This document shows positions 1 through 64,000 of a stretch of 64,000 nt of DNA, one piece after another. The DNA comes from Anaerolineae bacterium (GTDB taxonomy: Bacteria > Chloroflexota > Anaerolineae > Aggregatilineales > Phototrophicaceae): positions 1-64,000 of the forward strand of contig JAHDWN010000015.1 of assembly GCA_023382675.1 (NCBI GenBank), given 5' to 3'. Each line of letters opens with the position of its first letter. The first letter of the stretch is position 1. The notes below the pieces were generated by a model, which had not been told where the DNA came from, made no database searches, and saw nothing but the letters and a program-made list of their open reading frames with translations. Position numbers and translations under genes: made by a program.

Positions 1-930
1 AATCGCCTCCGGGTAATTCGTCGTCGCCAGCATCAAGGCACCCTGCGGGTTGTTCGGCGACTCGATCCCGTCGAGGACATTCAGGATGCGCGCCTTGTCG
101 TCACCGCGCAGGTAGGCGTCCAACTCTTCGACGATCATCAGCACCGGGTAGCGCGCAGCCGCGACCGCCTGCAATGCCCGCTGGATTTTCTCGAACGATG
201 CGCCGTCCCGATCCGCCCCGGAGACGTAGACAACGACACAGCCCTGCTGGATGGCGAGGCGCGCCATCGCCGCGCATAACATCGTCTTGCCCGTGCCCGG
301 CACGCCTGCCAGCAGCAGCTTGCGGAATGGTGGCAGCTTCAACTGGCGGTAGATCGGCACGCCAGTCGAGAAAAACGCCTGCATATCATCCAGGAGTTTG
401 GTTTTGAGTTCTACTGGCAGGATCACGTCTTCCCAATCCACGGTCGGATCGAAAAACGCATCTGCGCCGCCGATGACGTACACGTCGCGCCGCCGCCGGA
501 TGCGCGGGCGCACCGCGCGCGTGCAAGCCGCCTCGAAGGCTGCCCACGTCTCAAGCTTGTCGCCGGGCACGAGCGCAATCGACACCAGATCCTGCATATC
601 ATCGTCGTAGTAGGCAGCGGCGTAGATCACGTCAAACGGGGTGTTGTCGTCGTCCGTGAAGTGAAAAAGATATGCCCCGGCGGTCGCTGTCAGCACCATC
701 TTGTTCCCGCGCGCGCCGTAATCGCTGATCGGCGTGATCACCGGGCATTCGATCTTCTCATAGCCCGTGTAGCGCGCCTTGCCGCGCAGCTTGCGCCCAG
801 CCTTCACCTGGCTGTGCGCGATCATGTTTCCACACTCGACGGCAGCGCGTAAGGTAACGAAATGCTGCTCTGGGAAACGTGTCTCCCAGACGTCGGCTGC
901 CCACTGGACAAGCCGTTCATACATCATCAT
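1..930 (-). CDS. AAA+ family ATPase, C-terminus cut by window edge
   Basis: The frame is open from an ATG at 930 (ATG ATG ATG TAT GAA) to the window edge, giving 310 residues without a stop. GAGGT precedes the start. A Walker A motif GVPGTGKT lies near residues 209-216, a Walker B of the form VLMIVEELD near 258, and a sensor-1-like LATTN near the cut end, so this is an AAA+ ATPase of the central-domain (ClpX/ftsH-like core) type. The first 200 residues are a separate domain I do not recognise. AAA+ proteins of this shape remodel proteins or complexes; the substrate cannot be inferred here. It is divergent from the deacetylase-like gene. The fold call is firm, the role unknown. Confidence 0.75.
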   Translation of the reverse strand, partial: MMMYERLVQWAADVWETRFPEQHFVTLRAAVECGNMIAHSQVKAGRKLRGKARYTGYEKIECPVITPISDYGARGNKMVLTATAGAYLFHFTDDDNTPFDVIYAAAYYDDDMQDLVSIALVPGDKLETWAAFEAACTRAVRPRIRRRRDVYVIGGADAFFDPTVDWEDVILPVELKTKLLDDMQAFFSTGVPIYRQLKLPPFRKLLLAGVPGTGKTMLCAAMARLAIQQGCVVVYVSGADRDGASFEKIQRALQAVAAARYPVLMIVEELDAYLRGDDKARILNVLDGIESPNNPQGALMLATTNYPEAI

Positions 931-995
931 GCCTGACCTCAATGTCGCACTCTTTGGGGCTTCAATGCAAGCTTAACATCGGGGCACAGATCATT

Positions 996-1012
996 TTGTG
1001 CCTCTTGCACAA
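996..1012. promoter_or_regulatory. short inverted repeat in divergent intergenic region
   Basis: TTGTGC and GCACAA form a perfect 6-bp inverted repeat with a 5-base spacer, inside the 289-base region between two divergent genes (931-1219). Its size and place would suit an operator. No convincing -35/-10 pair was seen nearby, and a chance palindrome cannot be excluded. Nothing else was recognised in this intergenic stretch. Confidence 0.25.
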
Positions 1013-1219
1013 GGTATTATAGGGCATTTCCAGAGGAATTAAACAGGGATTAATGTACCCTATGAAGCAAAGGTGGCGATTCTTAAAACCAAGGTGGTTA
1101 CGCGGTTGAAAGAAGCGCGTAGCCGATTGTGAGTTTCAGCGGCGATCAGCGTCCATTTCCTTGCACGGGCTGCTGTAACCCGTCACAATCGAGGCACGAA
1201 TTACGCGGAGAGTGCCTTA

Positions 1220-2275
1220 ATGACAACACTTTATGCGACCCACCCGCGCTACACCGAGCATAACCTGGAGTCGCACCCCGAACATGCCGGCCGCATTCGT
1301 GCCATCTGGCGCGCGCTCGATGATGCTGGCCTGAGCGCACGTATGCAGCGCATCCAGCCGGAGCCGATCAGCGATGAACAGATCCTCTACGTGCATACGC
1401 CGGACTATCTTAATCTTCTGCGCAAGTCCGCATCCTTGACTCATACCGTGCGCTTCGACCCGGATACCTATTGCAACCCAATCTCGTTCGAAATCGCCTG
1501 TCTGTCCGCCGGGGGCGTCGTCGCTGCGGTGGACGCTGTGCTCCGTGGCCAAGCTGCCAATGGCCTGGCGGCGGTTCGCCCGCCGGGGCATCATGCCGTG
1601 CCGGGGCGCGCAATGGGCTTTTGCCTGCTGGGAAACATCGCCATTGGCGCGCGGCAGGCGCAGCGCGTGCATGGCATCGAGCGCGTTCTGATCGTCGATA
1701 TTGATGTGCATCATGGCAACGGCACAGAAGCCATGTTTTACGACGATCCTTCGGTCTTGTTCATCTCCACCCATCAATCGGTCTCGGCTTTCGGCACGCC
1801 GTTCTACCCCGGCACGGGCGCGATTGGCGACACAGGTGTGGATAGGGGAGTTGGGGCGACGATCAATATTCCGCTGCTGCCGGGGCATGGCGATGCCAGT
1901 TACGCGGCTCTCTTGGAGCAGGTCATCGCGCCCGCTGCCCGGCGCTTTCAGCCGCAAATGATGCTTGTGTCGGTGGGCTTCGACGCTCACTGGGTCGATC
2001 CGTTGGCAGGGATGCGCTTGAGCCTGGCGGGCTACGCACAGCTCACGCGCGGTCTGAAAGAGTTGGCACAGGCGTTATGTGGTGGACGTATCGTTTTTGT
2101 TGTTGAAGGCGGGTACAACCTGGATGCGCTCAGCCACGGCGTCGCCAATATCGCGCGCATTCTGTTGGGCGACTCCGATATTGACGATCCCATCGGCCCG
2201 CCTGATGATGGCCTCCGCGAACCGGATGTCCAGCCGCTGATCGCGCGCCTGCAATCGCTTCACAAACTCGCCTAG
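1220..2275 (+). CDS. histone deacetylase superfamily (AcuC/HDAC-like) zinc amidohydrolase
   Basis: A 351-residue protein covering the whole HDAC-like domain. Visible signatures are RPPGHHA (His124-His125, the catalytic pair), DIDVHHGNGT (Asp162 and His164 as zinc ligands), SVGFDAH (Asp255, third ligand) and EGGYN, which holds the transition-state tyrosine. Bacterial members deacetylate proteins such as acetyl-CoA synthetase, or acetylpolyamines; the substrate here cannot be told. The start ATG at 1220 follows GGAGAG at good spacing. It stands alone, convergent with the MgtC gene. The family call is very secure, the substrate open. Confidence 0.9.
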   Translation: MTTLYATHPRYTEHNLESHPEHAGRIRAIWRALDDAGLSARMQRIQPEPISDEQILYVHTPDYLNLLRKSASLTHTVRFDPDTYCNPISFEIACLSAGGVVAAVDAVLRGQAANGLAAVRPPGHHAVPGRAMGFCLLGNIAIGARQAQRVHGIERVLIVDIDVHHGNGTEAMFYDDPSVLFISTHQSVSAFGTPFYPGTGAIGDTGVDRGVGATINIPLLPGHGDASYAALLEQVIAPAARRFQPQMMLVSVGFDAHWVDPLAGMRLSLAGYAQLTRGLKELAQALCGGRIVFVVEGGYNLDALSHGVANIARILLGDSDIDDPIGPPDDGLREPDVQPLIARLQSLHKLA

Positions 2276-2326
2276 ACGCGACAATCCACAAGGCGCAACT
2301 GTAGCGCACGTGCGGAATATCGCAGA

Positions 2327-2764
2327 CTATTTATCAGAGGCTGATCGCCGAGAACGAACTGTCTTGGGTTCCATGCGCCGGATGATGGCCAGGATGAACC
2401 AGATCAAAAGCGTAGACACGATTGCGATCAGCCATGCGCCCAGTCCGATGGCCAAACCGACCGCCGCCGTCGCCCAGATGCTGGCAGCCGTCGTCAACCC
2501 CTGGATGCTCGAGCCTTCCTTTATGATGGTGCCGCCGCCCAGAAAGCCGATGCCGACGACGATTTGAGCAGCGATACGTGCAGGGTCATCGGGGAAAACA
2601 GCGACTGACAACACGCTGATCAGGCACGCACCCACTCCGACCAGCATGTGGGTGCGCAATCCAGCAGCATTGGCATGGCGTTCGCGGTCAATACCTATCA
2701 GTCCACTCAGTAACGCGGCCAGGAAAAGCTGAAAAATGGCAACGAACTGTGCCTCAAGCGACAT
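2327..2764 (-). CDS. MgtC/SapB family membrane protein
   Basis: A 145-residue protein with about four hydrophobic segments. It shows the family signatures LSGLIGIDRE near residue 20, LRTHMLVGVGACL near 36, GIGFLGGGTI near 72 and LTTAASIW near 90. MgtC-like proteins sit in the inner membrane. In pathogens they affect Mg2+-limited growth and ATP synthase, but most environmental members have no assigned role. It starts 24 bases after the stop of the downstream dynamin gene on the same strand, so it is probably the last gene of that operon. Family sure, function not. Confidence 0.88.
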   Translation of the reverse strand: MSLEAQFVAIFQLFLAALLSGLIGIDRERHANAAGLRTHMLVGVGACLISVLSVAVFPDDPARIAAQIVVGIGFLGGGTIIKEGSSIQGLTTAASIWATAAVGLAIGLGAWLIAIVSTLLIWFILAIIRRMEPKTVRSRRSASDK

Positions 2765-2788
2765 CAGAACCCAACCTTGTGTCTACGA

Positions 2789-4573
2789 TCAAGCCGATGT
2801 AATGCCCTCACGCAGCGTCTCCAGTTGCGTCAAATACTCGCGCAGTTGAGCGAGTTGTGACGAATAGCGCTGTGTAAGGACCTCCAACCGGCTGAAGACG
2901 GGCGTCAACACCTGCTGCCCATACTGCACCAGGCGATTGCGCTCGCGCTGCGTCAGGCTGTCCAGCGTTTCGTAGTAGGTCTTTTGCAGACCGTTGATAC
3001 GCTCGATGATTTCCCGGTGCGTATCCGCCTGTACCTTGCGGTAATAGCGATATGCGGCCAGCCCGCCGATGGCTGCGAGCGGCGCGCCAACGATGAACGC
3101 CGGCAGTGCCAGGGCCGCCGCACCTGCGCCTACCAGCGGCCCCGGTGTGGCAATCGCGACAATACTCAAGATCAGGCCGATCAACGCTGTGACGCCCCAC
3201 ATGGTGAAGTTGCCCATGTTTGTCGCGAATGTCGTCCGCAGATCTTCCAGCACTTCGCCGCTCGAGTAGCTTCTCAGCTCTGTCTCTGCGATCCGGATCG
3301 CTTCTTGCAAGGCTTCGCGCTGTTCGCTGTAGACCCCGGCATCCAGCCCGGAAAGCTCCTGGTCGAGCAGATCTTTCAGTTGATTCAGCCGGTCGATCAC
3401 GCCGCGCCAATACAGGCGGCTGTTGTCGATCAGCGCGTTCACGTAATCGCCGCTCGCATCGTTGATGTCGCGCAGCGCGCGCCCGATCACCACATCGCGA
3501 AATTCGGATTGCAGCATCTCCCGGTTGAGGCCGCGCCGCAGCAGCTTGAATGACAGGTTGGTATCGACGAAGTTGACACCGCGCTGCCGCAGTCCATCGA
3601 ACACCTTGTCAATCTCCATGCGCGCCGTGTGCAGTTGCGCTTCCAGCCCGACCGATTGCTGCTCCAACTCGTTTTGTACGTCGCGCACTTTCGAGGTATC
3701 GCGCGACACCGAGTTCGCGTTGGTCTGTGCCGCGTCCATATAGCGCCGCACGATCCGTTCCGCCGTTTGAAGTTGTGCGAGCAGTTTCTGCTTCGCGGGC
3801 GGCGTCTCGCTGAAGACTCCGCGCAGATGCGCCTTCAGTGCGCCGATCCCGCCGGGATCACTGCTGGGGTTGCTGGCGCCGTTCTGTACCGCCGCCATTG
3901 CCTCACGCGCCGAGACCATGAAGATCAGCGGCTTAATATCCAACAACTCTTGCAACTGCCGTTCGATGAACCGCCGCACCTCATTGCGTTCGTGCGCGTG
4001 CAGCAGATCGACCTGGTTGACGACCAGGACGATCTTCTTGCCATAGTCTTTCGCCAGCTCCAGGTACAACCGCTCGGTTTCCGCCAGCGCGCGTTTCGCC
4101 GAAATGACGAAGATGATCAAGTCACTGCGATGCAAGAAATCTTTCGCCGTTTTCTCATGCTTCTGGAAAACCGAACCCGTGCCAGGGGTGTCCACCAGCG
4201 CCACGCCCGGCGCGCCTGTGTTCGGGTGCGTCCAGACGCGGGTGCTTTCGTCACGCATCTGTGGGCGTCGGTCGGCAATTTCACCATAGCGGATGACTTC
4301 GATGGCCTCTGTCGTCGGTGTCACGCCGACCGGCAGCAGATTCTCGCCCAGCAGCGCGTTGATCAGTGACGACTTGCCGGAGTTGAACTCGCCGATGATC
4401 GCGACCAGAAAGAACTGATCGCGCAGATCTTCCGCCATTTCGCGCAGACGCTGCTGGTCATGCTGCGCCGCTTCACCGATCTCGCCGATGGTCTCAGAGA
4501 TTTCGGTGATCAGCCGGATTTGTGACTCGCGCAGCGCCGCGAGTGTGCCCTCAAGGGGACTGATTGCGTTCAA
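2789..4573 (-). CDS. dynamin-like GTPase (second of tandem pair)
   Basis: A 594-residue protein with a dynamin-type GTPase domain. The P-loop is GEFNSGKSS near residue 62, the switch I region LLPVGVTPTTEA, G3 is DTPGTGS and G4 NQVD. A long helical region with coiled-coil character follows, then two hydrophobic segments around residues 455-510 and a helical tail. Bacterial dynamin-like proteins bind and remodel membranes and often act as pairs. The start chosen is TTG at 4573, one base after the stop of the upstream dynamin gene, with GAGAGG before it. Such tight coupling fits a two-subunit machine. Confidence 0.87.
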   Translation of the reverse strand: MNAISPLEGTLAALRESQIRLITEISETIGEIGEAAQHDQQRLREMAEDLRDQFFLVAIIGEFNSGKSSLINALLGENLLPVGVTPTTEAIEVIRYGEIADRRPQMRDESTRVWTHPNTGAPGVALVDTPGTGSVFQKHEKTAKDFLHRSDLIIFVISAKRALAETERLYLELAKDYGKKIVLVVNQVDLLHAHERNEVRRFIERQLQELLDIKPLIFMVSAREAMAAVQNGASNPSSDPGGIGALKAHLRGVFSETPPAKQKLLAQLQTAERIVRRYMDAAQTNANSVSRDTSKVRDVQNELEQQSVGLEAQLHTARMEIDKVFDGLRQRGVNFVDTNLSFKLLRRGLNREMLQSEFRDVVIGRALRDINDASGDYVNALIDNSRLYWRGVIDRLNQLKDLLDQELSGLDAGVYSEQREALQEAIRIAETELRSYSSGEVLEDLRTTFATNMGNFTMWGVTALIGLILSIVAIATPGPLVGAGAAALALPAFIVGAPLAAIGGLAAYRYYRKVQADTHREIIERINGLQKTYYETLDSLTQRERNRLVQYGQQVLTPVFSRLEVLTQRYSSQLAQLREYLTQLETLREGITSA

Positions 4574-4574
4574 G

Positions 4575-6476
4575 TTAGCCTCTCAATCCGAGAAAACTAG
4601 GTTTACCCAGGGCTGCCAATTCGCCTTCGATCTTGACAATCTCCTGCTGCGTGTCTTGCAGGCTGCGCAGTTGTTCGCCCTGGATGCCCGTTTGCGCTTC
4701 CACGAGCCGCGTCAGTGGCGCGACCGCGTCTCGACGCAGTTGCATCCCGTAATCGATCTGCTTCTCAGTGGCTTTGCCAATGGTTTCGACATAGCGCGCC
4801 TGGAGATGATCGATGCGGTTGGCGTAGGCGCTCGCCAGTGCGCGCCCGCGCAGCGGCAGCAGTGCCAGCCCAGCGATGCCCGCGCCCAGCGTGATGAAAA
4901 ACAACACCAGTTGCAGTGATTCCTGTCCGTCGCTGAACATGCTGCCCGAACGCATCAGGAACACCAGAATGACGATCACAAGGATTTCCCACGCTGCCAG
5001 ATACAACAGCGTATTGCGCACCGTGCGTTCCAGACTGCGCGTCTCGACGACTTTCGCCTCTTCTTCAATCGTGTCAAGCGCCGGGCGCAGCGTTTGCAGC
5101 GCCTCGCGCTCATACTGCACCGGTGGCTTCACTTCGCCGATGACTTTGCTACGGATGGCGTCCGGCAGCCCATCGATCTCGCGCCGGCTGTATTTCACCA
5201 GATCATCGATGTCTTGAATATCTTTGCCCTCCAGCCGGGGAGCCAATTTGTCCACGACGCTCGGCAGTTCGTCAATCGGCTCGAAGGCTTTCACATCTGC
5301 AAACGCCGACTGCACGTAGTTACCGCGCATTCGCCGGGCGACGCCGCCCAGGCCGAACAGTTCCAGCAAGCCGCGCCAGAACGAACGCAGTGCATTCGAA
5401 AAACGGAACATCTCACGGATGGCTTCGCCGCCGCGGCGCCCCGTTTCCGTGAACTTGGCGTTGATCATGTCGATCATCTCGCGCACCGAGCGATCTTGAT
5501 CGCGTTTTTGCGCGGCCAGCTGCTGCTCGACGTTCTCGCGAATGTTCTGATATTGGTCGAGCGCCGCCTGATTCGAACGCAGCGCCTCCAGCGCCGTCTG
5601 ATTGACGTTTTGGATGATTTGCAGCGGTGTTTGCAGCTTCTGCCGCAGCCGCGCGACATCGCCGAGTTGAGTATCGACATACTTTTCGACCTGCGGCACG
5701 CCGCTCGCGTCCAATGCGGCCTGATCGACTTCGCCGTCATCCGCCATCCGTGCAGCCAGCGCCTGCCGGGCGGACATCATCCACACCTGCGGCTTGTAGC
5801 CCAGTTTCGCCTGTGTCTGCTCAATGACGTAATCGCGCACGCTCGCAGCTTCCTCCGGCGTTAAGACGTCCACCTGATTGATGACCAGGATCACGGTCTT
5901 GCCATATTCCTGGAAAATCCGGAGATAATCCAGGTTCTTGGCTGTCATCGCCTGTGTCGCCAGCATCACCAGCAGCACCACGTCGGCGCGATGCAGGAAT
6001 TTGCGCGTCGTCTCTTCATGCTTCTGGAAGATCGATTCCAGGCCGGGGGTATCGACAAAGCTGATCTTGCGCAGCAGCGGCGAAGGGTGAAACACGGTGT
6101 CGTATTCGCCCGTGCGCACCCGCTCTGATTGCTCACCCCAGCGCAAGATGGCGATCCGGTCTGTCGTTGGCACTGGGCCAACGGGCAGCAGTTCTTCGCC
6201 GAGAATCGCATTGATAATGGACGACTTGCCGGAACTGAAGGGCCCGACAAATACGACCAGAAACGGATTGTCCGCATGGAAGAGTGCGTCGCGCACCTGC
6301 ACAATCTGCTCTTCCGGTACATTGTCGATCTTCGGCAACACGTCGAGCAGCTTCGTGATCAGCTCGTGTTCACGCCGCCGCAGGCTTTCATAATCGGTTG
6401 CCAGTTTTGTGCCCAGGGTTTCTTCGACCAACGTAACCATCCTATCCCAATGGTGGAATGATGCGCGGGCATTCAT
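4575..6476 (-). CDS. dynamin-like GTPase (first of tandem pair)
   Basis: A 633-residue paralogue of the next gene. Its GTPase domain has a P-loop GPFSSGKSS near residue 78, switch region LLPVGPVPTTDR, DTPGLES and NQVD. A long coiled-coil-rich middle carries an amphipathic, basic patch around residues 350-390. Two transmembrane segments lie near residues 515-565, followed by a short cytoplasmic tail. Known bacterial dynamin-like pairs (DynA/DynB type, Campylobacter DLP1/2) form hetero-oligomers on membranes; the same is inferred here. The ATG at 6476 is divergent from lysA across 59 bases. Confidence 0.87.
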   Translation of the reverse strand: MNARASFHHWDRMVTLVEETLGTKLATDYESLRRREHELITKLLDVLPKIDNVPEEQIVQVRDALFHADNPFLVVFVGPFSSGKSSIINAILGEELLPVGPVPTTDRIAILRWGEQSERVRTGEYDTVFHPSPLLRKISFVDTPGLESIFQKHEETTRKFLHRADVVLLVMLATQAMTAKNLDYLRIFQEYGKTVILVINQVDVLTPEEAASVRDYVIEQTQAKLGYKPQVWMMSARQALAARMADDGEVDQAALDASGVPQVEKYVDTQLGDVARLRQKLQTPLQIIQNVNQTALEALRSNQAALDQYQNIRENVEQQLAAQKRDQDRSVREMIDMINAKFTETGRRGGEAIREMFRFSNALRSFWRGLLELFGLGGVARRMRGNYVQSAFADVKAFEPIDELPSVVDKLAPRLEGKDIQDIDDLVKYSRREIDGLPDAIRSKVIGEVKPPVQYEREALQTLRPALDTIEEEAKVVETRSLERTVRNTLLYLAAWEILVIVILVFLMRSGSMFSDGQESLQLVLFFITLGAGIAGLALLPLRGRALASAYANRIDHLQARYVETIGKATEKQIDYGMQLRRDAVAPLTRLVEAQTGIQGEQLRSLQDTQQEIVKIEGELAALGKPSFLGLRG

Positions 6477-6478
6477 GC

Positions 6479-6487
6479 TGTTATACT
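6479..6487 (+). promoter_or_regulatory. extended -10 promoter for lysA
   Basis: TG-T-TATACT reads as an extended -10 element ending about 48 bases before the lysA ATG; the predicted start of transcription is near 6494. No good -35 is present at 17 bases, which is tolerated in extended -10 promoters. The gap to the divergent dynamin gene is so short that the element lies almost on that gene's start codon. Confidence 0.35.
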
Positions 6488-6535
6488 ACATCAAACTCGT
6501 TCCGGCTATCCCATTAGGACGCGCAAAGGCGGTGT

Positions 6536-7777
6536 ATGTTCAGCAAGAGTTTTCGTTATTATAAAGGCGAGTTGTACTGTGATTCGCTGCCCGTCCGCGA
6601 CATCGTCAGGGCTGTCGGCACGCCGGTTTACATCTACAGTCTCAGACAAGCGCTCGCCAACTTACAACGCCTGCAGAATGCCTTTACCGACCTGGGCGCG
6701 CACATCCATTACAGCGCCAAAGCCAACGGCAATCTTAGCGTTCTGCGTGCACTGATCGAGGCGGGCGCGGGCATCGACTGCGTCAGTGGTGGCGAAATCT
6801 TCCGTGCCTTGCAGGCGGGTGCGCAGCCATCACAAGTTGTGCTCGCGGGCGTCGGCAAGACGCCGGACGAACTGCGGCTGGCGGTCGAACAGGGGGTTGG
6901 CTGGGTCAATGTCGAAAATGTCGCCGAGTGTGCGGTTCTTGACCAGGCAGCGGGCGCGCTTGGCCGTGTCCAGCGGGTGGCGCTGCGGCTCAATCCTGAC
7001 GTCAGTGCCAGCACGCACCGTTACATCGCGACCGGCCATGGCGGTGCAAAGTTTGGCCTGGCCGAAAACGCCCTCAGACAACTGCTGGATCGGCAGGCGG
7101 ATTATCCTAGTCTCCGCTTTGAAGGTATCCACATCCACATTGGCAGCCAGTTAGGGGATACCACCGCCACCGCGCAGGCCGCTAAAGCTGCACTCACCAT
7201 CGCACGTGCCTATCCTGACATTCGCATGATCGACATTGGCGGTGGTTTCCCGGTTGCCTATGAACCTGGCAGGGTGTTGCCTGAACCGGAAGACTTTGCC
7301 CGGATCTTGACGCCGCTGCTTCAGAGCTTTGAGGTGATTCTCGAACCGGGGCGCAGCATCATTGCCGATGCGGGTGTGCTCGTGTCGACCGTGCTCTATC
7401 GCAAAGAGCAGGGCGGTCGCAGTTTCGTCATTCTTGATACGGGCATGACCGAATTGCTTCGCCCCGCGCTCTACGAAGCGCACCATGAGATCGTGCCCGT
7501 GATCGTGCCGCCAGATGATGCACCACGGGAGGCGGTCGAAATCGTCGGCCCGGTTTGCGAAACCACCGATGCTCTGGCGCATGGTCGATTACTCTCGCCG
7601 GTCGCGCCGGGGGACTATGTCGCTTTTTTGACGGCGGGCGCTTATGGCGCGGTCATGGCAAGCAACTACAACGCGCGTCCACGTCCGCCGGAAATCGTGG
7701 TCGCACCGGACGGTCACACCTGGCGCGTCGCTCGCCCGCGCGAGACCTGGGATGACCTGATCCGGGGTGAAACCTGA
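6536..7777 (+). CDS. lysA: diaminopimelate decarboxylase-type PLP enzyme
   Basis: A 413-residue fold-type III decarboxylase. The PLP lysine lies in HYSAKANGN near residue 62, GHGGAKFG and the HIHIGSQ motif near residue 200 follow, then the phosphate loop IDIGGGFP, the EPGR motif and GPVCETTDAL, which carries the catalytic cysteine near the C-terminus. LysA makes L-lysine from meso-diaminopimelate in the cytoplasm. The motifs fit LysA better than ornithine/arginine decarboxylases of the same fold, although carboxynorspermidine decarboxylase relatives remain possible. It is single; an aspartate kinase, upstream in the same pathway, lies elsewhere in the window. Confidence 0.85.
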   Translation: MFSKSFRYYKGELYCDSLPVRDIVRAVGTPVYIYSLRQALANLQRLQNAFTDLGAHIHYSAKANGNLSVLRALIEAGAGIDCVSGGEIFRALQAGAQPSQVVLAGVGKTPDELRLAVEQGVGWVNVENVAECAVLDQAAGALGRVQRVALRLNPDVSASTHRYIATGHGGAKFGLAENALRQLLDRQADYPSLRFEGIHIHIGSQLGDTTATAQAAKAALTIARAYPDIRMIDIGGGFPVAYEPGRVLPEPEDFARILTPLLQSFEVILEPGRSIIADAGVLVSTVLYRKEQGGRSFVILDTGMTELLRPALYEAHHEIVPVIVPPDDAPREAVEIVGPVCETTDALAHGRLLSPVAPGDYVAFLTAGAYGAVMASNYNARPRPPEIVVAPDGHTWRVARPRETWDDLIRGET

Positions 7778-8063
7778 CGCTATCGGACGCAAAATGGCTG
7801 CCCAGTCACCCGGTCGTTTTTTACGCCATTGGCCGGGAATATGAGGCCACTCATTCCGTGCATGTATTGCCGTAGCCTGTTATCATTATGCTTGGACAAA
7901 TTCTACTTGCTCTTTGATGCTTACACCGCGATCATCAGCACGTCCCCGCACCATCACTTTGCTCGCCATCCTTTGACAGTGAGCGCGTTGCAGACATCAA
8001 TCACAGCGAGACCCGTACGTCACACGTAGCGTCAATTGCTTGCCATTTAGGAGGTTTATAGAA

Positions 8064-9530
8064 ATGGCCGACAAACCCAAAACCCTGACCACTGCTTCGG
8101 GCTTTCCCGTAAGCGACAATCAGAACTCGATTACCGCCGGACCGCGTGGCCCGGTCCTGATACAGGATTTCCACTTGATGGAAAAACTGGCCCACTTTAA
8201 TCGCGAACGCATCCCTGAGCGGGTCGTTCATGCGAAAGGTGCGGGCGCGTATGGCACATTCACCGTAACAGGCGACATCACGCGGTATAGCAAGGCAGCT
8301 GTCTTCAGCGAGATCGGCAAACAGACCGACGTCTTCGCCCGTTTCTCGACCGTGGGTGGCGAAAAAGGCTCCGCTGACTCCGCTCGTGATCCGCGCGGAT
8401 TCGCCATCAAGTTTTATACGGAAGAAGGCAACTGGGATCTGGTCGGCAACAACACGCCGATCTTTTTCATCCGTGACCCGTTGAAATTCCCGGATTTCAT
8501 CCACACTCAGAAACGCGTCCCACAGACCAACCTCAAATCGCCAACCATGATGTGGGATTTCTGGTCGCTCTCCCCTGAATCGCTGCATCAGGTGACGATC
8601 CTGTTCAGTGACCGCGGCACGCCGGATGGCTACCGCCATATGCACGGTTACGGCAGTCACACCTACAGCCTGATCAACCGAGATAACGAGCGCGTCTGGG
8701 TCAAGTTCCACGTTAGGACGATGCAGGGTATTCAGAACTTGAGCGCTTCGGCAGCCGAGCGTCTGGCAGGTGAGAATGCCGATTACGCCACACAGGATTT
8801 GTTCTATGCCATTGAGCAAGGCGATTATCCAAAATGGCGCATGTCGATTCAGGTCATGACGGACGAGCAGGCCGAAAAATTCCCCTATAACCCGTTCGAC
8901 TTGACCAAAGTCTGGCCGCACGGCGATTTCCCGCTGATTGAAGTCGGAATCATGGAACTGAACCGCAATCCGCAGAATTATTTCGCTGAGGTCGAGCAAT
9001 CTGCCTTCGCACCGGCCAATATCGTGCCCGGAATCAGCTTCTCGCCGGACAAGATGTTGCAGGCGCGCATCATGGCTTACACGGACGCCCACCGTTATCG
9101 TCTGGGCGCGAACTACGAAACGCTGCCGGTGAATCGCCCGCAGGCTCCGGTGCATAATTATCAGCGCGACGGTTTCATGCGTCACGACGGCAACGGCGAA
9201 TCCGCTGTCAACTACGAGCCGAACAGCTTCGGCGGCCCTGCTCAGAACCCCGCCTATGCCGAACCGCCGTTCCCAGTCGATGGCGATGGCGCGCGTTATG
9301 ACCATCGTGAAGGCAATGACGATTACACACAGGCCGGCAATCTCTTCCGCCTGATGACTGCGGACGAACGTGCCCGCCTGATCGAGAATATCGTCGGCTC
9401 TATGCAGAGCGTGCCGCGACCGATTCAGGAGCGCCAGATCGCGCATTTCCTGAAGGCAGATCCGGCCTATGGTGAAGGCGTGGCGGCTGGTCTGGGCCTG
9501 GGTATGGCTTCGGCCGTCGGTACTGACTGA
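8064..9530 (+). CDS. katA: monofunctional heme catalase
   Basis: A 488-residue small-subunit catalase. The distal histidine is in [15 protein letters not shown] near residue 58, [16 protein letters not shown] follows, the distal asparagine lies in the conserved VGNNTPIFF stretch, and the proximal tyrosine lies in [14 protein letters not shown] near residue 340. It converts hydrogen peroxide to water and oxygen. The ATG at 8064 was chosen because TAGGAGGT stands 8 bases upstream; an in-frame ATG at 8040 lies before that ribosome site. The 286 bases upstream showed no clear PerR, OxyR or Fur box. A strong terminator follows. Confidence 0.96.
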
Positions 9531-9581
9531 GCATCTCACATTGGCGGATGTTCGTACCGAGTCCTAGCGAGTGTTGACGAG

Positions 9582-9621
9582 ACCTCAATCAGTGGCGTTG
9601 GCCGCTGGTTGAGGTTTTTGT
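9582..9621 (+). terminator. intrinsic terminator after katA
   Basis: CCTCAATCAGTGG pairs with CCGCTGGTTGAGG as a 13-bp stem with two G-U pairs around a short loop, followed by TTTTTGTT. It lies about 50 bases after the catalase stop codon. Confidence 0.85.
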
Positions 9622-9904
9622 TGTGGCATTCCTTGCGCCGCATAAACCAATTCTGAGATGTCCGGGTTGTTCACTGGATCTACGTGCAGGGCCAATATAC
9701 CTTCTGACTGCATACAATCTGGCATGTGCGCTTTGCGCCTGTCGGGAATTTCACCCACTTTCAAAACCAATATGGAAGCTGAAAGCCATCTGCCGATGGT
9801 CACTGAACAATTTCGCCCTTTTCTGCAATAAAGGCCCATGGTATAAGAGATCAAGACCTGCTGTGTACGTGATGCTGCGCCAACGTTTTGAGCCAACACC
9901 CAAA

Positions 9905-10060
9905 GAACGGGAGTTGCTGTTTGGCGGCAAGGTGATAGGCTTGCGTAGCCAAGACCCCATCGCCAGGTGAACTCCCACCTGCTAACGCAGGTTCAAAACT
10001 CGCACACACGGCACAGCAGGTGGATTTATCAATAGCAGCGTCCCACATGGGGCGCTGTCT
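9905..10060 (+). ncRNA. candidate structured RNA or 5' leader (family unknown)
   Basis: The 556 bases between katA and the next gene hold no credible coding sequence, but this part folds densely. An extended stem is built from GGGAGTT (9909-9915) with AACTCCC (9970-9976), TGGCG (9922-9926) with CGCCA (9961-9965), GGT with ACC, and GGCT with AGCC closing a 5-base loop, separated by small internal loops. Next, ACCTGC (9977-9982) can pair with either GCAGGT (9987-9992) or, as CCACCTGCT (9975-9983), with AGCAGGTGG (10015-10023), which are mutually exclusive. A hairpin CAGCGTCCC/GGGGCGCTG at 10036-10057 comes last, 30 bases before the membrane-protein ATG. I do not recognise a known riboswitch. 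The strand is assumed from the downstream gene. Confidence 0.38.
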
Positions 10061-10086
10061 TTGTATGGACGGGGAGCGAATGGCCT

Positions 10087-11202
10087 ATGAACCGCGTCCG
10101 CCTCTCACCCTGGCACATTACGCTGGCAGTCCTCCTCGTCTATCTGCTGATCGTCTTCGCGAGTGCCGGTTTCGACGCAAAAGTCTTTGCCACCATCGAT
10201 CCCTGCTTCGCCGCCTGCGACAACCCCGGCGCGTGCGATCCCACACGCACCGGCAGCTACGACGGCCAGTTCGCCTACTATATTGCCCGCGCTCCCGCCG
10301 GTGCGGCCCAGTGCCTCGACGTGCCCGCCTACCGTTACCAACGCATCCTGCTGCCCTTGGTGGGCCGTGCTGTGGCTTTAGGTGTGACCGACTGGCTGCC
10401 GCTGACAATGGTCGCTGTTAATCTGGTCGTCCATGTCGTCGCGACGGCGCTCCTGACTAGCATTTTGCAGGAACAGCGCGCCAACCGCTGGTTTGCCCTC
10501 ATCTACGGCCTGTTTGCTGGCCTGGCGATGGCCGTCAGGCTCAACACGCCGGAGCCGTTGAGCGTTGGTCTGGTCGTCATTGCGCTCTGGTTCTGGCGCA
10601 GCGAACGCACGCTGCCGGAGCTGCTCGCGCTGCTCGGCGCGGTGCTGGCGAAAGAGACGGCGCTCGTTTTCATCGCGGGCTGGCTGTTGATGGATGTTCT
10701 GGCGCGGCGCTGGCGTCATTCGGCGCTGCTGGTGGTGGTGGTGTGTGTGCCCTTTGCGATCTGGCAACTCGTGCTTTATGCCTGGCTCGGATCGTTCGGC
10801 ATCGGCTCTGGCGGGGCGTTGAGCACGCGCTTCGAACTGCTGCCCTTCAATGGCCTGTGGCGCATCGCTGGCGATGCCGCGGGCAACCCATCCGTGCTGA
10901 TCGCTTTCGGTGTGCTCATGATCCCGCTCGTGGTGCTGCCAAGCATATGGGGACTCTGGCGCGCGGGGCGTGATTTGCTGCGCGGTCAGAACCATCTCTA
11001 TCTTGGCTTCGTCCTCATGAATGGCCTGATGATGTGGACGCTGCCATTCTCGACCTTCCGCGAACCACTCGGCACGATGCGCGTCATGTCTGGCCTTGTG
11101 CTCTCACTGCTGCTCTACGCAGCCATGCGCCAGCCGCGCGGCTTCCCGCTGCGCTATATGCTCGTCTGGTTCGCGTTGTTTGTCTTTGTCCTGGCCGGAT
11201 GA
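10087..11202 (+). CDS. polytopic membrane protein, possible GT-C type glycosyltransferase
   Basis: A 371-residue protein with about nine to ten hydrophobic segments. After the first segment comes an extracytoplasmic loop with four Cys in a short span (residues 38-50), and the motif YDGQFAYYIARAP near 58 followed by YRYQRILLPL. The YDGQ and RxLLP pattern is common in large families of polyprenyl-phosphate-dependent or other GT-C-like membrane proteins in Chloroflexi and Actinobacteria; this is recollection of a pattern, not proof. It is preceded by the structured region described above and convergent with the LCP gene. No specific substrate can be named. Confidence 0.6.
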   Translation: MNRVRLSPWHITLAVLLVYLLIVFASAGFDAKVFATIDPCFAACDNPGACDPTRTGSYDGQFAYYIARAPAGAAQCLDVPAYRYQRILLPLVGRAVALGVTDWLPLTMVAVNLVVHVVATALLTSILQEQRANRWFALIYGLFAGLAMAVRLNTPEPLSVGLVVIALWFWRSERTLPELLALLGAVLAKETALVFIAGWLLMDVLARRWRHSALLVVVVCVPFAIWQLVLYAWLGSFGIGSGGALSTRFELLPFNGLWRIAGDAAGNPSVLIAFGVLMIPLVVLPSIWGLWRAGRDLLRGQNHLYLGFVLMNGLMMWTLPFSTFREPLGTMRVMSGLVLSLLLYAAMRQPRGFPLRYMLVWFALFVFVLAG

Positions 11203-11209
11203 TCTTGCG

Positions 11210-12469
11210 CTATTGCGAGTAGTTGTCGCCGAAGATGCTGATCATCAATTCGCCGAGCATCGAGCGATTGGGCACGAGCACCGACCAGCCCTGTGACGTG
11301 GTATAGGGCATGATGTAGCGCCCATCGACGACACCGGTGTGGATATTCTCTGGCGGCACGTCTTTCACGTACAGCGCGAGCTGGATCATTTGATCCACGG
11401 TCAAGCCCGTGTAGACATTTTCGCTCAGATGCGCCAGCATTCCCGGCGCGCTAATGATCAACTGCGGCAGCATATTCAGGTTGAGCACGCGGTCACGAAC
11501 AGCATACAAGACCTGCTGCTGGCGCTCCGCGCGCGCGAAATCGCTGTCGCCGTGGCGGGTACGGGCATAACGCAGCGCTTCGTAACCATTCAGGTGATGC
11601 TGACCAGCGCGGAGAATCAGCGGATCGTAGCCAAAATACAAATCCGGCATCTGGTAGTCGACGATGTCGTAGGGCACGTCCACGTCGATGCCGCCGAGCG
11701 CATCCACCACAGTGATCACGGCGTTGAAGTCAACCGCCAGATACTCATGAACGCGAATACCGAGGTTGTACTGCACCGTTTGCATAGTCAGGCGCGGGCC
11801 GTAGCCCGGCTGAGCGAGTTCGCCCAGCACCATCGGGCTGTTCACGCGCTGAAGCTGTTGGTAGCCCGGCACTTCAACGTACAGATCGCGCGGGATGCTC
11901 AGGATGCCAATCCGGTCGGTCGCCGGGTCAATGCTCACCAGCATCATCGTGTCGGTGCGGTAGGCCAGCCCTGTCTCGCCCGGACGCCTGTCCAGACCCA
12001 TCATCAGGATGGTGAAGCGCGACGAGCCATCCCACGGTGTCAACGTGATCGTCCGCCCATCGTCGAGCGTGACCCGTTCGCCACCTTCAAGTGCTGTCAG
12101 ACTGGTGAAGTCCGTCCGCGCATCGACCGGCGTCGGCAGCACCGCAATATTGGTCGGGATCGCATCGGTGCTCGTCTGCGAGGCGCGCACCAGCAGTGCC
12201 AGGCTCATGCTCGTGACGATCACGGCGCTCAACAGCGCGAAGGCCACGATGACCCATGCCCACTCGGAACCGCGTGACCGGCTGCGCAGTTTGCGCCGTC
12301 GCATCCGCGCCCGCGCGGCAGATTCGCGCGCAAGTGACGGCGGTGGGGTAAAATCGTCGCGAAAATGTGCAGGTTCGGGTATCGGCTTGTACGTTGGTGG
12401 GATGGGATAGTCCGTCTGCGAGGGCGTTTGCAGGGTAATGTCGTCGTTCGACCAGGATTCAGCCGGCAT
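11210..12469 (-). CDS. LCP (LytR-CpsA-Psr) family protein
   Basis: A 419-residue protein: a Pro-rich cytoplasmic N-terminus, an Arg-rich patch, one transmembrane segment near residues 70-95, then the extracytoplasmic LCP domain. Key signatures are LMMGLDRRPGE, YRTDTMMLVSIDP, GILSIPRDLYVEVPG and LRYARTRHGDSDFARAERQQ, which hold the Arg and Asp residues that bind polyprenyl pyrophosphate. LCP enzymes move glycopolymers from the lipid carrier to the cell envelope. ATG 12469 was preferred to the upstream in-frame ATG at 12550, because the latter would run into the divergent octanoyltransferase gene. Chloroflexi envelopes are poorly known, so the acceptor is uncertain. Confidence 0.85.
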   Translation of the reverse strand: MPAESWSNDDITLQTPSQTDYPIPPTYKPIPEPAHFRDDFTPPPSLARESAARARMRRRKLRSRSRGSEWAWVIVAFALLSAVIVTSMSLALLVRASQTSTDAIPTNIAVLPTPVDARTDFTSLTALEGGERVTLDDGRTITLTPWDGSSRFTILMMGLDRRPGETGLAYRTDTMMLVSIDPATDRIGILSIPRDLYVEVPGYQQLQRVNSPMVLGELAQPGYGPRLTMQTVQYNLGIRVHEYLAVDFNAVITVVDALGGIDVDVPYDIVDYQMPDLYFGYDPLILRAGQHHLNGYEALRYARTRHGDSDFARAERQQQVLYAVRDRVLNLNMLPQLIISAPGMLAHLSENVYTGLTVDQMIQLALYVKDVPPENIHTGVVDGRYIMPYTTSQGWSVLVPNRSMLGELMISIFGDNYSQ

Positions 12470-12541
12470 AAGCGGATCGATGCTCCGCGAATCACTCGCA
12501 CATTTACAGAATCTATATCTGAGTATAGGGTTGCTTATAAT

Positions 12542-13351
12542 ATGCGTCAATGGCGCTTGATTTACGATTGCCCGACGATTGGTGCCTACAACATGGCTGT
12601 CGATGAGGCAATTCTGCGCGCAGTCGCCCAGGGGGAGCAGCCGCCGACTCTGCGTCTTTACGCCTGGGAACCGGCCTGTCTTTCGCTTGGTTACGGCCAG
12701 CGCGCCACCGATGTCGATTGGGAACGGTTATCCGCCCATGGTTGGACGGCGGTGCGTCGTCTAACCGGAGGACGTGCCATTCTCCACACCGATGAGCTGA
12801 CCTACAGCGTCGCCCTGCCGCTCGATCATGAGCTTGCGCAGGGCGATATTGTCGAAAGCTATCGCCACATCAGCGAGGCGCTGCTCGTCGCCCTCGAATC
12901 GCTCGGGGCACAGCCCGCCGCCGATCCGCTGAGTGAGCCGCTGCGGTCGGTCGCGCCGGTTTGCTTCGAAACGCCATCGCACTATGAGATCACCGTCGAT
13001 GGTCGCAAGCTCATCGGCAGCGCCCAGGCGCGCAAACACGACGGTCTGCTTCAGCATGGCGCGTTCCCGCTCCACGGGGACATCGCCCGCATTTGTGACG
13101 CGCTCGTCTACGCCGACGAGAGCGAACGCGACGCGACCAAGGAACATGTTCGCGGGCGCGCCCTCACGCTGGAAGACGCGCTTGGCCGGCGGGTGGAGTG
13201 GTCAGAAGCCGCCGAGGCCGTCATCGATGGCTTCCGCAGCGCCTTCGACATCGACCTCGATCTTCAGACGCTGTCAGCCGAGGAGCAAGCCGCCGCGTGC
13301 CAGATCCATGACGAGACCTACGCCGTCGACACCTGGACACTTAGGCGCTAA
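12542..13351 (+). CDS. lipM: LipM-type octanoyltransferase / lipoate ligase family
   Basis: A 269-residue protein of the biotin/lipoate protein ligase fold. RRLTGGRAILH at residues 72-82 is the lipoyl/octanoyl-binding signature. GRKLIGSAQARK around 154-164 contains the expected lysine. VCFETPSHYEI places a cysteine at 141, the position of the LipM catalytic cysteine, which favours octanoyl transfer from acyl carrier protein to GcvH or E2 domains over ATP-dependent ligation. The start agrees with the family's usual N-terminus (MRQWRLI). Oddly, TATAAT directly abuts the ATG. It is divergent from the LCP gene. LplA cannot be fully excluded. Confidence 0.78.
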   Translation: MRQWRLIYDCPTIGAYNMAVDEAILRAVAQGEQPPTLRLYAWEPACLSLGYGQRATDVDWERLSAHGWTAVRRLTGGRAILHTDELTYSVALPLDHELAQGDIVESYRHISEALLVALESLGAQPAADPLSEPLRSVAPVCFETPSHYEITVDGRKLIGSAQARKHDGLLQHGAFPLHGDIARICDALVYADESERDATKEHVRGRALTLEDALGRRVEWSEAAEAVIDGFRSAFDIDLDLQTLSAEEQAAACQIHDETYAVDTWTLRR

Positions 13352-13489
13352 GAGTCATAGCGGGGCTATTTGTGAGTGATCGCCGACGGCTGAAGCTGGT
13401 CGGCTAGGCTAAATCAAGCCTGCCAAAGAGGCTGGAAAACCCTGTTCGATGACAAGCAAATATTCCATGCGCAAGCGGTCTGGTCTCAC

Positions 13490-13552
13490 GCACAGTGAAC
13501 TGTGAACCGGGCACTGTGAACCCATTCTGAGCACCGAGCACTGAGCACCAAG
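13490..13552. repeat. low-complexity intergenic patch of short direct repeats
   Basis: Within the 264-base gap before the recombinase-like gene, the words ACTGTGAAC (twice) and GAGCAC (three times) recur, interleaved, in about 60 bases. It has no coding look and no clear hairpin, and is probably a decayed or slippage-prone intergenic repeat. A -10-like TATAATG lies downstream at 13577-13583. Confidence 0.45.
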
Positions 13553-13615
13553 TTTTCTCGCCATGCTATTTGCCGCTATAATGATGTTATCTTTCGCATA
13601 GTCACACATAAAACC

Positions 13616-14566
13616 ATGTCCGACGTGCGCCAACTCCCGCTCTTTCCCGATCAACCGGCCTCACCGGACGATCTCAATCGTCACAGTCCATTCAAGCACA
13701 CACTTGCGCTGTTCCAGACGCATCTCATGCAGTCCGGCAAAACCGAGCACACTGTCAAAGCTTTCACCTCTGATCTGCATCTACTGGCCGAACGGGCAGG
13801 CGAGGACACGGCGATAGGAGAGTTCACCACCACGACACTGAGCGATTTCATGCGCTGGCTCGAACACGGGCGCGGCATCCCGTGCAGCCGCAAATCGTAT
13901 GCGCGCCGCGTCACCACGCTCAAGGTCTATTTCAAGTGGCTGCATGAGATCGGCGCGATTCCCTACGATCCCGCCGTGCCGATCTTGCAGCGCTCCGGGC
14001 AGGCGCCGCTGGCGGATATTCTCGACGAGCGGGAGACTGCCATGGCGCTCAGTTACGCCGACACGCTCCGCATTGCCGAGAAACCTGACGCGCGCCCGGC
14101 CCTCATCCTGCGTCTGCTGCTCGCGACCGGCATCAAGAAGGCCGAGGCTGCCCGCCTCTCGCCCAAAGACGTGCTGCGCATTGCCAAAGGGCAGGGGATT
14201 TTGCTCGTCAAACACGGCAGCCCGAAGGATGTCTACAAGGAGCGGCGCATCGAGATCGACGGCGAACTGCTCGACGTGCTGGATGAATACCTGGGGCAGT
14301 ACCGCGTCGAGGACACGCTCTTCACCTGTACGCCGCGCAATCTCGAATACATCCTGGCCGACATCGGCGCAGGCGCAGGACTGGACAAGAAGCCGTCGTT
14401 CGAGATGCTGCGCTGGATGGCCGCTTTGCGCGATTATCAGGCGGGCATGGACGCGGACGCCATTCGCGAAAAGCTCGGCCTGAGCAAGATCAGTTGGGTC
14501 GAAACCTTCGCCAAGATCAAGCGTCTGGCGGGCGAAGACGCCGAAGAACTCGACGTGGATGACTGA
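13616..14566 (+). CDS. XerC/D-like tyrosine recombinase homologue lacking catalytic residues
   Basis: A 316-residue protein. Residues 25-115 look like a SAM-like core-binding domain (HTVKAFTSDLHLL ... RRVTTLKVYFKWL), and 135-305 like the catalytic domain. Aligning by motif, the box I arginine in TGLRxxE is lysine (TGIKKAE, K174). The box II histidine of HxLRH is Glu263, with only Arg266 kept. The LGH histidine is Leu289, and the nucleophilic tyrosine is Phe298 in ISWVETFAK. Strand cleavage is therefore not expected. No att sites, cassettes or phage genes lie nearby. It is probably a domesticated DNA-binding protein rather than a broken gene, since the frame is intact and full length. Confidence 0.72.
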   Translation: MSDVRQLPLFPDQPASPDDLNRHSPFKHTLALFQTHLMQSGKTEHTVKAFTSDLHLLAERAGEDTAIGEFTTTTLSDFMRWLEHGRGIPCSRKSYARRVTTLKVYFKWLHEIGAIPYDPAVPILQRSGQAPLADILDERETAMALSYADTLRIAEKPDARPALILRLLLATGIKKAEAARLSPKDVLRIAKGQGILLVKHGSPKDVYKERRIEIDGELLDVLDEYLGQYRVEDTLFTCTPRNLEYILADIGAGAGLDKKPSFEMLRWMAALRDYQAGMDADAIREKLGLSKISWVETFAKIKRLAGEDAEELDVDD

Positions 14567-14602
14567 CGGCCAAAAGCCAAGAGCCGACCGCCGAAAGCCC
14601 GA

Positions 14603-15805
14603 TCAATACACCCGCAGCAGCAGCCCTTTGAGATACGCGCCCTCCGGGAAGGTCAGCGCGACCGGATGATCCGGCCCGGCCTCCAGATGCTCGATGATCT
14701 GCGCCTGCCGCCCGGCATCCGCCAGCGCCCCGAACACAATCTTTTGGAACAGATCCGCGCTGACCGCGCCCGAACACGAGAACGTCATCATATAGCCGCC
14801 CGGCTTGACGACCTTGAAGGCGTGCAGGTTGAGATCCTTGTAGCCGCGGGCCGCCTTTTCGACCTGCCCGGCACTGTGCGCGAACTTGGGCGGGTCGAGC
14901 ACGACCACGTCGTAGAGATCGCCCGTCTGGGCGAAATCGCGCAGCAGCTGGAAGGCGTCGCCCATGATGTAGTCGCTGCGTTTCTTCCAGTCAGGGTCGT
15001 TGAGCTTGGCGATGTCCTCCGCCGTTTGCAGCGCCTCACGATACGAATCGACGTTGAGCACGTAGCCCGCGCCCAGCGCCAGCGCGTGCAGGCCGAAGCT
15101 GCCCGTGAAGCTGAAGACGTTGATGAAGCGGAAGTCGTTCGGCGCGCTCAAGGCCAGCGGCGCGAGCAGGTTGCGCAGTTTGGCGCGGTTCGCCATCTGG
15201 TCGAGGTAGTAGCCGGTCTTGTGCCCGTTGACCGCGTCGACGAGCACGCGCACGCCGAATTCGTCGATCTCGATCTGCTTCGGCGGTTCCTCGCCCCAGA
15301 GCAAGCCTTTGGCCTGATCCAGCCCTTCCTTCTGGCGCACATCCACGTCGCTGCGCTCGTAGATGCCCGCTGGCTGAACGAGATCCGCCAGCATCTCCAC
15401 CAGCTCGGCCTTGCGCGTCTCGATGCCGAGCGTCAACGACTGCAAGACGAGCGTGTCGCCATAGCGATCCACGATCAGCCCCGGCAGATAATCGCTCTCG
15501 GCGTTGACCAGCCGCAGGGCTGTCGGTGTCGGGTGATGCGCGCGCGCCCGGATCGCCTGGTCGAGCTTGGCGCGCCACCACGTCTCGTCAATTGGCTCGT
15601 CCTGCCAGGTCAGAATCCGCACCTGGATCTGCGATGTGGGATTCCAATAGCCGCGCGCCAGGAACTTGCCCTCTTTGGACTGCACGGTGACGATCTCGCC
15701 CGGCTCAGGGTTGCCCCTGACCGCCTCGATTGCGCCGGAAAACACCCACGGGTGCTGCTGCACGATGGGCTTTTCACGCCCCTTCTTGATAATCACGCTG
15801 TTCAT
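14603..15805 (-). CDS. rlmI: class I rRNA (cytosine-C5) methyltransferase, RlmI-like
   Basis: A 400-residue protein with an N-terminal PUA domain (residues 1-80, including HPWVFSGAI and SKEGKFLARGYWNP), an EEHEHEE-like linker region, and a Rossmann methyltransferase domain from about 190. The SAM motif is FINVFSFTGSFGLHAL and the catalytic motif VVLDPPKFA, with a Cys in MTFSCSG. RlmI methylates C1962 of 23S rRNA (E. coli numbering). The relatives RlmK/L and YccW share the layout, so the exact site is inference. It is convergent with the recombinase homologue and downstream of ligA by 78 bases. Confidence 0.85.
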   Translation of the reverse strand: MNSVIIKKGREKPIVQQHPWVFSGAIEAVRGNPEPGEIVTVQSKEGKFLARGYWNPTSQIQVRILTWQDEPIDETWWRAKLDQAIRARAHHPTPTALRLVNAESDYLPGLIVDRYGDTLVLQSLTLGIETRKAELVEMLADLVQPAGIYERSDVDVRQKEGLDQAKGLLWGEEPPKQIEIDEFGVRVLVDAVNGHKTGYYLDQMANRAKLRNLLAPLALSAPNDFRFINVFSFTGSFGLHALALGAGYVLNVDSYREALQTAEDIAKLNDPDWKKRSDYIMGDAFQLLRDFAQTGDLYDVVVLDPPKFAHSAGQVEKAARGYKDLNLHAFKVVKPGGYMMTFSCSGAVSADLFQKIVFGALADAGRQAQIIEHLEAGPDHPVALTFPEGAYLKGLLLRVY

Positions 15806-15883
15806 GTCGATGTCCTTCGGGGATGCGCAAACGAATCATTCGATGCGTGATGACGATTGTCTCACCACACATCATATTATCCA

Positions 15884-17923
<2,040 letters not shown>

Positions 17924-17993
17924 CTAGTCTCTATCCCAATGCTCGATCCACGCCTGATCGTGACACTGCGGCCAGGGTTATGCTCTTCCGCGC

Positions 17994-18725
17994 TTACACT
18001 GGTGGCAACGGCTCGACCAGATTGGCAGCGATCCAACCCTGACGTGTTGGATCGTTCACGTCGCGCACCTGCCACCACGACAGGCCGCTGCCGGACTGCG
18101 GGCCAGAGATGATCTCGTAGATTTCATCCGGCTCGGCGAAGAATAGCTCCGTGTTATCCAGGCTCGGCTGGGGACGCACGCGCACGGCATCGCCTGTCGT
18201 CCGCACCCGCGTGCCGATGGTGACGGCGATCGGCGTCGGTGACAACACGACCGGCGCGAGCGTCGGCCCTTCGAGCGGGAACTGCGGCACTTCGGCGTTG
18301 ATCCCCGCCAGCGTTGGCACCGTCAGCGGTTCGTCAAACTGCGGGATCGGCGGTGTGTTCGACGGAATCGCGGTGATGATGATCACCTGCGGTTCGCCGC
18401 CAGGGATGGCGCTGCCTCCCAGCCCCAGAATCAGCAGCACAATCGTGAACGAAATGCCGATCACGAACAGCAGCATCACTGCCAGCGACCACACCGGCAG
18501 GTACAGTCCGCTGCTCCGCCGATCGCGTGAGCGGGGTGGAACCGTGCGTTTAGGCGCTTGCTTCTGCTTTGTTTTGACTTCGCGTGTCTCGCGCTTGCGC
18601 CCCTCCTGGCGCGGCGGCAGCTTCGCGCGATCCTGCGGGATCGGGGCGGGGATGCCCACCGGCTTGCCCGGCTGTGTGCCGTCAAGATCGCGTGGATCGG
18701 GGTCAGGGATGTTCAAATTCGGCAT
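17994..18725 (-). CDS. single-pass membrane protein with C-terminal bacterial SH3 domain
   Basis: A 243-residue protein. Residues 1-75 are hydrophilic, rich in Pro and Lys/Arg, and lie in the cytoplasm. One transmembrane segment spans about 80-105. A Pro/Thr-rich extracytoplasmic linker follows, and residues 170-240 form an SH3b-like domain (RVRTTGDAVRVRPQPSLDN ... WWQVRDVNDPTRQGWIAANLVEP). SH3b domains usually bind peptidoglycan or other wall polymers. The ATG lies 4 bases after the polX stop, so the two are translated from one message; a functional link is not obvious. No enzyme domain is present. Confidence 0.72.
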   Translation of the reverse strand: MPNLNIPDPDPRDLDGTQPGKPVGIPAPIPQDRAKLPPRQEGRKRETREVKTKQKQAPKRTVPPRSRDRRSSGLYLPVWSLAVMLLFVIGISFTIVLLILGLGGSAIPGGEPQVIIITAIPSNTPPIPQFDEPLTVPTLAGINAEVPQFPLEGPTLAPVVLSPTPIAVTIGTRVRTTGDAVRVRPQPSLDNTELFFAEPDEIYEIISGPQSGSGLSWWQVRDVNDPTRQGWIAANLVEPLPPV

Positions 18726-18729
18726 CGTT

Positions 18730-20481
18730 TCACTTGCCTCGCGCTTCTACCCAGGCGAGGAATTGCTCTACCGGCCACGTATTGATCACGGATGCAGCCT
18801 CGACCCAGCCTCGCCGTGCGGTCATGACGCCGTAGCGCAGCAGGTCCATATCGCTTTCGCTGTGCGCGTCGGTATCGATACAGAGCTTGATCCCCAATTC
18901 GACTGCGCGCTTGGCGTACTGCGCTTCCAGGTCGAGCCGCGCGGGATTGGCGTTGATTTCCAGCGCGGTGTCATGGGCTTTCGCGGCGGCGAACACCGCC
19001 TCCATGTCGAGATCAGCGCCTTCGCGCTCCGGGATCAACTGCCCACGCGGATGCCCCATCAGATCGACGTGCGGGTTGCTGAGTGCATTCAGCGCGCGCT
19101 GTGTGATTTGCTCGCGTGGCTGGCGCAGGCTGACGTGCAGCGACGCCACGACGAAATCGAGCTGCGCCAGGATGTCGTCGGGGTAGTCGAGCGTGCCGTC
19201 GGCCTTGATCTCGATCTCTGAGCCGTGAAAGACGCGGAAGCCATAGGCATCGCGCATCTCGGCATCGACCGCGCGCACCTCTTGCTGCTGCGCCAGCAGC
19301 CGCTCAATCGACAGGCCGTTAGCAATGCCCGCACTGCGCGAATGATCCGTGATCACGATAAAGTCGCGCCCACGCCGCCGCGCTGCCTCCGCCATCTCGC
19401 GGATGGTCAGCGCGCCGTCGCTCCAAGCGGTGTGCATGTGCAGGTCGGCGTGGATGTCGCCGATTTCGATCAGCTTGGGCAGTGTGCCGCGCTGTGCCGC
19501 TTCGATTTCGCCCCAATCTTCGCGCAGTTCCGGCGCGATCCAGGGCATGCCAATTGTGGCGTAGACGGCTTCTTCATCCGCGCACAAGATCGGCTCGCTG
19601 CCGTCCTGCGGGGTGAAGGCGAACTCGTTCAGGCTCAGGCCGCGCTTGAGCGCCAGTTCGCGAATCTTGATGTTGTGGGCCTGGCTGCCGCTGAAATACT
19701 GGAGCGCCGTGCCCCAACGCGCTGCTGGCACGACCTTCAAATCGACCTGCAAACCACTCTGCAACTCGACCGAGCTTTTGCTCTCTCCATGGCCGAGCAC
19801 GCGCGCGACTTCCGGCATGGCGACAAACGCATCCATCAGCGGCGCGGCGTCCTCGCTGGCGACCAGCAGATCCACATCGCCGATAGTTGGGCGTCCCCGG
19901 CGCAGGCTGCCCGCGACCGTGCCGCGCTCCGCGCCCGGCAGCGCCATCAGCCGCGCCAGCATCCGCTCGGCCAGTGGCAGCGCCTCACCAAGCGGCGTTC
20001 GCGGGTTCGCCACGCGGCGCTTGTACGACTCGATGCCTTCGAGGATTTTCGTTTCGCTCTTCGCGCCCATCCCTGGCAAGTCGCGCAGTTTGCCCTCGCG
20101 CGCCGCTGCTTCCAGGGCGTCAATCGTGGTCAGCTTGGCCTCTTCCCAGAACATGCGCGCCTTCTTCGGCCCAACGCCGTTGACCGCCAGCATCTCGACC
20201 ACACCTGCCGGGATCTCTGCCCTCAGCTTCTCGTAGAATTCTAGCTGGCCGGTGTCGAGCATCTCCTGGATCTTCTCCGCCAGCACCTTGCCCACGCCGG
20301 GGATCTCGGTCAGCTTGCCCTCGGCGGCGACGGCGCTCATCTCGCGCGGATAATCGGCCACGGTTTCGGCAGTCCGGCGATACGACATCACCCGGTGGAT
20401 GATCTCGCCTTTGATTTCGAGCATGTCGGCAACGGTGTTGAAGATGCCCGCGATTTGCTGGTTGGTGAGCGCCACGGCCAA
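18730..20481 (-). CDS. polX: PolX family DNA polymerase with PHP exonuclease domain
   Basis: A 583-residue two-part enzyme. The N-terminal half has the helix-hairpin-helix elements (LTEIPGVGKVLAEKI, VNGVGPKKARMFW) and the polymerase core with SLRRGRPTIGDVDLL, whose DxD aspartates bind metal, and a third acidic strand (LQVDLKVVP). The C-terminal half, from about 345, is a PHP phosphoesterase (DLHMHTAWSDG, VITDHSRSAG, HGSEIEIKADG, EINANP, DTDAHS). Bacterial PolX fills short gaps in base excision repair, and the PHP part gives 3'-5' exonuclease and AP endonuclease activity. Every expected metal ligand is visible. Confidence 0.95.
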   Translation of the reverse strand: MAVALTNQQIAGIFNTVADMLEIKGEIIHRVMSYRRTAETVADYPREMSAVAAEGKLTEIPGVGKVLAEKIQEMLDTGQLEFYEKLRAEIPAGVVEMLAVNGVGPKKARMFWEEAKLTTIDALEAAAREGKLRDLPGMGAKSETKILEGIESYKRRVANPRTPLGEALPLAERMLARLMALPGAERGTVAGSLRRGRPTIGDVDLLVASEDAAPLMDAFVAMPEVARVLGHGESKSSVELQSGLQVDLKVVPAARWGTALQYFSGSQAHNIKIRELALKRGLSLNEFAFTPQDGSEPILCADEEAVYATIGMPWIAPELREDWGEIEAAQRGTLPKLIEIGDIHADLHMHTAWSDGALTIREMAEAARRRGRDFIVITDHSRSAGIANGLSIERLLAQQQEVRAVDAEMRDAYGFRVFHGSEIEIKADGTLDYPDDILAQLDFVVASLHVSLRQPREQITQRALNALSNPHVDLMGHPRGQLIPEREGADLDMEAVFAAAKAHDTALEINANPARLDLEAQYAKRAVELGIKLCIDTDAHSESDMDLLRYGVMTARRGWVEAASVINTWPVEQFLAWVEARGK

Positions 20482-20522
20482 GTCCTCGAAGGGGTATGCT
20501 TAGAACAAATGGTTCACAGACA

Positions 20523-20552
20523 AGTATAATCGAAAGCGCCATGCCAGGTAAA
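20523..20552 (-). promoter_or_regulatory. promoter for polX operon
   Basis: On the minus strand TTTACC (20552-20547), an 18-base spacer and TATACT (20528-20523) stand about 42 bases before the polX ATG. The -10 is good, the -35 weak. Confidence 0.4.
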
Positions 20553-20699
20553 GTGACGCGCTGTTTCTGACAATTGCGTACGCAGGTGGCTGTCACTAAC
20601 CCGATACAACATGACGCAGGGTTGACACGTCTATGTGACGCGCAGAAGGTAGCTGCGCGCTAAAGTTGGGTGGAGCGCATTAGAAGGAGGTTGAAGGTC

Positions 20700-21146
20700 A
20701 TGACAGCAATTGACAAGACTAAGGTTCAGCGTCTTTTCGAACGGGCAATGAACAATGCGGATCTTTCGGCCATCGACGAGCAGTTCTCGGCGGATGCGGT
20801 CGATCATCAGGAGCCGCCCGGTACGGACACAATCAGACATCTACGAGAGATCACCATCGGTCTCCACACAGCGTTCCCCGATCTCCACTTCGAAATCCAC
20901 AATATCCTGGCCGAAGGTAATACTGTGGCCTTCCGCTGCACCATGACCGGCACTCATCGCGGGCCACTCAATCTGGGGCCGGTGCACGGCCTCGCCCCTA
21001 CTGGACGGCGGGTCAGTGTTCCGCACATGTACTTCGTTCAGTTCGGCAAGGATGGCAAAGCGACCGATCTTTGGCATCAGTGGGATATCTCGATGCTGCT
21101 GCGGCAACTTGGCGCGATGCCAGAGACGCAGCGTCAGTCGGCCTAG
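20700..21146 (+). CDS. SnoaL-like ester cyclase family protein
   Basis: A 148-residue protein with the NTF2-like alpha+beta barrel of the SnoaL family: FERAMNNADLSAIDEQFSADAVDH near the N-terminus, HTAFPDLHFEIHNILAEGNTVAFRCTMTGTHRG in the middle, and GKATDLWHQWDISMLLRQLG at the end. Named members cyclise polyketides, but most single bacterial copies have no known substrate. The ATG at 20700 was chosen over an upstream in-frame ATG because AAGGAGGTTGAAGG precedes it. It stands alone before the trp promoter. Confidence 0.8.
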   Translation: MTAIDKTKVQRLFERAMNNADLSAIDEQFSADAVDHQEPPGTDTIRHLREITIGLHTAFPDLHFEIHNILAEGNTVAFRCTMTGTHRGPLNLGPVHGLAPTGRRVSVPHMYFVQFGKDGKATDLWHQWDISMLLRQLGAMPETQRQSA

Positions 21147-21309
21147 TGCAAAGTGGCGGTCGGCGATTTGCGCGGCGCGCCGGCCGCTCACCCTCACAAG
21201 ATGCAAGGAGTAACGGCGTTACGCACGAGGACATCACGGCGGTGATCATATCCTTCCTTGCACGCTGCTTCTTCAATCCACAAGCTGTCACCAAAAGTCC
21301 CTCAACTGC

Positions 21310-21338
21310 TTGACACGCCCGCCGATCCTCGCTATCCT
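21310..21338 (+). promoter_or_regulatory. sigma-70-type promoter of the trp operon
   Basis: TTGACA, a 17-base spacer and TATCCT. Transcription would begin near 21345, just at an 8-bp inverted repeat GTTCAGTT/AACTGAAC (21341-21348, 21368-21375) that precedes the T-box. The same -35 and -10 hexamers with the same spacing precede the Phe/Tyr leader at 30947. Confidence 0.7.
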
Positions 21339-21375
21339 GAGTTCAGTTGAATATGACAACGACGTTGAACTGAAC

Positions 21376-21640
21376 GAGTACACATCAAGGCGAGGCCCAG
21401 AGAGTTGCCGGAAGCTGGGAAGGTGACGCCGGCGCAGATGTGGAATGGCTCAGGGAGTTGCAGACGCGAACACGGGCACGCCGTACAGTAGCTTCTGCCG
21501 GAGATGCCACCGTTATCATGGCAAAGGGTATAGGCGTTCGCGTCCGTACCTGAAAAGAGCGTTCCTGCGCCCTGGCGCGGGATCAGCAAGGTGGCACCAC
21601 GGGAACCCCTCTCGTCCTTGATTGGCGAAGGGGTTTTTTG
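21376..21640 (+). promoter_or_regulatory. T-box leader sensing uncharged tRNA-Trp
   Basis: All main T-box parts are visible in order: AGTA at the stem I base (21377-21380), the AGAGAG loop at about 21399, the apical GCTGG, a specifier TGG at 21441-21443 followed by A, and the T-box sequence AAGGTGGCACCACGGG at 21588-21603. The acceptor-binding bulge UGGC (21592-21595) can pair with GCCA, matching the G73 discriminator usual in bacterial tRNA-Trp. CGTCCTT (21613-21619) is the 3' partner of the antiterminator, and an intrinsic terminator overlaps it. Uncharged tRNA-Trp should favour the antiterminator and switch on the trp genes, including trpS. Whether both TGGs near 21441 could act as specifier was considered; the first, followed by A, fits best. 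Confidence 0.92.
21604..21639 (+). terminator. intrinsic terminator of the trp T-box
   Basis: AACCCCT (21604-21610) pairs with AGGGGTT (21629-21635), followed by an unbroken T-tract to 21639. It overlaps the antiterminator's 3' strand at 21613-21619, giving the two exclusive folds of a transcriptional T-box. Confidence 0.88.
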
Positions 21641-21685
21641 TTTGCGTATCTCGCTTTTGAACGAGTGAAAACCGGGGACAAGCGT

Positions 21686-23206
21686 ATGGTATTTGCAACA
21701 ACCGTGGTGTCGGAAAAAGCTCGTGTCCAACCTGCTCGTGAAGACATGCAGCGTCTTTTCACGCAGGGCGACCTCGTGCCCGTTTATCGCACGCTGCTGG
21801 CGGATCTCGAAACGCCAATGAGCGTTTATCTCAAGCTCGGCCAGACCGGCGATTACGCCTTCTTGCTCGAAAGCGTTGAGGGCGGTGAGCAGGTCGGGCG
21901 TTATTCCTTCCTCGGCGTCAATCCACGCAGCGTCATCTCGGTTCGAGACGACACCGTGACCATGCTTCAAAATGGCCGCGGTGAGACGCGCGCCCTCGCG
22001 CCCGGCGAAGATGCGCTCGCCGCCGTCAAGCATGAGTTCGATCGCTTCACACCGGTTCGCCTGGAAGGGCTGCCGCGCTTCGTCGGTGGGGCGGTCGGCT
22101 GTCTCGCCTACGATGCTGTGCGCGCCTTTGAGCGCCTGCCGGAGACTGCCACCCGCGAGCTGGACGTACCCGATGCGGCCTTTATGCTGGTCGATACGCT
22201 CGTCATCTTCGACCATGCCAAGCACCAGATCACGATCCTCGCCAACGCGCACAACGCCGGTAATGCGGATGCTGCTTACGATGATGCTGTGCGACGCATC
22301 GAAGCCATCGAGACGGCGCTGCGCCAGCCGCTGCCGCCCATTCCTCAGTCCGGCGCGCCGGTCGCTGCCGAGATGGACTCCACGCACACGCAGGCGGAAT
22401 ACGAGGAGAATGTGCGCCAGGCCAAGGAATACATCGCGGCGGGTGATGCCTTCCAGATTGTCGTGTCGCAGCGCTTCAGCCGCCGCACGAGCGCGCCGCC
22501 GCTCGCCATCTATCGCGCCCTACGCGCGACCAATCCATCTCCCTACATGTTCCTGCTCCGCTTTGGCGATGATTTCACCCTCGTTGGCGCTTCGCCGGAG
22601 ATGATGGTACGTCTCGAAGATGGCGTGGCCACCAACCGTCCCATCGCCGGATCACGTCCGCGTGGCACTAACGAAGCGGAAGATCGCCAGTTGGAAGAAG
22701 ACCTGCTCGCCGATCCGAAAGAGCGCGCTGAGCACGTCATGCTGGTCGATCTTGGGCGCAATGATCTGGGACGTGTCTGCGATTACGGCACCGTCAAAGT
22801 CACGCGCATGATGTACGTTGAGCGCTACTCCGCCGTGATGCACATCGTCAGTCAGGTGCAGGGCAGGCTGCGCGCAGGCATGGATGCGTTCGATCTGCTG
22901 CGCGCGACTTTCCCGGCGGGCACGTTGAGCGGCGCACCCAAAGTCCGCGCGATGGAGATCATCGAGGAACTGGAAGGCACACGCCGCGGCATGTACGGCG
23001 GCGCGGTTGGCTACTTCAGCTTCGACGGCTCGATGGATACCTGTATCACCATCCGATCCGCGCTGGTCAAAGGCGATAGAGTCTATATCCAGGCTGGGGC
23101 CGGTATCGTCGCTGATAGTGTCCCCGCCACTGAGTATCAGGAGACCGTCAACAAGGCGCACGCGGTTGCGGTCGCCATTCAGCGTGCAGAAGAGGGCTTG
23201 GGCTGA
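21686..23206 (+). CDS. trpE: anthranilate synthase component I
   Basis: A 506-residue chorismate-utilising enzyme that makes anthranilate together with TrpG. LLESVEGGEQVGRYSFLG near residue 60 is the tryptophan feedback site. The catalytic half carries EYEENVRQAKEYIAAGDAFQIVVSQR, RPIAGSRPRGTNEAED, DLGRNDLGRV, MHIVSQVQG and FPAGTLSGAPKVRAMEII. The frame is open upstream to a TTG inside the terminator; ATG 21686 is taken as the start, with GGGGA before it. First gene after the T-box, so it is controlled both by transcription and by product inhibition. Identity is certain; the start could be a few codons off. Confidence 0.96.
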   Translation: MVFATTVVSEKARVQPAREDMQRLFTQGDLVPVYRTLLADLETPMSVYLKLGQTGDYAFLLESVEGGEQVGRYSFLGVNPRSVISVRDDTVTMLQNGRGETRALAPGEDALAAVKHEFDRFTPVRLEGLPRFVGGAVGCLAYDAVRAFERLPETATRELDVPDAAFMLVDTLVIFDHAKHQITILANAHNAGNADAAYDDAVRRIEAIETALRQPLPPIPQSGAPVAAEMDSTHTQAEYEENVRQAKEYIAAGDAFQIVVSQRFSRRTSAPPLAIYRALRATNPSPYMFLLRFGDDFTLVGASPEMMVRLEDGVATNRPIAGSRPRGTNEAEDRQLEEDLLADPKERAEHVMLVDLGRNDLGRVCDYGTVKVTRMMYVERYSAVMHIVSQVQGRLRAGMDAFDLLRATFPAGTLSGAPKVRAMEIIEELEGTRRGMYGGAVGYFSFDGSMDTCITIRSALVKGDRVYIQAGAGIVADSVPATEYQETVNKAHAVAVAIQRAEEGLG

Positions 23207-23208
23207 TC

Positions 23209-23859
23209 ATGACAGAGGTCAAACGCATCATTTTTATTCGTCCCGGTGAAACAGAGTGGAACCGGCAGGGCAAACAGCAGGGGTGGGTCGCTTCGCCGTT
23301 GGATGTGCGCGGGGTTCAACAGGCTGAAAAGCTGGCAAAAGTGGTGCCGTCTATCGGCGTCGGCGCGATCTACTCCAGCGATCTGGTGCGCGCCAAACAA
23401 ACGGCGGAGATCCTTGCTCGGAAGCTCGGCCTGACACCGGTCTACGACGAACGCCTGCGCGAGCGGTCGGTCGGTAACTGGCAAGGGCTTACGTTGAATG
23501 AGATACGCGATTGGTATTCGCGCGAATATGCGGCGCTCCAGGCCGATCCCGATCAGTTCCGGATTCCGGGTGGCGAGTCACGGCTGGATGTCGAGAAGCG
23601 CATGAAGACGGCGATTGTCGATATTCTGGCAACCGCATCCAACGAAACCATCGCCATCATATCGCATACGACCGCCATCAAGATGTGCGTTCGCATGCTC
23701 GCCGGCACGGATGTCGAGTTCAACTTCGTCACTAACACGTCTGTGACCACGCTGGCGCGCACCGAGAGCAGCACGTGGCGCGTGATCGCGGTTGATGACA
23801 CTTTACACCTGGAAGGACTTGAGGCGACGGCAGTCGAAGAGCCGGAGGACAAACGATGA
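23209..23859 (+). CDS. histidine phosphatase superfamily protein with RPG in place of RHG
   Basis: A 216-residue phosphoglycerate-mutase-like protein. The fold is clear: [11 protein letters not shown] at the N-terminus, [16 protein letters not shown] near 55-69, ERSVGNWQG near 85 and [11 protein letters not shown] near 148-158. The nucleophilic histidine of the RHG motif is Pro12 (codon CCC), so normal phosphoryl transfer through His should not occur; the second histidine (His153) and Arg61 remain. It lies 2 bases after trpE and overlaps trpG by 4 bases, so it is co-translated with anthranilate synthase. The role is unknown: regulatory, structural, or a different chemistry. Confidence 0.82.
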
Positions 23860-24440
23860 TCCTGGTGATCGATAACTACGACAGCTTTACCTACAATCTG
23901 GTGCAGTATTTTGGCGAGCTTGGCGGCGAAATCTGCGTCGTTCGCAATGACCAGATCACACTGCCCGAGATTCGCGCGCTCAATCCGGAGCACATCGTCA
24001 TTTCGCCCGGCCCCGGCGATCCTGAGGATGGCGGCGTCTCGCTCGACGTTATCGAACATCTCGGCGCGACCACGCCGATCCTGGGCGTCTGCCTGGGGCA
24101 TCAGTGTATCGGCCAGGCGTATGGCGGCGTGGTCAAGCGCGCCGGGCGGCTCATGCATGGCAAGACGAGCCTCATCTATCACGACGGCGATCCCATGTTT
24201 GCCGGACTGTCGAATCCTTTCCAGGCGACGCGCTATCACAGCCTGATCGTCGAGCCAGAATCGCTGCCCGATTCGCTGCTGGTGACGGCGCGCACGCAGG
24301 AGGGTGAGATCATGGGGCTGCGTCACCGGGAGTACCCGGTCTATGGCGTTCAGTTCCACCCGGAGAGCATCCTGACTCCGGAGGGGATGCAGATATTGCG
24401 CAATTTCATCGGTGGTGAAGTAACGGCAAAGGTATCCTGA
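23856..24440 (+). CDS. trpG: anthranilate synthase component II (glutamine amidotransferase)
   Basis: A 194-residue class I amidotransferase: [16 protein letters not shown] at the start, the oxyanion loop [11 protein letters not shown], the nucleophile Cys in [24 protein letters not shown], and the His-Glu pair in [13 protein letters not shown]. It releases ammonia from glutamine for TrpE. In some bacteria the same subunit also serves aminodeoxychorismate synthase (PabA); no pabB is in the window. Its ATG overlaps the previous stop by ATGA, so translation is coupled. Confidence 0.95.
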
Positions 24441-24443
24441 CTC

Positions 24444-25478
24444 ATGGTTGAAGGACAGATTGAGAGCGCGCAGACAAGCGCTCCGCCACGCAAGAAAGTC
24501 GTGCTTTCCGGCGTACAGCCGACGGGCGTTCTGCATATCGGCAATTACATCGGCGCGCTGAGCTTGTGGGCACAGCAGCAGTACGAGTACAAGAACTATT
24601 TCATGATCGCCGATCTGCACGCGCTGACGATCCCGGAGTCGGTCAAAGCCAAGGAACTGCGCGCGAGTTCGCGCCGGGTTGCGGCGCTCTACATCGCCTC
24701 TGGCATTGACCCGGAGGAGAACGTCATCTTCTTGCAGTCGGCAGTTCCGGCGCATCCTTATCTGACCTGGATTCTGGGCTGCGTCACGCCGATGGGCTGG
24801 CTGGAACGCATGACGCAGTTCAAGACCAAGTCCGGCCAGACGGAGAGCGTCGGCACGGGCCTGTTCACCTATCCCGTGCTCCAGGCCGCCGACATCCTGC
24901 TCTACCAGGCGGACTACGTCCCGGTCGGTGAAGATCAGCGCCAGCATGTCGAACTGACCCGCGACATCGCGGCGCGTTTCAATCATCTCTTCGGCAAATG
25001 TTTCCGTCTGCCGGAAGGGCTGTACCGGACAACCGGGGCGCGTGTTATGGGGTTTGACGATCCAACGAGTAAGATGAGCAAGAGCCTGGCGGAGCAGCGG
25101 ACCGGTCACGCGGTGAACCTGCTCGATCCGCCGAACGTCATCAAGAAGACGATCATGTCCGCTGTCACTGACTCTGGCAACGAGGCGCGCTTCGAGCACG
25201 CGTCGGCGGGCGTGCGCAACCTGCTCGAACTGTACGAAGTGCTGACGAAAGAGCCGCGCGAACAGATCGAGAACCGCTTCCATGGCCAGGGCTATGGCAA
25301 CCTGAAGAAAGCCGTGACTGAGGCCGTCATTGAAACACTGCGACCGATTCAGGAGCGTTACCAGCAGATCACGAGCGAGCCGGGCTATCTCGACGATCTC
25401 CTGGCGCGCGGGGCGGAACGCGCCAGCCAGGTCGCCGACCGCACCCTGGCGAAGGCGCGCCAGCTCACTGGAGTCTAG
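24444..25478 (+). CDS. trpS: tryptophanyl-tRNA synthetase
   Basis: A 344-residue class Ic synthetase. HIGN at residues 31-34 is the HIGH motif in SGVQPTGVLHIGNYIGAL, with FMIADLHALT, GCVTPMGWLERMTQFK, QAADILLYQADYVPVGEDQRQHVELTRD and KMSKS at 210-214. It charges tRNA-Trp in the cytoplasm. Its place inside the trp biosynthetic operon, 3 bases after trpG, means that the tRNA whose charging it controls also governs its own transcription through the upstream T-box. The N-terminal 18 residues before the core are extra but have a plausible start. Confidence 0.96.
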   Translation: MVEGQIESAQTSAPPRKKVVLSGVQPTGVLHIGNYIGALSLWAQQQYEYKNYFMIADLHALTIPESVKAKELRASSRRVAALYIASGIDPEENVIFLQSAVPAHPYLTWILGCVTPMGWLERMTQFKTKSGQTESVGTGLFTYPVLQAADILLYQADYVPVGEDQRQHVELTRDIAARFNHLFGKCFRLPEGLYRTTGARVMGFDDPTSKMSKSLAEQRTGHAVNLLDPPNVIKKTIMSAVTDSGNEARFEHASAGVRNLLELYEVLTKEPREQIENRFHGQGYGNLKKAVTEAVIETLRPIQERYQQITSEPGYLDDLLARGAERASQVADRTLAKARQLTGV

Positions 25479-25486
25479 GGGGAACA

Positions 25487-26527
25487 ATGGACATTCAACG
25501 CGCAATTGACGTTCTTAGCCGCTATGGGCATCTCCAGCTTGATGAGGCCGAGGCGGTCATGAATCAGATCATGAGTGGCAGCGCGAGCGACGCGCAAATT
25601 GGCGCTTATCTCATGGCGCTGCGTATGAAGGGCGAAACGCAGGACGAAATCACTGGCAGCGCCCGCGCTATGCGCGCCAACGCGCACAAAGTCACCACTA
25701 ACGGCGATCCAGCCGATCTGCTCGATACCTGTGGCACGGGTGGCGACCGCAGCGGCACATTCAACATCAGCACGACGGTGGCTTTTGTCGCGGCGGGCGC
25801 AGGTATGAAAGTCGCCAAGCATGGCAACCGCGCGGCCAGCAGTAAGTGTGGCAGCGCGGATGTCCTCGGCGCGCTCGGCGTCAATCTCGATCTGACGCCC
25901 GATCAGGTCGGCGATTGTATCAACACCGTTGGCATCGGCTTTCTGTTTGCGCCAAAGCTCCACCCGGCCATGAAATATGCCATCGGCCCGCGCCGTGAAT
26001 TGGCCATGCGCACGATATTCAACATCCTTGGGCCGCTGACCAATCCGGCGGGCGCACGCCGCCAGTTGATGGGGGTGTTCGCCGCTGATCTGACCGACAT
26101 GCTCGCGCACGTGTTGGGGCAATTGGGCGCTGTCTCGGCCATGGTCGTCAATGGTTACGGCGGCCTGGATGAGCTGACCACGACCGGCCCGAATCGCGTC
26201 AGCCACTTTCACGACAACCGCGTCGAGACGTTCGAACTGCATCCCCAAGATTATGGTTTCCGGGGCGCGAACATTTCCGAGCTGCTCGGCGGCGAGGCTC
26301 AGGAGAACGCGGCCATTCTGCGCGGTGTGCTCGACGGGTCGATCACCGATGCCAAGCGCGATGTGGTCATCTTGAATGCGAGTGCGGCGCTCGTCGCTGG
26401 TGGCAAGGCCAACAGCCTGCGCACGGCCATTCAGCAGGCCGCCGATGCTATCGACAGCGGCGCGGCCTTGCAGAAGCTGGACGCGCTGATCGGCCACAGC
26501 CAGCAGCTTGCGGCGACGGTGCAGTAA
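25487..26527 (+). CDS. trpD: anthranilate phosphoribosyltransferase
   Basis: A 346-residue type III phosphoribosyltransferase. Visible are LDTCGTGGDRSGTFNISTT (the PRPP loop near residue 83), KHGNRAASSKCGSADVLGALG, FLFAPKLHPAMKYAIGPRRELAMRTIFNILGPLTNP and GYGGLDELTTTGPN. It joins anthranilate to PRPP, the second step to tryptophan. GGGGAAC precedes the ATG, 8 bases after trpS. The length is normal and no residue is unusual. Confidence 0.96.
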   Translation: MDIQRAIDVLSRYGHLQLDEAEAVMNQIMSGSASDAQIGAYLMALRMKGETQDEITGSARAMRANAHKVTTNGDPADLLDTCGTGGDRSGTFNISTTVAFVAAGAGMKVAKHGNRAASSKCGSADVLGALGVNLDLTPDQVGDCINTVGIGFLFAPKLHPAMKYAIGPRRELAMRTIFNILGPLTNPAGARRQLMGVFAADLTDMLAHVLGQLGAVSAMVVNGYGGLDELTTTGPNRVSHFHDNRVETFELHPQDYGFRGANISELLGGEAQENAAILRGVLDGSITDAKRDVVILNASAALVAGGKANSLRTAIQQAADAIDSGAALQKLDALIGHSQQLAATVQ

Positions 26528-26542
26528 GCCAAGGAGAACAAG

Positions 26543-27349
26543 GTGTTTGTCAAGACGGATACCATTCTCGACATCATCCTGACGCACAAACAGACGGAGA
26601 TCGCCGAGTGTTATCGCCGCCAGCCGCTGGCACAGGTGCAGCAGCGTGCCCGTAGTCTGCCGACGCCACAGGATTTCGCGCGGGCACTGCGCCGGGACAC
26701 GGTCGCGCTCATCGCCGAGGTCAAGAAAGCCTCACCGAGCAAGGGCGTCCTGATCGAGAATTTCGATCCGGCAGCGTTGGCAAAGACGTATGCGGAGAAC
26801 GGCGCGTCGGCGATCTCGGTGCTGGCGGATGAGCATTTCTTTCAGGGCAACATTCGTTATCTTGCCCAGGTGCGCCAGGTGACGGAGCGCCCGATTCTCT
26901 GCAAGGAGTTCATCGTCGATCCATATCAGATCTACGAAGCGCGCGCCTATCATGCGGATGCGATCCTGCTGATCGTGATGGCGCTGGAAGACGCGCAGCT
27001 TGCCGACATGCAGGCGTTGGCGCATGATCTGGGGATGGCGGCGCTGGTCGAAGTCCACAACGAACACGAGTTAGAGCGGGCGCTCAAGATCGGCGCTAAG
27101 CTCATCGGCGTCAACAACCGCGACCTGAAGACGTTCCACGAAGATCTGAGCACGACCGAGCGCGTCGCTCGCCTGATTCCACCCGATGTGACGCTGGTTG
27201 CGGAGAGCGCCATCCGCAGCGCGGATGATGTGCGGCGGATGGGCGAACTCGGTGCTCATGCGGCGCTTGTCGGCGAAGGGCTGGTCAAGTCGCCGGACAT
27301 TGGGGCGCAGGTGCGCCTGTTTAGCAGCCAACCACGTGAAGTGAGGTGA
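26543..27349 (+). CDS. trpC: indole-3-glycerol phosphate synthase
   Basis: A 268-residue TIM-barrel enzyme: ALIAEVKKASPSKGVL holds the catalytic lysine, followed by ISVLADEHFFQGNIRYL, RPILCKEFIVDPYQIYEARAYHADAILLI, LVEVHNEHELERAL, IGVNNRDLKTF and VAESAIRSADDV. It closes the indole ring by decarboxylation. The start is GTG at 26543 with AAGGAG upstream at 12 to 7 bases; no ATG fits. It is 1 base from trpF. Confidence 0.96.
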   Translation: MFVKTDTILDIILTHKQTEIAECYRRQPLAQVQQRARSLPTPQDFARALRRDTVALIAEVKKASPSKGVLIENFDPAALAKTYAENGASAISVLADEHFFQGNIRYLAQVRQVTERPILCKEFIVDPYQIYEARAYHADAILLIVMALEDAQLADMQALAHDLGMAALVEVHNEHELERALKIGAKLIGVNNRDLKTFHEDLSTTERVARLIPPDVTLVAESAIRSADDVRRMGELGAHAALVGEGLVKSPDIGAQVRLFSSQPREVR

Positions 27350-27350
27350 G

Positions 27351-28019
27351 ATGGTCAAAGTCAAGATCTGCGGTATCACGTCCTACGAGGATGCGCTGGC
27401 GGTAGCGCAGGCGGGGGCGGATATGTTGGGGCTTAACTTCTACAAGAGAAGCCCGCGCTATGTCACCGTCCAATCGGCGGCGGATATTGCCGCACGCCTG
27501 CGGGATGAACTCGGCGCGAACTGTCCGCTTTTGATCGGTCTGTTCGTCAATGAGGTCGTCGGGCGCATTTCGATCACGATGGAACAAGTCGGCTTCAAGA
27601 TGGCGCAGTTGAGCGGCGATGAGTCGCTCGAGATGCTTAAAGAAATGCACGGCGCGGGCTTCAAGGGCATCCGTCCGCGTAATATGAAAGAGGCGCTGGA
27701 AGACGCGCTGTATTTCACGCCCGCCGCGCCCAAAGATGATCGCTATCCTTCGCTCCTCCTCGACGCCTATCATCCCGATCTCTATGGGGGCACGGGTCAG
27801 CAAGCGAGCATTGATGTCGCCAAAGCCATCAAAGAAAAGACCCCGCGCCTGATGCTCGCCGGTGGCTTGAAGCCTGACAACGTCGCGGAGATCGTCAAAG
27901 CGGTGCAGCCCTGGGGTGTCGATGTCGCCAGCGGCGTCGAAACCAGCGGGCATTCGGGCAAAAAGGACATCGAAAAAGTGAAGGCGTTCATTGATGCGGC
28001 GAAAGGTGCTGCCGGATGA
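27351..28019 (+). CDS. trpF: phosphoribosylanthranilate isomerase
   Basis: A 222-residue TIM barrel: VKICGITSYEDA at the N-terminus with the catalytic cysteine, GADMLGLNFYKRSPRYV, IGLFVNE, LLLDAYHPDLYGGTGQQ, MLAGGLKPDNV and VDVASGVETSGHSGKKD. It isomerises phosphoribosylanthranilate. The SPRYV stretch and GGTG loop agree with the family. Its last codons overlap a tiny downstream ORF by ATGA. Confidence 0.95.
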   Translation: MVKVKICGITSYEDALAVAQAGADMLGLNFYKRSPRYVTVQSAADIAARLRDELGANCPLLIGLFVNEVVGRISITMEQVGFKMAQLSGDESLEMLKEMHGAGFKGIRPRNMKEALEDALYFTPAAPKDDRYPSLLLDAYHPDLYGGTGQQASIDVAKAIKEKTPRLMLAGGLKPDNVAEIVKAVQPWGVDVASGVETSGHSGKKDIEKVKAFIDAAKGAAG

Positions 28020-28102
28020 GCGTCTCATGGTGCTCTGTGATTGGAATGACGCCATCCATCTTGATGGAACGGTGTGGCAAGCTTGAGGCAGGTTTGCAAT
28101 GA
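28016..28102 (+). CDS. 28-codon ORF bridging trpF and trpB by double ATGA overlap
   Basis: The ATG at 28016 overlaps the trpF stop (ATGA) and the TGA at 28100-28102 overlaps the trpB start (ATGA), so the frame exactly spans the 79-base gap. The predicted peptide begins [10 protein letters not shown] and ends LEAGLQ, with one Trp codon and two Cys codons. It resembles nothing known to me. It could carry terminating ribosomes from trpF to trpB (translational coupling relay), be a remnant, or be chance. GAGGCAGG before trpB could also serve trpB directly. Confidence 0.35.
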
Positions 28103-29325
28103 CCCTGGACAAAAATCAGGCCCAACAGTCTGTATTTCCCGATGAGCGTGGCTACTTCGGCGATTTCGGCGGGCGCTTCGTGCCGGAAACGCTCATGCCC
28201 GCGCTCGATGAACTCACCGTCGCTTACCGTGAAGCCATGGCGGACGAGGCATTTCGCGCGCGTCTGGCGCATCTTCAGGCGACGTACACCGGACGCCCGA
28301 CACCGGTTACTTACGCCGCTCGCCTCAGCGAACAGCTCGGCGGCGCGCGCATCTACCTTAAGCGTGAAGACCTGGCGCATACCGGCGCGCACAAGATCAA
28401 CAACGCTTTGGGGCAGGCACTGCTGGCACAGCGCATGGGCAAACAGCGGGTGATTGCCGAAACCGGCGCGGGGCAGCACGGCGTTGCCAGCGCGACGGCG
28501 GCGGCGCTCCTCGGCCTGGAATGCCACGTCTACATGGGCACCGTCGATATGGCGCGCCAGCAGCCGAACGTGTTTCGGATGCGGCTGATGGGTGCGGAAG
28601 TCATTCCGGTCGAGAGCGGCAGCAAGACGCTCAAAGATGCCATCAACGAGGCGATTCGCGATTGGGTGACGAACGTGCGCACGACATTCTATCTGCTGGG
28701 ATCGGCGCTCGGCCCGCATCCCTACCCGATGATGGTGCGCGACTTCCAGAGCGTCATCGGCATCGAAGCGCGCCAGCAGATGCTCGATCAGGTTGGGCGG
28801 CTGCCGGATGTTTGCGTCGCCTGTGTCGGCGGTGGCAGCAATTCTATCGGCCTGTTCCATGCCTTCCGTGATGATCATGACGTGGAATTGATCGGTGTCG
28901 AGGCGGGGGGACATGGCATCGCCAGTCACGAGCACGCTGCCCGCTTTGCCGACCCGGACATCGGGCGACCGGGGGTGCTGCACGGCACGTTCTCGTTCGT
29001 CATGCAGGATGATGACGGGCAGATCATGAACACCCACAGCATCAGCGCCGGGTTGGATTATCCGTCGGTCGGGCCGGAGCACGCCTATCTGCGCCAGACC
29101 GAGCGCGCCTTCTACACGTCGGCGACCGATGACGAGGCGCTCGATGCGTTGCAAACGCTCAGCAAGTTAGAGGGCATCATCCCGGCGCTGGAAAGCGCGC
29201 ACGCAGTGGCCGAGGCGATCAAGCGCGCGCCGACGATGCCCAAAGACTCGATCATGCTGATCAATTTGTCCGGACGCGGCGATAAAGACCTGGACACCGT
29301 CATTCATGCCCTGGAGGAACGATGA
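28099..29325 (+). CDS. trpB: tryptophan synthase beta chain
   Basis: A 408-residue PLP enzyme of the TrpB1 type. [19 protein letters not shown] opens the protein, the PLP lysine is in [33 protein letters not shown] is the carboxylate/phosphate region, and [17 protein letters not shown] the glycine loop; [17 protein letters not shown] follows. It condenses indole with serine. One unusual gene separates it from trpA, where direct contact is usual. Length and residues are normal. Confidence 0.97.
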
Positions 29326-30083
29326 GCGTCGCGCTCACGTCTACCTGGCAGCCGAACGGTGAGCTGCCGCGCTTACAGCGCTTTCACTTGCGCCTGATGC
29401 GTCTATTCGAGAGCATCACCATTGTCTTGCCACCGACCGCAGACGAAGCACTCGTGGCAGCGCTCAACGCGCTTGACGATCTGCATCCGGTTGTCACGCA
29501 AACGTGGCCGCGCGGGCGGCACGTCGCCCTTGACGAAGCGCTCAAGCGACCAGCGACACACATGCTCTACTGCGATCTCGACCGGTTGATCCGCTGGGTC
29601 GAACTGTATCCCGACGAGTTGGCGGCGACCGTCGAGCATGTCGAAACCTGCGATTGCCTGGTGATCGGGCGCACGGAGCGCGCGCTGATGACGCACCCAC
29701 GCAGTCTGCGTGAAACCGAGCAGATGGCCAACGACGTTTTCGCGCACGTGACCGGGCTGCCCTACGATATCTGCGTGGCGACACGCGGCTTCAGTCATGC
29801 AGCGGCGGTGCGCGTGCTGGCAGAAAGCCTGGTCGAGAATTCACTCGGTGTCGATGGGGAGTGGGTCTACATCTGCCAGCGCGCGGAATTGAAGCTCGAC
29901 TTCGTGGCTGTCGCGGGCATGGACTGGGAGACCGCCGATCAACGACTCGACCAGGCCGCCGACGCTGAGACGCAGCGCCGTGTTGCCGAAGCCTTCGATG
30001 GTGAAGTCAGCAACTGGGCGGGACGTGTGCGCGTGGCGCGCGCCATCATTGGCGGGCTGCTTGGCATCGCCGGTAAATCATGA
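29322..30083 (+). CDS. uncharacterised protein with DxD motif, possible GT-A fold
   Basis: A 253-residue soluble protein whose ATG overlaps the trpB stop (ATGA), so it is translationally coupled between trpB and trp[22 protein letters not shown] reads like a first beta-alpha unit, and [21 protein letters not shown] places a DxD (Asp85, Asp87) after a hydrophobic strand, as in nucleotide-sugar glycosyltransferases. [28 protein letters not shown] follows. There is no membrane segment or signal peptide. No link to tryptophan synthesis is evident. The glycosyltransferase idea is a shape argument only. Confidence 0.6.
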
Positions 30084-30117
30084 GTTATTTCAGGCCCCTT
30101 TCTGTGAGAGGTTGATT

Positions 30118-30918
30118 ATGCCAGACGTCATCACACACGGCTTGGCAGCTATTGCCGCCATGTTCGCGCAGACGAAAACGGAAGGGCGCTCGGCCTTCCT
30201 GCCGTATTTCCCGATTGGCTATCCAGACTATGAGCAGTCGATTGCCATCATCGAGTCAATGGCGCAGGCGGGTGTCGATGGCTTCGAGATCGGCATCCCG
30301 TTCAGCGATCCGCTGGCGGATGGCCCGGTCATCCAGGCGGCGACGCAGCGAGCGCTGGAGCAGGGCACGACGCTGCGCAAATGCCTGGCGGCGGTGCGTG
30401 AGCTGCGCGCCCGCGGAGTCGATCAGCCGATGCTGCTGATGGGCTACGTCAACCCGTTCATGCGCTATGGCGTTGAGGCGTTCGTCAAGGACGCCAGGGC
30501 TGCCGGGGCGGACGGCCTCATCGTGCCTGATCTGCCGCCGGAAGAGTCAGCACGCTTTGCCCAAGCCTGCCGCAATCAAGGACTGGCGCTGGTCTTTATG
30601 CTTGCCCCGACCAGCAGCAAAGAACGGATCGCCCTGGTTGCGCAACAGGCCACGGGCTTCATCTATGTCGTCTCACTGACGGGTATTACCGGCGCGCGCA
30701 GAGATCTCCCGCCGGATCTTCAGGATTTCATTACGCGCGTGCGTGCGGAGTCCGGCGCTACGCCGCTGGTGCTTGGTTTCGGCATCAGCCAACCGGAGCA
30801 TGTTGCCATGGTCGGCAAACTGGTCGATGGCTACATCGTCGGCAGTGCGTTGGTGCGCGCTGGCGGCGAGGGCGTGGCGGCGGCACGTGCCCTGGCGGAG
30901 CAGCTTTTGCCCAGTTGA
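30118..30918 (+). CDS. trpA: tryptophan synthase alpha chain
   Basis: A 266-residue TIM barrel: FLPYFPIGYPDYEQS, GVDGFEIGIPFSDPLADGPVIQAATQRAL (catalytic Glu and Asp), LLMGYVNPFMRYG, GLIVPDLPPEES, FIYVVSLTGITGAR and GFGISQPEH. It splits indole-glycerol phosphate to indole. The frame is open far upstream, but ATG 30118 with GAGAGGTTG in front matches the family start. It closes the first half of the aromatic cluster; 28 bases later a new promoter begins. Confidence 0.96.
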   Translation: MPDVITHGLAAIAAMFAQTKTEGRSAFLPYFPIGYPDYEQSIAIIESMAQAGVDGFEIGIPFSDPLADGPVIQAATQRALEQGTTLRKCLAAVRELRARGVDQPMLLMGYVNPFMRYGVEAFVKDARAAGADGLIVPDLPPEESARFAQACRNQGLALVFMLAPTSSKERIALVAQQATGFIYVVSLTGITGARRDLPPDLQDFITRVRAESGATPLVLGFGISQPEHVAMVGKLVDGYIVGSALVRAGGEGVAAARALAEQLLPS

Positions 30919-30946
30919 CATCGCGAACCTGGTTGATCGCGTCTTT

Positions 30947-30975
30947 TTGACAGCCCCAACCGCGCGTGCTATCCT
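30947..30975 (+). promoter_or_regulatory. promoter of the aroH-aroQ half-operon
   Basis: TTGACA, a 17-base spacer and TATCCT, with predicted initiation near 30982, about 24 bases before the leader peptide start. Identical hexamers and spacing occur at the trp promoter (21310-21338). Confidence 0.75.
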
Positions 30976-31005
30976 TCTGCCACAAGCTTCTAAGGGAGAG
31001 TTGGC

Positions 31006-31095
31006 GTGTCTATTCAGGAGTGTTTCGGCGCTCACTTCGGGTTTTATTATTACCGCGCGATACCAGACTATCGGGGCGTTGGATGCCGCGTGTAG
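31006..31095 (+). CDS. 29-residue Phe/Tyr attenuation leader peptide
   Basis: A GTG start at 31006 with GGGAG 7 to 11 bases upstream opens a 29-codon frame ending in TAG at 31093. The centre reads HFGFYYYRAIPDY: seven of the 29 codons are Phe or Tyr, including three consecutive Tyr codons directly after a Phe codon. An intrinsic terminator follows 40 bases later, then the chorismate mutase and prephenate dehydrogenase genes. This is the layout of ribosome-mediated attenuation: stalling at Tyr/Phe codons when the charged tRNAs are scarce would let transcription continue. I could not define a clean antiterminator stem by eye; GGCGTTGGAT at 31075 partly pairs with ATCGAACGGC before the terminator. 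Confidence 0.82.
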   Translation: MSIQECFGAHFGFYYYRAIPDYRGVGCRV

Positions 31096-31135
31096 GGATG
31101 CCGAACTCCTAACCAGATCGAACGGCGAACCACAA

Positions 31136-31166
31136 GGCGCAGAGCAAAACGCTCCGCGCCTTTTTT
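31136..31166 (+). terminator. attenuator terminator before aroH
   Basis: GGCGCAGAGC (31136-31145) pairs with GCTCCGCGCC (31151-31160) with one A-C mismatch around AAAAC, followed by six Ts. It lies between the leader peptide and the aroH ribosome site (AGGAGGTGA at 31179), so it must be read through for the downstream genes. Confidence 0.9.
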
Positions 31167-31190
31167 ATTGTGCAGTCAGGAGGTGAGTCT

Positions 31191-31601
31191 ATGTGGATGG
31201 TGCGCGGTGTGCGCGGCGCGACGACAGCGTCCGCCAACACGACCGACGTGATTGTGAGCGCGACACGCGAATTGCTCCAGACGATGATCGACACTAACGG
31301 CATTGACGAGGAACATGTCGCCAGCGTCATCTTCACGACCACACCCGACCTGAATGCAGGGTTTCCCGCGCAGGCTGCGCGCCTGGTGGGATGGCAGCAG
31401 ACGGCATTGTTGGGCGCTCAGGAAATCGACTGCCCGGACGGCGTGCCGATGTGCATCCGTGTGCTCATCCACTGGAATACGACGAAGCCGCTGGCAGCGA
31501 TTCGCCATGTCTACATGCATGGGGCGGAACGCCTGCGCCCCGATCTCTACCCGACGAACAAGATCGTGCTCGACAACGCAGACGGACACGTAGGAGGGTG
31601 A
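31191..31601 (+). CDS. aroH: AroH-type monofunctional chorismate mutase
   Basis: A 136-residue protein of the trimeric Bacillus AroH type rather than the helical AroQ type: MVRGVRGATTAS at the N-terminus with the active-site arginine, VASVIFTTTPDLNAGFPAQAARLVGW, QEIDCPDGVPMCIRVLIHW, and IRHVYMHGAERLRPDL near the end, with the Arg and Tyr that bind chorismate. It makes prephenate from chorismate. ATG 31191 was chosen over an earlier in-frame ATG, because AGGAGGTGA stands 5 bases before it. First structural gene after the attenuator. Confidence 0.95.
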   Translation: MWMVRGVRGATTASANTTDVIVSATRELLQTMIDTNGIDEEHVASVIFTTTPDLNAGFPAQAARLVGWQQTALLGAQEIDCPDGVPMCIRVLIHWNTTKPLAAIRHVYMHGAERLRPDLYPTNKIVLDNADGHVGG

Positions 31602-31608
31602 GAAGGCT

Positions 31609-32499
31609 ATGACGGCGACATCGGGTTTTCGTGCGCGTCATCTGGTTATCGTTGGCCTGGGGCTGATGGGTGGCTCGGCGGCGCTGGCGCTCAGGGACTA
31701 TGCGGATCGAATCACCGGCATCGATAGCAGCGCGCCTACGCGCGAATACGCCCTGCGCGAACGCATCGTCGATCATGCGACGGATGATCTCAAGGCGGGG
31801 GTCGCGGATGCCGATGTCGTGGTGCTGGCAGCGCCGGTGCGCGTCATCATCCAGATTGTGCAGGGGCGCATCGGCGCTTATCTGCGCTCAAACACCTTCC
31901 TGATCGATCTTGGCAGCACTAAAGAAGATATCTGTAGCGCCATGGGGCAGTTACCGATTGGCATTCAGGCGGTCGGCGGGCATCCGATGACCGGCAAAGA
32001 AGTCCATGGCATCGAGGCCAGTGACCCGGCGCTCTATCACCAGCGTCCGTTCGTTCTCTGCCCAACGCGCCGCACAACACCTGCGACTCGGCTGCGCTCA
32101 CTCGCTTTTGTCGATGCGCTCGGCGCACAGCCGATCGAGATGGACGCGCATCGCCACGACCGCACGGTCGCCGCGATCAGCCATCTGCCGTATCTTTTGA
32201 GCGCGGCGCTGGTCGCCACCGTCAAGCAGGAAGGCGACCGTGACGAGGCTGTGTGGGAGCTTGCCGCCGGAGGTTTTCGCGATACGTCGCGGCTGGCGGC
32301 CAGCAATCTCGACATGATGGGCGACATTCTGAGCACGAATACCCAGGCGGTGGCTGCGCTTCTGGCGCATTTTCGCGCCCAGTTGGCGCTCCTCGAAGCG
32401 GCGCTGATCGACCGCGACGCCGAGCAACTCGCCGAGCGGCTGCGCCCGGTGCGTGCGGCACGCCTGACATGGGCACACAAATACGAGAGGAAACCGTAA
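31609..32499 (+). CDS. tyrA: prephenate dehydrogenase (TyrA family)
   Basis: A 296-residue NAD(P)-dependent enzyme. The nucleotide site is LVIVGLGLMGGSAALAL; DVVVLAAPVRVI, DLGSTKEDICSAM and VGGHPMTGKEVHGIEASDPALYHQRPFVL follow (catalytic His in GGHPM). IEMDAHRHDRTVAAISHLPYLLSAAL is the dimerisation-helix signature. It oxidises prephenate to 4-hydroxyphenylpyruvate for tyrosine; arogenate use is possible. It has no ACT domain, so feedback may depend on the leader peptide. It begins 7 bases after aroH. Confidence 0.93.
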   Translation: MTATSGFRARHLVIVGLGLMGGSAALALRDYADRITGIDSSAPTREYALRERIVDHATDDLKAGVADADVVVLAAPVRVIIQIVQGRIGAYLRSNTFLIDLGSTKEDICSAMGQLPIGIQAVGGHPMTGKEVHGIEASDPALYHQRPFVLCPTRRTTPATRLRSLAFVDALGAQPIEMDAHRHDRTVAAISHLPYLLSAALVATVKQEGDRDEAVWELAAGGFRDTSRLAASNLDMMGDILSTNTQAVAALLAHFRAQLALLEAALIDRDAEQLAERLRPVRAARLTWAHKYERKP

Positions 32500-32500
32500 C

Positions 32501-33811
32501 ATGGCAGTCGATTACTTTGCAGTCAGGCCCGGAAATCCCTTACGTGGCGCATCACGGGTTCCCGGTGACAAATCGATCTCGCATCGTGCCGTCATGTTTG
32601 GTGCGCTGGCCCAGGGCGCGACACACATTCGCGATTGGCTGCCTGCCGGTGATACGGAGGCGTCTCTGGCGGCGATGCGAGCGCTTGGCGTCCCTGTAGA
32701 TCGCCTGAGCGCGACTGAATTGATCGTGCGTGGCGGTGAGCTTCGGCAGCCAGACGCGCCGCTCAATCTCGTCAACGCTGGGACGGGCATCCGGCTGCTG
32801 GCAGGTATTATGGTCGGGCAACCGTTTCCGAGCGTGCTCGATGGCAGCGAGCAGCTCCGCCGCCGCCCGATGAAGCGCATCATTGAGCCACTGACCGAGA
32901 TGGGCGCAAACATCCACGGGATCGATCACAAAGCGCCGCTGACTATCGAACCGGCGCGCCTGCACGGCATTCACTACACGCTGCCGGTCGCGAGCGCCCA
33001 GGTCAAGAGCGCGATCCTGCTCGCGGGACTGTTCGCTATCGGTGAAACGGTTGTCACCGAGCCGGGGCCGGGACGCGATCACACCGAGCGGATGCTGGCG
33101 GCGATGGGGGTTGATCTCACCGTCGATGGTGCGGTTGTCACGCTCAGGCCCGGCCAGCCGCTGCGCCCGATGGATTTCACTGTGCCGGGCGACTTTTCAT
33201 CGGCGGCCTTCCTGATCGTCGCTGCGCTGCTCATCCCTGGCAGCGACATCACCCTGACCAACATCAGCCTCAACCCGACGCGCACGGGGCTGCTGGCTGT
33301 CCTGCGCGAGATGGGCGCGGACATCGCCGTCGAAGAAACCGGCCTTCAGGCAGGCGATCCGGTCGGCACGATCCGGGTGCGTCACAGCGCTTTGCACGCG
33401 GTCGCGGTCGGCGGCGATGTCGTCGTCCGCATGATCGACGAGTTCCCGATCTTCATGGTGGCGGCGCTGGCTGCCGAGGGTAAGACGACGGTACGTGACG
33501 CTGAGGAACTCCGCGTCAAAGAGACCGACCGCCTGCGTGTTATGACTGCCGAACTGACGCGGATGGGCGCGCGGATTCAGGAATATGACGACGGCTTTTC
33601 GCTCGACGGGCCGCAAACGCTGCGCGGCGCACACGTCGATGGTCACGACGATCATCGCCTGTCGATGAGTCTGGTCGTCGCCGGGCTGACCGCGGATGGC
33701 GATACTCGTGTTGACGATGCGCGCTGTGCTTCAGACTCGTTTCCGGGGTACGCTGAGACTCTGGTGGCATTGGGGGCGGAGGTTGCAGTACGAAAGCCAG
33801 ACGATGGATAA
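32501..33811 (+). CDS. aroA: 3-phosphoshikimate 1-carboxyvinyltransferase (EPSP synthase)
   Basis: A 436-residue protein of two inverse alpha/beta domains: RVPGDKSISHRAVMFGALAQG, LNLVNAGTGIRLLAGIM, LDGSEQLRRRPMKRIIEPL, LPVASAQVKSAILLAGLFA, DFSSAAFLIVAALLIPGS, MIDEFPIFMVAALAAEGKT, LRVKETDRLRVM and DGHDDHRLSMSL. It adds enolpyruvate to shikimate 3-phosphate. The NAGTGIR loop has the usual form NAGT-x-x-R. Its start is 1 base after the tyrA stop. Confidence 0.97.
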   Translation: MAVDYFAVRPGNPLRGASRVPGDKSISHRAVMFGALAQGATHIRDWLPAGDTEASLAAMRALGVPVDRLSATELIVRGGELRQPDAPLNLVNAGTGIRLLAGIMVGQPFPSVLDGSEQLRRRPMKRIIEPLTEMGANIHGIDHKAPLTIEPARLHGIHYTLPVASAQVKSAILLAGLFAIGETVVTEPGPGRDHTERMLAAMGVDLTVDGAVVTLRPGQPLRPMDFTVPGDFSSAAFLIVAALLIPGSDITLTNISLNPTRTGLLAVLREMGADIAVEETGLQAGDPVGTIRVRHSALHAVAVGGDVVVRMIDEFPIFMVAALAAEGKTTVRDAEELRVKETDRLRVMTAELTRMGARIQEYDDGFSLDGPQTLRGAHVDGHDDHRLSMSLVVAGLTADGDTRVDDARCASDSFPGYAETLVALGAEVAVRKPDDG

Positions 33812-33851
33812 TCGCTGTTTTACATCATGCGGCCTTTGAGGGGGGATGCGT

Positions 33852-34670
33852 ATGAGTATTCATCGGGTAGGCGTTATTGGCTGGCCGATAGAGCACAGCC
33901 TGAGTCCGTTGATGCACAACGCGGCTTTTGCCGCGCTCGGCATGAAGGACTGGCAGTACGACAGGATGGCGATTCCGCCCGATGTTTTGGGGCATAGTAT
34001 CAAGGAACTGCGCAACCATGATTTCGTCGGCATCAACGTGACCGTGCCCCACAAAGAGGCGGTCATGCGCTACGTCCAGGCCGACAATCTGGCTCAGGTA
34101 GTGGGCGCGGTCAACACCATCGACTTTCGCACTGGGATCGGCACGAACACGGACGTGAGTGGCTTTATCGACGATCTGGCTGCTCATGGCGTGACAATCA
34201 AAGGCGCGCGCGTGGTTGTGTTGGGGGCGGGCGGCGCGGCGCGCGCGGTCGTCTATGGCCTGGCGCAGAACGGCGCGGAAGTTGCCGTGGTCAATCGTTC
34301 GCTGGAACGAGCGCTCGATCTGGCGCGCACGCTGCTGGTGCCATTTCGGCTCATGACTCTGACCGAAGCCGCAGACTGGGGGGCGTCGCTGATCGTCAAT
34401 TGCACGTCGGCAGGCTTGCAGCCGAATGTCAGTGTCACGCCCTGGCATGAGGACGTGCCGTTTCCCAAAGGCGTGACGCTCTATGACACGATTTATCGCC
34501 CGGCGCGTACCAGTCTCATGCGCCAGGCGGAGGCTGCAAGCGGCCAGGCAATCAACGGCACGGGTATGTTGGTGCGCCAGGGGGCGGCTGCCTTCAAGCT
34601 CTGGACGGGTGTTGAGCCACCGGTCGAAGTCATGATGGATGCGCTGCTCGATGCTTTGGGAGGTCTCTGA
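33852..34670 (+). CDS. aroE: shikimate dehydrogenase
   Basis: A 272-residue protein: GVIGWPIEHSLSPLMHNAAFAALGM binds shikimate, GINVTVPHKEAVMRYV carries the catalytic lysine, GAVNTID and GTNTDVSGF follow, then the NADP site VVVLGAGGAARAVVYGL and NRSLERA. GMLVRQGAAAFKLWTGV closes the chain. ATG 33852 is preferred over ATG 33846, as the purine-rich GAGGGGGG touches the latter but is well spaced from the former. It reduces dehydroshikimate to shikimate. Confidence 0.93.
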   Translation: MSIHRVGVIGWPIEHSLSPLMHNAAFAALGMKDWQYDRMAIPPDVLGHSIKELRNHDFVGINVTVPHKEAVMRYVQADNLAQVVGAVNTIDFRTGIGTNTDVSGFIDDLAAHGVTIKGARVVVLGAGGAARAVVYGLAQNGAEVAVVNRSLERALDLARTLLVPFRLMTLTEAADWGASLIVNCTSAGLQPNVSVTPWHEDVPFPKGVTLYDTIYRPARTSLMRQAEAASGQAINGTGMLVRQGAAAFKLWTGVEPPVEVMMDALLDALGGL

Positions 34671-34671
34671 C

Positions 34672-35145
34672 ATGGACATCCGGCGGGCGACAGTCGAAGA
34701 TGCTGCCCTGGTCGCGACGCTCAACCTTGCCGTTCACCAGGTACACGTCCAGGCGCGTCCGGATCGCTTCAAGCCGCTGGCTGCGACTGACGAATTCGTC
34801 GCACTCGTGCGCGAGCGCCTGGCAGATGAGCATACCTATGTCTTTATCGGTGAGGTCGATGGCGCGGCGGTGGCATACGCTCTCGTCATGCATTACCAAC
34901 GACCCGAAGACTCATTTGCTTATGCAGTCAATTTTCTCAACATCGATCAGATGTCGGTCAATCCCGAATATCGCAGCCAGGGTTACGGCGAACAGATGAT
35001 GAACCACATCCTCGACTTCGCGCGTTCGCTCGGTATCCGTCGTGTGACTCTCAACGTCTGGACTTTCAACGAACGGGCGATTGCCTTCTACGAGCGCTGC
35101 GGTTTCAAGACTTATGAGCATCGTATGGAAACGCTCATTGATTGA
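34672..35145 (+). CDS. GNAT family N-acetyltransferase
   Basis: A 157-residue single-domain acetyltransferase. The acetyl-CoA pyrophosphate loop is SVNPEYRSQGYGEQMMNHILDFA (RxxGxG near residue 103), with LNIDQM before it and VTLNVWTFNERAIAFYERCGFKTYEHRM after. It lies 1 base after aroE, inside the shikimate operon, with AGGTC upstream of ATG 34672. The substrate is unknown; there is no acetylation step in the shikimate path, so it may be a passenger or act on a protein or amine. Confidence 0.85.
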   Translation: MDIRRATVEDAALVATLNLAVHQVHVQARPDRFKPLAATDEFVALVRERLADEHTYVFIGEVDGAAVAYALVMHYQRPEDSFAYAVNFLNIDQMSVNPEYRSQGYGEQMMNHILDFARSLGIRRVTLNVWTFNERAIAFYERCGFKTYEHRMETLID

Positions 35146-35216
35146 AGCTGTTTTTGTGGCATTTTGGCGTTTCTGATGGAACGACTGAACATTAAGGTAA
35201 ATCAAAGGTCAACTGC

Positions 35217-36395
35217 ATGATCCGTTTCCTCACTGCCGGCGAATCGCACGGCCCAGAACTGACCGCCATCATCGAAGGCCTGCCCGCCGGGCTGCCGCTG
35301 ACGCCCGAAGACATCAACCCGGATCTGGCGCGCCGTCAGGAGGGCTACGGCAGCGGCGGACGGATGCAGATCGAGCGTGATCAGGCGCGGATTACGTCCG
35401 GTGTCGCGGCGGGCAAAACGACCGGCGCGCCGATTGCGCTGACGGTCGTCAACCGCGACTTCAAGAACTGGCGCGAAAAAGACATCACGCCGATGACGAC
35501 GCCGCGCCCCGGCCATGCCGATCTGACCGGCGCGATCAAATATGGCTATCGCGATCTCCGCGTGGCGCTCGAACGGGCCAGCGCTCGTGAAACGACCATG
35601 CGCGTCGCCGTCGGCGCGATTTGCCGCCGCCTGCTGGCTGAGTTTGGCATTCGCATCGGCGGCTACGTCGTCCAGATTGGCGATGCAATCGCGCACATTC
35701 CCGATGATCTCGGCTACGAAGATCGCTTCGCGCGCGCGGAGGCCAGTGATGTGCGCTGCCCGCTGCCGGATGCTTCGGCGCAGATGCACGCGGTCATTCA
35801 CCAGGCGAAGATCGACAAGGATACGCTCGGCGGTGTGATCGAGGTCGTGGCGCTCGGTGTGCCTCCCGGTCTCGGATCGCACGTGCATTATGACCGCCGC
35901 CTCGACGGACGCATCGTCGCGGCCATGGTCAGCGTTCACGCCATGAAAGGCGCGGAAATCGGCCCGGCGTTCGCCAATGCCGGCAAGCGCGGTTCGGAAG
36001 TTCACGACGAGATTTCCCTGCGCGACGGCGGCGACATCTACCGCATGTCCAATCGGGCGGGCGGGCTGGAAGGCGGCATCACCACTGGCGAGCCGATTGT
36101 CGCCCGCGTCGCCATGAAACCGATCTCGACCGTCATGAAGGCGCTCGGCTCGGTCAATCTCGCGACGGGTGAGGCGGAGCGGACGACCTACGAGCGCAGC
36201 GACCACTGCGCAACGCCGCGCGCGGTGCCGATTCTGGAAGCGATGATGGCTTTCGTTCTCGCCGAGGCGCTGCTCGAAAAGATCGGTGGCGACAGCATCG
36301 ATGAAATGCGCCCCCGCTTTGATGGACTGCGGCGCGCGCGGCTGGAAGATCTGCCGATGGACAATCTGGAGTGGCGCTTTGGCTATCCAGAGTGA
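35217..36395 (+). CDS. aroC: chorismate synthase
   Basis: A 392-residue FMN-dependent enzyme: FLTAGESHGPELTAIIEGLPAG at the start, RRQEGYGSGGRMQIERDQ, GVAAGKTTGAPIAL, RPGHADLTGAIKYGYRDLRVALERASARETTMRVAVGAI (family signatures 1 and 2), NRAGGLEGGITTGEPI and RSDHCATPRAVPILEAM. It eliminates phosphate from EPSP to form chorismate, the branch point feeding TrpE and AroH. A 71-base gap with no strong promoter precedes it; AAAGGTC is the ribosome site. Confidence 0.97.
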   Translation: MIRFLTAGESHGPELTAIIEGLPAGLPLTPEDINPDLARRQEGYGSGGRMQIERDQARITSGVAAGKTTGAPIALTVVNRDFKNWREKDITPMTTPRPGHADLTGAIKYGYRDLRVALERASARETTMRVAVGAICRRLLAEFGIRIGGYVVQIGDAIAHIPDDLGYEDRFARAEASDVRCPLPDASAQMHAVIHQAKIDKDTLGGVIEVVALGVPPGLGSHVHYDRRLDGRIVAAMVSVHAMKGAEIGPAFANAGKRGSEVHDEISLRDGGDIYRMSNRAGGLEGGITTGEPIVARVAMKPISTVMKALGSVNLATGEAERTTYERSDHCATPRAVPILEAMMAFVLAEALLEKIGGDSIDEMRPRFDGLRRARLEDLPMDNLEWRFGYPE

Positions 36396-36402
36396 CCGGG
36401 GT

Positions 36403-36921
36403 GTGAGCAGAGCAGCACATCGTTTTCAGGCCATCGTGCTCACTGGCTTCATGGGCACCGGGAAATCCACGGTTGGCCAGGCGGTAGCGGCGCGTCTCGG
36501 CTGGCGCTTCGTTGATAGCGACGCCGAAATCGTGACGCGCGCCGGGCTGAGCATCCCGGAGATCTTCGCCCAGCAGGGCGAGCCTGCGTTTCGCCGCATC
36601 GAGCGCGAGGTCGTCTGCGCGTTGGTGGACGGGCAGCAGCTTGTCATCGCGACCGGTGGTGGCGCTTTGATAGATGAAGAGACGCGCGCCTACGCGCTGG
36701 CTCATGCGCTCGCCATCTGCCTGACCGCGACGCCAGAAGCGATTGCGGCGCGGCTGGTGGGTGATACGGAGCGGCCGCTGCTCAAGGGTGATTGGCGCGT
36801 GCTGCTGGAGCGCCGCCGCCCGATCTATGAATCGTTTGCGCATCAGCTTGATACGACCGGCAAAGCGCCGGAAGCGTTGGTGGAGGAGGTGCTGGCGATA
36901 TGGCAGAACGCATTGACGTAA
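36403..36921 (+). CDS. aroK: shikimate kinase
   Basis: A 172-residue P-loop kinase: IVLTGFMGTGKSTVGQAVAARLGWRFVDSD holds the Walker A and shikimate-binding Asp, FRRIEREVV gives the second Arg, IATGGGALI the GGG loop, and LVGDTERPLLKGD the lid arginine. It phosphorylates shikimate at C3. The frame is open far upstream inside aroC; GTG 36403, 7 bases after the aroC stop and with CGGGG before it, gives the standard N-terminus. The end overlaps aroB by 22 bases. Confidence 0.92.
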   Translation: MSRAAHRFQAIVLTGFMGTGKSTVGQAVAARLGWRFVDSDAEIVTRAGLSIPEIFAQQGEPAFRRIEREVVCALVDGQQLVIATGGGALIDEETRAYALAHALAICLTATPEAIAARLVGDTERPLLKGDWRVLLERRRPIYESFAHQLDTTGKAPEALVEEVLAIWQNALT

Positions 36922-37955
36922 CCGCGCCCGGCGGCACCTATCCGATCCTGATCGAGCGCGGCCTCCTGCCGGACATGGGGACTCGCGCGGGGGCGTTCGG
37001 TCTTGATCGGCGCGTGGCCGTTATCACCAACGAGACGCTCGCGCCGCTGTATGGCGAGGCGCTGTGTGATGCGCTGCCAGATGCGCATTTGATCGTGATG
37101 CCGGATGGTGAGCAGTACAAAAATCTAAACACCGTCGCCAACCTGTATCAAGAGCTGGTGCGCGCGCGGTTGGATCGCAAGAGTGCGGTTGTTGCGCTGG
37201 GCGGTGGGGTGGTTGGCGACACAGCCGGGTTTGCGGCGGCGACCTACATGCGTGGCGTCCGGCTCGTACAGATTCCCACCAGCTTGCTGGCGATGGTCGA
37301 CTCAAGTGTCGGCGGCAAAGTCGGCGTCGATCTGCCGGAAGGTAAAAACCTCGTCGGCGCATTCAAGCAGCCTGAGCTTGTCTTGATCGATCCGAATGTG
37401 CTCTACACCCTCCCGCCGCGTGAATGGCGCTGCGGCCTGGGTGAGGTGATCAAGCACGGCCTGCTGGCTGATGCTCACCTGTTGGAGATGATCTCTCCCA
37501 GCCAATCGACAACGCCGGATACCGGCCAGCTTGTCCGGCGCGCGGTGCAGGTGAAAGTCGATCTCGTCCAGCAAGACCCCTACGAAGACAACGTGCGCGC
37601 CTATCTCAATCTGGGGCACACGTTTGCGCACGCCATCGAGCAGGTGACGCATTATCAGCGACCACACGGCGAAGCGGTCGCTACCGGTCTGGTTGCAGCC
37701 GCCTGGTTGTCTGCGCGCCTGGGATTGTGCGATACCGATCTGATCGGGCTGGTCGAGGCCAAGGTCGCCAGTGTCGGGCTGCCCATACGATTGAACGGAC
37801 TGAAGCCTGAACAACTGTGGGCGGCGATGGCAACCGACAAGAAATGGCAGGCAGGCAATGCGCGCTTTGTGTTGCTCAAGGACGTAGGTCAGCCTACAAT
37901 CATTGAAGCTGTTGAAAAAGACGATGTTATTGCCATTCTTGAGGGTATCCAATGA
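36900..37955 (+). CDS. aroB: 3-dehydroquinate synthase
   Basis: A 351-residue NAD- and metal-dependent enzyme: [71 protein letters not shown] (the NAD and substrate region), [13 protein letters not shown] (metal Glu and Lys), [13 protein letters not shown] (metal His) and [10 protein letters not shown]. It makes dehydroquinate from DAHP. DAHP synthase itself is absent from the window, so the entry step must lie elsewhere. The overlap with aroK implies coupling. Confidence 0.96.
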
Positions 37956-38410
37956 CCCGACATATTCTCTTGTTACACGGCCCGAATCTCAATTTGCTCG
38001 GCACGCGCGAGCCGGAAATCTACGGCAAGTTCACGCTTGAGCAGATTAACGCCATCGCGGCGCAGCACGCCTCCAAGCACAACACCGAACTGCGCGCCGA
38101 TCAATCCAACCATGAGGGCGATCTGATCGACATTTTGCACGTCGCGCGCAACTGGGCGGATGGTATCGTCTTTAATCCCGGCGCGTTCACGCATACATCC
38201 GTCGCCCTGCGCGATGCGGTGAGTGGTATCAGCCTGCCCGTCGTCGAAGTTCACCTGTCGAACATCCATGCCCGCGAGACGTTCCGGCAAACCTCGCTGC
38301 TCGCGCCGGTTTGCGTCGGCCAGATCAGCGGTTTCGGCTGGCGCAGCTATCTGCTTGGCATTGACGCGCTGCTGGGGCATTTGGGCGCATTTCGCGATCC
38401 CTCGTTGTGA
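37952..38410 (+). CDS. aroQ: type II 3-dehydroquinate dehydratase
   Basis: A 152-residue flavodoxin-like dodecameric enzyme: [20 protein letters not shown] holds the active-site Arg and Tyr, [15 protein letters not shown] follows, then [17 protein letters not shown] with the catalytic histidine and [16 protein letters not shown]. It dehydrates dehydroquinate. The ATGA overlap with aroB shows coupling. With it, all shikimate steps from aroB to aroC are present in this cluster. Confidence 0.95.
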
Positions 38411-38497
38411 GGCGTCGCTAAATCATCGGTGGTAATTCTTGGCGACTCCGACGCTGAAAATACGTAAGGCATCGCACTAAACTGTCCACACAAAGGA

Positions 38498-39862
38498 ATG
38501 GCAAACGTGGAACAGACACCCATGTACAGCAAAAATGACGTTCTTCAAGCACTCGAAGAACATCAGGTTCATTTCGTCGTGCTCTGGTTTACGGATATTA
38601 CCGGCATCGTCAAGAATGTGACCATCCCACGCAGCCGGGCTGAGAGCATCATCGATCACGGCATGTCGTTCGATGGCTCGTCGATTGAAGGTTTCGCCCG
38701 AATTGCTGAGAGCGACATGATCCTCCAGCCCGATCTGAACACTTTCGCAATTTTGCCCTGGGAGCCTGCCGACTCGCGGACGGCGCGGCTCATTTGTAAT
38801 GTGCATACACCGCAGGGTGATCCGTTTATCGGCGATCCCAGGCAGGTGTTGCAGCGCCAGCTCAGACGGGCCGCCGAAATGGGCTACAGTTTCAAAACCG
38901 GCGTGGAACTGGAATTTTTTCTCTTTCAGACCGACAAAGATAAGCCCACATTTCCGCTGACGCCGAACGACGAGTCCAGTTACTTCGATATTTCGAGCGA
39001 TTTCGTCCACCAGACTCGCCGCAAGATGATCAACACGCTGACGCGGCTGGACATCAACGTTGATTCTGCGCACCATGAGATCGGCTTCGGGCAGCACGAG
39101 ATCGATCTCGATTATGCCCCGGCGCTCACCTGCGCCGATCAGGTGCTGACCGGACGGGTCGCTTTGCGCACCGTCGCCCAGCGCAACGGCTTCCTCTGCA
39201 CCTTTATGCCGCGCCCGTCGGCCCATTTGCCCGGCTCAGGGATGCACACGCACCAGAGCTTGCACGACTTTCGCACAAATGCAAACTGCTTCGCCGACCC
39301 GGATGGTGAGTACGGCCTATCTGAGACCGCGCGCTTTTTCCTGGCCGGTCAGCTTGCCCACGCTCGTGCCATGTGCGCCGTGCTTGCGCCGCTGGTCAAT
39401 TCTTACAAACGCCTGGGCGTGAGTTTTGAAGCGCCGATGTACGTCTCGTGGGGGCACGTCAACCGTGGCGGGGCATCTGTCATTCGTGTGCCGCACATCG
39501 CGCCCGGTCGCGAAGCACATACGCGCCTGGAAATCCGCTGTCCCGATCCCTCGGCTAATCCCTATCTGGCGTTCGCGGCGATGTTGGCTGCCGGGCTGGA
39601 TGGGATCGAGCACCGGTTCGAACTGCAGGAAGCGATGCAAGAATCGGTGCTCGGCGCGGAACCCTCGGTCCGGCGTAAGACCCCGATGCTGCCCACATCG
39701 CTGGGCGAGGCACTCGAAGCGCTGCAAGACGACGATGTTATCCTGGGTGCGCTCGGCCCTTACGTGAGTGACCGTTATCTCGCGGCCAAACAGCAAGAAC
39801 TGGATGACTACAACCGCCAGGTCACGGCCTGGGAGATCGAGCGTTACATCTCCCGGTTTTAG
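38498..39862 (+). CDS. glnA: type I glutamine synthetase, GSI-alpha-like
   Basis: A 454-residue enzyme: MSFDGSSIEGFARIAESDMILQPDLNTFAILPW near residue 50, TGVELEFFLFQ (metal Glu), AHHEIGFGQHEIDLDYAPAL, GSGMHTHQSL (ATP/metal His), NSYKRLGVSFEAP and RLEIRCPDPSANPYLAFAAML. It lacks the adenylylation-site loop and the insertion of the long GSI-beta form, so control by adenylylation is not expected. It follows aroQ by 87 bases and may be co-expressed, feeding glutamine to TrpG. ATG 38498 was taken; ATG 38522 is an alternative with no better site. Confidence 0.93.
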   Translation: MANVEQTPMYSKNDVLQALEEHQVHFVVLWFTDITGIVKNVTIPRSRAESIIDHGMSFDGSSIEGFARIAESDMILQPDLNTFAILPWEPADSRTARLICNVHTPQGDPFIGDPRQVLQRQLRRAAEMGYSFKTGVELEFFLFQTDKDKPTFPLTPNDESSYFDISSDFVHQTRRKMINTLTRLDINVDSAHHEIGFGQHEIDLDYAPALTCADQVLTGRVALRTVAQRNGFLCTFMPRPSAHLPGSGMHTHQSLHDFRTNANCFADPDGEYGLSETARFFLAGQLAHARAMCAVLAPLVNSYKRLGVSFEAPMYVSWGHVNRGGASVIRVPHIAPGREAHTRLEIRCPDPSANPYLAFAAMLAAGLDGIEHRFELQEAMQESVLGAEPSVRRKTPMLPTSLGEALEALQDDDVILGALGPYVSDRYLAAKQQELDDYNRQVTAWEIERYISRF

Positions 39863-39864
39863 GA

Positions 39865-41259
39865 TCACTTCGAGATGTGCTTGTGGAGGCGCTTAAGGGC
39901 AAGCTCCGTGTCACGCACGTTGATAACCATCGAGATGCCGCAGCGTGCCGGGCTGTAATCGATTGCCAGGATCGGTATGTTCGCCAGCGCGTCCATAATT
40001 TGAACGCAGCCCGCCAGTGAGATGGCATCCTGAGCGCCGATGACAGTGACAATGGTGACTGGCTCGACCTGCCACTCGGAAAGGCCTTGCAAGTGATCTT
40101 CCAGGGCAGAATTAAGCGTATGTATGGCTTCATGCCCGGCAGCGATGGGCACGACGAAACAGACGAGTGTGTGGCTCGGCGATTGTGTCGTGATCGTGAC
40201 CTCGACTTGTGTGCCGATAGTGTCGAAGAAGACGCTGTCTACCAACGTAGTGATATTCGCCAGCGATCCGCCGGAGTTTGTCTTCAAAGCAATAGCGCCG
40301 ATAGAAGTCACCGCTTGCAAGCCATCCTTCAATTCGGGCGTACTGTTATGTACGAGTGTGCCTGGCTGCTGTGGCGCGAACAGATTGCGTACTCGCAGAG
40401 AAATGTTCTGCCCGCGCATCAATAGAAGCATACGCGGGTGGAGCACACGAGTGCCGAAAAAGGCCATCTCGGTCGCTTCGATGATGGAGAGTTGATGGAT
40501 TACCCGCGCATCCTTGACCTCGTGCGGATCGGCAGACATCACACCGTTCACGTGCGTCCAGATCCAGATCTCGGTTGCGTTTGCGCACACGCCGAGAATC
40601 GCGGCTGTGTAATCGCTGCCGCCGCGTCCCAGGGTGGTTGGTTTGCCGGTCGTCGTCCCGCCGATGAAGCCGGTCAAGACCGGCAGAATACCGCGCTCCA
40701 GCATCGGCAGGAGCTGGTTTTCCATCCGTTCGCGCGTCGCTTCCATGTCTGGGCGTGCGTTGGCGCGCACATTGTCGGTGATGATCAGATCCGTCGTATC
40801 CAACGCGACACTGCGCAAGTCGCTGTGCCGCAGCAGCGCTGCCACGATCCGCGCGGTGAGACGCTCGCCGACGCCGATAATCGCGTCGAATAGATCGGTT
40901 GCCGCCTGTTTCTGGGCCGCATTGCTCAGCGACTCGCACATTGCCAGCAGGTCGGATAGCAGGGTGTCAATATTCGTCTGAAGAATGCTGCGCTCGGTTT
41001 GATCTAAGGGCAGGCTTTCTGCCAGCGATAGATGACGCTGCCGCAGATTGCTGACGATGCGGCGGTAGCCCCGTTGCTGCCCGAATTGCGCCAGATGGGC
41101 TGCGTCGATCAATTGATCGGTGACGCCTTCCAAGGCAGAGACCACCAGCATCAAGCGATCCCAACGCTCACGCTCATACAGCACAATGCCGACAAGCTGC
41201 GTTAACCCTTCGGCTCGTGCTAGAGTAGAGCCGCCAAACTTCATGACTAACGTCCGCAT
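39865..41259 (-). CDS. aspartate kinase
   Basis: A 464-residue amino-acid kinase: VMKFGGSTLARAEGL at the N-terminus, VVSALEGVTDQLIDAA, GVGERLTARIVAALL, LTGFIGGTTTGKPTTLGRGGSDYTAAILG and IWTHVNGVMSADPHEVKDARVI. Two ACT domains fill residues 310-464 and would bind lysine or threonine. It makes aspartyl phosphate, the first step to Lys, Thr and Met. It is the ThrA/LysC3-like long form without a homoserine dehydrogenase part. Its stop lies 2 bases from the convergent glnA stop. A minus-strand TATAAT at 41324-41319 may be its -10. Confidence 0.93.
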   Translation of the reverse strand: MRTLVMKFGGSTLARAEGLTQLVGIVLYERERWDRLMLVVSALEGVTDQLIDAAHLAQFGQQRGYRRIVSNLRQRHLSLAESLPLDQTERSILQTNIDTLLSDLLAMCESLSNAAQKQAATDLFDAIIGVGERLTARIVAALLRHSDLRSVALDTTDLIITDNVRANARPDMEATRERMENQLLPMLERGILPVLTGFIGGTTTGKPTTLGRGGSDYTAAILGVCANATEIWIWTHVNGVMSADPHEVKDARVIHQLSIIEATEMAFFGTRVLHPRMLLLMRGQNISLRVRNLFAPQQPGTLVHNSTPELKDGLQAVTSIGAIALKTNSGGSLANITTLVDSVFFDTIGTQVEVTITTQSPSHTLVCFVVPIAAGHEAIHTLNSALEDHLQGLSEWQVEPVTIVTVIGAQDAISLAGCVQIMDALANIPILAIDYSPARCGISMVINVRDTELALKRLHKHISK

Positions 41260-41494
41260 TGTCGTTGGTTCTCCCGCGTCTGGACTGGATTCCGGCGATG
41301 GTGGGGATTCAACATCTTATTATACTGCCGATGTCGGCCTTCCGCCCGAATATGAGCCTTCCCGCTTGAAAGAGTCAACACGGAAACGAGAGATTCATCA
41401 CGCGGGGACTGGTATCAAACCTGCATCACGGGTTATCATTGAAGCTGCAAACCGTGTAGAAAACACCGTATCACAGTTTTGATGGTAAATCACA

Positions 41495-42460
41495 ATGACA
41501 GACATAGCTTCAGCGCCTGAATCACAGCGTATGGTCGCTGGGATTCGGTTTCACCGCGTCGGCAAGCTCTATCACTTCGATTACAGCAGCTTCCCGCAGT
41601 TGCAGATGAATGACCACGTAATCGTCGAGACGGCGCGTGGCCGGCAGATGGGCGAGGTCGTCGCCTTTGCTCCGGCGGATGCAGACGCGCGTGAGTACAA
41701 GTCGATTATGCGGCTGGCATCCCCGCGCGATCTTGTGCTCAAGCAGCACTGGGAAGGTCGCCAGCAGGATGCCATGGATACGCTGCTAGGGATCGTCAGA
41801 GCGCAGGGTGGCTATCCCGGCGTGAAATTCGTCGCTGCTCTCTACAACTATGATGGCACGACGTTGACGTTCCTCTACAGTACCGAGGAGAAAGTCAATC
41901 TCAGTCGCCTCTGGAACGACGTCAGCCGCGAGTTCGAAGCGCACGTCGAGCTGCGCCAGATTGGCCCGCGTGACGTGGCGAAATTACTCGGCGGTTTTGG
42001 TGCCTGTGGCGAACTGCGCTGCTGCAGCACTTTCCTGACCGATTTCAGCCCGATCTCGATCAAGATGGCGAAGATGCAGGGCATCTCGCTCAACCCCTCC
42101 GAAATCACCGGCATGTGTGGCCGCCTGCGCTGCTGCCTGGTTTACGAGTACGAGCAGTACGTCCAGGCGCGCGCGCAGTTGCCGAAACGCAACAAACGAA
42201 TTGGTACACCGCACGGCGAAGGCAAAGTGGTTGACGTACACCCGCTACAAGATGCTGTGACCGTTTACGTCGGCGAGAGTTATCATCTCGTGCAGCGGGA
42301 AGAGCTGATCCCACTTGATGAGCTTGAAGCGCTGGCGAAAAAGGCCAAGGAACCATGTGATAAGCACGGGGATGGCCCGTGCGAGTGTGGCGCGAAGCCG
42401 GGCAAACAGGCTGACGAAGAGAACGTGGACGATGATTCATTCCCTGAAGGAGCGGAATAG
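41495..42460 (+). CDS. ricT: PSP1 domain protein, RicT/YaaT-like
   Basis: A 321-residue protein with the PSP1 core at 15-240: GIRFHRVGKLYHFDY, DHVIVETARGRQMGEVV, GACGELRCCSTFL and ITGMCGRLRCCLVYEYEQY. The Cys clusters match those that bind Fe-S clusters in the Bacillus RicT (YaaT) complex with RicA and RicF, which acts on RNase Y-dependent mRNA maturation. RicA and RicF are not in the window. The C-terminal 50 residues add further Cys and His (PCDKHGDGPCECG), then an acidic tail, which is less common. The start is ATG 41495. Confidence 0.88.
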   Translation: MTDIASAPESQRMVAGIRFHRVGKLYHFDYSSFPQLQMNDHVIVETARGRQMGEVVAFAPADADAREYKSIMRLASPRDLVLKQHWEGRQQDAMDTLLGIVRAQGGYPGVKFVAALYNYDGTTLTFLYSTEEKVNLSRLWNDVSREFEAHVELRQIGPRDVAKLLGGFGACGELRCCSTFLTDFSPISIKMAKMQGISLNPSEITGMCGRLRCCLVYEYEQYVQARAQLPKRNKRIGTPHGEGKVVDVHPLQDAVTVYVGESYHLVQREELIPLDELEALAKKAKEPCDKHGDGPCECGAKPGKQADEENVDDDSFPEGAE

Positions 42461-42461
42461 C

Positions 42462-43181
42462 TTGAGCGACAATCATGCGCAGCCAAAACGCGTCCTCGGT
42501 GTCTTCGCCCATCCCGATGACCCGGAGTTTTTCTGCGGCGCGACTTTTGCCCGCTGGGCGGCGGACGGCGCAGAGATCACGTTTCTTCTGGCAACCAGCG
42601 GTGATAAAGGCAGCGCCGAACCCGATATGACGCACGAACGCCTGAGCGCCATCCGCGAGGAAGAGGAACGGAATGCTGCGCGCGTGCTCGGCGTGAACGA
42701 GGTCGTTTTCTTGCGCTATCCGGATGGCGAATTGCAGCCAACACTCAATCTGCGCCGCGACATCGTGCGTATGATTCGGCTTAAGCAGCCGGAAGTCCTG
42801 GTGACATGCGATCCGACCGTCTTCTGGTGGGGAGATCGTGCTATCAATCACCCGGATCATCGCGCTATCGGTGAAGCTGCGCTCGATGCTGTCTATCCGA
42901 CTGCTCGTGATCGCCTCAATTTCATCGAGTTGGAACGGGACGAAGGGCTGCATCCCCACAAGGTCAAACAGCTCTGGATCTGCGGCACCCAATCGCCAAC
43001 AGTTAGAATGGACGTGACTGCGTACCTTGAGCAGAAGATCACTGCGCTGCGTGAGCACAAGAGTCAAATTGCGGATATGGAGGCGATGGCGGAGCGTCAG
43101 CGTTCCAATCGCGATCCGGAGTCGCCAGTGGATTATCCGCGCTATGTCGAGTCGTTTCGTGTGATTACTTTTGATCGGTGA
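42462..43181 (+). CDS. PIG-L (LmbE-like) zinc deacetylase
   Basis: A 239-residue protein with GVFAHPDDPEFFCGATFARWAADG (AHPDD zinc motif), ATSGDKGS, FLRYPDGEL and INHPDHRAIGEAALDAV (HPDH zinc His). PIG-L enzymes remove acetyl groups from GlcNAc conjugates such as GlcNAc-malate (bacillithiol) or GlcNAc-inositol (mycothiol). The start is TTG 42462, 1 base after ricT, with AAGGAG upstream; an in-frame ATG lies inside ricT. Whether it belongs to a thiol pathway cannot be judged, as no BshA/BshC or Msh genes are nearby. Confidence 0.87.
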   Translation: MSDNHAQPKRVLGVFAHPDDPEFFCGATFARWAADGAEITFLLATSGDKGSAEPDMTHERLSAIREEEERNAARVLGVNEVVFLRYPDGELQPTLNLRRDIVRMIRLKQPEVLVTCDPTVFWWGDRAINHPDHRAIGEAALDAVYPTARDRLNFIELERDEGLHPHKVKQLWICGTQSPTVRMDVTAYLEQKITALREHKSQIADMEAMAERQRSNRDPESPVDYPRYVESFRVITFDR

Positions 43182-43188
43182 TGGCAAC

Positions 43189-44376
43189 ATGATGAATTTC
43201 AAGGCAGAAGCTGAGGCACTGCGCGACGAGCTTATCGAGCGTCGCCGCGATTTCCACAGACATCCAGAGCTTGCGTTCGAGGAGGTTCGAACAGGCAGTA
43301 TTGTCGCCCAGGAATTGAATCGCCTGGGGCTGGAGGTCCAGTCCGGCGTCGGCAAGACCGGCGTGATCGGCATTCTGGAGGGCGCACACGATGGCCCGAC
43401 AGTGCTGGTGCGCGCCGATATGGACGCCCTGCCGATTCAGGAACAGAACAACGTCGATTATGCCTCAGAGACACCCGGCAAGATGCACGCCTGCGGCCAC
43501 GACGGTCACACCGCGATTGCTTTGGGAGTCGCCAAGCTTCTGGCCGCGAAGCGCGATCAGATGGTCGGCCGGGTCAAGTTCGTTTTCCAGCCCGCCGAGG
43601 AAACGGCGCAGGGGGCGAAAGCGATGATTCGTGACGGCGCGTTGCAAGCGCCACGCCCGGACGTTAGCCTTGGCCTCCATCTTTGGAACAGTTTACCCGT
43701 GGGCGCGCTTGGTGTCGCTGATGGGCCAATCATGGCCGGCTCTTCCGAGTTCACGATTCGCATTGAAGGCAAGGGCGGCCACGCCGCGTCGCCGCATCTG
43801 GGGCGCGATCCTGTGCTCTGTGCCGCGCAGTTGATCATGCAGTTCCAGACGATCCCCAGTCGCAATCTCGATCCGTTCGACAGTGCGGTGATTTCGACGA
43901 CGATGATGCGCGCGGGGACGGCTTTTAATGTCATCCCGCAGAACACGGAATTGATGGGCACGCTGCGTTACTTCCGGCGTGAAGTGCGCGATCAAGTGGT
44001 AAAACGGATGGCAGAGATGGTCGAACACACCTGCCTCGCTATGGGCTGCACAGGTTCCATGAACTTCGATCATCAAACTGAACCCGTCAATAACGATCCA
44101 ACTATCAGCCAGCGGATGCGTGAGCGCTTCGAACAGATCGAGGGCGTCCGTTCGCTCGATACGACGGCGCGCACCATGGGCGCGGAAGATGTCGGCTTCT
44201 TCATGAGTGAGATTCCAGGGATGTACTTCTTCGTGGGCGCTGCCGATCAAACCGCTGAGGCTTACTACGGTCATCATCATCCACGGTTTAGTCTTGACGA
44301 AGACGCGCTGCCTTTGGGCACGGCGCTGCTCGCGTCAGCGGTGGCAGCTTACGTTCTGCCGGATGCGGATGCCTAG
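43189..44376 (+). CDS. M20 family amidohydrolase (N-acyl amino acid hydrolase type)
   Basis: A 395-residue metallopeptidase-fold enzyme: RRDFHRHPELAFEE, VLVRADMDALPIQEQ, KMHACGHDGHTAIALG (metal Cys/His), FQPAEETAQGAKAMI (catalytic Glu pair), GLHLWNSLPVG, and a dimerisation domain with GKGGHAASPHLGRDPV. AEDVGFFMSEIPGMYFFVG holds the last ligands. Relatives cleave N-acetylated or N-acyl amino acids or IAA conjugates (HipO, AbgB, amaA). It lies 7 bases after the deacetylase. ATG 43189 and 43192 are both possible. Confidence 0.9.
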   Translation: MMNFKAEAEALRDELIERRRDFHRHPELAFEEVRTGSIVAQELNRLGLEVQSGVGKTGVIGILEGAHDGPTVLVRADMDALPIQEQNNVDYASETPGKMHACGHDGHTAIALGVAKLLAAKRDQMVGRVKFVFQPAEETAQGAKAMIRDGALQAPRPDVSLGLHLWNSLPVGALGVADGPIMAGSSEFTIRIEGKGGHAASPHLGRDPVLCAAQLIMQFQTIPSRNLDPFDSAVISTTMMRAGTAFNVIPQNTELMGTLRYFRREVRDQVVKRMAEMVEHTCLAMGCTGSMNFDHQTEPVNNDPTISQRMRERFEQIEGVRSLDTTARTMGAEDVGFFMSEIPGMYFFVGAADQTAEAYYGHHHPRFSLDEDALPLGTALLASAVAAYVLPDADA

Positions 44377-45022
44377 CGCGAGCATTTTTCGCTGGCGCGC
44401 GGGGCGGGGTTGGCTCGTGCTTGCGCCTGCCAGCACCGGCGATCCCGACATCCGCGCGCTGGCTGTGGCGCGCGCGTCGGCGGATGGCTCACTTGCAGTA
44501 GCCGTTCTTGATGGCGATCTCGCAGCAGGTGATCGTCGCCTGGATGATCTCGAAGAGCTTGGCGCACCTTCAGGCTATCTGGTCGATGTCCTGACCGAAG
44601 ATGACGCTACCATCGAAACCCACCTGGCAGAGACCAGTATCTGCGTGCTCGAATCGGACGCGGATGTCCTCACCTTGAAATCGAGTTTGATGGGAGCGGC
44701 GATGCGCGGCCTGGAAACCGCTTTCGCTAATGGCGCGATTGTCCTGGCGGCGGGCACACCGGCGCGGCTCTTTGGTCGCTTGCTTATTCCGGATCTGGAT
44801 TCACCTGTGGACGGATTTGGCTGGCTGCTCGGTGCGATTGTTGCGCCCACCGTGGAAGACCTATCTGAGCAGGTCAGATCGACCCTGCAAATCTACACGG
44901 AGCTGTATGCTGTCGGCATCGGAGCGCGAACAGCGCTGGCGCTTGGCCCGGATGGTCAGGTCGAAATCTGGGGACAGCGACAAATTGCCGTTGCATTGGG
45001 ACAAAATTACGCTGTACGATAG
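44363..45022 (+). CDS. uncharacterised protein, possibly a degenerate class I GATase-like/cyanophycinase fold
   Basis: A 219-residue soluble protein overlapping the M20 gene by 14 bases. ATG 44363 was chosen because earlier in-frame starts lie deep in that gene. The order of hydrophobic strands (WLVLAPAS, LAVAVLDGD, TSICVLESDADVL) then LMGAAMRGLETAFANGAIVLAAGTPARLFG recalls the nucleophile elbow region of peptidase S51/cyanophycinase proteins, but the Ser/Cys expected after the GAIVLAAGT strand is absent. The C-terminus (GIGARTALALGPDGQVEIWGQRQIAVALG) also resembles that family. Only a fold-level guess. Confidence 0.5.
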   Translation: MRMPSASIFRWRAGRGWLVLAPASTGDPDIRALAVARASADGSLAVAVLDGDLAAGDRRLDDLEELGAPSGYLVDVLTEDDATIETHLAETSICVLESDADVLTLKSSLMGAAMRGLETAFANGAIVLAAGTPARLFGRLLIPDLDSPVDGFGWLLGAIVAPTVEDLSEQVRSTLQIYTELYAVGIGARTALALGPDGQVEIWGQRQIAVALGQNYAVR

Positions 45023-45058
45023 GTCAGGGTAATTGCACGGGCAGCAAGGTAGAGTTGT

Positions 45059-45955
45059 TTGGAAGCGAGTACCTATCTTTCCGGCTTGCAAGCGCCTGTG
45101 GGCACACCGCCCAGGCGTGTGATCTCTCTTGTGCCCAGCGTCACGGAGTCGCTCTTTGAATTAGGCTTGGGTGAGCGCATTATTGGGGTGACGGACTACT
45201 GTGTCCATCCCGCGGACGCGACGCGCCATCTGCCGCGCCTAGGCGGTACCAAGAATCCTGACATCGAACGTATCATTGCGCTGCAGCCGGATCTCGTGAT
45301 CGCCAACCAGGAAGAGAATCGGCGCGTGGATGTCGAACGACTCCAGGCTGCTGGCATTCCTGTCTGGGTGACATATCCTTGTACGGTGCAGGAGGCGCTG
45401 AATCTTCTCTGGCAGATCATGGAAGTTTTCGACGATCCGCGTATGGTGCCGCGAGTCCGTTTGATTGAGCAGACGGTAGACGTGATTGAACGAGTCGAAA
45501 TGGCGCGGTCTGTGCCGTGCCGGGTCTTTGTCCCGATCTGGTACGAACCAGTGATGACGTTCACTACAGGCACCTTTGCCAATGACTTGCTGCGCGTGTG
45601 TGGAGGAACAAACATCTTTGCCGATTACCAACGACATTCTCCACCGGCGACGGATCTCGGCAGTGCAGATTCTGGATCTGCGGAAGAGCCTCGAGATACG
45701 CGCTACCCTCGCGTGACCTGGGCAGACGTTGAAGCCGCTCAGCCCGATGTCATTTTGCTGCCGAGCGAGCCGTTTGCATTTACACAGAAACACCTGGCAT
45801 TGTTCGAAGCTCTAGACGTTCCCGCAGCCCGCGCGGGGCGCATCCATCTGGTCGATGGCTCTTTGCTCACCTGGCATGGAACGCGCATCGCTCGCGCCCT
45901 GGCGACCCTTCCTTCTTTGATGTGTGTAGCAGAAGAAGCACAAGATGAGCGATGA
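45059..45955 (+). CDS. BtuF-like substrate-binding fold protein without signal peptide
   Basis: A 298-residue protein of the helical-backbone metal/cobalamin receptor class: PRRVISLVPSVTESLFELGLGERIIGVTDYC near the N-terminus, PRLGGTKNPDIERIIALQPDLVIANQEENRR, VPIWYEPVMTFTTGTFANDLLRVCGGTNIF, and VTWADVEAAQPDVILLPSEPF. The start is TTG 45059. No signal peptide or lipobox precedes the domain, and no BtuC/BtuD permease or ATPase is adjacent. It may therefore work in the cytoplasm; the frame closes upstream, so an exported start is unlikely. It overlaps the following kinase gene by 11 bases. Confidence 0.8.
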   Translation: MEASTYLSGLQAPVGTPPRRVISLVPSVTESLFELGLGERIIGVTDYCVHPADATRHLPRLGGTKNPDIERIIALQPDLVIANQEENRRVDVERLQAAGIPVWVTYPCTVQEALNLLWQIMEVFDDPRMVPRVRLIEQTVDVIERVEMARSVPCRVFVPIWYEPVMTFTTGTFANDLLRVCGGTNIFADYQRHSPPATDLGSADSGSAEEPRDTRYPRVTWADVEAAQPDVILLPSEPFAFTQKHLALFEALDVPAARAGRIHLVDGSLLTWHGTRIARALATLPSLMCVAEEAQDER

Positions 45956-46649
45956 AATTCTCGACAATTGGCTCGCGAATGTCCGTTTCGTAGCCCACGA
46001 GATGAAGAACCCCGTAGGCGCAATTACCGGTTTTATCGAACTGGCCGAAAATTCTGGGCCGTTGACCGAAGCACAACAGCAGTTTCTCGACCGCGCCAAG
46101 TTTTCTACGCAGCGGTTGCTTCGATTGTCGAACGTTCTCTTGGAAGCAGCCCGCATCGACTCTGCAAAATCCCTGGATCTATCGGATACCGATTTGCGCG
46201 AAGTGGTCGAGCACGAGGTCAAGTTGTTGGAACCGTTGGCGCGGCAAATGCAGGTTGCGATTCATATCGAGTTTGCGCCGGATCTCGGCCTTAGCCAGGT
46301 CGATGACGAGCGTATCAGCCATGCAATCAGCAATCTGATCTCGAATGCCATCAAGTACAACAAGCGCGGCGGCGAGGTCTGGGTGTGCGTCAACGCGGAT
46401 GAGGACAAGCTGCATATCGAGGTGCGTGATAACGGCCATGGCATCAAGCCGGAAGATCAGCCGTACATCTTTGATCGTTTTTTCCGCTCAAGCGACGGCA
46501 AGAAAGTCGAAGGCACTGGCCTCGGCCTGTATATCGTGCGCGAATTGGTCAAGCTGCATCAAGGTGAGGTCACTTTTGAGAGCGAGGTTGGCGTGGGCAC
46601 GACTTTCCGCGTCACACTGCCTCGTGTTCAGGGCGTCGAGCAGACATAG
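45945..46649 (+). CDS. cytoplasmic histidine kinase
   Basis: A 234-residue sensor kinase core with no sensing domain. The H-box is FVAHEMKNPVGAI with His18, followed by the HisKA second helix, N-box ISNLISNAIKYNKRGGE, G1 DNGHGIKPED, F-box FDRFFR and G2 GTGLGLYIVRELV. There are no membrane segments. It overlaps the BtuF-like gene, so that protein is a candidate input partner. No response regulator lies next to it; the target must be elsewhere. The kinase assignment is very secure. Confidence 0.92.
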   Translation: MSDEILDNWLANVRFVAHEMKNPVGAITGFIELAENSGPLTEAQQQFLDRAKFSTQRLLRLSNVLLEAARIDSAKSLDLSDTDLREVVEHEVKLLEPLARQMQVAIHIEFAPDLGLSQVDDERISHAISNLISNAIKYNKRGGEVWVCVNADEDKLHIEVRDNGHGIKPEDQPYIFDRFFRSSDGKKVEGTGLGLYIVRELVKLHQGEVTFESEVGVGTTFRVTLPRVQGVEQT

Positions 46650-46712
46650 CGCCAATCGCCAGATGTGGGGCGGCGCGCGCGATTTGAGCGCACATTCGAC
46701 GCCAATACGTTA

Positions 46713-46741
46713 TTGCTGGTGGTTGTGATAAAGAGTACAAT
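46713..46741 (+). promoter_or_regulatory. promoter for the ctaA gene group
   Basis: TTGCTG, a 17-base spacer and TACAAT, with a predicted start near 46748, 35 bases before the small membrane-protein gene. Confidence 0.5.
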
Positions 46742-46782
46742 GCAGCCTCTTTTGTGTTCCCGAAGCGATCTGGAGTAACGCT

Positions 46783-47088
46783 ATGCGCAATCTCATCATC
46801 TTCGGCGGGTTGCTGCTGCTGCTCATCATTGGCGGTGGTCTTACGAGCCAGTTGATCGCCAATCAGAGCGGCACAGTCTTGCCGGTGTTGACGCAGACAG
46901 TCGATCCGAATGCTTCGCCGACGAGCATGTTGCCCTGGAAAGCGGAGCAGTTCTTTCTCCTGGTCGGTTTCGTAATCTTCAACCTGGTCGGTATCGCTGC
47001 GACAATTGCGCTCGTGTTCTGGTTTCTGGATCGCGGTGTCAAGCGCGGTAATGCTGCACCTGATCAGAAGCAGGCCGCATCCGACTGA
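46783..47088 (+). CDS. small two-helix membrane protein of unknown function
   Basis: A 101-residue protein. The first hydrophobic segment spans residues 3-25 (LIIFGGLLLLLIIGGGL), then comes a polar outside loop with Thr/Pro, and a second segment covers 60-85 (FFLLVGFVIFNLVGIAATIALVFWFL). The tail is charged. It is the first gene after a promoter and 51 bases before ctaA, so a role in heme A or cytochrome oxidase assembly is possible, but only on position. Confidence 0.65.
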   Translation: MRNLIIFGGLLLLLIIGGGLTSQLIANQSGTVLPVLTQTVDPNASPTSMLPWKAEQFFLLVGFVIFNLVGIAATIALVFWFLDRGVKRGNAAPDQKQAASD

Positions 47089-47139
47089 CCCCAATCTCGC
47101 TTCAGTGTACGGGGTCTAGGTTCAGCCAGGGGAGGTCTC

Positions 47140-48096
47140 ATGCAAGCGGCTGCTCCGAAATCATCACGCACATTTATCTACCTTGCGGCAGTGACGGTCG
47201 CGCTCACGGTGGGGTTGATCGTTTTCGGCGCGATTGTCCGCGTCACAGACTCGGGTCTGGGTTGTGGCAACGACTGGCCGCTGTGTCATGGCTCAGTCAT
47301 CCCGCCGCTTGACAACATCACCGCTTGGATCGAATGGCTGCACCGGCTGTTTGCGATTTTGATTGGTTTGTTCGGGCTGGTCATGCTTACGCTGGCGATT
47401 CGTACTTATCGCAAGCGCGATGTCCTGGTTTTCGGGGCGACGCTGACCGCGGCGGTTTTGTACGCCGTACAAAGTGCGTTGGGCGCAATCGTGGTCAAGC
47501 TCGATCTGCCGCCGACGATGGTGACACTGCACCTGGGCACGGCGATGCTGCTGCTGGCTGCGCTTCTGATCGCAGCGCTGGCGGCGATGTACAAGCCCGA
47601 AAGCCGCTACGAACGGGATAACTTCACACTACTTGCCTACGTGACGGCGGCGCTGTCATTCGTAATCATTTTGACCGGCGCGCTCGTGCGTGGGTCGGGC
47701 GCGACTCTGGCCTGCATTGACTGGCCGCTCTGCAATGGCAGTCTGGTGCCTTTCGATCAGGGTTCACTGCAAACAATCCACTGGCTGCACCGGCTGGCGG
47801 TGCTCGGGCTGGGGGTGGTGCTGCTGCTGCTCGTCTGGCAGGTGCGCACAGCGAACCGTGGCGCACTCGTGCGCCAGTTGACGGTGGCTGCTGGCGTGGC
47901 CTATTTGTTGCAGGCAGGTGTTGGCGCTTTATTCGTACTCTCCTCGGCAGCCCCGGAATGGGGCGCTGTACACGTCGGCTTCGCCGCTTTGACCTGGGCC
48001 TTCCTGGTCGCACTGTCGGCAGTGGACACCATCAATACGTCTAAGGTTCGAGCAGGGAAAGCATGGAAAATTCAATCGGACGCAATCGCGGGCTAG
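47140..48096 (+). CDS. ctaA: heme A synthase (CtaA/COX15)
   Basis: A 318-residue protein with eight predicted membrane helices in two similar halves. Each half has a loop with a Cys pair (GLGCGNDWPLCHG near residue 45; ATLACIDWPLCNG near 190) and a heme-ligand His in WLHRL. The EWLHR of the first half contains the conserved Glu. CtaA oxidises the C8 methyl of heme O to the formyl group of heme A. It overlaps ctaB by 34 bases. It implies an aa3-type oxidase elsewhere in the genome. Confidence 0.94.
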   Translation: MQAAAPKSSRTFIYLAAVTVALTVGLIVFGAIVRVTDSGLGCGNDWPLCHGSVIPPLDNITAWIEWLHRLFAILIGLFGLVMLTLAIRTYRKRDVLVFGATLTAAVLYAVQSALGAIVVKLDLPPTMVTLHLGTAMLLLAALLIAALAAMYKPESRYERDNFTLLAYVTAALSFVIILTGALVRGSGATLACIDWPLCNGSLVPFDQGSLQTIHWLHRLAVLGLGVVLLLLVWQVRTANRGALVRQLTVAAGVAYLLQAGVGALFVLSSAAPEWGAVHVGFAALTWAFLVALSAVDTINTSKVRAGKAWKIQSDAIAG

Positions 48097-48980
48097 ACTC
48101 GGCATCACAACCCGGCCTGGGGCAGACGCTTCGCATCTACCTTGAGCTGACGAAAGTCCGCATTGTCCTGCTCCTGCTGTTCACGACGGTGACGGCGATG
48201 GTGATCGCCGCGCACGGAATTCCGATGCTGGCGGTGCTGCTGCCAACGATTCTGGGTGGCGCGCTGTCTGCCGCCGGGGCCAGCGTCATCAATCAGTTCC
48301 TGGATCGCGACATGGACGCCCAGATGATGCGGACGGCGCGCCGCCCGATTCCATCCGGTCGTGTTGCGCCGGTGAACGCGCTCTTGTTCGGGCTGGCGCT
48401 GCTGGTCTGGTCAACCTTGATCCTCGGTTATTTCGTCAACTGGCTGAGCGCTGCCCTGGCGCTCGGTGGCGCGATCTACTATGTCGTCATCTACACTGTG
48501 CTGCTCAAGCGGTACACGAGCGTCAACATCGTCATCGGGGGCGGCGCGGGCGCAATGCCTGTGCTCGTCGGTTGGGCAGCAGTGACCGGGACGCTCAGCG
48601 TGAGCGCGTGGCTGCTGTTTGCCATTGTCTTCTACTGGACGCCGCCGCACAGTTGGGCGCTGGCGCTGCTGGTCAATACGGACTACGCGCGCGCCAACGT
48701 TCCGATGATGCCCGTCGCGCACGGCGAGGCTTCGACGCGCTGGCAAATTCTGCTCTTTTCGACGCTCTTGCTTGTGATCAGCCTTGCGCCGCTGCTCGAC
48801 GGCTCGCTCGGCTGGATTTATCTGTTGGTCGCGTTAGGGTTGGGCCTGTCGCTGGTCTACTGGTCGATTGAACTGATCAAGCGCAAAGACAAGGCCACGG
48901 CCCGGCTGACCTACAAGTTTTCGACGCTCTATCTGGTTTTTCTATTCTTCGCGATGATCCTGGATCGCCTGCTGTTGTGA
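48063..48980 (+). CDS. ctaB: protoheme IX farnesyltransferase (heme O synthase)
   Basis: A 305-residue UbiA-family prenyltransferase with about nine helices. The first Asp-rich motif is NQFLDRDMDAQMMRTARRPIPSGR, the second region YWTPPHSWALALLVNTDYARANVPMMPVAHGE. It attaches farnesyl to heme B. It is coupled to ctaA by overlap. The order ctaA-ctaB is common where oxidase assembly genes cluster; the oxidase subunits are not in this window. Confidence 0.95.
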   Translation: MENSIGRNRGLDSASQPGLGQTLRIYLELTKVRIVLLLLFTTVTAMVIAAHGIPMLAVLLPTILGGALSAAGASVINQFLDRDMDAQMMRTARRPIPSGRVAPVNALLFGLALLVWSTLILGYFVNWLSAALALGGAIYYVVIYTVLLKRYTSVNIVIGGGAGAMPVLVGWAAVTGTLSVSAWLLFAIVFYWTPPHSWALALLVNTDYARANVPMMPVAHGEASTRWQILLFSTLLLVISLAPLLDGSLGWIYLLVALGLGLSLVYWSIELIKRKDKATARLTYKFSTLYLVFLFFAMILDRLLL

Positions 48981-49483
48981 TGTCTTCCGAAAACCAAACC
49001 GTCAAGACCGCTTCAAAACCGTCTCGCCGTCTGGCGCTGCCCGTGATTGTTGCCTCGGTCATCCTGGTGCTGATCGCCGTGCCTTTTGTCTACGAACTGC
49101 TCACCTTCGATCCGCGCCATCAATCGCCTGTGATCGATCTGCCCGAAACCAACGAAGAGTTGGAGACCCAATCGGCAGCCTTACTCGCCCAGGGCGATGC
49201 TGCAAATGGGGACTTGCTGATCGATAAGCACGGCTGTTATGCCTGCCATCGCATCGGTGCCATCAACGGCATCGCGCCGTCGTTCGAGGGCATCGCCGCC
49301 AGGGCGGGCGAAGGTCATCCACCATTGAGCGCGCCGGCGTACATTTACGAGTCGATCCTCTATCCAATGGCGCACGTCGTTGAAGGCTTCGACCCGGCGA
49401 TGCCGCAAAACTTTGCCGAAGTGCTGACCCAGCCAGAAATCGCCGACCTGTTGGCCTACCTGATGTCGCCCGGCGCTCAATAA
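48980..49483 (+). CDS. membrane-anchored c-type cytochrome
   Basis: A 167-residue protein: one N-terminal membrane anchor near residues 20-42, then a single monoheme domain with CYACH at 86-90 and a likely distal Met in FDPAMPQNF near 136, ending in EIADLLAYLMSPG. The heme faces outside the cytoplasm. Its ATG overlaps the ctaB stop (TGATG). It could pass electrons to the terminal oxidase, as short cytochromes c beside cta genes often do; this is inference. Confidence 0.9.
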   Translation: MSSENQTVKTASKPSRRLALPVIVASVILVLIAVPFVYELLTFDPRHQSPVIDLPETNEELETQSAALLAQGDAANGDLLIDKHGCYACHRIGAINGIAPSFEGIAARAGEGHPPLSAPAYIYESILYPMAHVVEGFDPAMPQNFAEVLTQPEIADLLAYLMSPGAQ

Positions 49484-49505
49484 GCGTCAAGAAAGGCGAC
49501 GCGCG

Positions 49506-51224
49506 ATGTACCTGGACGCATTCACCCTCTCCGCTCTGGCAGACGAGCTTCTGGATACGATTGCGGGCGGGCGCGTTCAGGATGTGCTGGATGTGGACGA
49601 AACCGGCGTCGGTCTCGAAATCTATGCGCAGCACCAGCGCCAATATCTCTACATCAGCGCCGACCCAAATGCGCCGCGTTTGCATCTCGTCGGCGACAAA
49701 CTCCGGCGCGGGCTTACCAAGCCGACGCAGATCGGTTTGCTGCTGCGGCGCTATGTCGAAGGTGGGGTAGTCGCGCACGTCAGCCAGCCAGCATGGGAAC
49801 GCATCCTGCACCTGGAATTTGAGGGGCGCGAAGGGGCGTACACGCTGGTGGTCGAGCCGATGGAGCGGCGCAGCAACATCATCCTCGTGCAGGATGGGGT
49901 CATTCTCGACTGTATGCGCCGTGTCCGGGCGGATGAGAACCGCGTTCGTGTTATCCTGCCCGGCCAGCCTTACGAGCCGCCGCCGCCTCAGACCGGCAAG
50001 CTCGATCCGACGCGGTTGACGCGCGAGGACCTCGTTGGCGTCCTGGCGCGTGAGACCGACCCCAAACGCAAGACGCATCAGGTACTCACGGCGAATCTGC
50101 TGGGGTTCAGCCCGCTGCTGGCCAAAGAAATCGTCTATCGCGCCGCGTCCGACGTGAATCAGCGCGCTACACATGCCGATCCTGATAGTCTGATCGAGGC
50201 GATCCAGGCGCTGCTCACGCCGCTATCCCGGCGAGAGTGGCAGCCCGGCGTGGTCGAAGCGGACGGCCTGACGACCGCTTTCAGCGTGTATCCGCTGGAG
50301 TCGATGCCCGGCTGGCACGCGGTCGAGTCTGTCAGCGCGGCGCTGGCGTCGTTCTATGGCGCGCCCGCCGGCCCCGACGCCTACAATGCTGCCAAAGCAC
50401 CGGTTCGCGAGGCGCTGCAAGAAGCTGAGGCCAGACTCAGCGCACGCCTCGCCTCGCTGCGCCGCTCGCTCACGGATGATTCCGAGCGCGAGCAACTTCG
50501 GCAGAGCGGCGAGCTGATCCTGGCCTACCAATACAGCCTGACGCCGGGGCAGACCGAACTGCGCGCACAGTATGATCCGGATCAACCCGAACTGACCATC
50601 GAGATCGATCCTGAAATCACGCCCCTGGAGAATGCCCAGCGCTATTTTGAGCGCTACAACAAGGCCAAACGCGCGCTTGACGACGTGCCACGCCTCGTCG
50701 AGGAAAACGAGCAGGATCTTGCCTACGTGCGCCAGCTTGGCGTCGATCTCGATCTGGCGGCGAGCTGGCCCGACATCGATGAAGTCCAGCAAGCGCTGCA
50801 CGCCAAAGGGCTGCTGCGTGGTCAGGCGCGGCGCACGCCCGGCGGTCAGCGCAGCGCGCCGCTGCGGGTCGTGACAGCCGACGGCTGGGTGATCTGGGTC
50901 GGGCGCAACAGCCGCCAGAACGAACAGGTGACGTTCGAGAAGGGCAACGCCAATGACCTGTGGCTGCACGCGCGCAATGTGCCCGGTGCTCACGTGATTG
51001 TCAAAAGCGATGGACGGCCTGTGCCGGAGCGCATTCTCGACTTCGCTGCGGGTATGGCTGCCTACTACAGCGGCCTGCGCCAGGATACAAAAGTGCCGGT
51101 TGATGTGACACAACGGATGTATGTCCGTAAAATCAAAGGAGCGGCAGCGGGCATGGTCACCTATCGCAACGAGGAGACGCGCATGGCCGAGCCGCGCAGC
51201 GCCGATCACAGCGACAATGTCTAA
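49506..51224 (+). CDS. rqcH: NFACT family ribosome quality control protein, RqcH-like
   Basis: A 572-residue protein. NFACT-N starts MYLDAFTLSALADEL and includes RILHLEFEG and VEPMERRSNIILVQDGVILDCMRRV; helix-hairpin-helix and coiled-coil parts follow (residues 180-410), then the NFACT-R domain with GWVIWVGRNSRQNEQVTFEKGNANDLWLHARNVPGAHVIVKSDGRPVPERIL. RqcH binds stalled 50S subunits and recruits tRNA-Ala for alanine tailing. The DR dipeptide important in Bacillus appears as ER (WERILHL), a mild change. The old name is fibronectin-binding protein. Confidence 0.9.
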   Translation: MYLDAFTLSALADELLDTIAGGRVQDVLDVDETGVGLEIYAQHQRQYLYISADPNAPRLHLVGDKLRRGLTKPTQIGLLLRRYVEGGVVAHVSQPAWERILHLEFEGREGAYTLVVEPMERRSNIILVQDGVILDCMRRVRADENRVRVILPGQPYEPPPPQTGKLDPTRLTREDLVGVLARETDPKRKTHQVLTANLLGFSPLLAKEIVYRAASDVNQRATHADPDSLIEAIQALLTPLSRREWQPGVVEADGLTTAFSVYPLESMPGWHAVESVSAALASFYGAPAGPDAYNAAKAPVREALQEAEARLSARLASLRRSLTDDSEREQLRQSGELILAYQYSLTPGQTELRAQYDPDQPELTIEIDPEITPLENAQRYFERYNKAKRALDDVPRLVEENEQDLAYVRQLGVDLDLAASWPDIDEVQQALHAKGLLRGQARRTPGGQRSAPLRVVTADGWVIWVGRNSRQNEQVTFEKGNANDLWLHARNVPGAHVIVKSDGRPVPERILDFAAGMAAYYSGLRQDTKVPVDVTQRMYVRKIKGAAAGMVTYRNEETRMAEPRSADHSDNV

Positions 51225-51235
51225 GGAGCATCACC

Positions 51236-52045
51236 ATGAGCAAACAGCAGCCCCTGACGCCGAAGTTTGGCAGCAAAATTCGTCTTAAAGACTTCGACCC
51301 GGATTATTGCGAGGACCTGGACAAGAAGACCGCCAAGAAGGAAGAAGATCGGCTCGAAAAGCGGTTCGCCGCGTTGCAAGAGATGCTGTACGCGCAGAAC
51401 AAACACTCGCTGCTGGTGGTGCTCCAGGCGATGGACGCGGGCGGCAAGGATGGCGCGATCAAAAAAGTTTTCGACAGCGTCAACCCGCAGGGCGTGCAGG
51501 TAACGAGCTTCAAAGTGCCGACGGCAGAAGAACTGGCGCACGATTATCTGTGGCGCATTCACAAAGCCGTTCCTGGCCGGGGCTTCATCGGCATCTTCAA
51601 TCGCAGCCATTACGAAGACGTGCTGGTCGTGCGCGTCAATGAACTGGTGCCTCAGGACGTATGGGTGAAGCGCTATGACCAGATCAACGCCTTCGAGCGG
51701 CTGCTGGCCGATAACGGTGTCACGATCTTGAAGTTCTATCTCCACATCAGCAAAGATGAGCAGAAGCAGCGCTTCCAGGAACGCCTCGATAATCCGGACA
51801 AACACTGGAAGTTTTCCCTGGGTGATCTGGGTGTGCGTGAGCGCTGGGGTGACTATATGCAAGCCTACGAGGATGCCATCACACTCTGCAACACGCCATA
51901 TGCGCCCTGGCATATCGTGCCCGCCAACCGGAAGTGGTATCGCGATCTGGTTGTGACGCGGACGATTGTCAATGCGCTGGAGCAGATGGGGCTGGCCTAT
52001 CCCGAACCCGAAGATGATCTAACAGGCGTGGTGATCCCGGACTAG
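51236..52045 (+). CDS. polyphosphate kinase 2 family protein
   Basis: A 269-residue single PPK2 domain: LLVVLQAMDAGGKDGAIKKVFDSVNPQG (Walker A-like), GFIGIFNRSHYEDVLVVRV (Walker B region), KFYLHISKDEQKQRFQERLDNPDKHWKFS (lid) and WHIVPANRKWYRDLVVTRTI. Such short PPK2 enzymes use polyphosphate to phosphorylate AMP or ADP, or the reverse. The SHYEDVLVVRV form suggests class III, though class cannot be fixed by eye. Its stop overlaps the convergent glycosyltransferase stop through a shared CTAG. Confidence 0.92.
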   Translation: MSKQQPLTPKFGSKIRLKDFDPDYCEDLDKKTAKKEEDRLEKRFAALQEMLYAQNKHSLLVVLQAMDAGGKDGAIKKVFDSVNPQGVQVTSFKVPTAEELAHDYLWRIHKAVPGRGFIGIFNRSHYEDVLVVRVNELVPQDVWVKRYDQINAFERLLADNGVTILKFYLHISKDEQKQRFQERLDNPDKHWKFSLGDLGVRERWGDYMQAYEDAITLCNTPYAPWHIVPANRKWYRDLVVTRTIVNALEQMGLAYPEPEDDLTGVVIPD

Positions 52046-53244
52046 AAGCGATCACGCTGGGCCAGTCGCCGGGCAGCTTCGAGCACGCGCTCCATGGGGA
52101 TGTCGCGCATGCACGGGTGGTTGGCTGGATCATCTGTCTCCCAATCGACGACTCGGCAGGGGCGACAGCCGATGGTCGATGTGAGGACGATGTGGCGTTC
52201 GGGTGGTCCCCAGGGGCCGAATTCAAGCGGATCAGCCGGGCCAAATAACGTGACGGTCGCGGAACCGACTGCCGCCGCCAGATGAAGTGGCCCGCTGTCC
52301 GGCCCCAGGACGACTTGAGCGCGTTCGTAAAGCGCCGCGAGTTGGCCGATGTTGGCGTCGCCGACCAACAATGTCGGTGTGTGCCGCATTTTGGTGACAA
52401 TGCTGCTGATCATCGGCAGTTCGTGATCGCCGCCGGTGAAGACAACCGACAGGTCGAGCTGCTCGTGGAGCAGATCCGCGACTGTTGCCCAGCGCGCGTC
52501 GTCCCAGCGCTTGACCCAGGTGCCGGAGCCGGGATGGATGGCGATGATGCGCTGCTTGGACGTGATGCCCCATTCCTCCAGATAGCCACGCACCCACACA
52601 CGATCATGCTCCTGCACCGGGTATTCCAGGCGCAGATTCTCCAGTTGAGATTCGCCCGCGAGCACGCTGACCAGCCGCGCACTTTGGAGGACGGCGTGTT
52701 CTGATCGCCGGTCAAGCTTGCGATTGAGGAACAGTGCCACATCGGTCAGATCGTAGCCGATGCGCTGCGGGATGCCCGCCAGATAGGCTACCATCGCACC
52801 CCACCAGTGATCGGGACGTAGGATAATCGCCGTGTCATAGCCGATGCGCCGCAGTTGACGCGCCGTGTGCAACGCAAGTTCGTAGGGCGAGCGCAGACTC
52901 TGTTTGGGCGTGCGGCTGAAGCCGGGAAACGGCAGGGTGAGCACCGCATCCAGCGCAGGATTGTTTGCCAGTACCTCCGCTGACCATGGGCCGGTGAGGG
53001 CGTGGATTTCGGCGTTAGGCAGCGCCTGTCGCAGCTGGTGGATGGCGGGGATGCTGAGGAGAACATCGCCCAGGTGGTCGGGGCGGATCAACAAAATCCG
53101 ACCGGTCTCAGCAGTGCGTCGGCGCCACGTTGGCAGCCTGGCGATGGCAAACAGAGCGGCGCGTCTCGCCTGGTGCTTGAGCGGCAGTTGGTGGAATGCC
53201 TCTGCCATTGCGCGGTTGCGCAGAACGAGCGCCTCTCTATCCAA
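52042..53244 (-). CDS. glycosyltransferase family 9 (heptosyltransferase-like)
   Basis: A 400-residue GT-B protein: RILLIRPDHLGDVLLSIPAIHQLRQALPNAEIHALTGPWSAEVL at about residue 48, IAIHPGSGTWVKRWDDARWATVADLL in the middle, and VVLGPDSGPLHLAAAVGSATVTLFGPADPLEFGPWGPPERH near the end, matching the family's donor site. A Cys-rich loop (IGCRPCRVVDWETDDPANHPCMRDI) follows. GT9 proteins add heptose or similar sugars to envelope glycans; Chloroflexi lack classical LPS, so the acceptor is open. It overlaps the upstream glycosyltransferase by 8 bases. Confidence 0.9.
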   Translation of the reverse strand: MDREALVLRNRAMAEAFHQLPLKHQARRAALFAIARLPTWRRRTAETGRILLIRPDHLGDVLLSIPAIHQLRQALPNAEIHALTGPWSAEVLANNPALDAVLTLPFPGFSRTPKQSLRSPYELALHTARQLRRIGYDTAIILRPDHWWGAMVAYLAGIPQRIGYDLTDVALFLNRKLDRRSEHAVLQSARLVSVLAGESQLENLRLEYPVQEHDRVWVRGYLEEWGITSKQRIIAIHPGSGTWVKRWDDARWATVADLLHEQLDLSVVFTGGDHELPMISSIVTKMRHTPTLLVGDANIGQLAALYERAQVVLGPDSGPLHLAAAVGSATVTLFGPADPLEFGPWGPPERHIVLTSTIGCRPCRVVDWETDDPANHPCMRDIPMERVLEAARRLAQRDRF

Positions 53245-54448
53245 GACCGAAATCCTTCAAGGCTTGCAGCAGTTTCGGTGTGATTGCGTCCCAGTCGTAA
53301 TCCTGGCGGACAATGCGCCTGGCTTGTTCACCAAGCGCTGCCCGCTGCTCCGGCTGCTTCATGAGCGAAACAATCGCATCGGCAAAAGCCTCGGCATCGT
53401 CGGCGATCTGCAGCACGCGGCGCACGTCCTCGCGCAGGCCGGACGCCGCCAGCGAGGTCGCGACGATGGCGCAGCCGGACGCCATCGCTTCCAGCAGCTT
53501 GAGCCGTGTGCCGCTGCCCATGCGCAGGGGAGCGACGTAAACCGACGCGCTGTGCAGGTAGGGCTGCACATCTTCAACTGCGCCAGTGATCGTCACTTCT
53601 GGCAGTACACGCAGCACGTCGAGCGCCGCGCTCGGCTTCTGCCCGACGATGTAAAAGCGCACAGGGGGCACTTGTTCCAGCAGGCGCGGAAGGATGTCTT
53701 GCGCGAACCAGAGCACTGCATCGACGTTCGGGCGGTAGTCCATCTTGCCGGTGAAGACGACCGCTGGTTGTTCCAGGTCAAGCGGCGCGGCGTCTGCATA
53801 GTCCTGCGTGAAGATGCCGCTTGGCACAACCGGCAGTGGGCGGCGACCCCGCAGCGGACGCAGCAGTGCTGCATCTTCGTCGGAAACGGCGATTACGCCA
53901 TCAGCCATCTGGCAGATCGAGTGTTCGAACGCATGGATGCGTGCCGCCTGGATGCGAGAATAAAGCGCGGCGGGCAGGCGGCGGAAATTGCGTGCATCGA
54001 CGTGCGCGATGGTGCGCTGGAGAGCATACTCGGCGTTGAAGGCGTCGTAGATGAGCTTCGTGCGCGTTTTGAGCGTCTTCGCAAAGGGCAGGTACGTCGC
54101 CATCTCCAGGCCTTCGAACAGGATTGCGTCGTAATGTTGTGTACGCAATTGCCGCGCCAGAGTCGCACGCATATCGTCGCTGGACATGCGCTGCACGATG
54201 TCCGGCTGGTTGGTGAGCGCAAGCTGGCGCAGGCGCATCAAGCGAGTCCGAGTTGGGTGCGCGATTGCGATAACCTCAGCGCACAGCGCCTCAAGCTGTG
54301 GGGCCAGCATTTTGCGCCCGTCGTGAAAGCTGAGCAGCATTAGCCGATGTCCAGCCGCGTGCAGGCTGTGCAGCAGGCCATAGGCACGCAGCGCACCCCC
54401 GGAGGCGGGCGGGTAAGGCAGATTTTGCGTCAGCATCAAGATCCGCAC
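53237..54448 (-). CDS. glycosyltransferase family 4 type (GT-B)
   Basis: A 403-residue protein: LMLTQNLPYPPASGGALRAYGLLHSLHAAGH, LLSFHDG, VIAVSDEDAALL, VVFTGKMDYRPNVDAVLWFAQDILPRL, FYIVGQKPS, VTITGAVEDVQPYLHSASVYVAPLRMGSGTRLKLLEAMASGCAIVATSLAASGL. This pattern, with a C-terminal GT-1 domain and the LRMGSGTRLK loop, is seen in the PEP-CTERM/sugar transferase relatives. It probably builds an exopolymer or envelope glycan together with its neighbours. It is 9 bases from the next gene upstream. Confidence 0.9.
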   Translation of the reverse strand: MRILMLTQNLPYPPASGGALRAYGLLHSLHAAGHRLMLLSFHDGRKMLAPQLEALCAEVIAIAHPTRTRLMRLRQLALTNQPDIVQRMSSDDMRATLARQLRTQHYDAILFEGLEMATYLPFAKTLKTRTKLIYDAFNAEYALQRTIAHVDARNFRRLPAALYSRIQAARIHAFEHSICQMADGVIAVSDEDAALLRPLRGRRPLPVVPSGIFTQDYADAAPLDLEQPAVVFTGKMDYRPNVDAVLWFAQDILPRLLEQVPPVRFYIVGQKPSAALDVLRVLPEVTITGAVEDVQPYLHSASVYVAPLRMGSGTRLKLLEAMASGCAIVATSLAASGLREDVRRVLQIADDAEAFADAIVSLMKQPEQRAALGEQARRIVRQDYDWDAITPKLLQALKDFGLG

Positions 54449-54457
54449 GAGACATCC

Positions 54458-55561
54458 TCACAGTAACGAACGATAGACGCCAAGCGTGATCTCGGCGGTG
54501 CGCTGCCAGGTAAATTCGGCGGCGCGTGCCAGACCCCGCTGCTGTTGCGCCTGCCGCCAGGCGTCGTCGCTCAGAGCCTTTTCGAGCGCGGCGATCAGCG
54601 TGTCCAGGTTATCCGGATCGATTTGCAGGCCGACATCGCCGGTTACTTCCGGCAGTGACGAGCGATTGCTGACGATGGGCATTGTGCCGCAGGCCATGGC
54701 TTCGAGCGCGGGCAAGCCGAAGCCCTCGTAAAATGATGGCAGCACGAGGACGGTGGCCAGGGCGTAGAGCGACGGCATCGCTTGCTGCGGGATCTTTTCG
54801 CGCCAGAGGACACGCGAGCCCAAATTCATCTGGGCAATCTCGGCCATGGTTTCTTCAAAGCGCCAGCCGCGCGTGCCTGCCAATACGAGCGGGGGAGTCA
54901 GGTCGGGCAAGCGCTGCGCCAGCGCGGCGTAGGCTTTGAGCAGCCCGGCGATGTTCTTGCGCGGTTCGAACGTGCCGACGAACAGGAGATAACCGGCCGG
55001 AAGATCAAGCTGCGTTCGCCAGTGCGCAAGCTCATGCGGCGGTGGCGGGCGAAATTGCGGCTCGACGCCGAGCAGATGGACAGTGATCAGGGCGTTGGGC
55101 ACATCCAGCATCTCGATGAGATCGCGGCGAGTGGCATCGCTATCAACCAGGATGTGGTCAGCGCGGCGCACCGCCCGGGCGATCTGGTCGTTGTAGTAGC
55201 GCCGTGCGTCCGCTGTCAGGAAGTCCGGGTAGTGCATGAAGGTGAGATCGTGGACGGTGATGACGTGGCGGCGCGCCCCATGCAGCGGCGGGATGAAGTC
55301 CGGGCTGTGGAGCAGATCGAGCCGGAAGCGCGCCAGTTCGACCGTCAGCGCCAGTCGTTCGCTGCGATGATGCGATGGCGTCCACAGGCGCGCCGACTCG
55401 AAGCGCTGAACGATAGTATCGGTGGCTTTGCGGCTGTGGAAGACGGTGTAGCGATGCTCATGATCGAGCTGTTCGAGCGCGGTGATCAGACGCCGGATGT
55501 AGGTGCTGATGCCGCCTGTGCGGTAGTGAGTGAGCCGGGCGTCGATGCCGATGTGTTGCAT
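54458..55561 (-). CDS. glycosyltransferase family 4 (mannosyltransferase-like)
   Basis: A 367-residue protein: IGIDARLTHYRTGGISTYIRRLITAL at the N-terminus, HVITVHDLTFMHYPDF, ILVDSDATRRDLIEML, GYLLFVGTFEPRKNIAGLLKAYAAL, VLAGTRGWRFEETMAEI and LVLPSFYEGFGLPALEAMACGTMPIVSNRSSLPEVTGDVG, the EX7E-type donor site. ATG 55561 gives the classic start; the frame extends upstream without a credible site. It acts on the cytoplasmic face, and the sugar is unknown. Confidence 0.92.
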   Translation of the reverse strand: MQHIGIDARLTHYRTGGISTYIRRLITALEQLDHEHRYTVFHSRKATDTIVQRFESARLWTPSHHRSERLALTVELARFRLDLLHSPDFIPPLHGARRHVITVHDLTFMHYPDFLTADARRYYNDQIARAVRRADHILVDSDATRRDLIEMLDVPNALITVHLLGVEPQFRPPPPHELAHWRTQLDLPAGYLLFVGTFEPRKNIAGLLKAYAALAQRLPDLTPPLVLAGTRGWRFEETMAEIAQMNLGSRVLWREKIPQQAMPSLYALATVLVLPSFYEGFGLPALEAMACGTMPIVSNRSSLPEVTGDVGLQIDPDNLDTLIAALEKALSDDAWRQAQQQRGLARAAEFTWQRTAEITLGVYRSLL

Positions 55562-55601
55562 AGCAGGAGTATAGCGGGGGTGATCCGGGGCGTCCAGTTG
55601 C

Positions 55602-56387
55602 TCATAACCAGCGGTCAAGGATCGCCGCCAGCGTGCCATCGGTTTGCAACTGGCGCAGACTGCTCTCAATGACCCCTGCCAGCCGCCCATTCTTGGCGTT
55701 GGTGGCGATCACAAACGGCGTGTGGGCAACGGCTTGCTGTACGTGCTGCCAATCGGCATGAGCGCGTGCGTACACGTGGGCGTCGGTCGCCTGGACGAGA
55801 GCGGCGTCCGCCGCCCCAAGGCGCACCGCGTCGAGCGCAGTTGCTGGTGTCTCGTAGGCTTGCGTTGCGAACGGTTGAATCCGGCGCAGCCAGCGGTGTG
55901 CGTCGGTATCAGCCTCCGAGCCGAAGGGATAGGCGAGCGCATGACCGCTAAGTAGCTCCATAGCGTTGATCGGCTGGTCGGCGGGCGAGATGAGCACGAG
56001 ACCGTCGTCATAATAGGGTACGCTGTAGATCACGTCGGCGGTGCGCAGTGGGTCGGGCGTCAGCGCGGCGATGACAATGTCCACCTGCTCGACCTTGATG
56101 GCGTCATACAGGCCGTCGAAGCCGAGCGGGACAAGCTGGATCTGTGCATTGAGTGCTTGTGCCAGTGCCTGCGCCAGATCGATCTCCAGACCCTGGATCT
56201 GGTCGTCTGCGTAGAAGGCGAAGGGTGGATTGCTCGGATCGACGCCGACGCGCAGTACGCCCGCAGGCAGGAGCGGCGCTTCTGGAGCAGTCGCTGCGCG
56301 CAACAGCCAGACCGCCGCGATCAAGATTGCCGGCGCCACCAGCCAGCGCCAGCGGCGGCTCAGCGCGCGGCGGGCGGCGGCAGCCAC
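55602..56387 (-). CDS. family 3 extracellular solute-binding protein, membrane-anchored
   Basis: A 261-residue protein with an uncleaved-looking anchor at residues 12-32 and the SBP_bac_3 domain after: GVLRVGVDPSNPPFAFYADDQIQGLEIDLAQALAQAL, LVPLGFDGLYDAIKVEQVDIVIAALTPDPLR, YSVPYYDDGLVLIS. Such proteins usually bind polar amino acids, and some are sensor or lytic-transglycosylase modules. No permease is adjacent; it lies between glycosyltransferases and a glycoside hydrolase on the same strand and overlaps the latter by 28 bases, so a ligand other than an amino acid is possible. Confidence 0.85.
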   Translation of the reverse strand: MAAAARRALSRRWRWLVAPAILIAAVWLLRAATAPEAPLLPAGVLRVGVDPSNPPFAFYADDQIQGLEIDLAQALAQALNAQIQLVPLGFDGLYDAIKVEQVDIVIAALTPDPLRTADVIYSVPYYDDGLVLISPADQPINAMELLSGHALAYPFGSEADTDAHRWLRRIQPFATQAYETPATALDAVRLGAADAALVQATDAHVYARAHADWQHVQQAVAHTPFVIATNAKNGRLAGVIESSLRQLQTDGTLAAILDRWL

Positions 56388-57535
56388 AACGCACCTCCTG
56401 GCGACCAGCCGCGTGCGAAGGCCTGCACGGCGTCGTAGATCGGCCTGGGTTGGAAATCAGGTGTGACGAGCGTGAAGCCATCGGGATAGCTGCGGGTCGA
56501 CGCGGGGAAACGCATCACCCACAGGCAGATGGTTTGCAACCAGTCCGATTGGCTTTCGGCATAACTGAGCGCCTCCAGCGTGTAGGCGATGCGCTGCGAG
56601 GGCGTGACGGCACTCGCCCAGCGCGGGTGATCGTTCCAGCCCGTCTCGGTGATGTAGACCGGCTTGTCAGTGTCGCCGAAACGTCGCATCACGTCGCGCA
56701 GCAGTTCGACGCGGCGGAAGTTGAGCGCGTCGTGCGCGGGCGCGGCATCCGGTGGCGTGGTGAAGCCGTAAGTGTGGATGGCGATCGCGTCTGAGACATC
56801 CGCCAGTCCGGCCTCGTACATGGCCTCGAAGTAGAGCAGCTCATTCAGTCCATTGGGGCTGCCTGGCGGTTCGAGCGTCGGCGCGAGCGGCGCAGACAGG
56901 ACGATCACCTGAGGGTTGGCGCTATGGGCAGCTTCGTAGGCAACCCTGAGCAGGCGCACGTAGCCTTCCGGATCGACCGGGCGATAGCCCCATTCAAAGG
57001 CGAGGTTCGGTTCATTCCAGATGATCAAGTGGTCGATGCTGCCCGCATAGCGCCCGGCGAAAGCAGCGACAAACGTGGCAAAGTCGGCGTAGGCTGTTTC
57101 GGGTAGTTCGTTAAGTGTGGTCGGGCGGTCGTCTTCAGCCGGGCGCGCCCAGGCGGGCACGAGGCCGATGCGCGCAATGATTCGGATGCCCTGGTTCTGT
57201 GCATGGCGCACGATGCGATCCACCGCTGTCCAGTTGTAGCTGTCTTTGCCGGGTTCGATATACGCCCAGGGGAAGAATTCGACGATGGTCGGAGCACCTA
57301 TCTGGCGGACAAGCTGGAGCGTGCGCTGAATTTTCCACTCATCGACCTCATCCATCAGGCGCGTGTGTACGCATAACTGCGCATCGCGCGTCTCGACCGT
57401 CTGCGGCGGTTCGAGCAGCGCGCGGGGAGGCGCGGGGACGATCAGGCGCAGCAGGGCGACAGCCACACCAACGCGCACGAACCAACGCCACTGGCCGGCC
57501 ACGAACCAGGCTGCACGAGTCAAGGATTCGATCAT
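56360..57535 (-). CDS. membrane-anchored clan GH-A glycoside hydrolase-like protein
   Basis: A 391-residue protein with an N-terminal anchor (residues 15-38) and a TIM-barrel domain. LIIWNEPNLAFEWGY puts the acid/base at Glu175 after Asn174, and VYITETGWND the nucleophile at Glu297, the pair expected in clan A. IVEFFPWAYIEPGKDSYNWTAVDRIV is the beta-2 region. Families GH39, GH5 or GH53 are the nearest in shape; no choice is safe. A CelR-like operator lies 97 bases upstream, shared with the divergent sugar transporter, which supports a role in glycan degradation. Confidence 0.82.
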   Translation of the reverse strand: MIESLTRAAWFVAGQWRWFVRVGVAVALLRLIVPAPPRALLEPPQTVETRDAQLCVHTRLMDEVDEWKIQRTLQLVRQIGAPTIVEFFPWAYIEPGKDSYNWTAVDRIVRHAQNQGIRIIARIGLVPAWARPAEDDRPTTLNELPETAYADFATFVAAFAGRYAGSIDHLIIWNEPNLAFEWGYRPVDPEGYVRLLRVAYEAAHSANPQVIVLSAPLAPTLEPPGSPNGLNELLYFEAMYEAGLADVSDAIAIHTYGFTTPPDAAPAHDALNFRRVELLRDVMRRFGDTDKPVYITETGWNDHPRWASAVTPSQRIAYTLEALSYAESQSDWLQTICLWVMRFPASTRSYPDGFTLVTPDFQPRPIYDAVQAFARGWSPGGALWLPPPAAR

Positions 57536-57631
57536 GCGCAGGATGATACACGAAAAATGAGGTCATAGTGTGGAGATAAACGAGCTTTGTGAAGGCGGCA
57601 GCCAGCATGAGCCGCAATGTATGCGCATGTG

Positions 57632-57647
57632 ATGGGAGCGCTCCCAT
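57632..57647. promoter_or_regulatory. CelR/LacI-family operator palindrome
   Basis: ATGGGAGCGCTCCCAT is a perfect 16-bp palindrome with the LacI-family central CG. Its core TGGGAGCGCTCCCA equals the operator described for CelR, the cellobiose-responsive repressor of Thermobifida fusca cellulase genes. It lies 7 bases before the -35 of the sugar transporter promoter and 97 bases before the divergent glycoside hydrolase. The regulator gene itself is not in the window. Confidence 0.78.
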
Positions 57648-57653
57648 AGGAAT

Positions 57654-57682
57654 TTGCATATGAAAGTTCGCCTGTCTATAAT
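57654..57682 (+). promoter_or_regulatory. promoter of the sugar ABC transporter genes
   Basis: TTGCAT, a 17-base spacer and TATAAT, directly after the CelR-like palindrome. Transcription should start near 57689, leaving a leader of about 317 bases before the binding-protein ATG. Confidence 0.72.
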
Positions 57683-57689
57683 CTTTATT

Positions 57690-58006
57690 GTCGATTTGCA
57701 GGTGGAGTAATCCACCAGATCATACGCGAGCCACCATCTCCACCGCGCCGCGTCTCGCGAATGTCTACCCTTTGCCGTACAAACTGTTTAATTGAACGAT
57801 GGAACTCACCGAGCTGGTTACAACTGTGATCTTCCACCTATAGAGGGTGTTTGCCACTCTATTTGAGCCGTTATGCACGCTTCCTGTAAGCCAGCCTGGG
57901 AAACGGGAATGCGTAACCTATATTTGAAGGAGGTGACATTCAATCGAGTACAGCGGGGTCTGAGCTAGTTGCGTGTGAAGAATGTTCTATTGAGGAGACA
58001 AAAACC
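57690..58006 (+). other. long structured 5' leader of the sugar-binding protein gene
   Basis: No credible coding sequence was seen in this stretch. GGTGGA/TCCACC (57701-57716) is a hairpin at the likely 5' end. A long hairpin is formed by GTTATGCA (57870-57877) with TGCGTAAC (57910-57917), extended by TTCCTGT with ACGGGAA (57903-57909) after a 3-base bulge. A strong Shine-Dalgarno-like AAGGAGGTGA at 57927 has no normal start codon behind it, while the true site GAGGAG lies before ATG 58007. It may stabilise the mRNA or control translation. No known riboswitch class matches. Confidence 0.4.
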
Positions 58007-59404
58007 ATGACCAAGAGGAACATCAGCCGCAGGGACTTTCTGCGCGGCGCGGGCGCAGGTGCGGCATTACTCGCGGCGGGTATGCGCATCCCGGGCGTGT
58101 TTGCGCAAGACCCGACAGCGACACCTCTTCCGCTGCCGGAAGGGGTTGAAGGCCGCCTGACCGTCATTCATCGAACTGAATACTTTGAAGTTGTTCAGAA
58201 TATGTTCCGTGACTCGGTTGTCCAGTTTGCGGACAATAAGGGCATCGATCTGGATATTTCGACGGCTAACCCTGAGGTTTTCGGCGATTTCATTGCCAAG
58301 ATGGTGGCGGCTGTCCAGGCGGGCAATCCGCCCGACCTGAGCTACAACCAGCTCAGTATTCCGCTGATGTACTCGCAGGACATCCTGGAAGATGTGACGG
58401 ATGTGGTTGAAGAGGCGATCAGCCGCTACGGCAATGTCGTGCCCGCGATTGCCGAGTTCAGAGGCAAAATTGATGGGCGCTGGTGGGCAGTGCCGTTTAT
58501 GAGCGTCACCGGAGCGTGGTTTGGGCGGCGCGATGTCTTCGAGGCGAAAGGTATTGACGTATACTCGCTCCAGACCTGGGATGAACACCGGGATGCTGCC
58601 CTGGCGGTTTCTGACCCCGATAACCAGATGTGGGGCTGGGGTTTCACGATCAACCGGAGCGGCGACGCGCACGGCCTGATCGATTCTGTCATCAAGGCTT
58701 TTGGCGGCACGATCACTGACGAGACTGGATTGGTCGTCAACTTTAACTCGCCGGAAACCGTTGCCGGCGTCGCATGGCTGGCGGACATCTACACCAACGA
58801 GATGTACGCGCCCATGCTGCCACCTGGCGTCGAGAGCTGGACGGACACGGGCAATAACGAAGCCTATCTGGCGCGCACGATTGCGCTCACTCTCAACCAG
58901 CCCAGTGTGTATGGCGCTTCAAAGGCCAACGACCCCGAGCTCTTTGCCAATACGGCGGTACTTCGCGGCCCCACATGGCAGGATGGACGGCGGATGGAGG
59001 CCGGCGATAATGGTTGGTTCACCATCTTCAAGGGCGCGAAGAATGTCGATGTGGCCAAGGAATTGATCCTGAATCTGCTTGACCCGGCGAACATCACACC
59101 GATGGCGCAGAATGGTGGAGGTTTGTTCCTGCCCGCCTATGCCGATCTGTGGTCAGAAGAGCTTCTGGCGATGGACCCGAACTTTGCCGTCTTCCGGGAC
59201 ATCATGTTCAACCCGGAAGTCTATTACGGGATTTCCCACCCAGCGCTGCCAAGCCCGCTGCACGATACGGTGAATGCGCAGGCGGTCCTGAGCCAGATGA
59301 TGGCCAACGTCGTCACCGGAGGAATGACACCCGCAGAAGCAGTCGCCGACGCGCACAATCGGATTGTGCTCATCTGGGAAGAGGGTGGCGTCCCGCAGAG
59401 TTAA
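58007..59404 (+). CDS. sugar ABC transporter substrate-binding protein (family 1), Tat signal
   Basis: A 465-residue MalE-like protein. A twin-arginine signal SRRDFLRGAGAGAALLAAG with cleavage near GVFAQD opens it. The domain reads LTVIHRTEYFEVV, GDFIAKMVAAVQAGNPPDLSYNQLSIPLMYS, DGRWWAVPFMSVTGAWFGRRDVFEA, MWGWGFTINRSGD, NGWFTIFKGAKNVDVAKELILNLLDP and QMMANVVTGGMTPAEAVADAHNRI. It captures an oligosaccharide or other carbohydrate outside the membrane. Tat export suits folding before transport. The operator upstream suggests a beta-glucoside, but the ligand is inference. Confidence 0.93.
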   Translation: MTKRNISRRDFLRGAGAGAALLAAGMRIPGVFAQDPTATPLPLPEGVEGRLTVIHRTEYFEVVQNMFRDSVVQFADNKGIDLDISTANPEVFGDFIAKMVAAVQAGNPPDLSYNQLSIPLMYSQDILEDVTDVVEEAISRYGNVVPAIAEFRGKIDGRWWAVPFMSVTGAWFGRRDVFEAKGIDVYSLQTWDEHRDAALAVSDPDNQMWGWGFTINRSGDAHGLIDSVIKAFGGTITDETGLVVNFNSPETVAGVAWLADIYTNEMYAPMLPPGVESWTDTGNNEAYLARTIALTLNQPSVYGASKANDPELFANTAVLRGPTWQDGRRMEAGDNGWFTIFKGAKNVDVAKELILNLLDPANITPMAQNGGGLFLPAYADLWSEELLAMDPNFAVFRDIMFNPEVYYGISHPALPSPLHDTVNAQAVLSQMMANVVTGGMTPAEAVADAHNRIVLIWEEGGVPQS

Positions 59405-59419
59405 TGCCAACTATGCTGT

Positions 59420-59445
59420 GAGAGCGACCCCGGTCGCTCTCTTTT
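59420..59445 (+). terminator. intrinsic terminator between binding protein and permease
   Basis: GAGAGCGACC and GGTCGCTCTC form a perfect 10-bp stem with a CC loop, followed by TTTT. It sits 15 bases after the binding-protein stop. In transporter operons such partial terminators keep the binding protein in excess of the permease. Confidence 0.85.
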
Positions 59446-59493
59446 GCTTCCTATTCGAAACTCAAGAATGATATTCTCGAACGAGAGGGGCCT

Positions 59494-61449
59494 ATGGACG
59501 AGCAAGCCCGGTTGGGGCCGATACCGGAAAGGTCTCAGCCCGCCATCGTTTCCCGTTCCAAGCGTGTTGACGCGATCCTGGGGCGCGATTGGCGGGTAGC
59601 GATTCCGTTCGTGCTTCCCATTGTCATCATCATGGCCGGGCTTATCCTATGGCCCTTCATCAATGCCATTCAGGTGAGCATGACCACGCGCAACGTAATA
59701 ACGCGAACTGATCAATTTGTCGGGCTGGACAACTATTTACGGCTGTTTCAAGACTACGACTTTCGCAGTGCGATCGGTAACACGTTTAGCTTTACCTTAT
59801 TCTCGGTCGCCATCAAGTTCGTCGTGGGTATGGGGATCGCATTGTTGCTTAACAGCCGCCTCCCGTTTCGCAGCGTGCTGACTGGCCTGATGCTGCTGCC
59901 CTGGATTGTGCCAGAGGTGGTGACGGCGTTAACCTGGCTCAGCATCTACCACCCGATCTTCGGTGGGCTGAACCCGATCTTGATGCAGTTGGGGATAATT
60001 GATCGCCCGGTTGCCTGGCTGTCCGAGTATGCCATGCCAAGCGTGATTGCGGTCAATGTATGGAAAGGCATCCCTTTTTACGTCCTACTCTTGCTTGCCG
60101 GGATGAAGGCCCTTGACCGCGAACATTACGAAGCTGCTGAGGTCGACGGCGCGAATGCCATTCAGCGCTTCCGGCATATCACGCTGCCCGGCCTGCGCTA
60201 CGTCATCATCGTGACACTGCTGCTGTCGTTCATCTCGACCTTCAACACGTTCGGCCTGATCTATCTCATGACGGGGGGCGGCCCCGGCGGCGCGACGCGC
60301 GTGTACTCCATCCTTGCCTATGAGAAGGCCATTATCAGCCTGCGCTTCGGTCCGGGAGCCGCTGTCGCCTTCAGCATGGCGCCTTTGTTGTTCTTGCTGA
60401 TTTTTGTGCTGGCGCGGATCATGCGGCGCGACCCGGGTATCACCGGCAGGGAAAAAGAATCGTTCATGGATCGCGTGCTCGACATGACAGGGCGGTGGCT
60501 CGGTGTGGTACTCGACCTGATCTTTTTGCCGTTCGAGTGGCTGGCACAGGCGTTTGGCAGCCTGGCGAAGCTGGTCATGCCGCGCGACAATACCGGCCAA
60601 CCTCGTCGTCTTAAGCGTTCGGAGCGTGAACGACTGGGTGTGGCCACACGGCTTACGCTGCTGCTCCCCTTTTTGATCTTCGTCTTGTTCCCGTTCTACT
60701 GGATCGTCATTACGTCGTTCAAGGGCACGCCGCAGATTCAGCAGATGGAATCGGTTTTCTGGCCGAATCCGTGGACGACCGAACAGTATCGCTCGTTGCT
60801 TTTTGACACGCCGTTTGTGACCTGGTTTCGCAACACGGTGATCGTTGCGACCTCCAGCACGGCCATATCCGTGGTGCTAGCGGCGCTGGCAGCCTATGCG
60901 CTGTCACGGCTCAAGTTTCTGGGCGCTGGGACGATCACGACACTACTGCTGGTGACCTATCTGCTGCCAGGCTCGCTGTTGTTCATTCCGCTGTATCGCA
61001 CGCTGACGACCCTGGGCCTTATCAACAGCTACGCCGCGCTCATTCTGACTTATCCCACGTTTCTGATGCCGTTTGCCACGTGGGTCATGATGGGTTATTT
61101 CCGCTCGATCCCTGAAGAGCTGGAGGAAGCCGCGATGATCGACGGGGCGACACGGCTGGGCGCTTTCTGGCGGATTACGCTGCCCCTGGCCGCGCCGGCG
61201 CTGTTGTCGGTCACGCTGTTCGCCTTCACCAACGCCTGGAACGAGTTCTTGTTCGCGTTTGTGTTCATCACAAGTGACAGTCTGAAGACCTTGCCCGTCG
61301 GGCTGCAACTGCTGGTGTTTGGCGACATCTACCCGTGGGGGCAGATGATGGCTGCGTCACTGCTGATGGCGGTCCCGGTGGCGGCGGTGTACATCTTCGC
61401 CCAGCGCTTCCTGGTAGAAGGGCTGACGGCGGGCAGTGTGAAGGGCTGA
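59494..61449 (+). CDS. fused MalF-MalG type ABC sugar permease (single chain)
   Basis: A 651-residue protein holding both permease subunits. Residues 35-320 form a MalF/UgpA-like unit (FVLPIVIIMAGLILWPFINAIQVS) with its EAA loop EAAEVDGANAIQRFRHITLP. A basic, partly hydrophobic linker lies at 325-390. Residues 385-651 form a MalG/UgpE-like unit (LFPFYWIVITSFK) with EAAMIDGATRLGAFWRITLP. Both EAA loops contact the ATPase. Normally these are two genes of about 300 and 280 residues. The frame is continuous with no sign of a stop or frameshift. No ATPase gene is near, so a shared MsmX/MalK-like subunit is likely. Confidence 0.9.
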   Translation: MDEQARLGPIPERSQPAIVSRSKRVDAILGRDWRVAIPFVLPIVIIMAGLILWPFINAIQVSMTTRNVITRTDQFVGLDNYLRLFQDYDFRSAIGNTFSFTLFSVAIKFVVGMGIALLLNSRLPFRSVLTGLMLLPWIVPEVVTALTWLSIYHPIFGGLNPILMQLGIIDRPVAWLSEYAMPSVIAVNVWKGIPFYVLLLLAGMKALDREHYEAAEVDGANAIQRFRHITLPGLRYVIIVTLLLSFISTFNTFGLIYLMTGGGPGGATRVYSILAYEKAIISLRFGPGAAVAFSMAPLLFLLIFVLARIMRRDPGITGREKESFMDRVLDMTGRWLGVVLDLIFLPFEWLAQAFGSLAKLVMPRDNTGQPRRLKRSERERLGVATRLTLLLPFLIFVLFPFYWIVITSFKGTPQIQQMESVFWPNPWTTEQYRSLLFDTPFVTWFRNTVIVATSSTAISVVLAALAAYALSRLKFLGAGTITTLLLVTYLLPGSLLFIPLYRTLTTLGLINSYAALILTYPTFLMPFATWVMMGYFRSIPEELEEAAMIDGATRLGAFWRITLPLAAPALLSVTLFAFTNAWNEFLFAFVFITSDSLKTLPVGLQLLVFGDIYPWGQMMAASLLMAVPVAAVYIFAQRFLVEGLTAGSVKG

Positions 61450-61499
61450 TCGGCTTTCAGCAGTCGGCAATCGACTTCAAGTAGAACGATTGAGGAACT

Positions 61500-61531
61500 G
61501 CCGGGGCATGGAATGCGTATCATGCCCCGGC
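61500..61531. terminator. strong hairpin between convergent genes
   Basis: GCCGGGGCATG pairs perfectly with CATGCCCCGGC (11 bp, 10-base loop) in the 101 bases between the permease and the convergent aldolase gene. No T-tract follows on either strand, so it may act as a bidirectional or mRNA 3'-end stabilising structure rather than a classical terminator. Confidence 0.6.
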
Positions 61532-61550
61532 TGATGTCATGCACTGCGCG

Positions 61551-62252
61551 TCAGGCGCGCCCCCATTTTTCGTAGGCGTCGTCGAAGGACATACCTGTCG
61601 CGACATCTGTCCGCATTCCCTGTTCTTTGAACTCCAATTCTTCCGCTTTGATCAGCGTTTCCATGGCAATCGCCTGGGGGACGACCATCACGCCGTCCGC
61701 CTCGCCGATGATCCAATCTCCCGGTGAGACGCGGACGCGCGCGGTAAGCGTGCCCGGCATCCCGATGTTGACGTTGAGGCCATTGATGCGCCAGCGGTTA
61801 GCCGACTCAATCGGCGACGTGCCGCGCGCGCAGGGGGTGAAGTCTGGGATGACCTCCAGGCCGAGCCAGTCGCGGATGTACGAGTCGAGCACGATGCCGT
61901 GTGCGCCGCCCTGCTTGAGCGCCCAGCTTGTCATTTCGCCGAACTTGCCCGCGTGGAGTTCGCCGCCGGTTTCGATCACGACGGCGCAGCCGGGGTAGAG
62001 GATCGTTCGCAGTTGTTCGAAGTAGTTGCCTGTCCAATCGCTCTCGTCTTCGCCGTGGGGCACGGGCGAGGCGCTGCCGCGGACAGTGATGACCTGCCCG
62101 GCGAGATGCCGGTGCGGAAATAGTGGTTTGATCCCCAGGTCGAGGCACTGATGCGGGTAGCCCATTTTGTCGAGCGTGTCGTAGACGTTGGCGACGCGGA
62201 TCTTATCCCAGCGGGCCTGCAATTCGACGACAGATGGTGTTTGTTCAGACAT
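61551..62252 (-). CDS. RraA-like aldolase/decarboxylase family protein
   Basis: A 233-residue protein of the RraA/HMG aldolase fold: ANVYDTLDKMGYPHQCLD, GQVITVRGSASPVP, CAVVIETGGELHAGKFGEMTSWALKQGGAHGIVLDSYIRDWLGL with the Arg-Asp that bind substrate and metal, and VSPGDWIIGEADGVMVVPQAIA. Related enzymes split 4-hydroxy-4-methyl-2-oxoglutarate or sugar-derived keto acids; others regulate RNase E. Placed 60 bases after a sugar-acid dehydratase-like gene, aldol cleavage of its keto product is a reasonable guess. Confidence 0.85.
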   Translation of the reverse strand: MSEQTPSVVELQARWDKIRVANVYDTLDKMGYPHQCLDLGIKPLFPHRHLAGQVITVRGSASPVPHGEDESDWTGNYFEQLRTILYPGCAVVIETGGELHAGKFGEMTSWALKQGGAHGIVLDSYIRDWLGLEVIPDFTPCARGTSPIESANRWRINGLNVNIGMPGTLTARVRVSPGDWIIGEADGVMVVPQAIAMETLIKAEELEFKEQGMRTDVATGMSFDDAYEKWGRA

Positions 62253-62311
62253 CGGGTGCTCCTCGGTTAGTGATGCGTAATGAGTAACGGGTGATGAGAC
62301 ATCTCGCTCAA

Positions 62312-63475
62312 TTAGTCAAAGTAAGTGTCGCCGTCCCAGACGAGGGTTTTGGCGAAATCATCGTTCAGTTCGACGCCGATGCCGGGCCGTTCGGACACGG
62401 CCATGAAACCATCCTGGATGTAGGGTTTGTCGCTGTCGCACAGATCGCTCCACCAAGGGATGTCCATGGCGTGGAATTCGAGGAGCAGGAAATTCGGCAC
62501 CGAGGCCATGACGTGACACGCCGCCATCATCCCGTGCGGTGACGACACATTGTGCGGCGCAATCGGGATATAGTAGGCGTCGGCGATGTCAGCGATGCGT
62601 TTGCCCTCGGCAATGCCGCCGGCTTTCGCCAGATCCGGCATGATGACATCACAGGCTTTGGCATTGAACAGTTCGAGGAACTCGAAGCGCGTGTACTGGT
62701 TCTCGCCGGTGCAGATGACAGTGCTGCTCGACGCGCGCACCTGCGCCAGCGCGTCGATGTTCTCGGCGGGCACAGGTTCTTCGAGCCAGAGCAGGCGCAG
62801 GGGCTCGACGGCCTTTGCCAGAGTGATCGCCGACGGCAGATCGAATTGGCCATGGCAGTCAATCGCCAGGTCGATCTCGTAGCCGACTGCATTGCGGATG
62901 CCTTCGATCAAGTTGATGACGTGCGTCATCTCTTTCGCGCCGACCGTCCAGTTGTACGAATCGAGCTTGTACTCACCCGTGTTGTCTACGTCGAATTTCA
63001 CGGCGCTGAAGCCATTGCCGATGACCTCCATGGCTTTGTCGCCGTAGGCTTTCGGATCGTTGCTTTCACCGGCGTGGCAATCGGCGTAGAGGCGGATCTT
63101 GTCGCGGAATTTGCCGCCGAGCAGTTTGTAGACCGGCACACCCAACGCCTTGCCGACGATGTCATAGAGCGCGTTATCGATGCCGGTGAGCGCGAAGACC
63201 AACGGCGCGTTGAGCGAACCGCCATAACGGCCACTGCGCCGCACCTTCTCGTAGAGGCGATTGATGTTGAACGGATCTTCGCCGATCAGCCACTGCTTCA
63301 TGTTGAGGATGGCTGCTTTGGTGGCGAAACCGGAGTAGCCGGGGCCGCCGGAGTTGCATTCGCCCGTGCCGACGATGCCCTCATCGGTGTAGATGCGCAC
63401 AAACGTCCAGACACTGCCGCCGCTGTGCTCCTCCTGCCGTCCGATGACGCAGGCCTGTACATCCGTAATCTTCAT
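62312..63475 (-). CDS. mandelate racemase/muconate lactonizing enzyme family, probable sugar acid dehydratase
   Basis: A 387-residue enolase-superfamily protein: VQACVIGRQEEHSGGSVWTFVRIYTDEGIVGTGECNSGG in the capping domain, GVPVYKLLGGKFRDKIRLYADCH, then metal ligands in LAIDCHGQFDL (Asp), LEEPVPAENIDAL (Glu) and CTGENQYTRFEF (Glu), and IAPHNVSSPHGM (His of the His-Asp dyad). Members dehydrate galactonate, gluconate and similar acids or racemise. The HGQFDL and PHNVSSP sequences fit the galactonate dehydratase-like (MR) subgroup. It probably feeds the adjacent aldolase. Its start follows AAGGAGATGG. Confidence 0.88.
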   Translation of the reverse strand: MKITDVQACVIGRQEEHSGGSVWTFVRIYTDEGIVGTGECNSGGPGYSGFATKAAILNMKQWLIGEDPFNINRLYEKVRRSGRYGGSLNAPLVFALTGIDNALYDIVGKALGVPVYKLLGGKFRDKIRLYADCHAGESNDPKAYGDKAMEVIGNGFSAVKFDVDNTGEYKLDSYNWTVGAKEMTHVINLIEGIRNAVGYEIDLAIDCHGQFDLPSAITLAKAVEPLRLLWLEEPVPAENIDALAQVRASSSTVICTGENQYTRFEFLELFNAKACDVIMPDLAKAGGIAEGKRIADIADAYYIPIAPHNVSSPHGMMAACHVMASVPNFLLLEFHAMDIPWWSDLCDSDKPYIQDGFMAVSERPGIGVELNDDFAKTLVWDGDTYFD

Positions 63476-63653
63476 GCCGCCATCTCCTTGGAAAGTAATT
63501 CTGAGTATTCGGTGTCCAATTCACAATTTGGAAAGCGGATACGCCGCGTTCAATGCTCGGTCATGCAATTCTGATATTAGCTCCTGTAGGGGGTGGCAGC
63601 CGCGCTGCCGGTTCGGGTCAGGTTTCAAGAATGAACAGAGTGTTTTTCTATTG

Positions 63654-63668
63654 GACACGTAATGTGTC
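63654..63668. promoter_or_regulatory. possible operator downstream of the dehydratase promoter
   Basis: GACAC-GTAAT-GTGTC is a 5-bp inverted repeat just 14 to 28 bases past the predicted transcription start, with a third related half CACGTTAC beside it. The position would allow repression of the sugar-acid genes. The regulator family is not identifiable. Confidence 0.35.
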
Positions 63669-63688
63669 ACGTTACTTAACGAGGCGGG

Positions 63689-63717
63689 ATCGTAGCTTGA
63701 CGCAGTCGCGTTGTCAA
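63689..63717 (-). promoter_or_regulatory. promoter of the sugar-acid gene pair
   Basis: Minus-strand TTGACA (63717-63712), a 17-base spacer and TACGAT (63694-63689). Transcription would start near 63682, about 207 bases before the dehydratase ATG. The leader between shows no credible coding sequence. Confidence 0.6.
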
Positions 63718-63773
63718 CGAAACTGCCGAAGTCCGGAGATGCGCGCTACCGTGCCGGAATTGGCAGTGCGTGA

Positions 63774-64000
63774 CTACTCGCCGGGCGCAGCGCTGCCCGC
63801 CTGAAGCGCGGCAAGGATGCGCTCTGGGTCGTAGACGCAGCCGCTCCATGCGCCGCCGCTGACCTGCTGGAGGGCGGCCCAGAGGCGCGTATCATCCGGC
63901 AGATCGGGGTGTGGGCGCACGTCCGGGTGCGTCTCGCGGGAGGCGAGCAGGCGCGCGGCTTCGTCCGGCGTGAGAATGCGCTCGGCGGTGCCGACGAAAT
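63774..64000 (-). CDS. 3' end of an unidentified gene
   Basis: The last 74 codons of a leftward frame entering from beyond the window edge and ending in TAG at 63776-63774. The readable part includes [42 protein letters not shown] and ends [20 protein letters not shown]. It is acidic and soluble-looking, with no motif I recognise. Codon use matches the neighbours. A role cannot be given. Confidence 0.55.

Follow-up and report, generated by a model that had tools for sequence, protein, structure and literature searches.

A predicted ribosome-mediated attenuator with mixed aromatic codons in front of aroH in Chloroflexota

In enteric bacteria, the pheA and pheST genes are preceded by leader attenuators (PheL and PheM) that combine Phe control codons, alternative RNA structures and a terminator. 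One leader can also respond to several amino acids of a single pathway: the thrL leader of E. coli senses Thr and Ile, and the ilv leaders sense Ile, Val and Leu. According to the available portions of PMC2965389, PMC9413887 and PMC1262725, leader-peptide attenuation has been described for Proteobacteria, Actinobacteria and some Firmicutes. The actinobacterial trp and leu attenuators represent classical attenuation outside Proteobacteria, and in the accessible text of the same source no conserved regulatory RNA structure is reported ahead of the Phe or Tyr operons of this phylum (PMC1262725). The His leaders of Firmicutes were found by genome comparison (PMC2965389, PMC9413887, available portions), and the available portion of PMC2965389 states that its authors knew of no earlier demonstration beyond Proteobacteria and Actinobacteria, ermC aside.

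Here we analyze a locus of an Anaerolineae bacterium (phylum Chloroflexota) located in a stretch of 64,000 nucleotides, hereafter the window, and its counterparts in related genomes. We interpret it as a ribosome-mediated transcription attenuator, to which we assign a probability of about 0.87. A Phe/Tyr leader-peptide attenuator had been proposed in a preliminary description, and this proposal is now supported by conserved codon clusters, by the terminator and by a covarying antiterminator in relatives. The promoter match, ORF, codon run, terminator and gene order can be read from the DNA itself, and conservation and complementarity with covariation from its relatives. As in enteric pheA and pheST, a leader ORF rich in control codons, predicted alternative structures and a terminator precede chorismate-branch genes. 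The differences are that (i) the enteric leaders use Phe codons, whereas Tyr and Phe codons are found here, together with Trp in some relatives; (ii) the genes that follow are those for a monofunctional AroH and for either TyrA or DAHP synthase; and (iii) the covarying antiterminator involves the terminator loop and 3' arm, unlike the simple 2:3 pairing of enteric leaders, and no Rfam leader matches. The sensing of several amino acids of one pathway by one leader would be shared with thrL and ilv of E. coli, but the set is aromatic and the lineage is a different one. In contrast to what the accessible text of PMC1262725 reports for Actinobacteria, the attenuator does precede Tyr/Phe genes. Like the Firmicutes His leaders in the available portions of PMC2965389 and PMC9413887, it adds a further phylum and is a discovery of comparative genomics; unlike them, it concerns neither histidine nor Firmicutes. 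Among the titles and abstract openings that we covered, with most subscription literature outside that scope, we recognized no report of a leader-peptide attenuator in Chloroflexi/Chloroflexota. Nor did we recognize, within the same scope, a report of a combined Phe/Tyr(/Trp) leader, although a 2010 survey by Lopatovskaya and colleagues, cited in the available portion of PMC4833913, may mention either.

The locus is arranged, from 5' to 3' on the + strand, as a promoter match, a 29-codon leader ORF, an intrinsic terminator and the genes aroH-tyrA-aroA-aroE. The consensus promoter claimed earlier was recovered as TTGACA-17-TATCCT (30947-30975), in which a -35-like TTGACA (30947-30952) is followed by a 17-nt spacer and by TATCCT, preceded by TG and extending up to position 30975. 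It agrees with the sigma-70 consensus at 10 of 12 positions and is the only sigma-70-like match on either strand of 30700-31500, where 0.4 would be expected. Upstream sequence was sufficient in 127 leaders; a match of 10/12 or better is present in 54 of them, compared with 0.9% of mononucleotide shuffles. The leader ORF (VSIQECFGAHFGFYYYRAIPDYRGVGCRV; 31006-31095) has a GTG start and a TAG stop, with an in-frame TAA ahead of it (30991-30993), and GGGAG at 30994-30998 is its likely ribosome-binding site. It contains seven Phe/Tyr codons, starting at positions 31024, 31036, 31042, 31045, 31048, 31051 and 31069, so that the ORF, the ribosome site and the codon count are all as first described. 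Four of these codons form the putative control run Phe-Tyr-Tyr-Tyr (TTT TAT TAT TAC; 31042-31053), which is the sole match to TWYTWYTWYTWY, a pattern of four consecutive Phe/Tyr codons, on either strand of the 64 kb (expected count 0.14; at least one match in 13 of 100 shuffles). Thus, the leader is a short ORF whose clustered codons correspond to products of the pathway encoded downstream, and an ORF with aromatic codons is kept in relatives.

Between this ORF and the first structural gene lies an intrinsic terminator with a U-tract (31134-31166; AAGGCGCAGAGC-AAAAC-GCTCCGCGCCTT-TTTT), which bears out the earlier claim of a terminator after the leader. Its stem (31134-31145/31151-31162) contains one mismatch, A31141.C31155, and its predicted energy is -18.3 kcal/mol (z = -5.25 against shuffles). 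With this mismatch it was absent from the list of our first scanner; a scan that tolerated one mismatch found six strong hairpins on the + strand of the window, this terminator included. The U-tract is separated by 24 nt from the ATG of aroH at 31191, and a separate ribosome site for aroH, AGGAGGTGA, is found at 31178-31186. The chorismate mutase and prephenate dehydrogenase that had been named downstream are indeed there: aroH (AroH type; 31191-31601) reaches 135.6 bits with TIGR01796 (cut-off 82), and for tyrA (31609-32499) the best NCBIfam match, at 199.8 bits, lies under that model's cut-off. They are followed by aroA, for EPSP synthase (32501-33811; TIGR01356), aroE, for shikimate dehydrogenase (33846-34670; TIGR00507), an ORF resembling GNAT acetyltransferases and then aroC, aroK, aroB and aroQ (35217-38410, + strand), which are candidate members of the aroH transcript, if this extends so far. 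The products of aroH, aroA, aroE, aroC, aroB and aroQ exceed the curated NCBIfam cut-offs, and the best matches of tyrA and aroK fall short of them. The leader would govern these aro genes.

Conservation of the ORF and of its Phe/Tyr codons in relatives had been suggested as a check, and the arrangement passes it. aroH is present in 139 of the 154 genomes of the host order, and we analyzed 138 loci, the window's own included, leaving out the aroH match in G133 and the second one in G011. A terminator-like hairpin is found within 300 nt upstream of aroH in 131 of the 138 loci (in G068 it sits within trpA), and 118 of the 138 combine a terminator with a leader in which at least four of eight codons encode Phe, Tyr or Trp. 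Besides true absences, the loci outside the 118 comprise G068 and G037, two that are cut by contig ends (L070, L084), leaders with 3/8 aromatic codons, and three in which a leader is visible and the scan gives no terminator (L131, L101, L039); G068 and G037 were likewise omitted from the folding-switch, helix, swap and codon-mix counts. With a stricter threshold of at least five Phe/Tyr/Trp codons among eight consecutive codons of an ORF before the terminator, 98 of 130 loci are positive, whereas the reverse strand gives 1 of 130 and dinucleotide shuffling 22 of 2600; these 130 are the 131 hairpin loci minus L070, which has too little upstream sequence. A covariance model trained on 49 leaders has a match at E<=0.01 in 133 of the 154 order genomes, the 49 training members included. 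No leader was seen in four order members with readable upstream DNA, namely G068, which belongs to the same genus as the source of the window, G054, G076 and G093.

The leader is also found beyond the order. The phylum sample consisted of 220 aroH genomes besides G000 and G092; upstream DNA was examined in 88 of them, the 28 best-scoring and 60 chosen for spread, class members first. By a count made without shuffle control, the stricter cluster plus a terminator occurs in 26 of 32 loci of the same class and in 20 of 56 loci of other classes, one cluster counted outside the order (L149) being doubtful, with another cluster present there. Regardless of the terminator, 30 of the 32 same-class loci have a leader, L177 being left out because its match looks like another gene. 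In the other classes, many of the families sampled had no leader with a terminator. Separately, on a contig filed as Neomarinimicrobiota (L032, 124-453), aroH is preceded by a terminator and by a leader that includes six consecutive Tyr codons, an occurrence that may reflect a wider spread, transfer or misbinning.

What is kept in these leaders is the run of aromatic codons, its order being variable and Trp entering in some families; the peptide core FGFYYY, for which the preliminary description had proposed a test of conservation, is not. The mix was counted over the 12 codons up to and including the last aromatic one. In the window's family (f1) the averages are 3.3 for Tyr and 1.8 for Phe, and 2 of 82 leaders contain Trp; in family f2 they are 3.0 for Phe, 2.7 for Tyr and 1.6 for Trp, which is present in 11 of 13 leaders. 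The codon totals are TAT 266, TTT 194, TAC 157, TTC 87 and TGG 31. The gene that follows aroH is either tyrA or DAHP synthase; at the 48 loci outside family f1 it is DAHP synthase in 44, tyrA in two and not reached in two, as judged by similarity to the genes of the window's source genome. We considered whether Trp codons are tied to DAHP synthase as the next gene. Trp is present in 11/13 leaders of f2 and 6/11 of f7, but in only 1/5 of f3, 1/8 of f4 and 0/7 of f8, where DAHP synthase is next as well, and we therefore do not claim such a link. Aromatic leaders are also found apart from the aroH match, in front of DAHP synthase, in genomes G095, G147 and G148 (loci L251, L262 and L256); in each genome the DAHP synthase is above the NCBIfam cut-off, and in G148 (L256) a methyltransferase-like ORF lies between leader and gene.

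The variation of the aromatic run bears on how it might be read. TnaC is a nascent peptide that arrests the ribosome and thereby senses a metabolite, and the leader peptide described here could in principle act in the same manner, in place of codons that sense tRNA charging. Its shortness, the conserved aromatic run and the recurrence of some later residues, for example an Ile encoded by ATA, would agree with this. However, residue order and composition differ between families, and the CATA motif that follows the run is in frame 2 in 62 f1 loci but in frame 0 in 11 f2 loci, so that it looks conserved as RNA and not as peptide. That the order of Phe, Tyr and Trp, and the codons used, vary among relatives fits codon sensing, and we regard arrest by the peptide itself as improbable.

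A second alternative is that the terminator simply ends the trp operon, the short ORF being incidental. trpA does lie directly upstream, with its stop at 30918, as it does in many members of the family. Nonetheless, a promoter match separates trpA from the terminator, the clustering of aromatic codons greatly exceeds chance expectation, and outside the family trpA was seen in the examined stretch of only 2 of 48 loci, yet leaders and terminators occur there. This persistence indicates that the terminator belongs to the aro genes, and makes a trp terminator with a fortuitous ORF very unlikely. Similarly small is the chance that the leader ORF merely aids translation of aroH by reinitiation, a role proposed for short leader genes in the available portion of PMC4833913: the leader stop is 95 nt ahead of the aroH start, with the strong terminator in between, and aroH has its own ribosome site. 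Control of aroH by a T-box or another known riboswitch class, an idea to which the T-box before trpE in the source genome, in a cluster with trpS, lends some appeal, has a negligible probability, since a search of 13 aroH loci with Rfam at E<=1 gave no T-box in a leader and a single one elsewhere (L114, 240-551, on the opposite strand and away from the leader). The Rfam 15 covariance models matched neither the window's leader at the gathering score nor the 13 aroH leaders at E<=1, and known RNA families were therefore rejected for this leader.

Ribosome-mediated attenuation requires an antiterminator that excludes the terminator, and such exclusive pairs had been listed among the points to be checked. 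A covarying partner was found in relatives, and it consists of the terminator loop and 3' arm, which departs from a simple 2:3 pairing of enteric type. The predicted region 2 generally begins about 21 nt past the last aromatic codon; in the window (CGGGGCGUU; 31072-31080) it is complementary to the loop and upper 3' arm (AACGCUCCG; 31148-31156). A predicted 1:2-like hairpin, CGAUA/UAUCG (31058-31073), from a fold of 31042-31133, directly follows the Tyr run and overlaps the start of region 2; the folded segment itself folds no better than shuffles. All three elements are on the + strand.

Several lines of evidence support the pairing with the loop and 3' arm in relatives. First, in alignment A1, which holds 49 leaders hand-chosen from the 82 of family f1, 85.4% of the cells of this helix are paired, compared with at most 51.5% in slid controls and a mean of 82.7% in shuffles, none of 500 of which reached the native value. 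Second, a change from CG to UA occurs in 14 of the 49 leaders, and the covariation score is above all but 1 of 500 shuffles. Two other measures were within or below the shuffles, since most of the change is due to a single pair: double-sided changes number 2 (1.9 in shuffles), and every shuffle has more additional pair types than the native alignment. Third, across the whole order the native helix beats swaps between genera in 42 of 50 genera, with p = 7e-11 if genera are taken as independent, which they are not, so that more weight should be placed on the swap and slide comparisons. Helices with different letters illustrate this, as in GGTGTAGA/TCTACACC (G092), CAGATGT/ACATCTG (G078), TGAGGCGTTGA/TCAACGCCTCG (G035) and GGGCATGGC/GCTATGTCC (G145). 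The classical 2:3 pairing with the terminator 5' arm, our first model, failed the same test, the native pairing being better in 25 of 50 genera with no covariation, and it is weak for the window's own leader; this geometry, which is usual but which we do not hold to be defining, is not supported in the order as a whole. A second contact, between region 2 and the base of the 5' arm, is 92.2% paired in A1 and shows no covariation. Column 124 of A1, which belongs to the terminator stem, holds A in 45 of 49 leaders, and facing this A are C (21 leaders), G (9), A (9) and U (6); the A is therefore retained while its partner in the stem varies. Inside the order, family f4 departs from the pairing with loop and 3' arm, its best helix being on the 5' arm side in 8 of 8. 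Outside the order, some leaders keep the loop and 3' arm (GCCGTTG/CAACGGT) and others pair best with the 5' arm and loop, and the swap signal is weak (native 14.0, swapped 12.8). The region 2 duplex of the window itself is ordinary compared with shuffles (z = -1.3 for the whole hairpin, +0.8 for the 5' arm and loop only). On our best reading of these comparisons, the antiterminator appears unusual with respect to the textbook form, in that region 2 covaries with the terminator loop and 3' arm.

Folding suggests how the ribosome might act on this pairing. The helix, folding and swap counts are based on the 128 loci in which the last aromatic codon is 40-100 nt from the terminator. A good helix at the terminator apex is found in 93 of these, with region 2 inside the ORF in 86 of the 93, and inside it or at most 12 nt past the stop in 92. 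Because region 2 is mostly inside the ORF, a ribosome finishing the leader would cover it and a stalled ribosome would expose it. When the footprint of a stalled ribosome is removed in silico, mean pairing of the terminator over the 128 loci falls from 0.95 to 0.70, with a decrease of more than 0.3 in 39 loci and an equally large increase in one. The window's own leader is not among these 39. Its full-length minimum-energy fold contains the terminator with or without a stalled ribosome, and the antiterminator (31072-31080 x 31148-31156) is the optimal fold only for transcripts that end at about 31153-31156, which is equally the case in the free transcript. As this leader shows no ribosome-dependent switch, the ribosome step in the source genome is one that we infer.

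With this qualification, we propose the following scheme. RNA polymerase would start at about 30982, and a ribosome would translate the leader ORF. With charged Tyr-tRNA and Phe-tRNA plentiful, it would pass the Phe-Tyr-Tyr-Tyr codons and run through region 2 within the ORF; region 2 would be masked, the terminator at 31134-31166 would form, and transcription would stop ahead of aroH. With Tyr (or Phe) short, the ribosome would stall at 31042-31053 and leave region 2 free to pair with the emerging loop and upper 3' arm of the terminator, possibly with the second contact at the base of the 5' arm. Formation of the terminator would then fail, and aroH-tyrA and the following aro genes would be transcribed by read-through. 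The conserved leader and terminator thus indicate that the aro genes may be switched on when Phe/Tyr run short.

The aro leader is not the only candidate regulator of this kind. At the start of the trp genes, the window has a T-box (21356-21622) before trpE, in a cluster of trpE, a phosphatase-like ORF, trpG, trpS, trpD, trpC, trpF, trpB, an unnamed ORF and trpA; the unnamed ORF (29322-30083, 253 aa) has no NCBIfam match at E<=1e-30. A 6S RNA is located at 9852-10026 of the window. In the source genome, therefore, the Trp branch seems to be controlled by a T-box and the Tyr/Phe branch by the leader peptide. Elsewhere in this genome (L267, C7), the leader MKRLQFGTGMTMTMTTMCTKAHRGYFRMG, with the run TMTMTTM and then a terminator, precedes an aspartokinase homologue and is likely a Thr/Met attenuator. 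Thr/Met-rich leaders also precede aspartate kinase in six relatives (L252, L253, L254, L257, L259 and L260), and in L255 tyrS is preceded by a leader containing three Tyr codons and by a terminator. These Thr/Met and tyrS leaders are weaker matches of the aro covariance model and do not amount to a survey; the gene names were confirmed in the relatives. The window's own aspartokinase gene (39865-41259) has no visible leader and no nearby strong terminator in the hairpin scan. Upstream of DAHP synthase and pheA in the source genome no similar leader was seen by eye, the region upstream of DAHP synthase containing a run of N.

Compared with the taxa named in the available portions of PMC2965389, PMC9413887 and PMC1262725, what is new here is the presence of such leaders in many genera of another phylum, their mixed aromatic codons and an antiterminator that covaries with the loop and 3' arm. 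On balance, we lean toward the view that Chloroflexota have an old and widespread attenuator that reads several aromatic tRNAs (Tyr and Phe, with Trp in some families) and sets the entry into aromatic synthesis, that its antiterminator captures the terminator loop and 3' arm, and that classical attenuation is general in this phylum, as with Thr/Met for aspartokinase and Tyr for tyrS, beside T-boxes. The leaders provide many natural variants in which the control codons have changed along with the RNA pairs, and on which the working and drift of attenuators could be tested. They also suggest how one cell may split the chorismate branches, the Trp branch being assigned to a T-box and the Tyr/Phe branch to a leader peptide.
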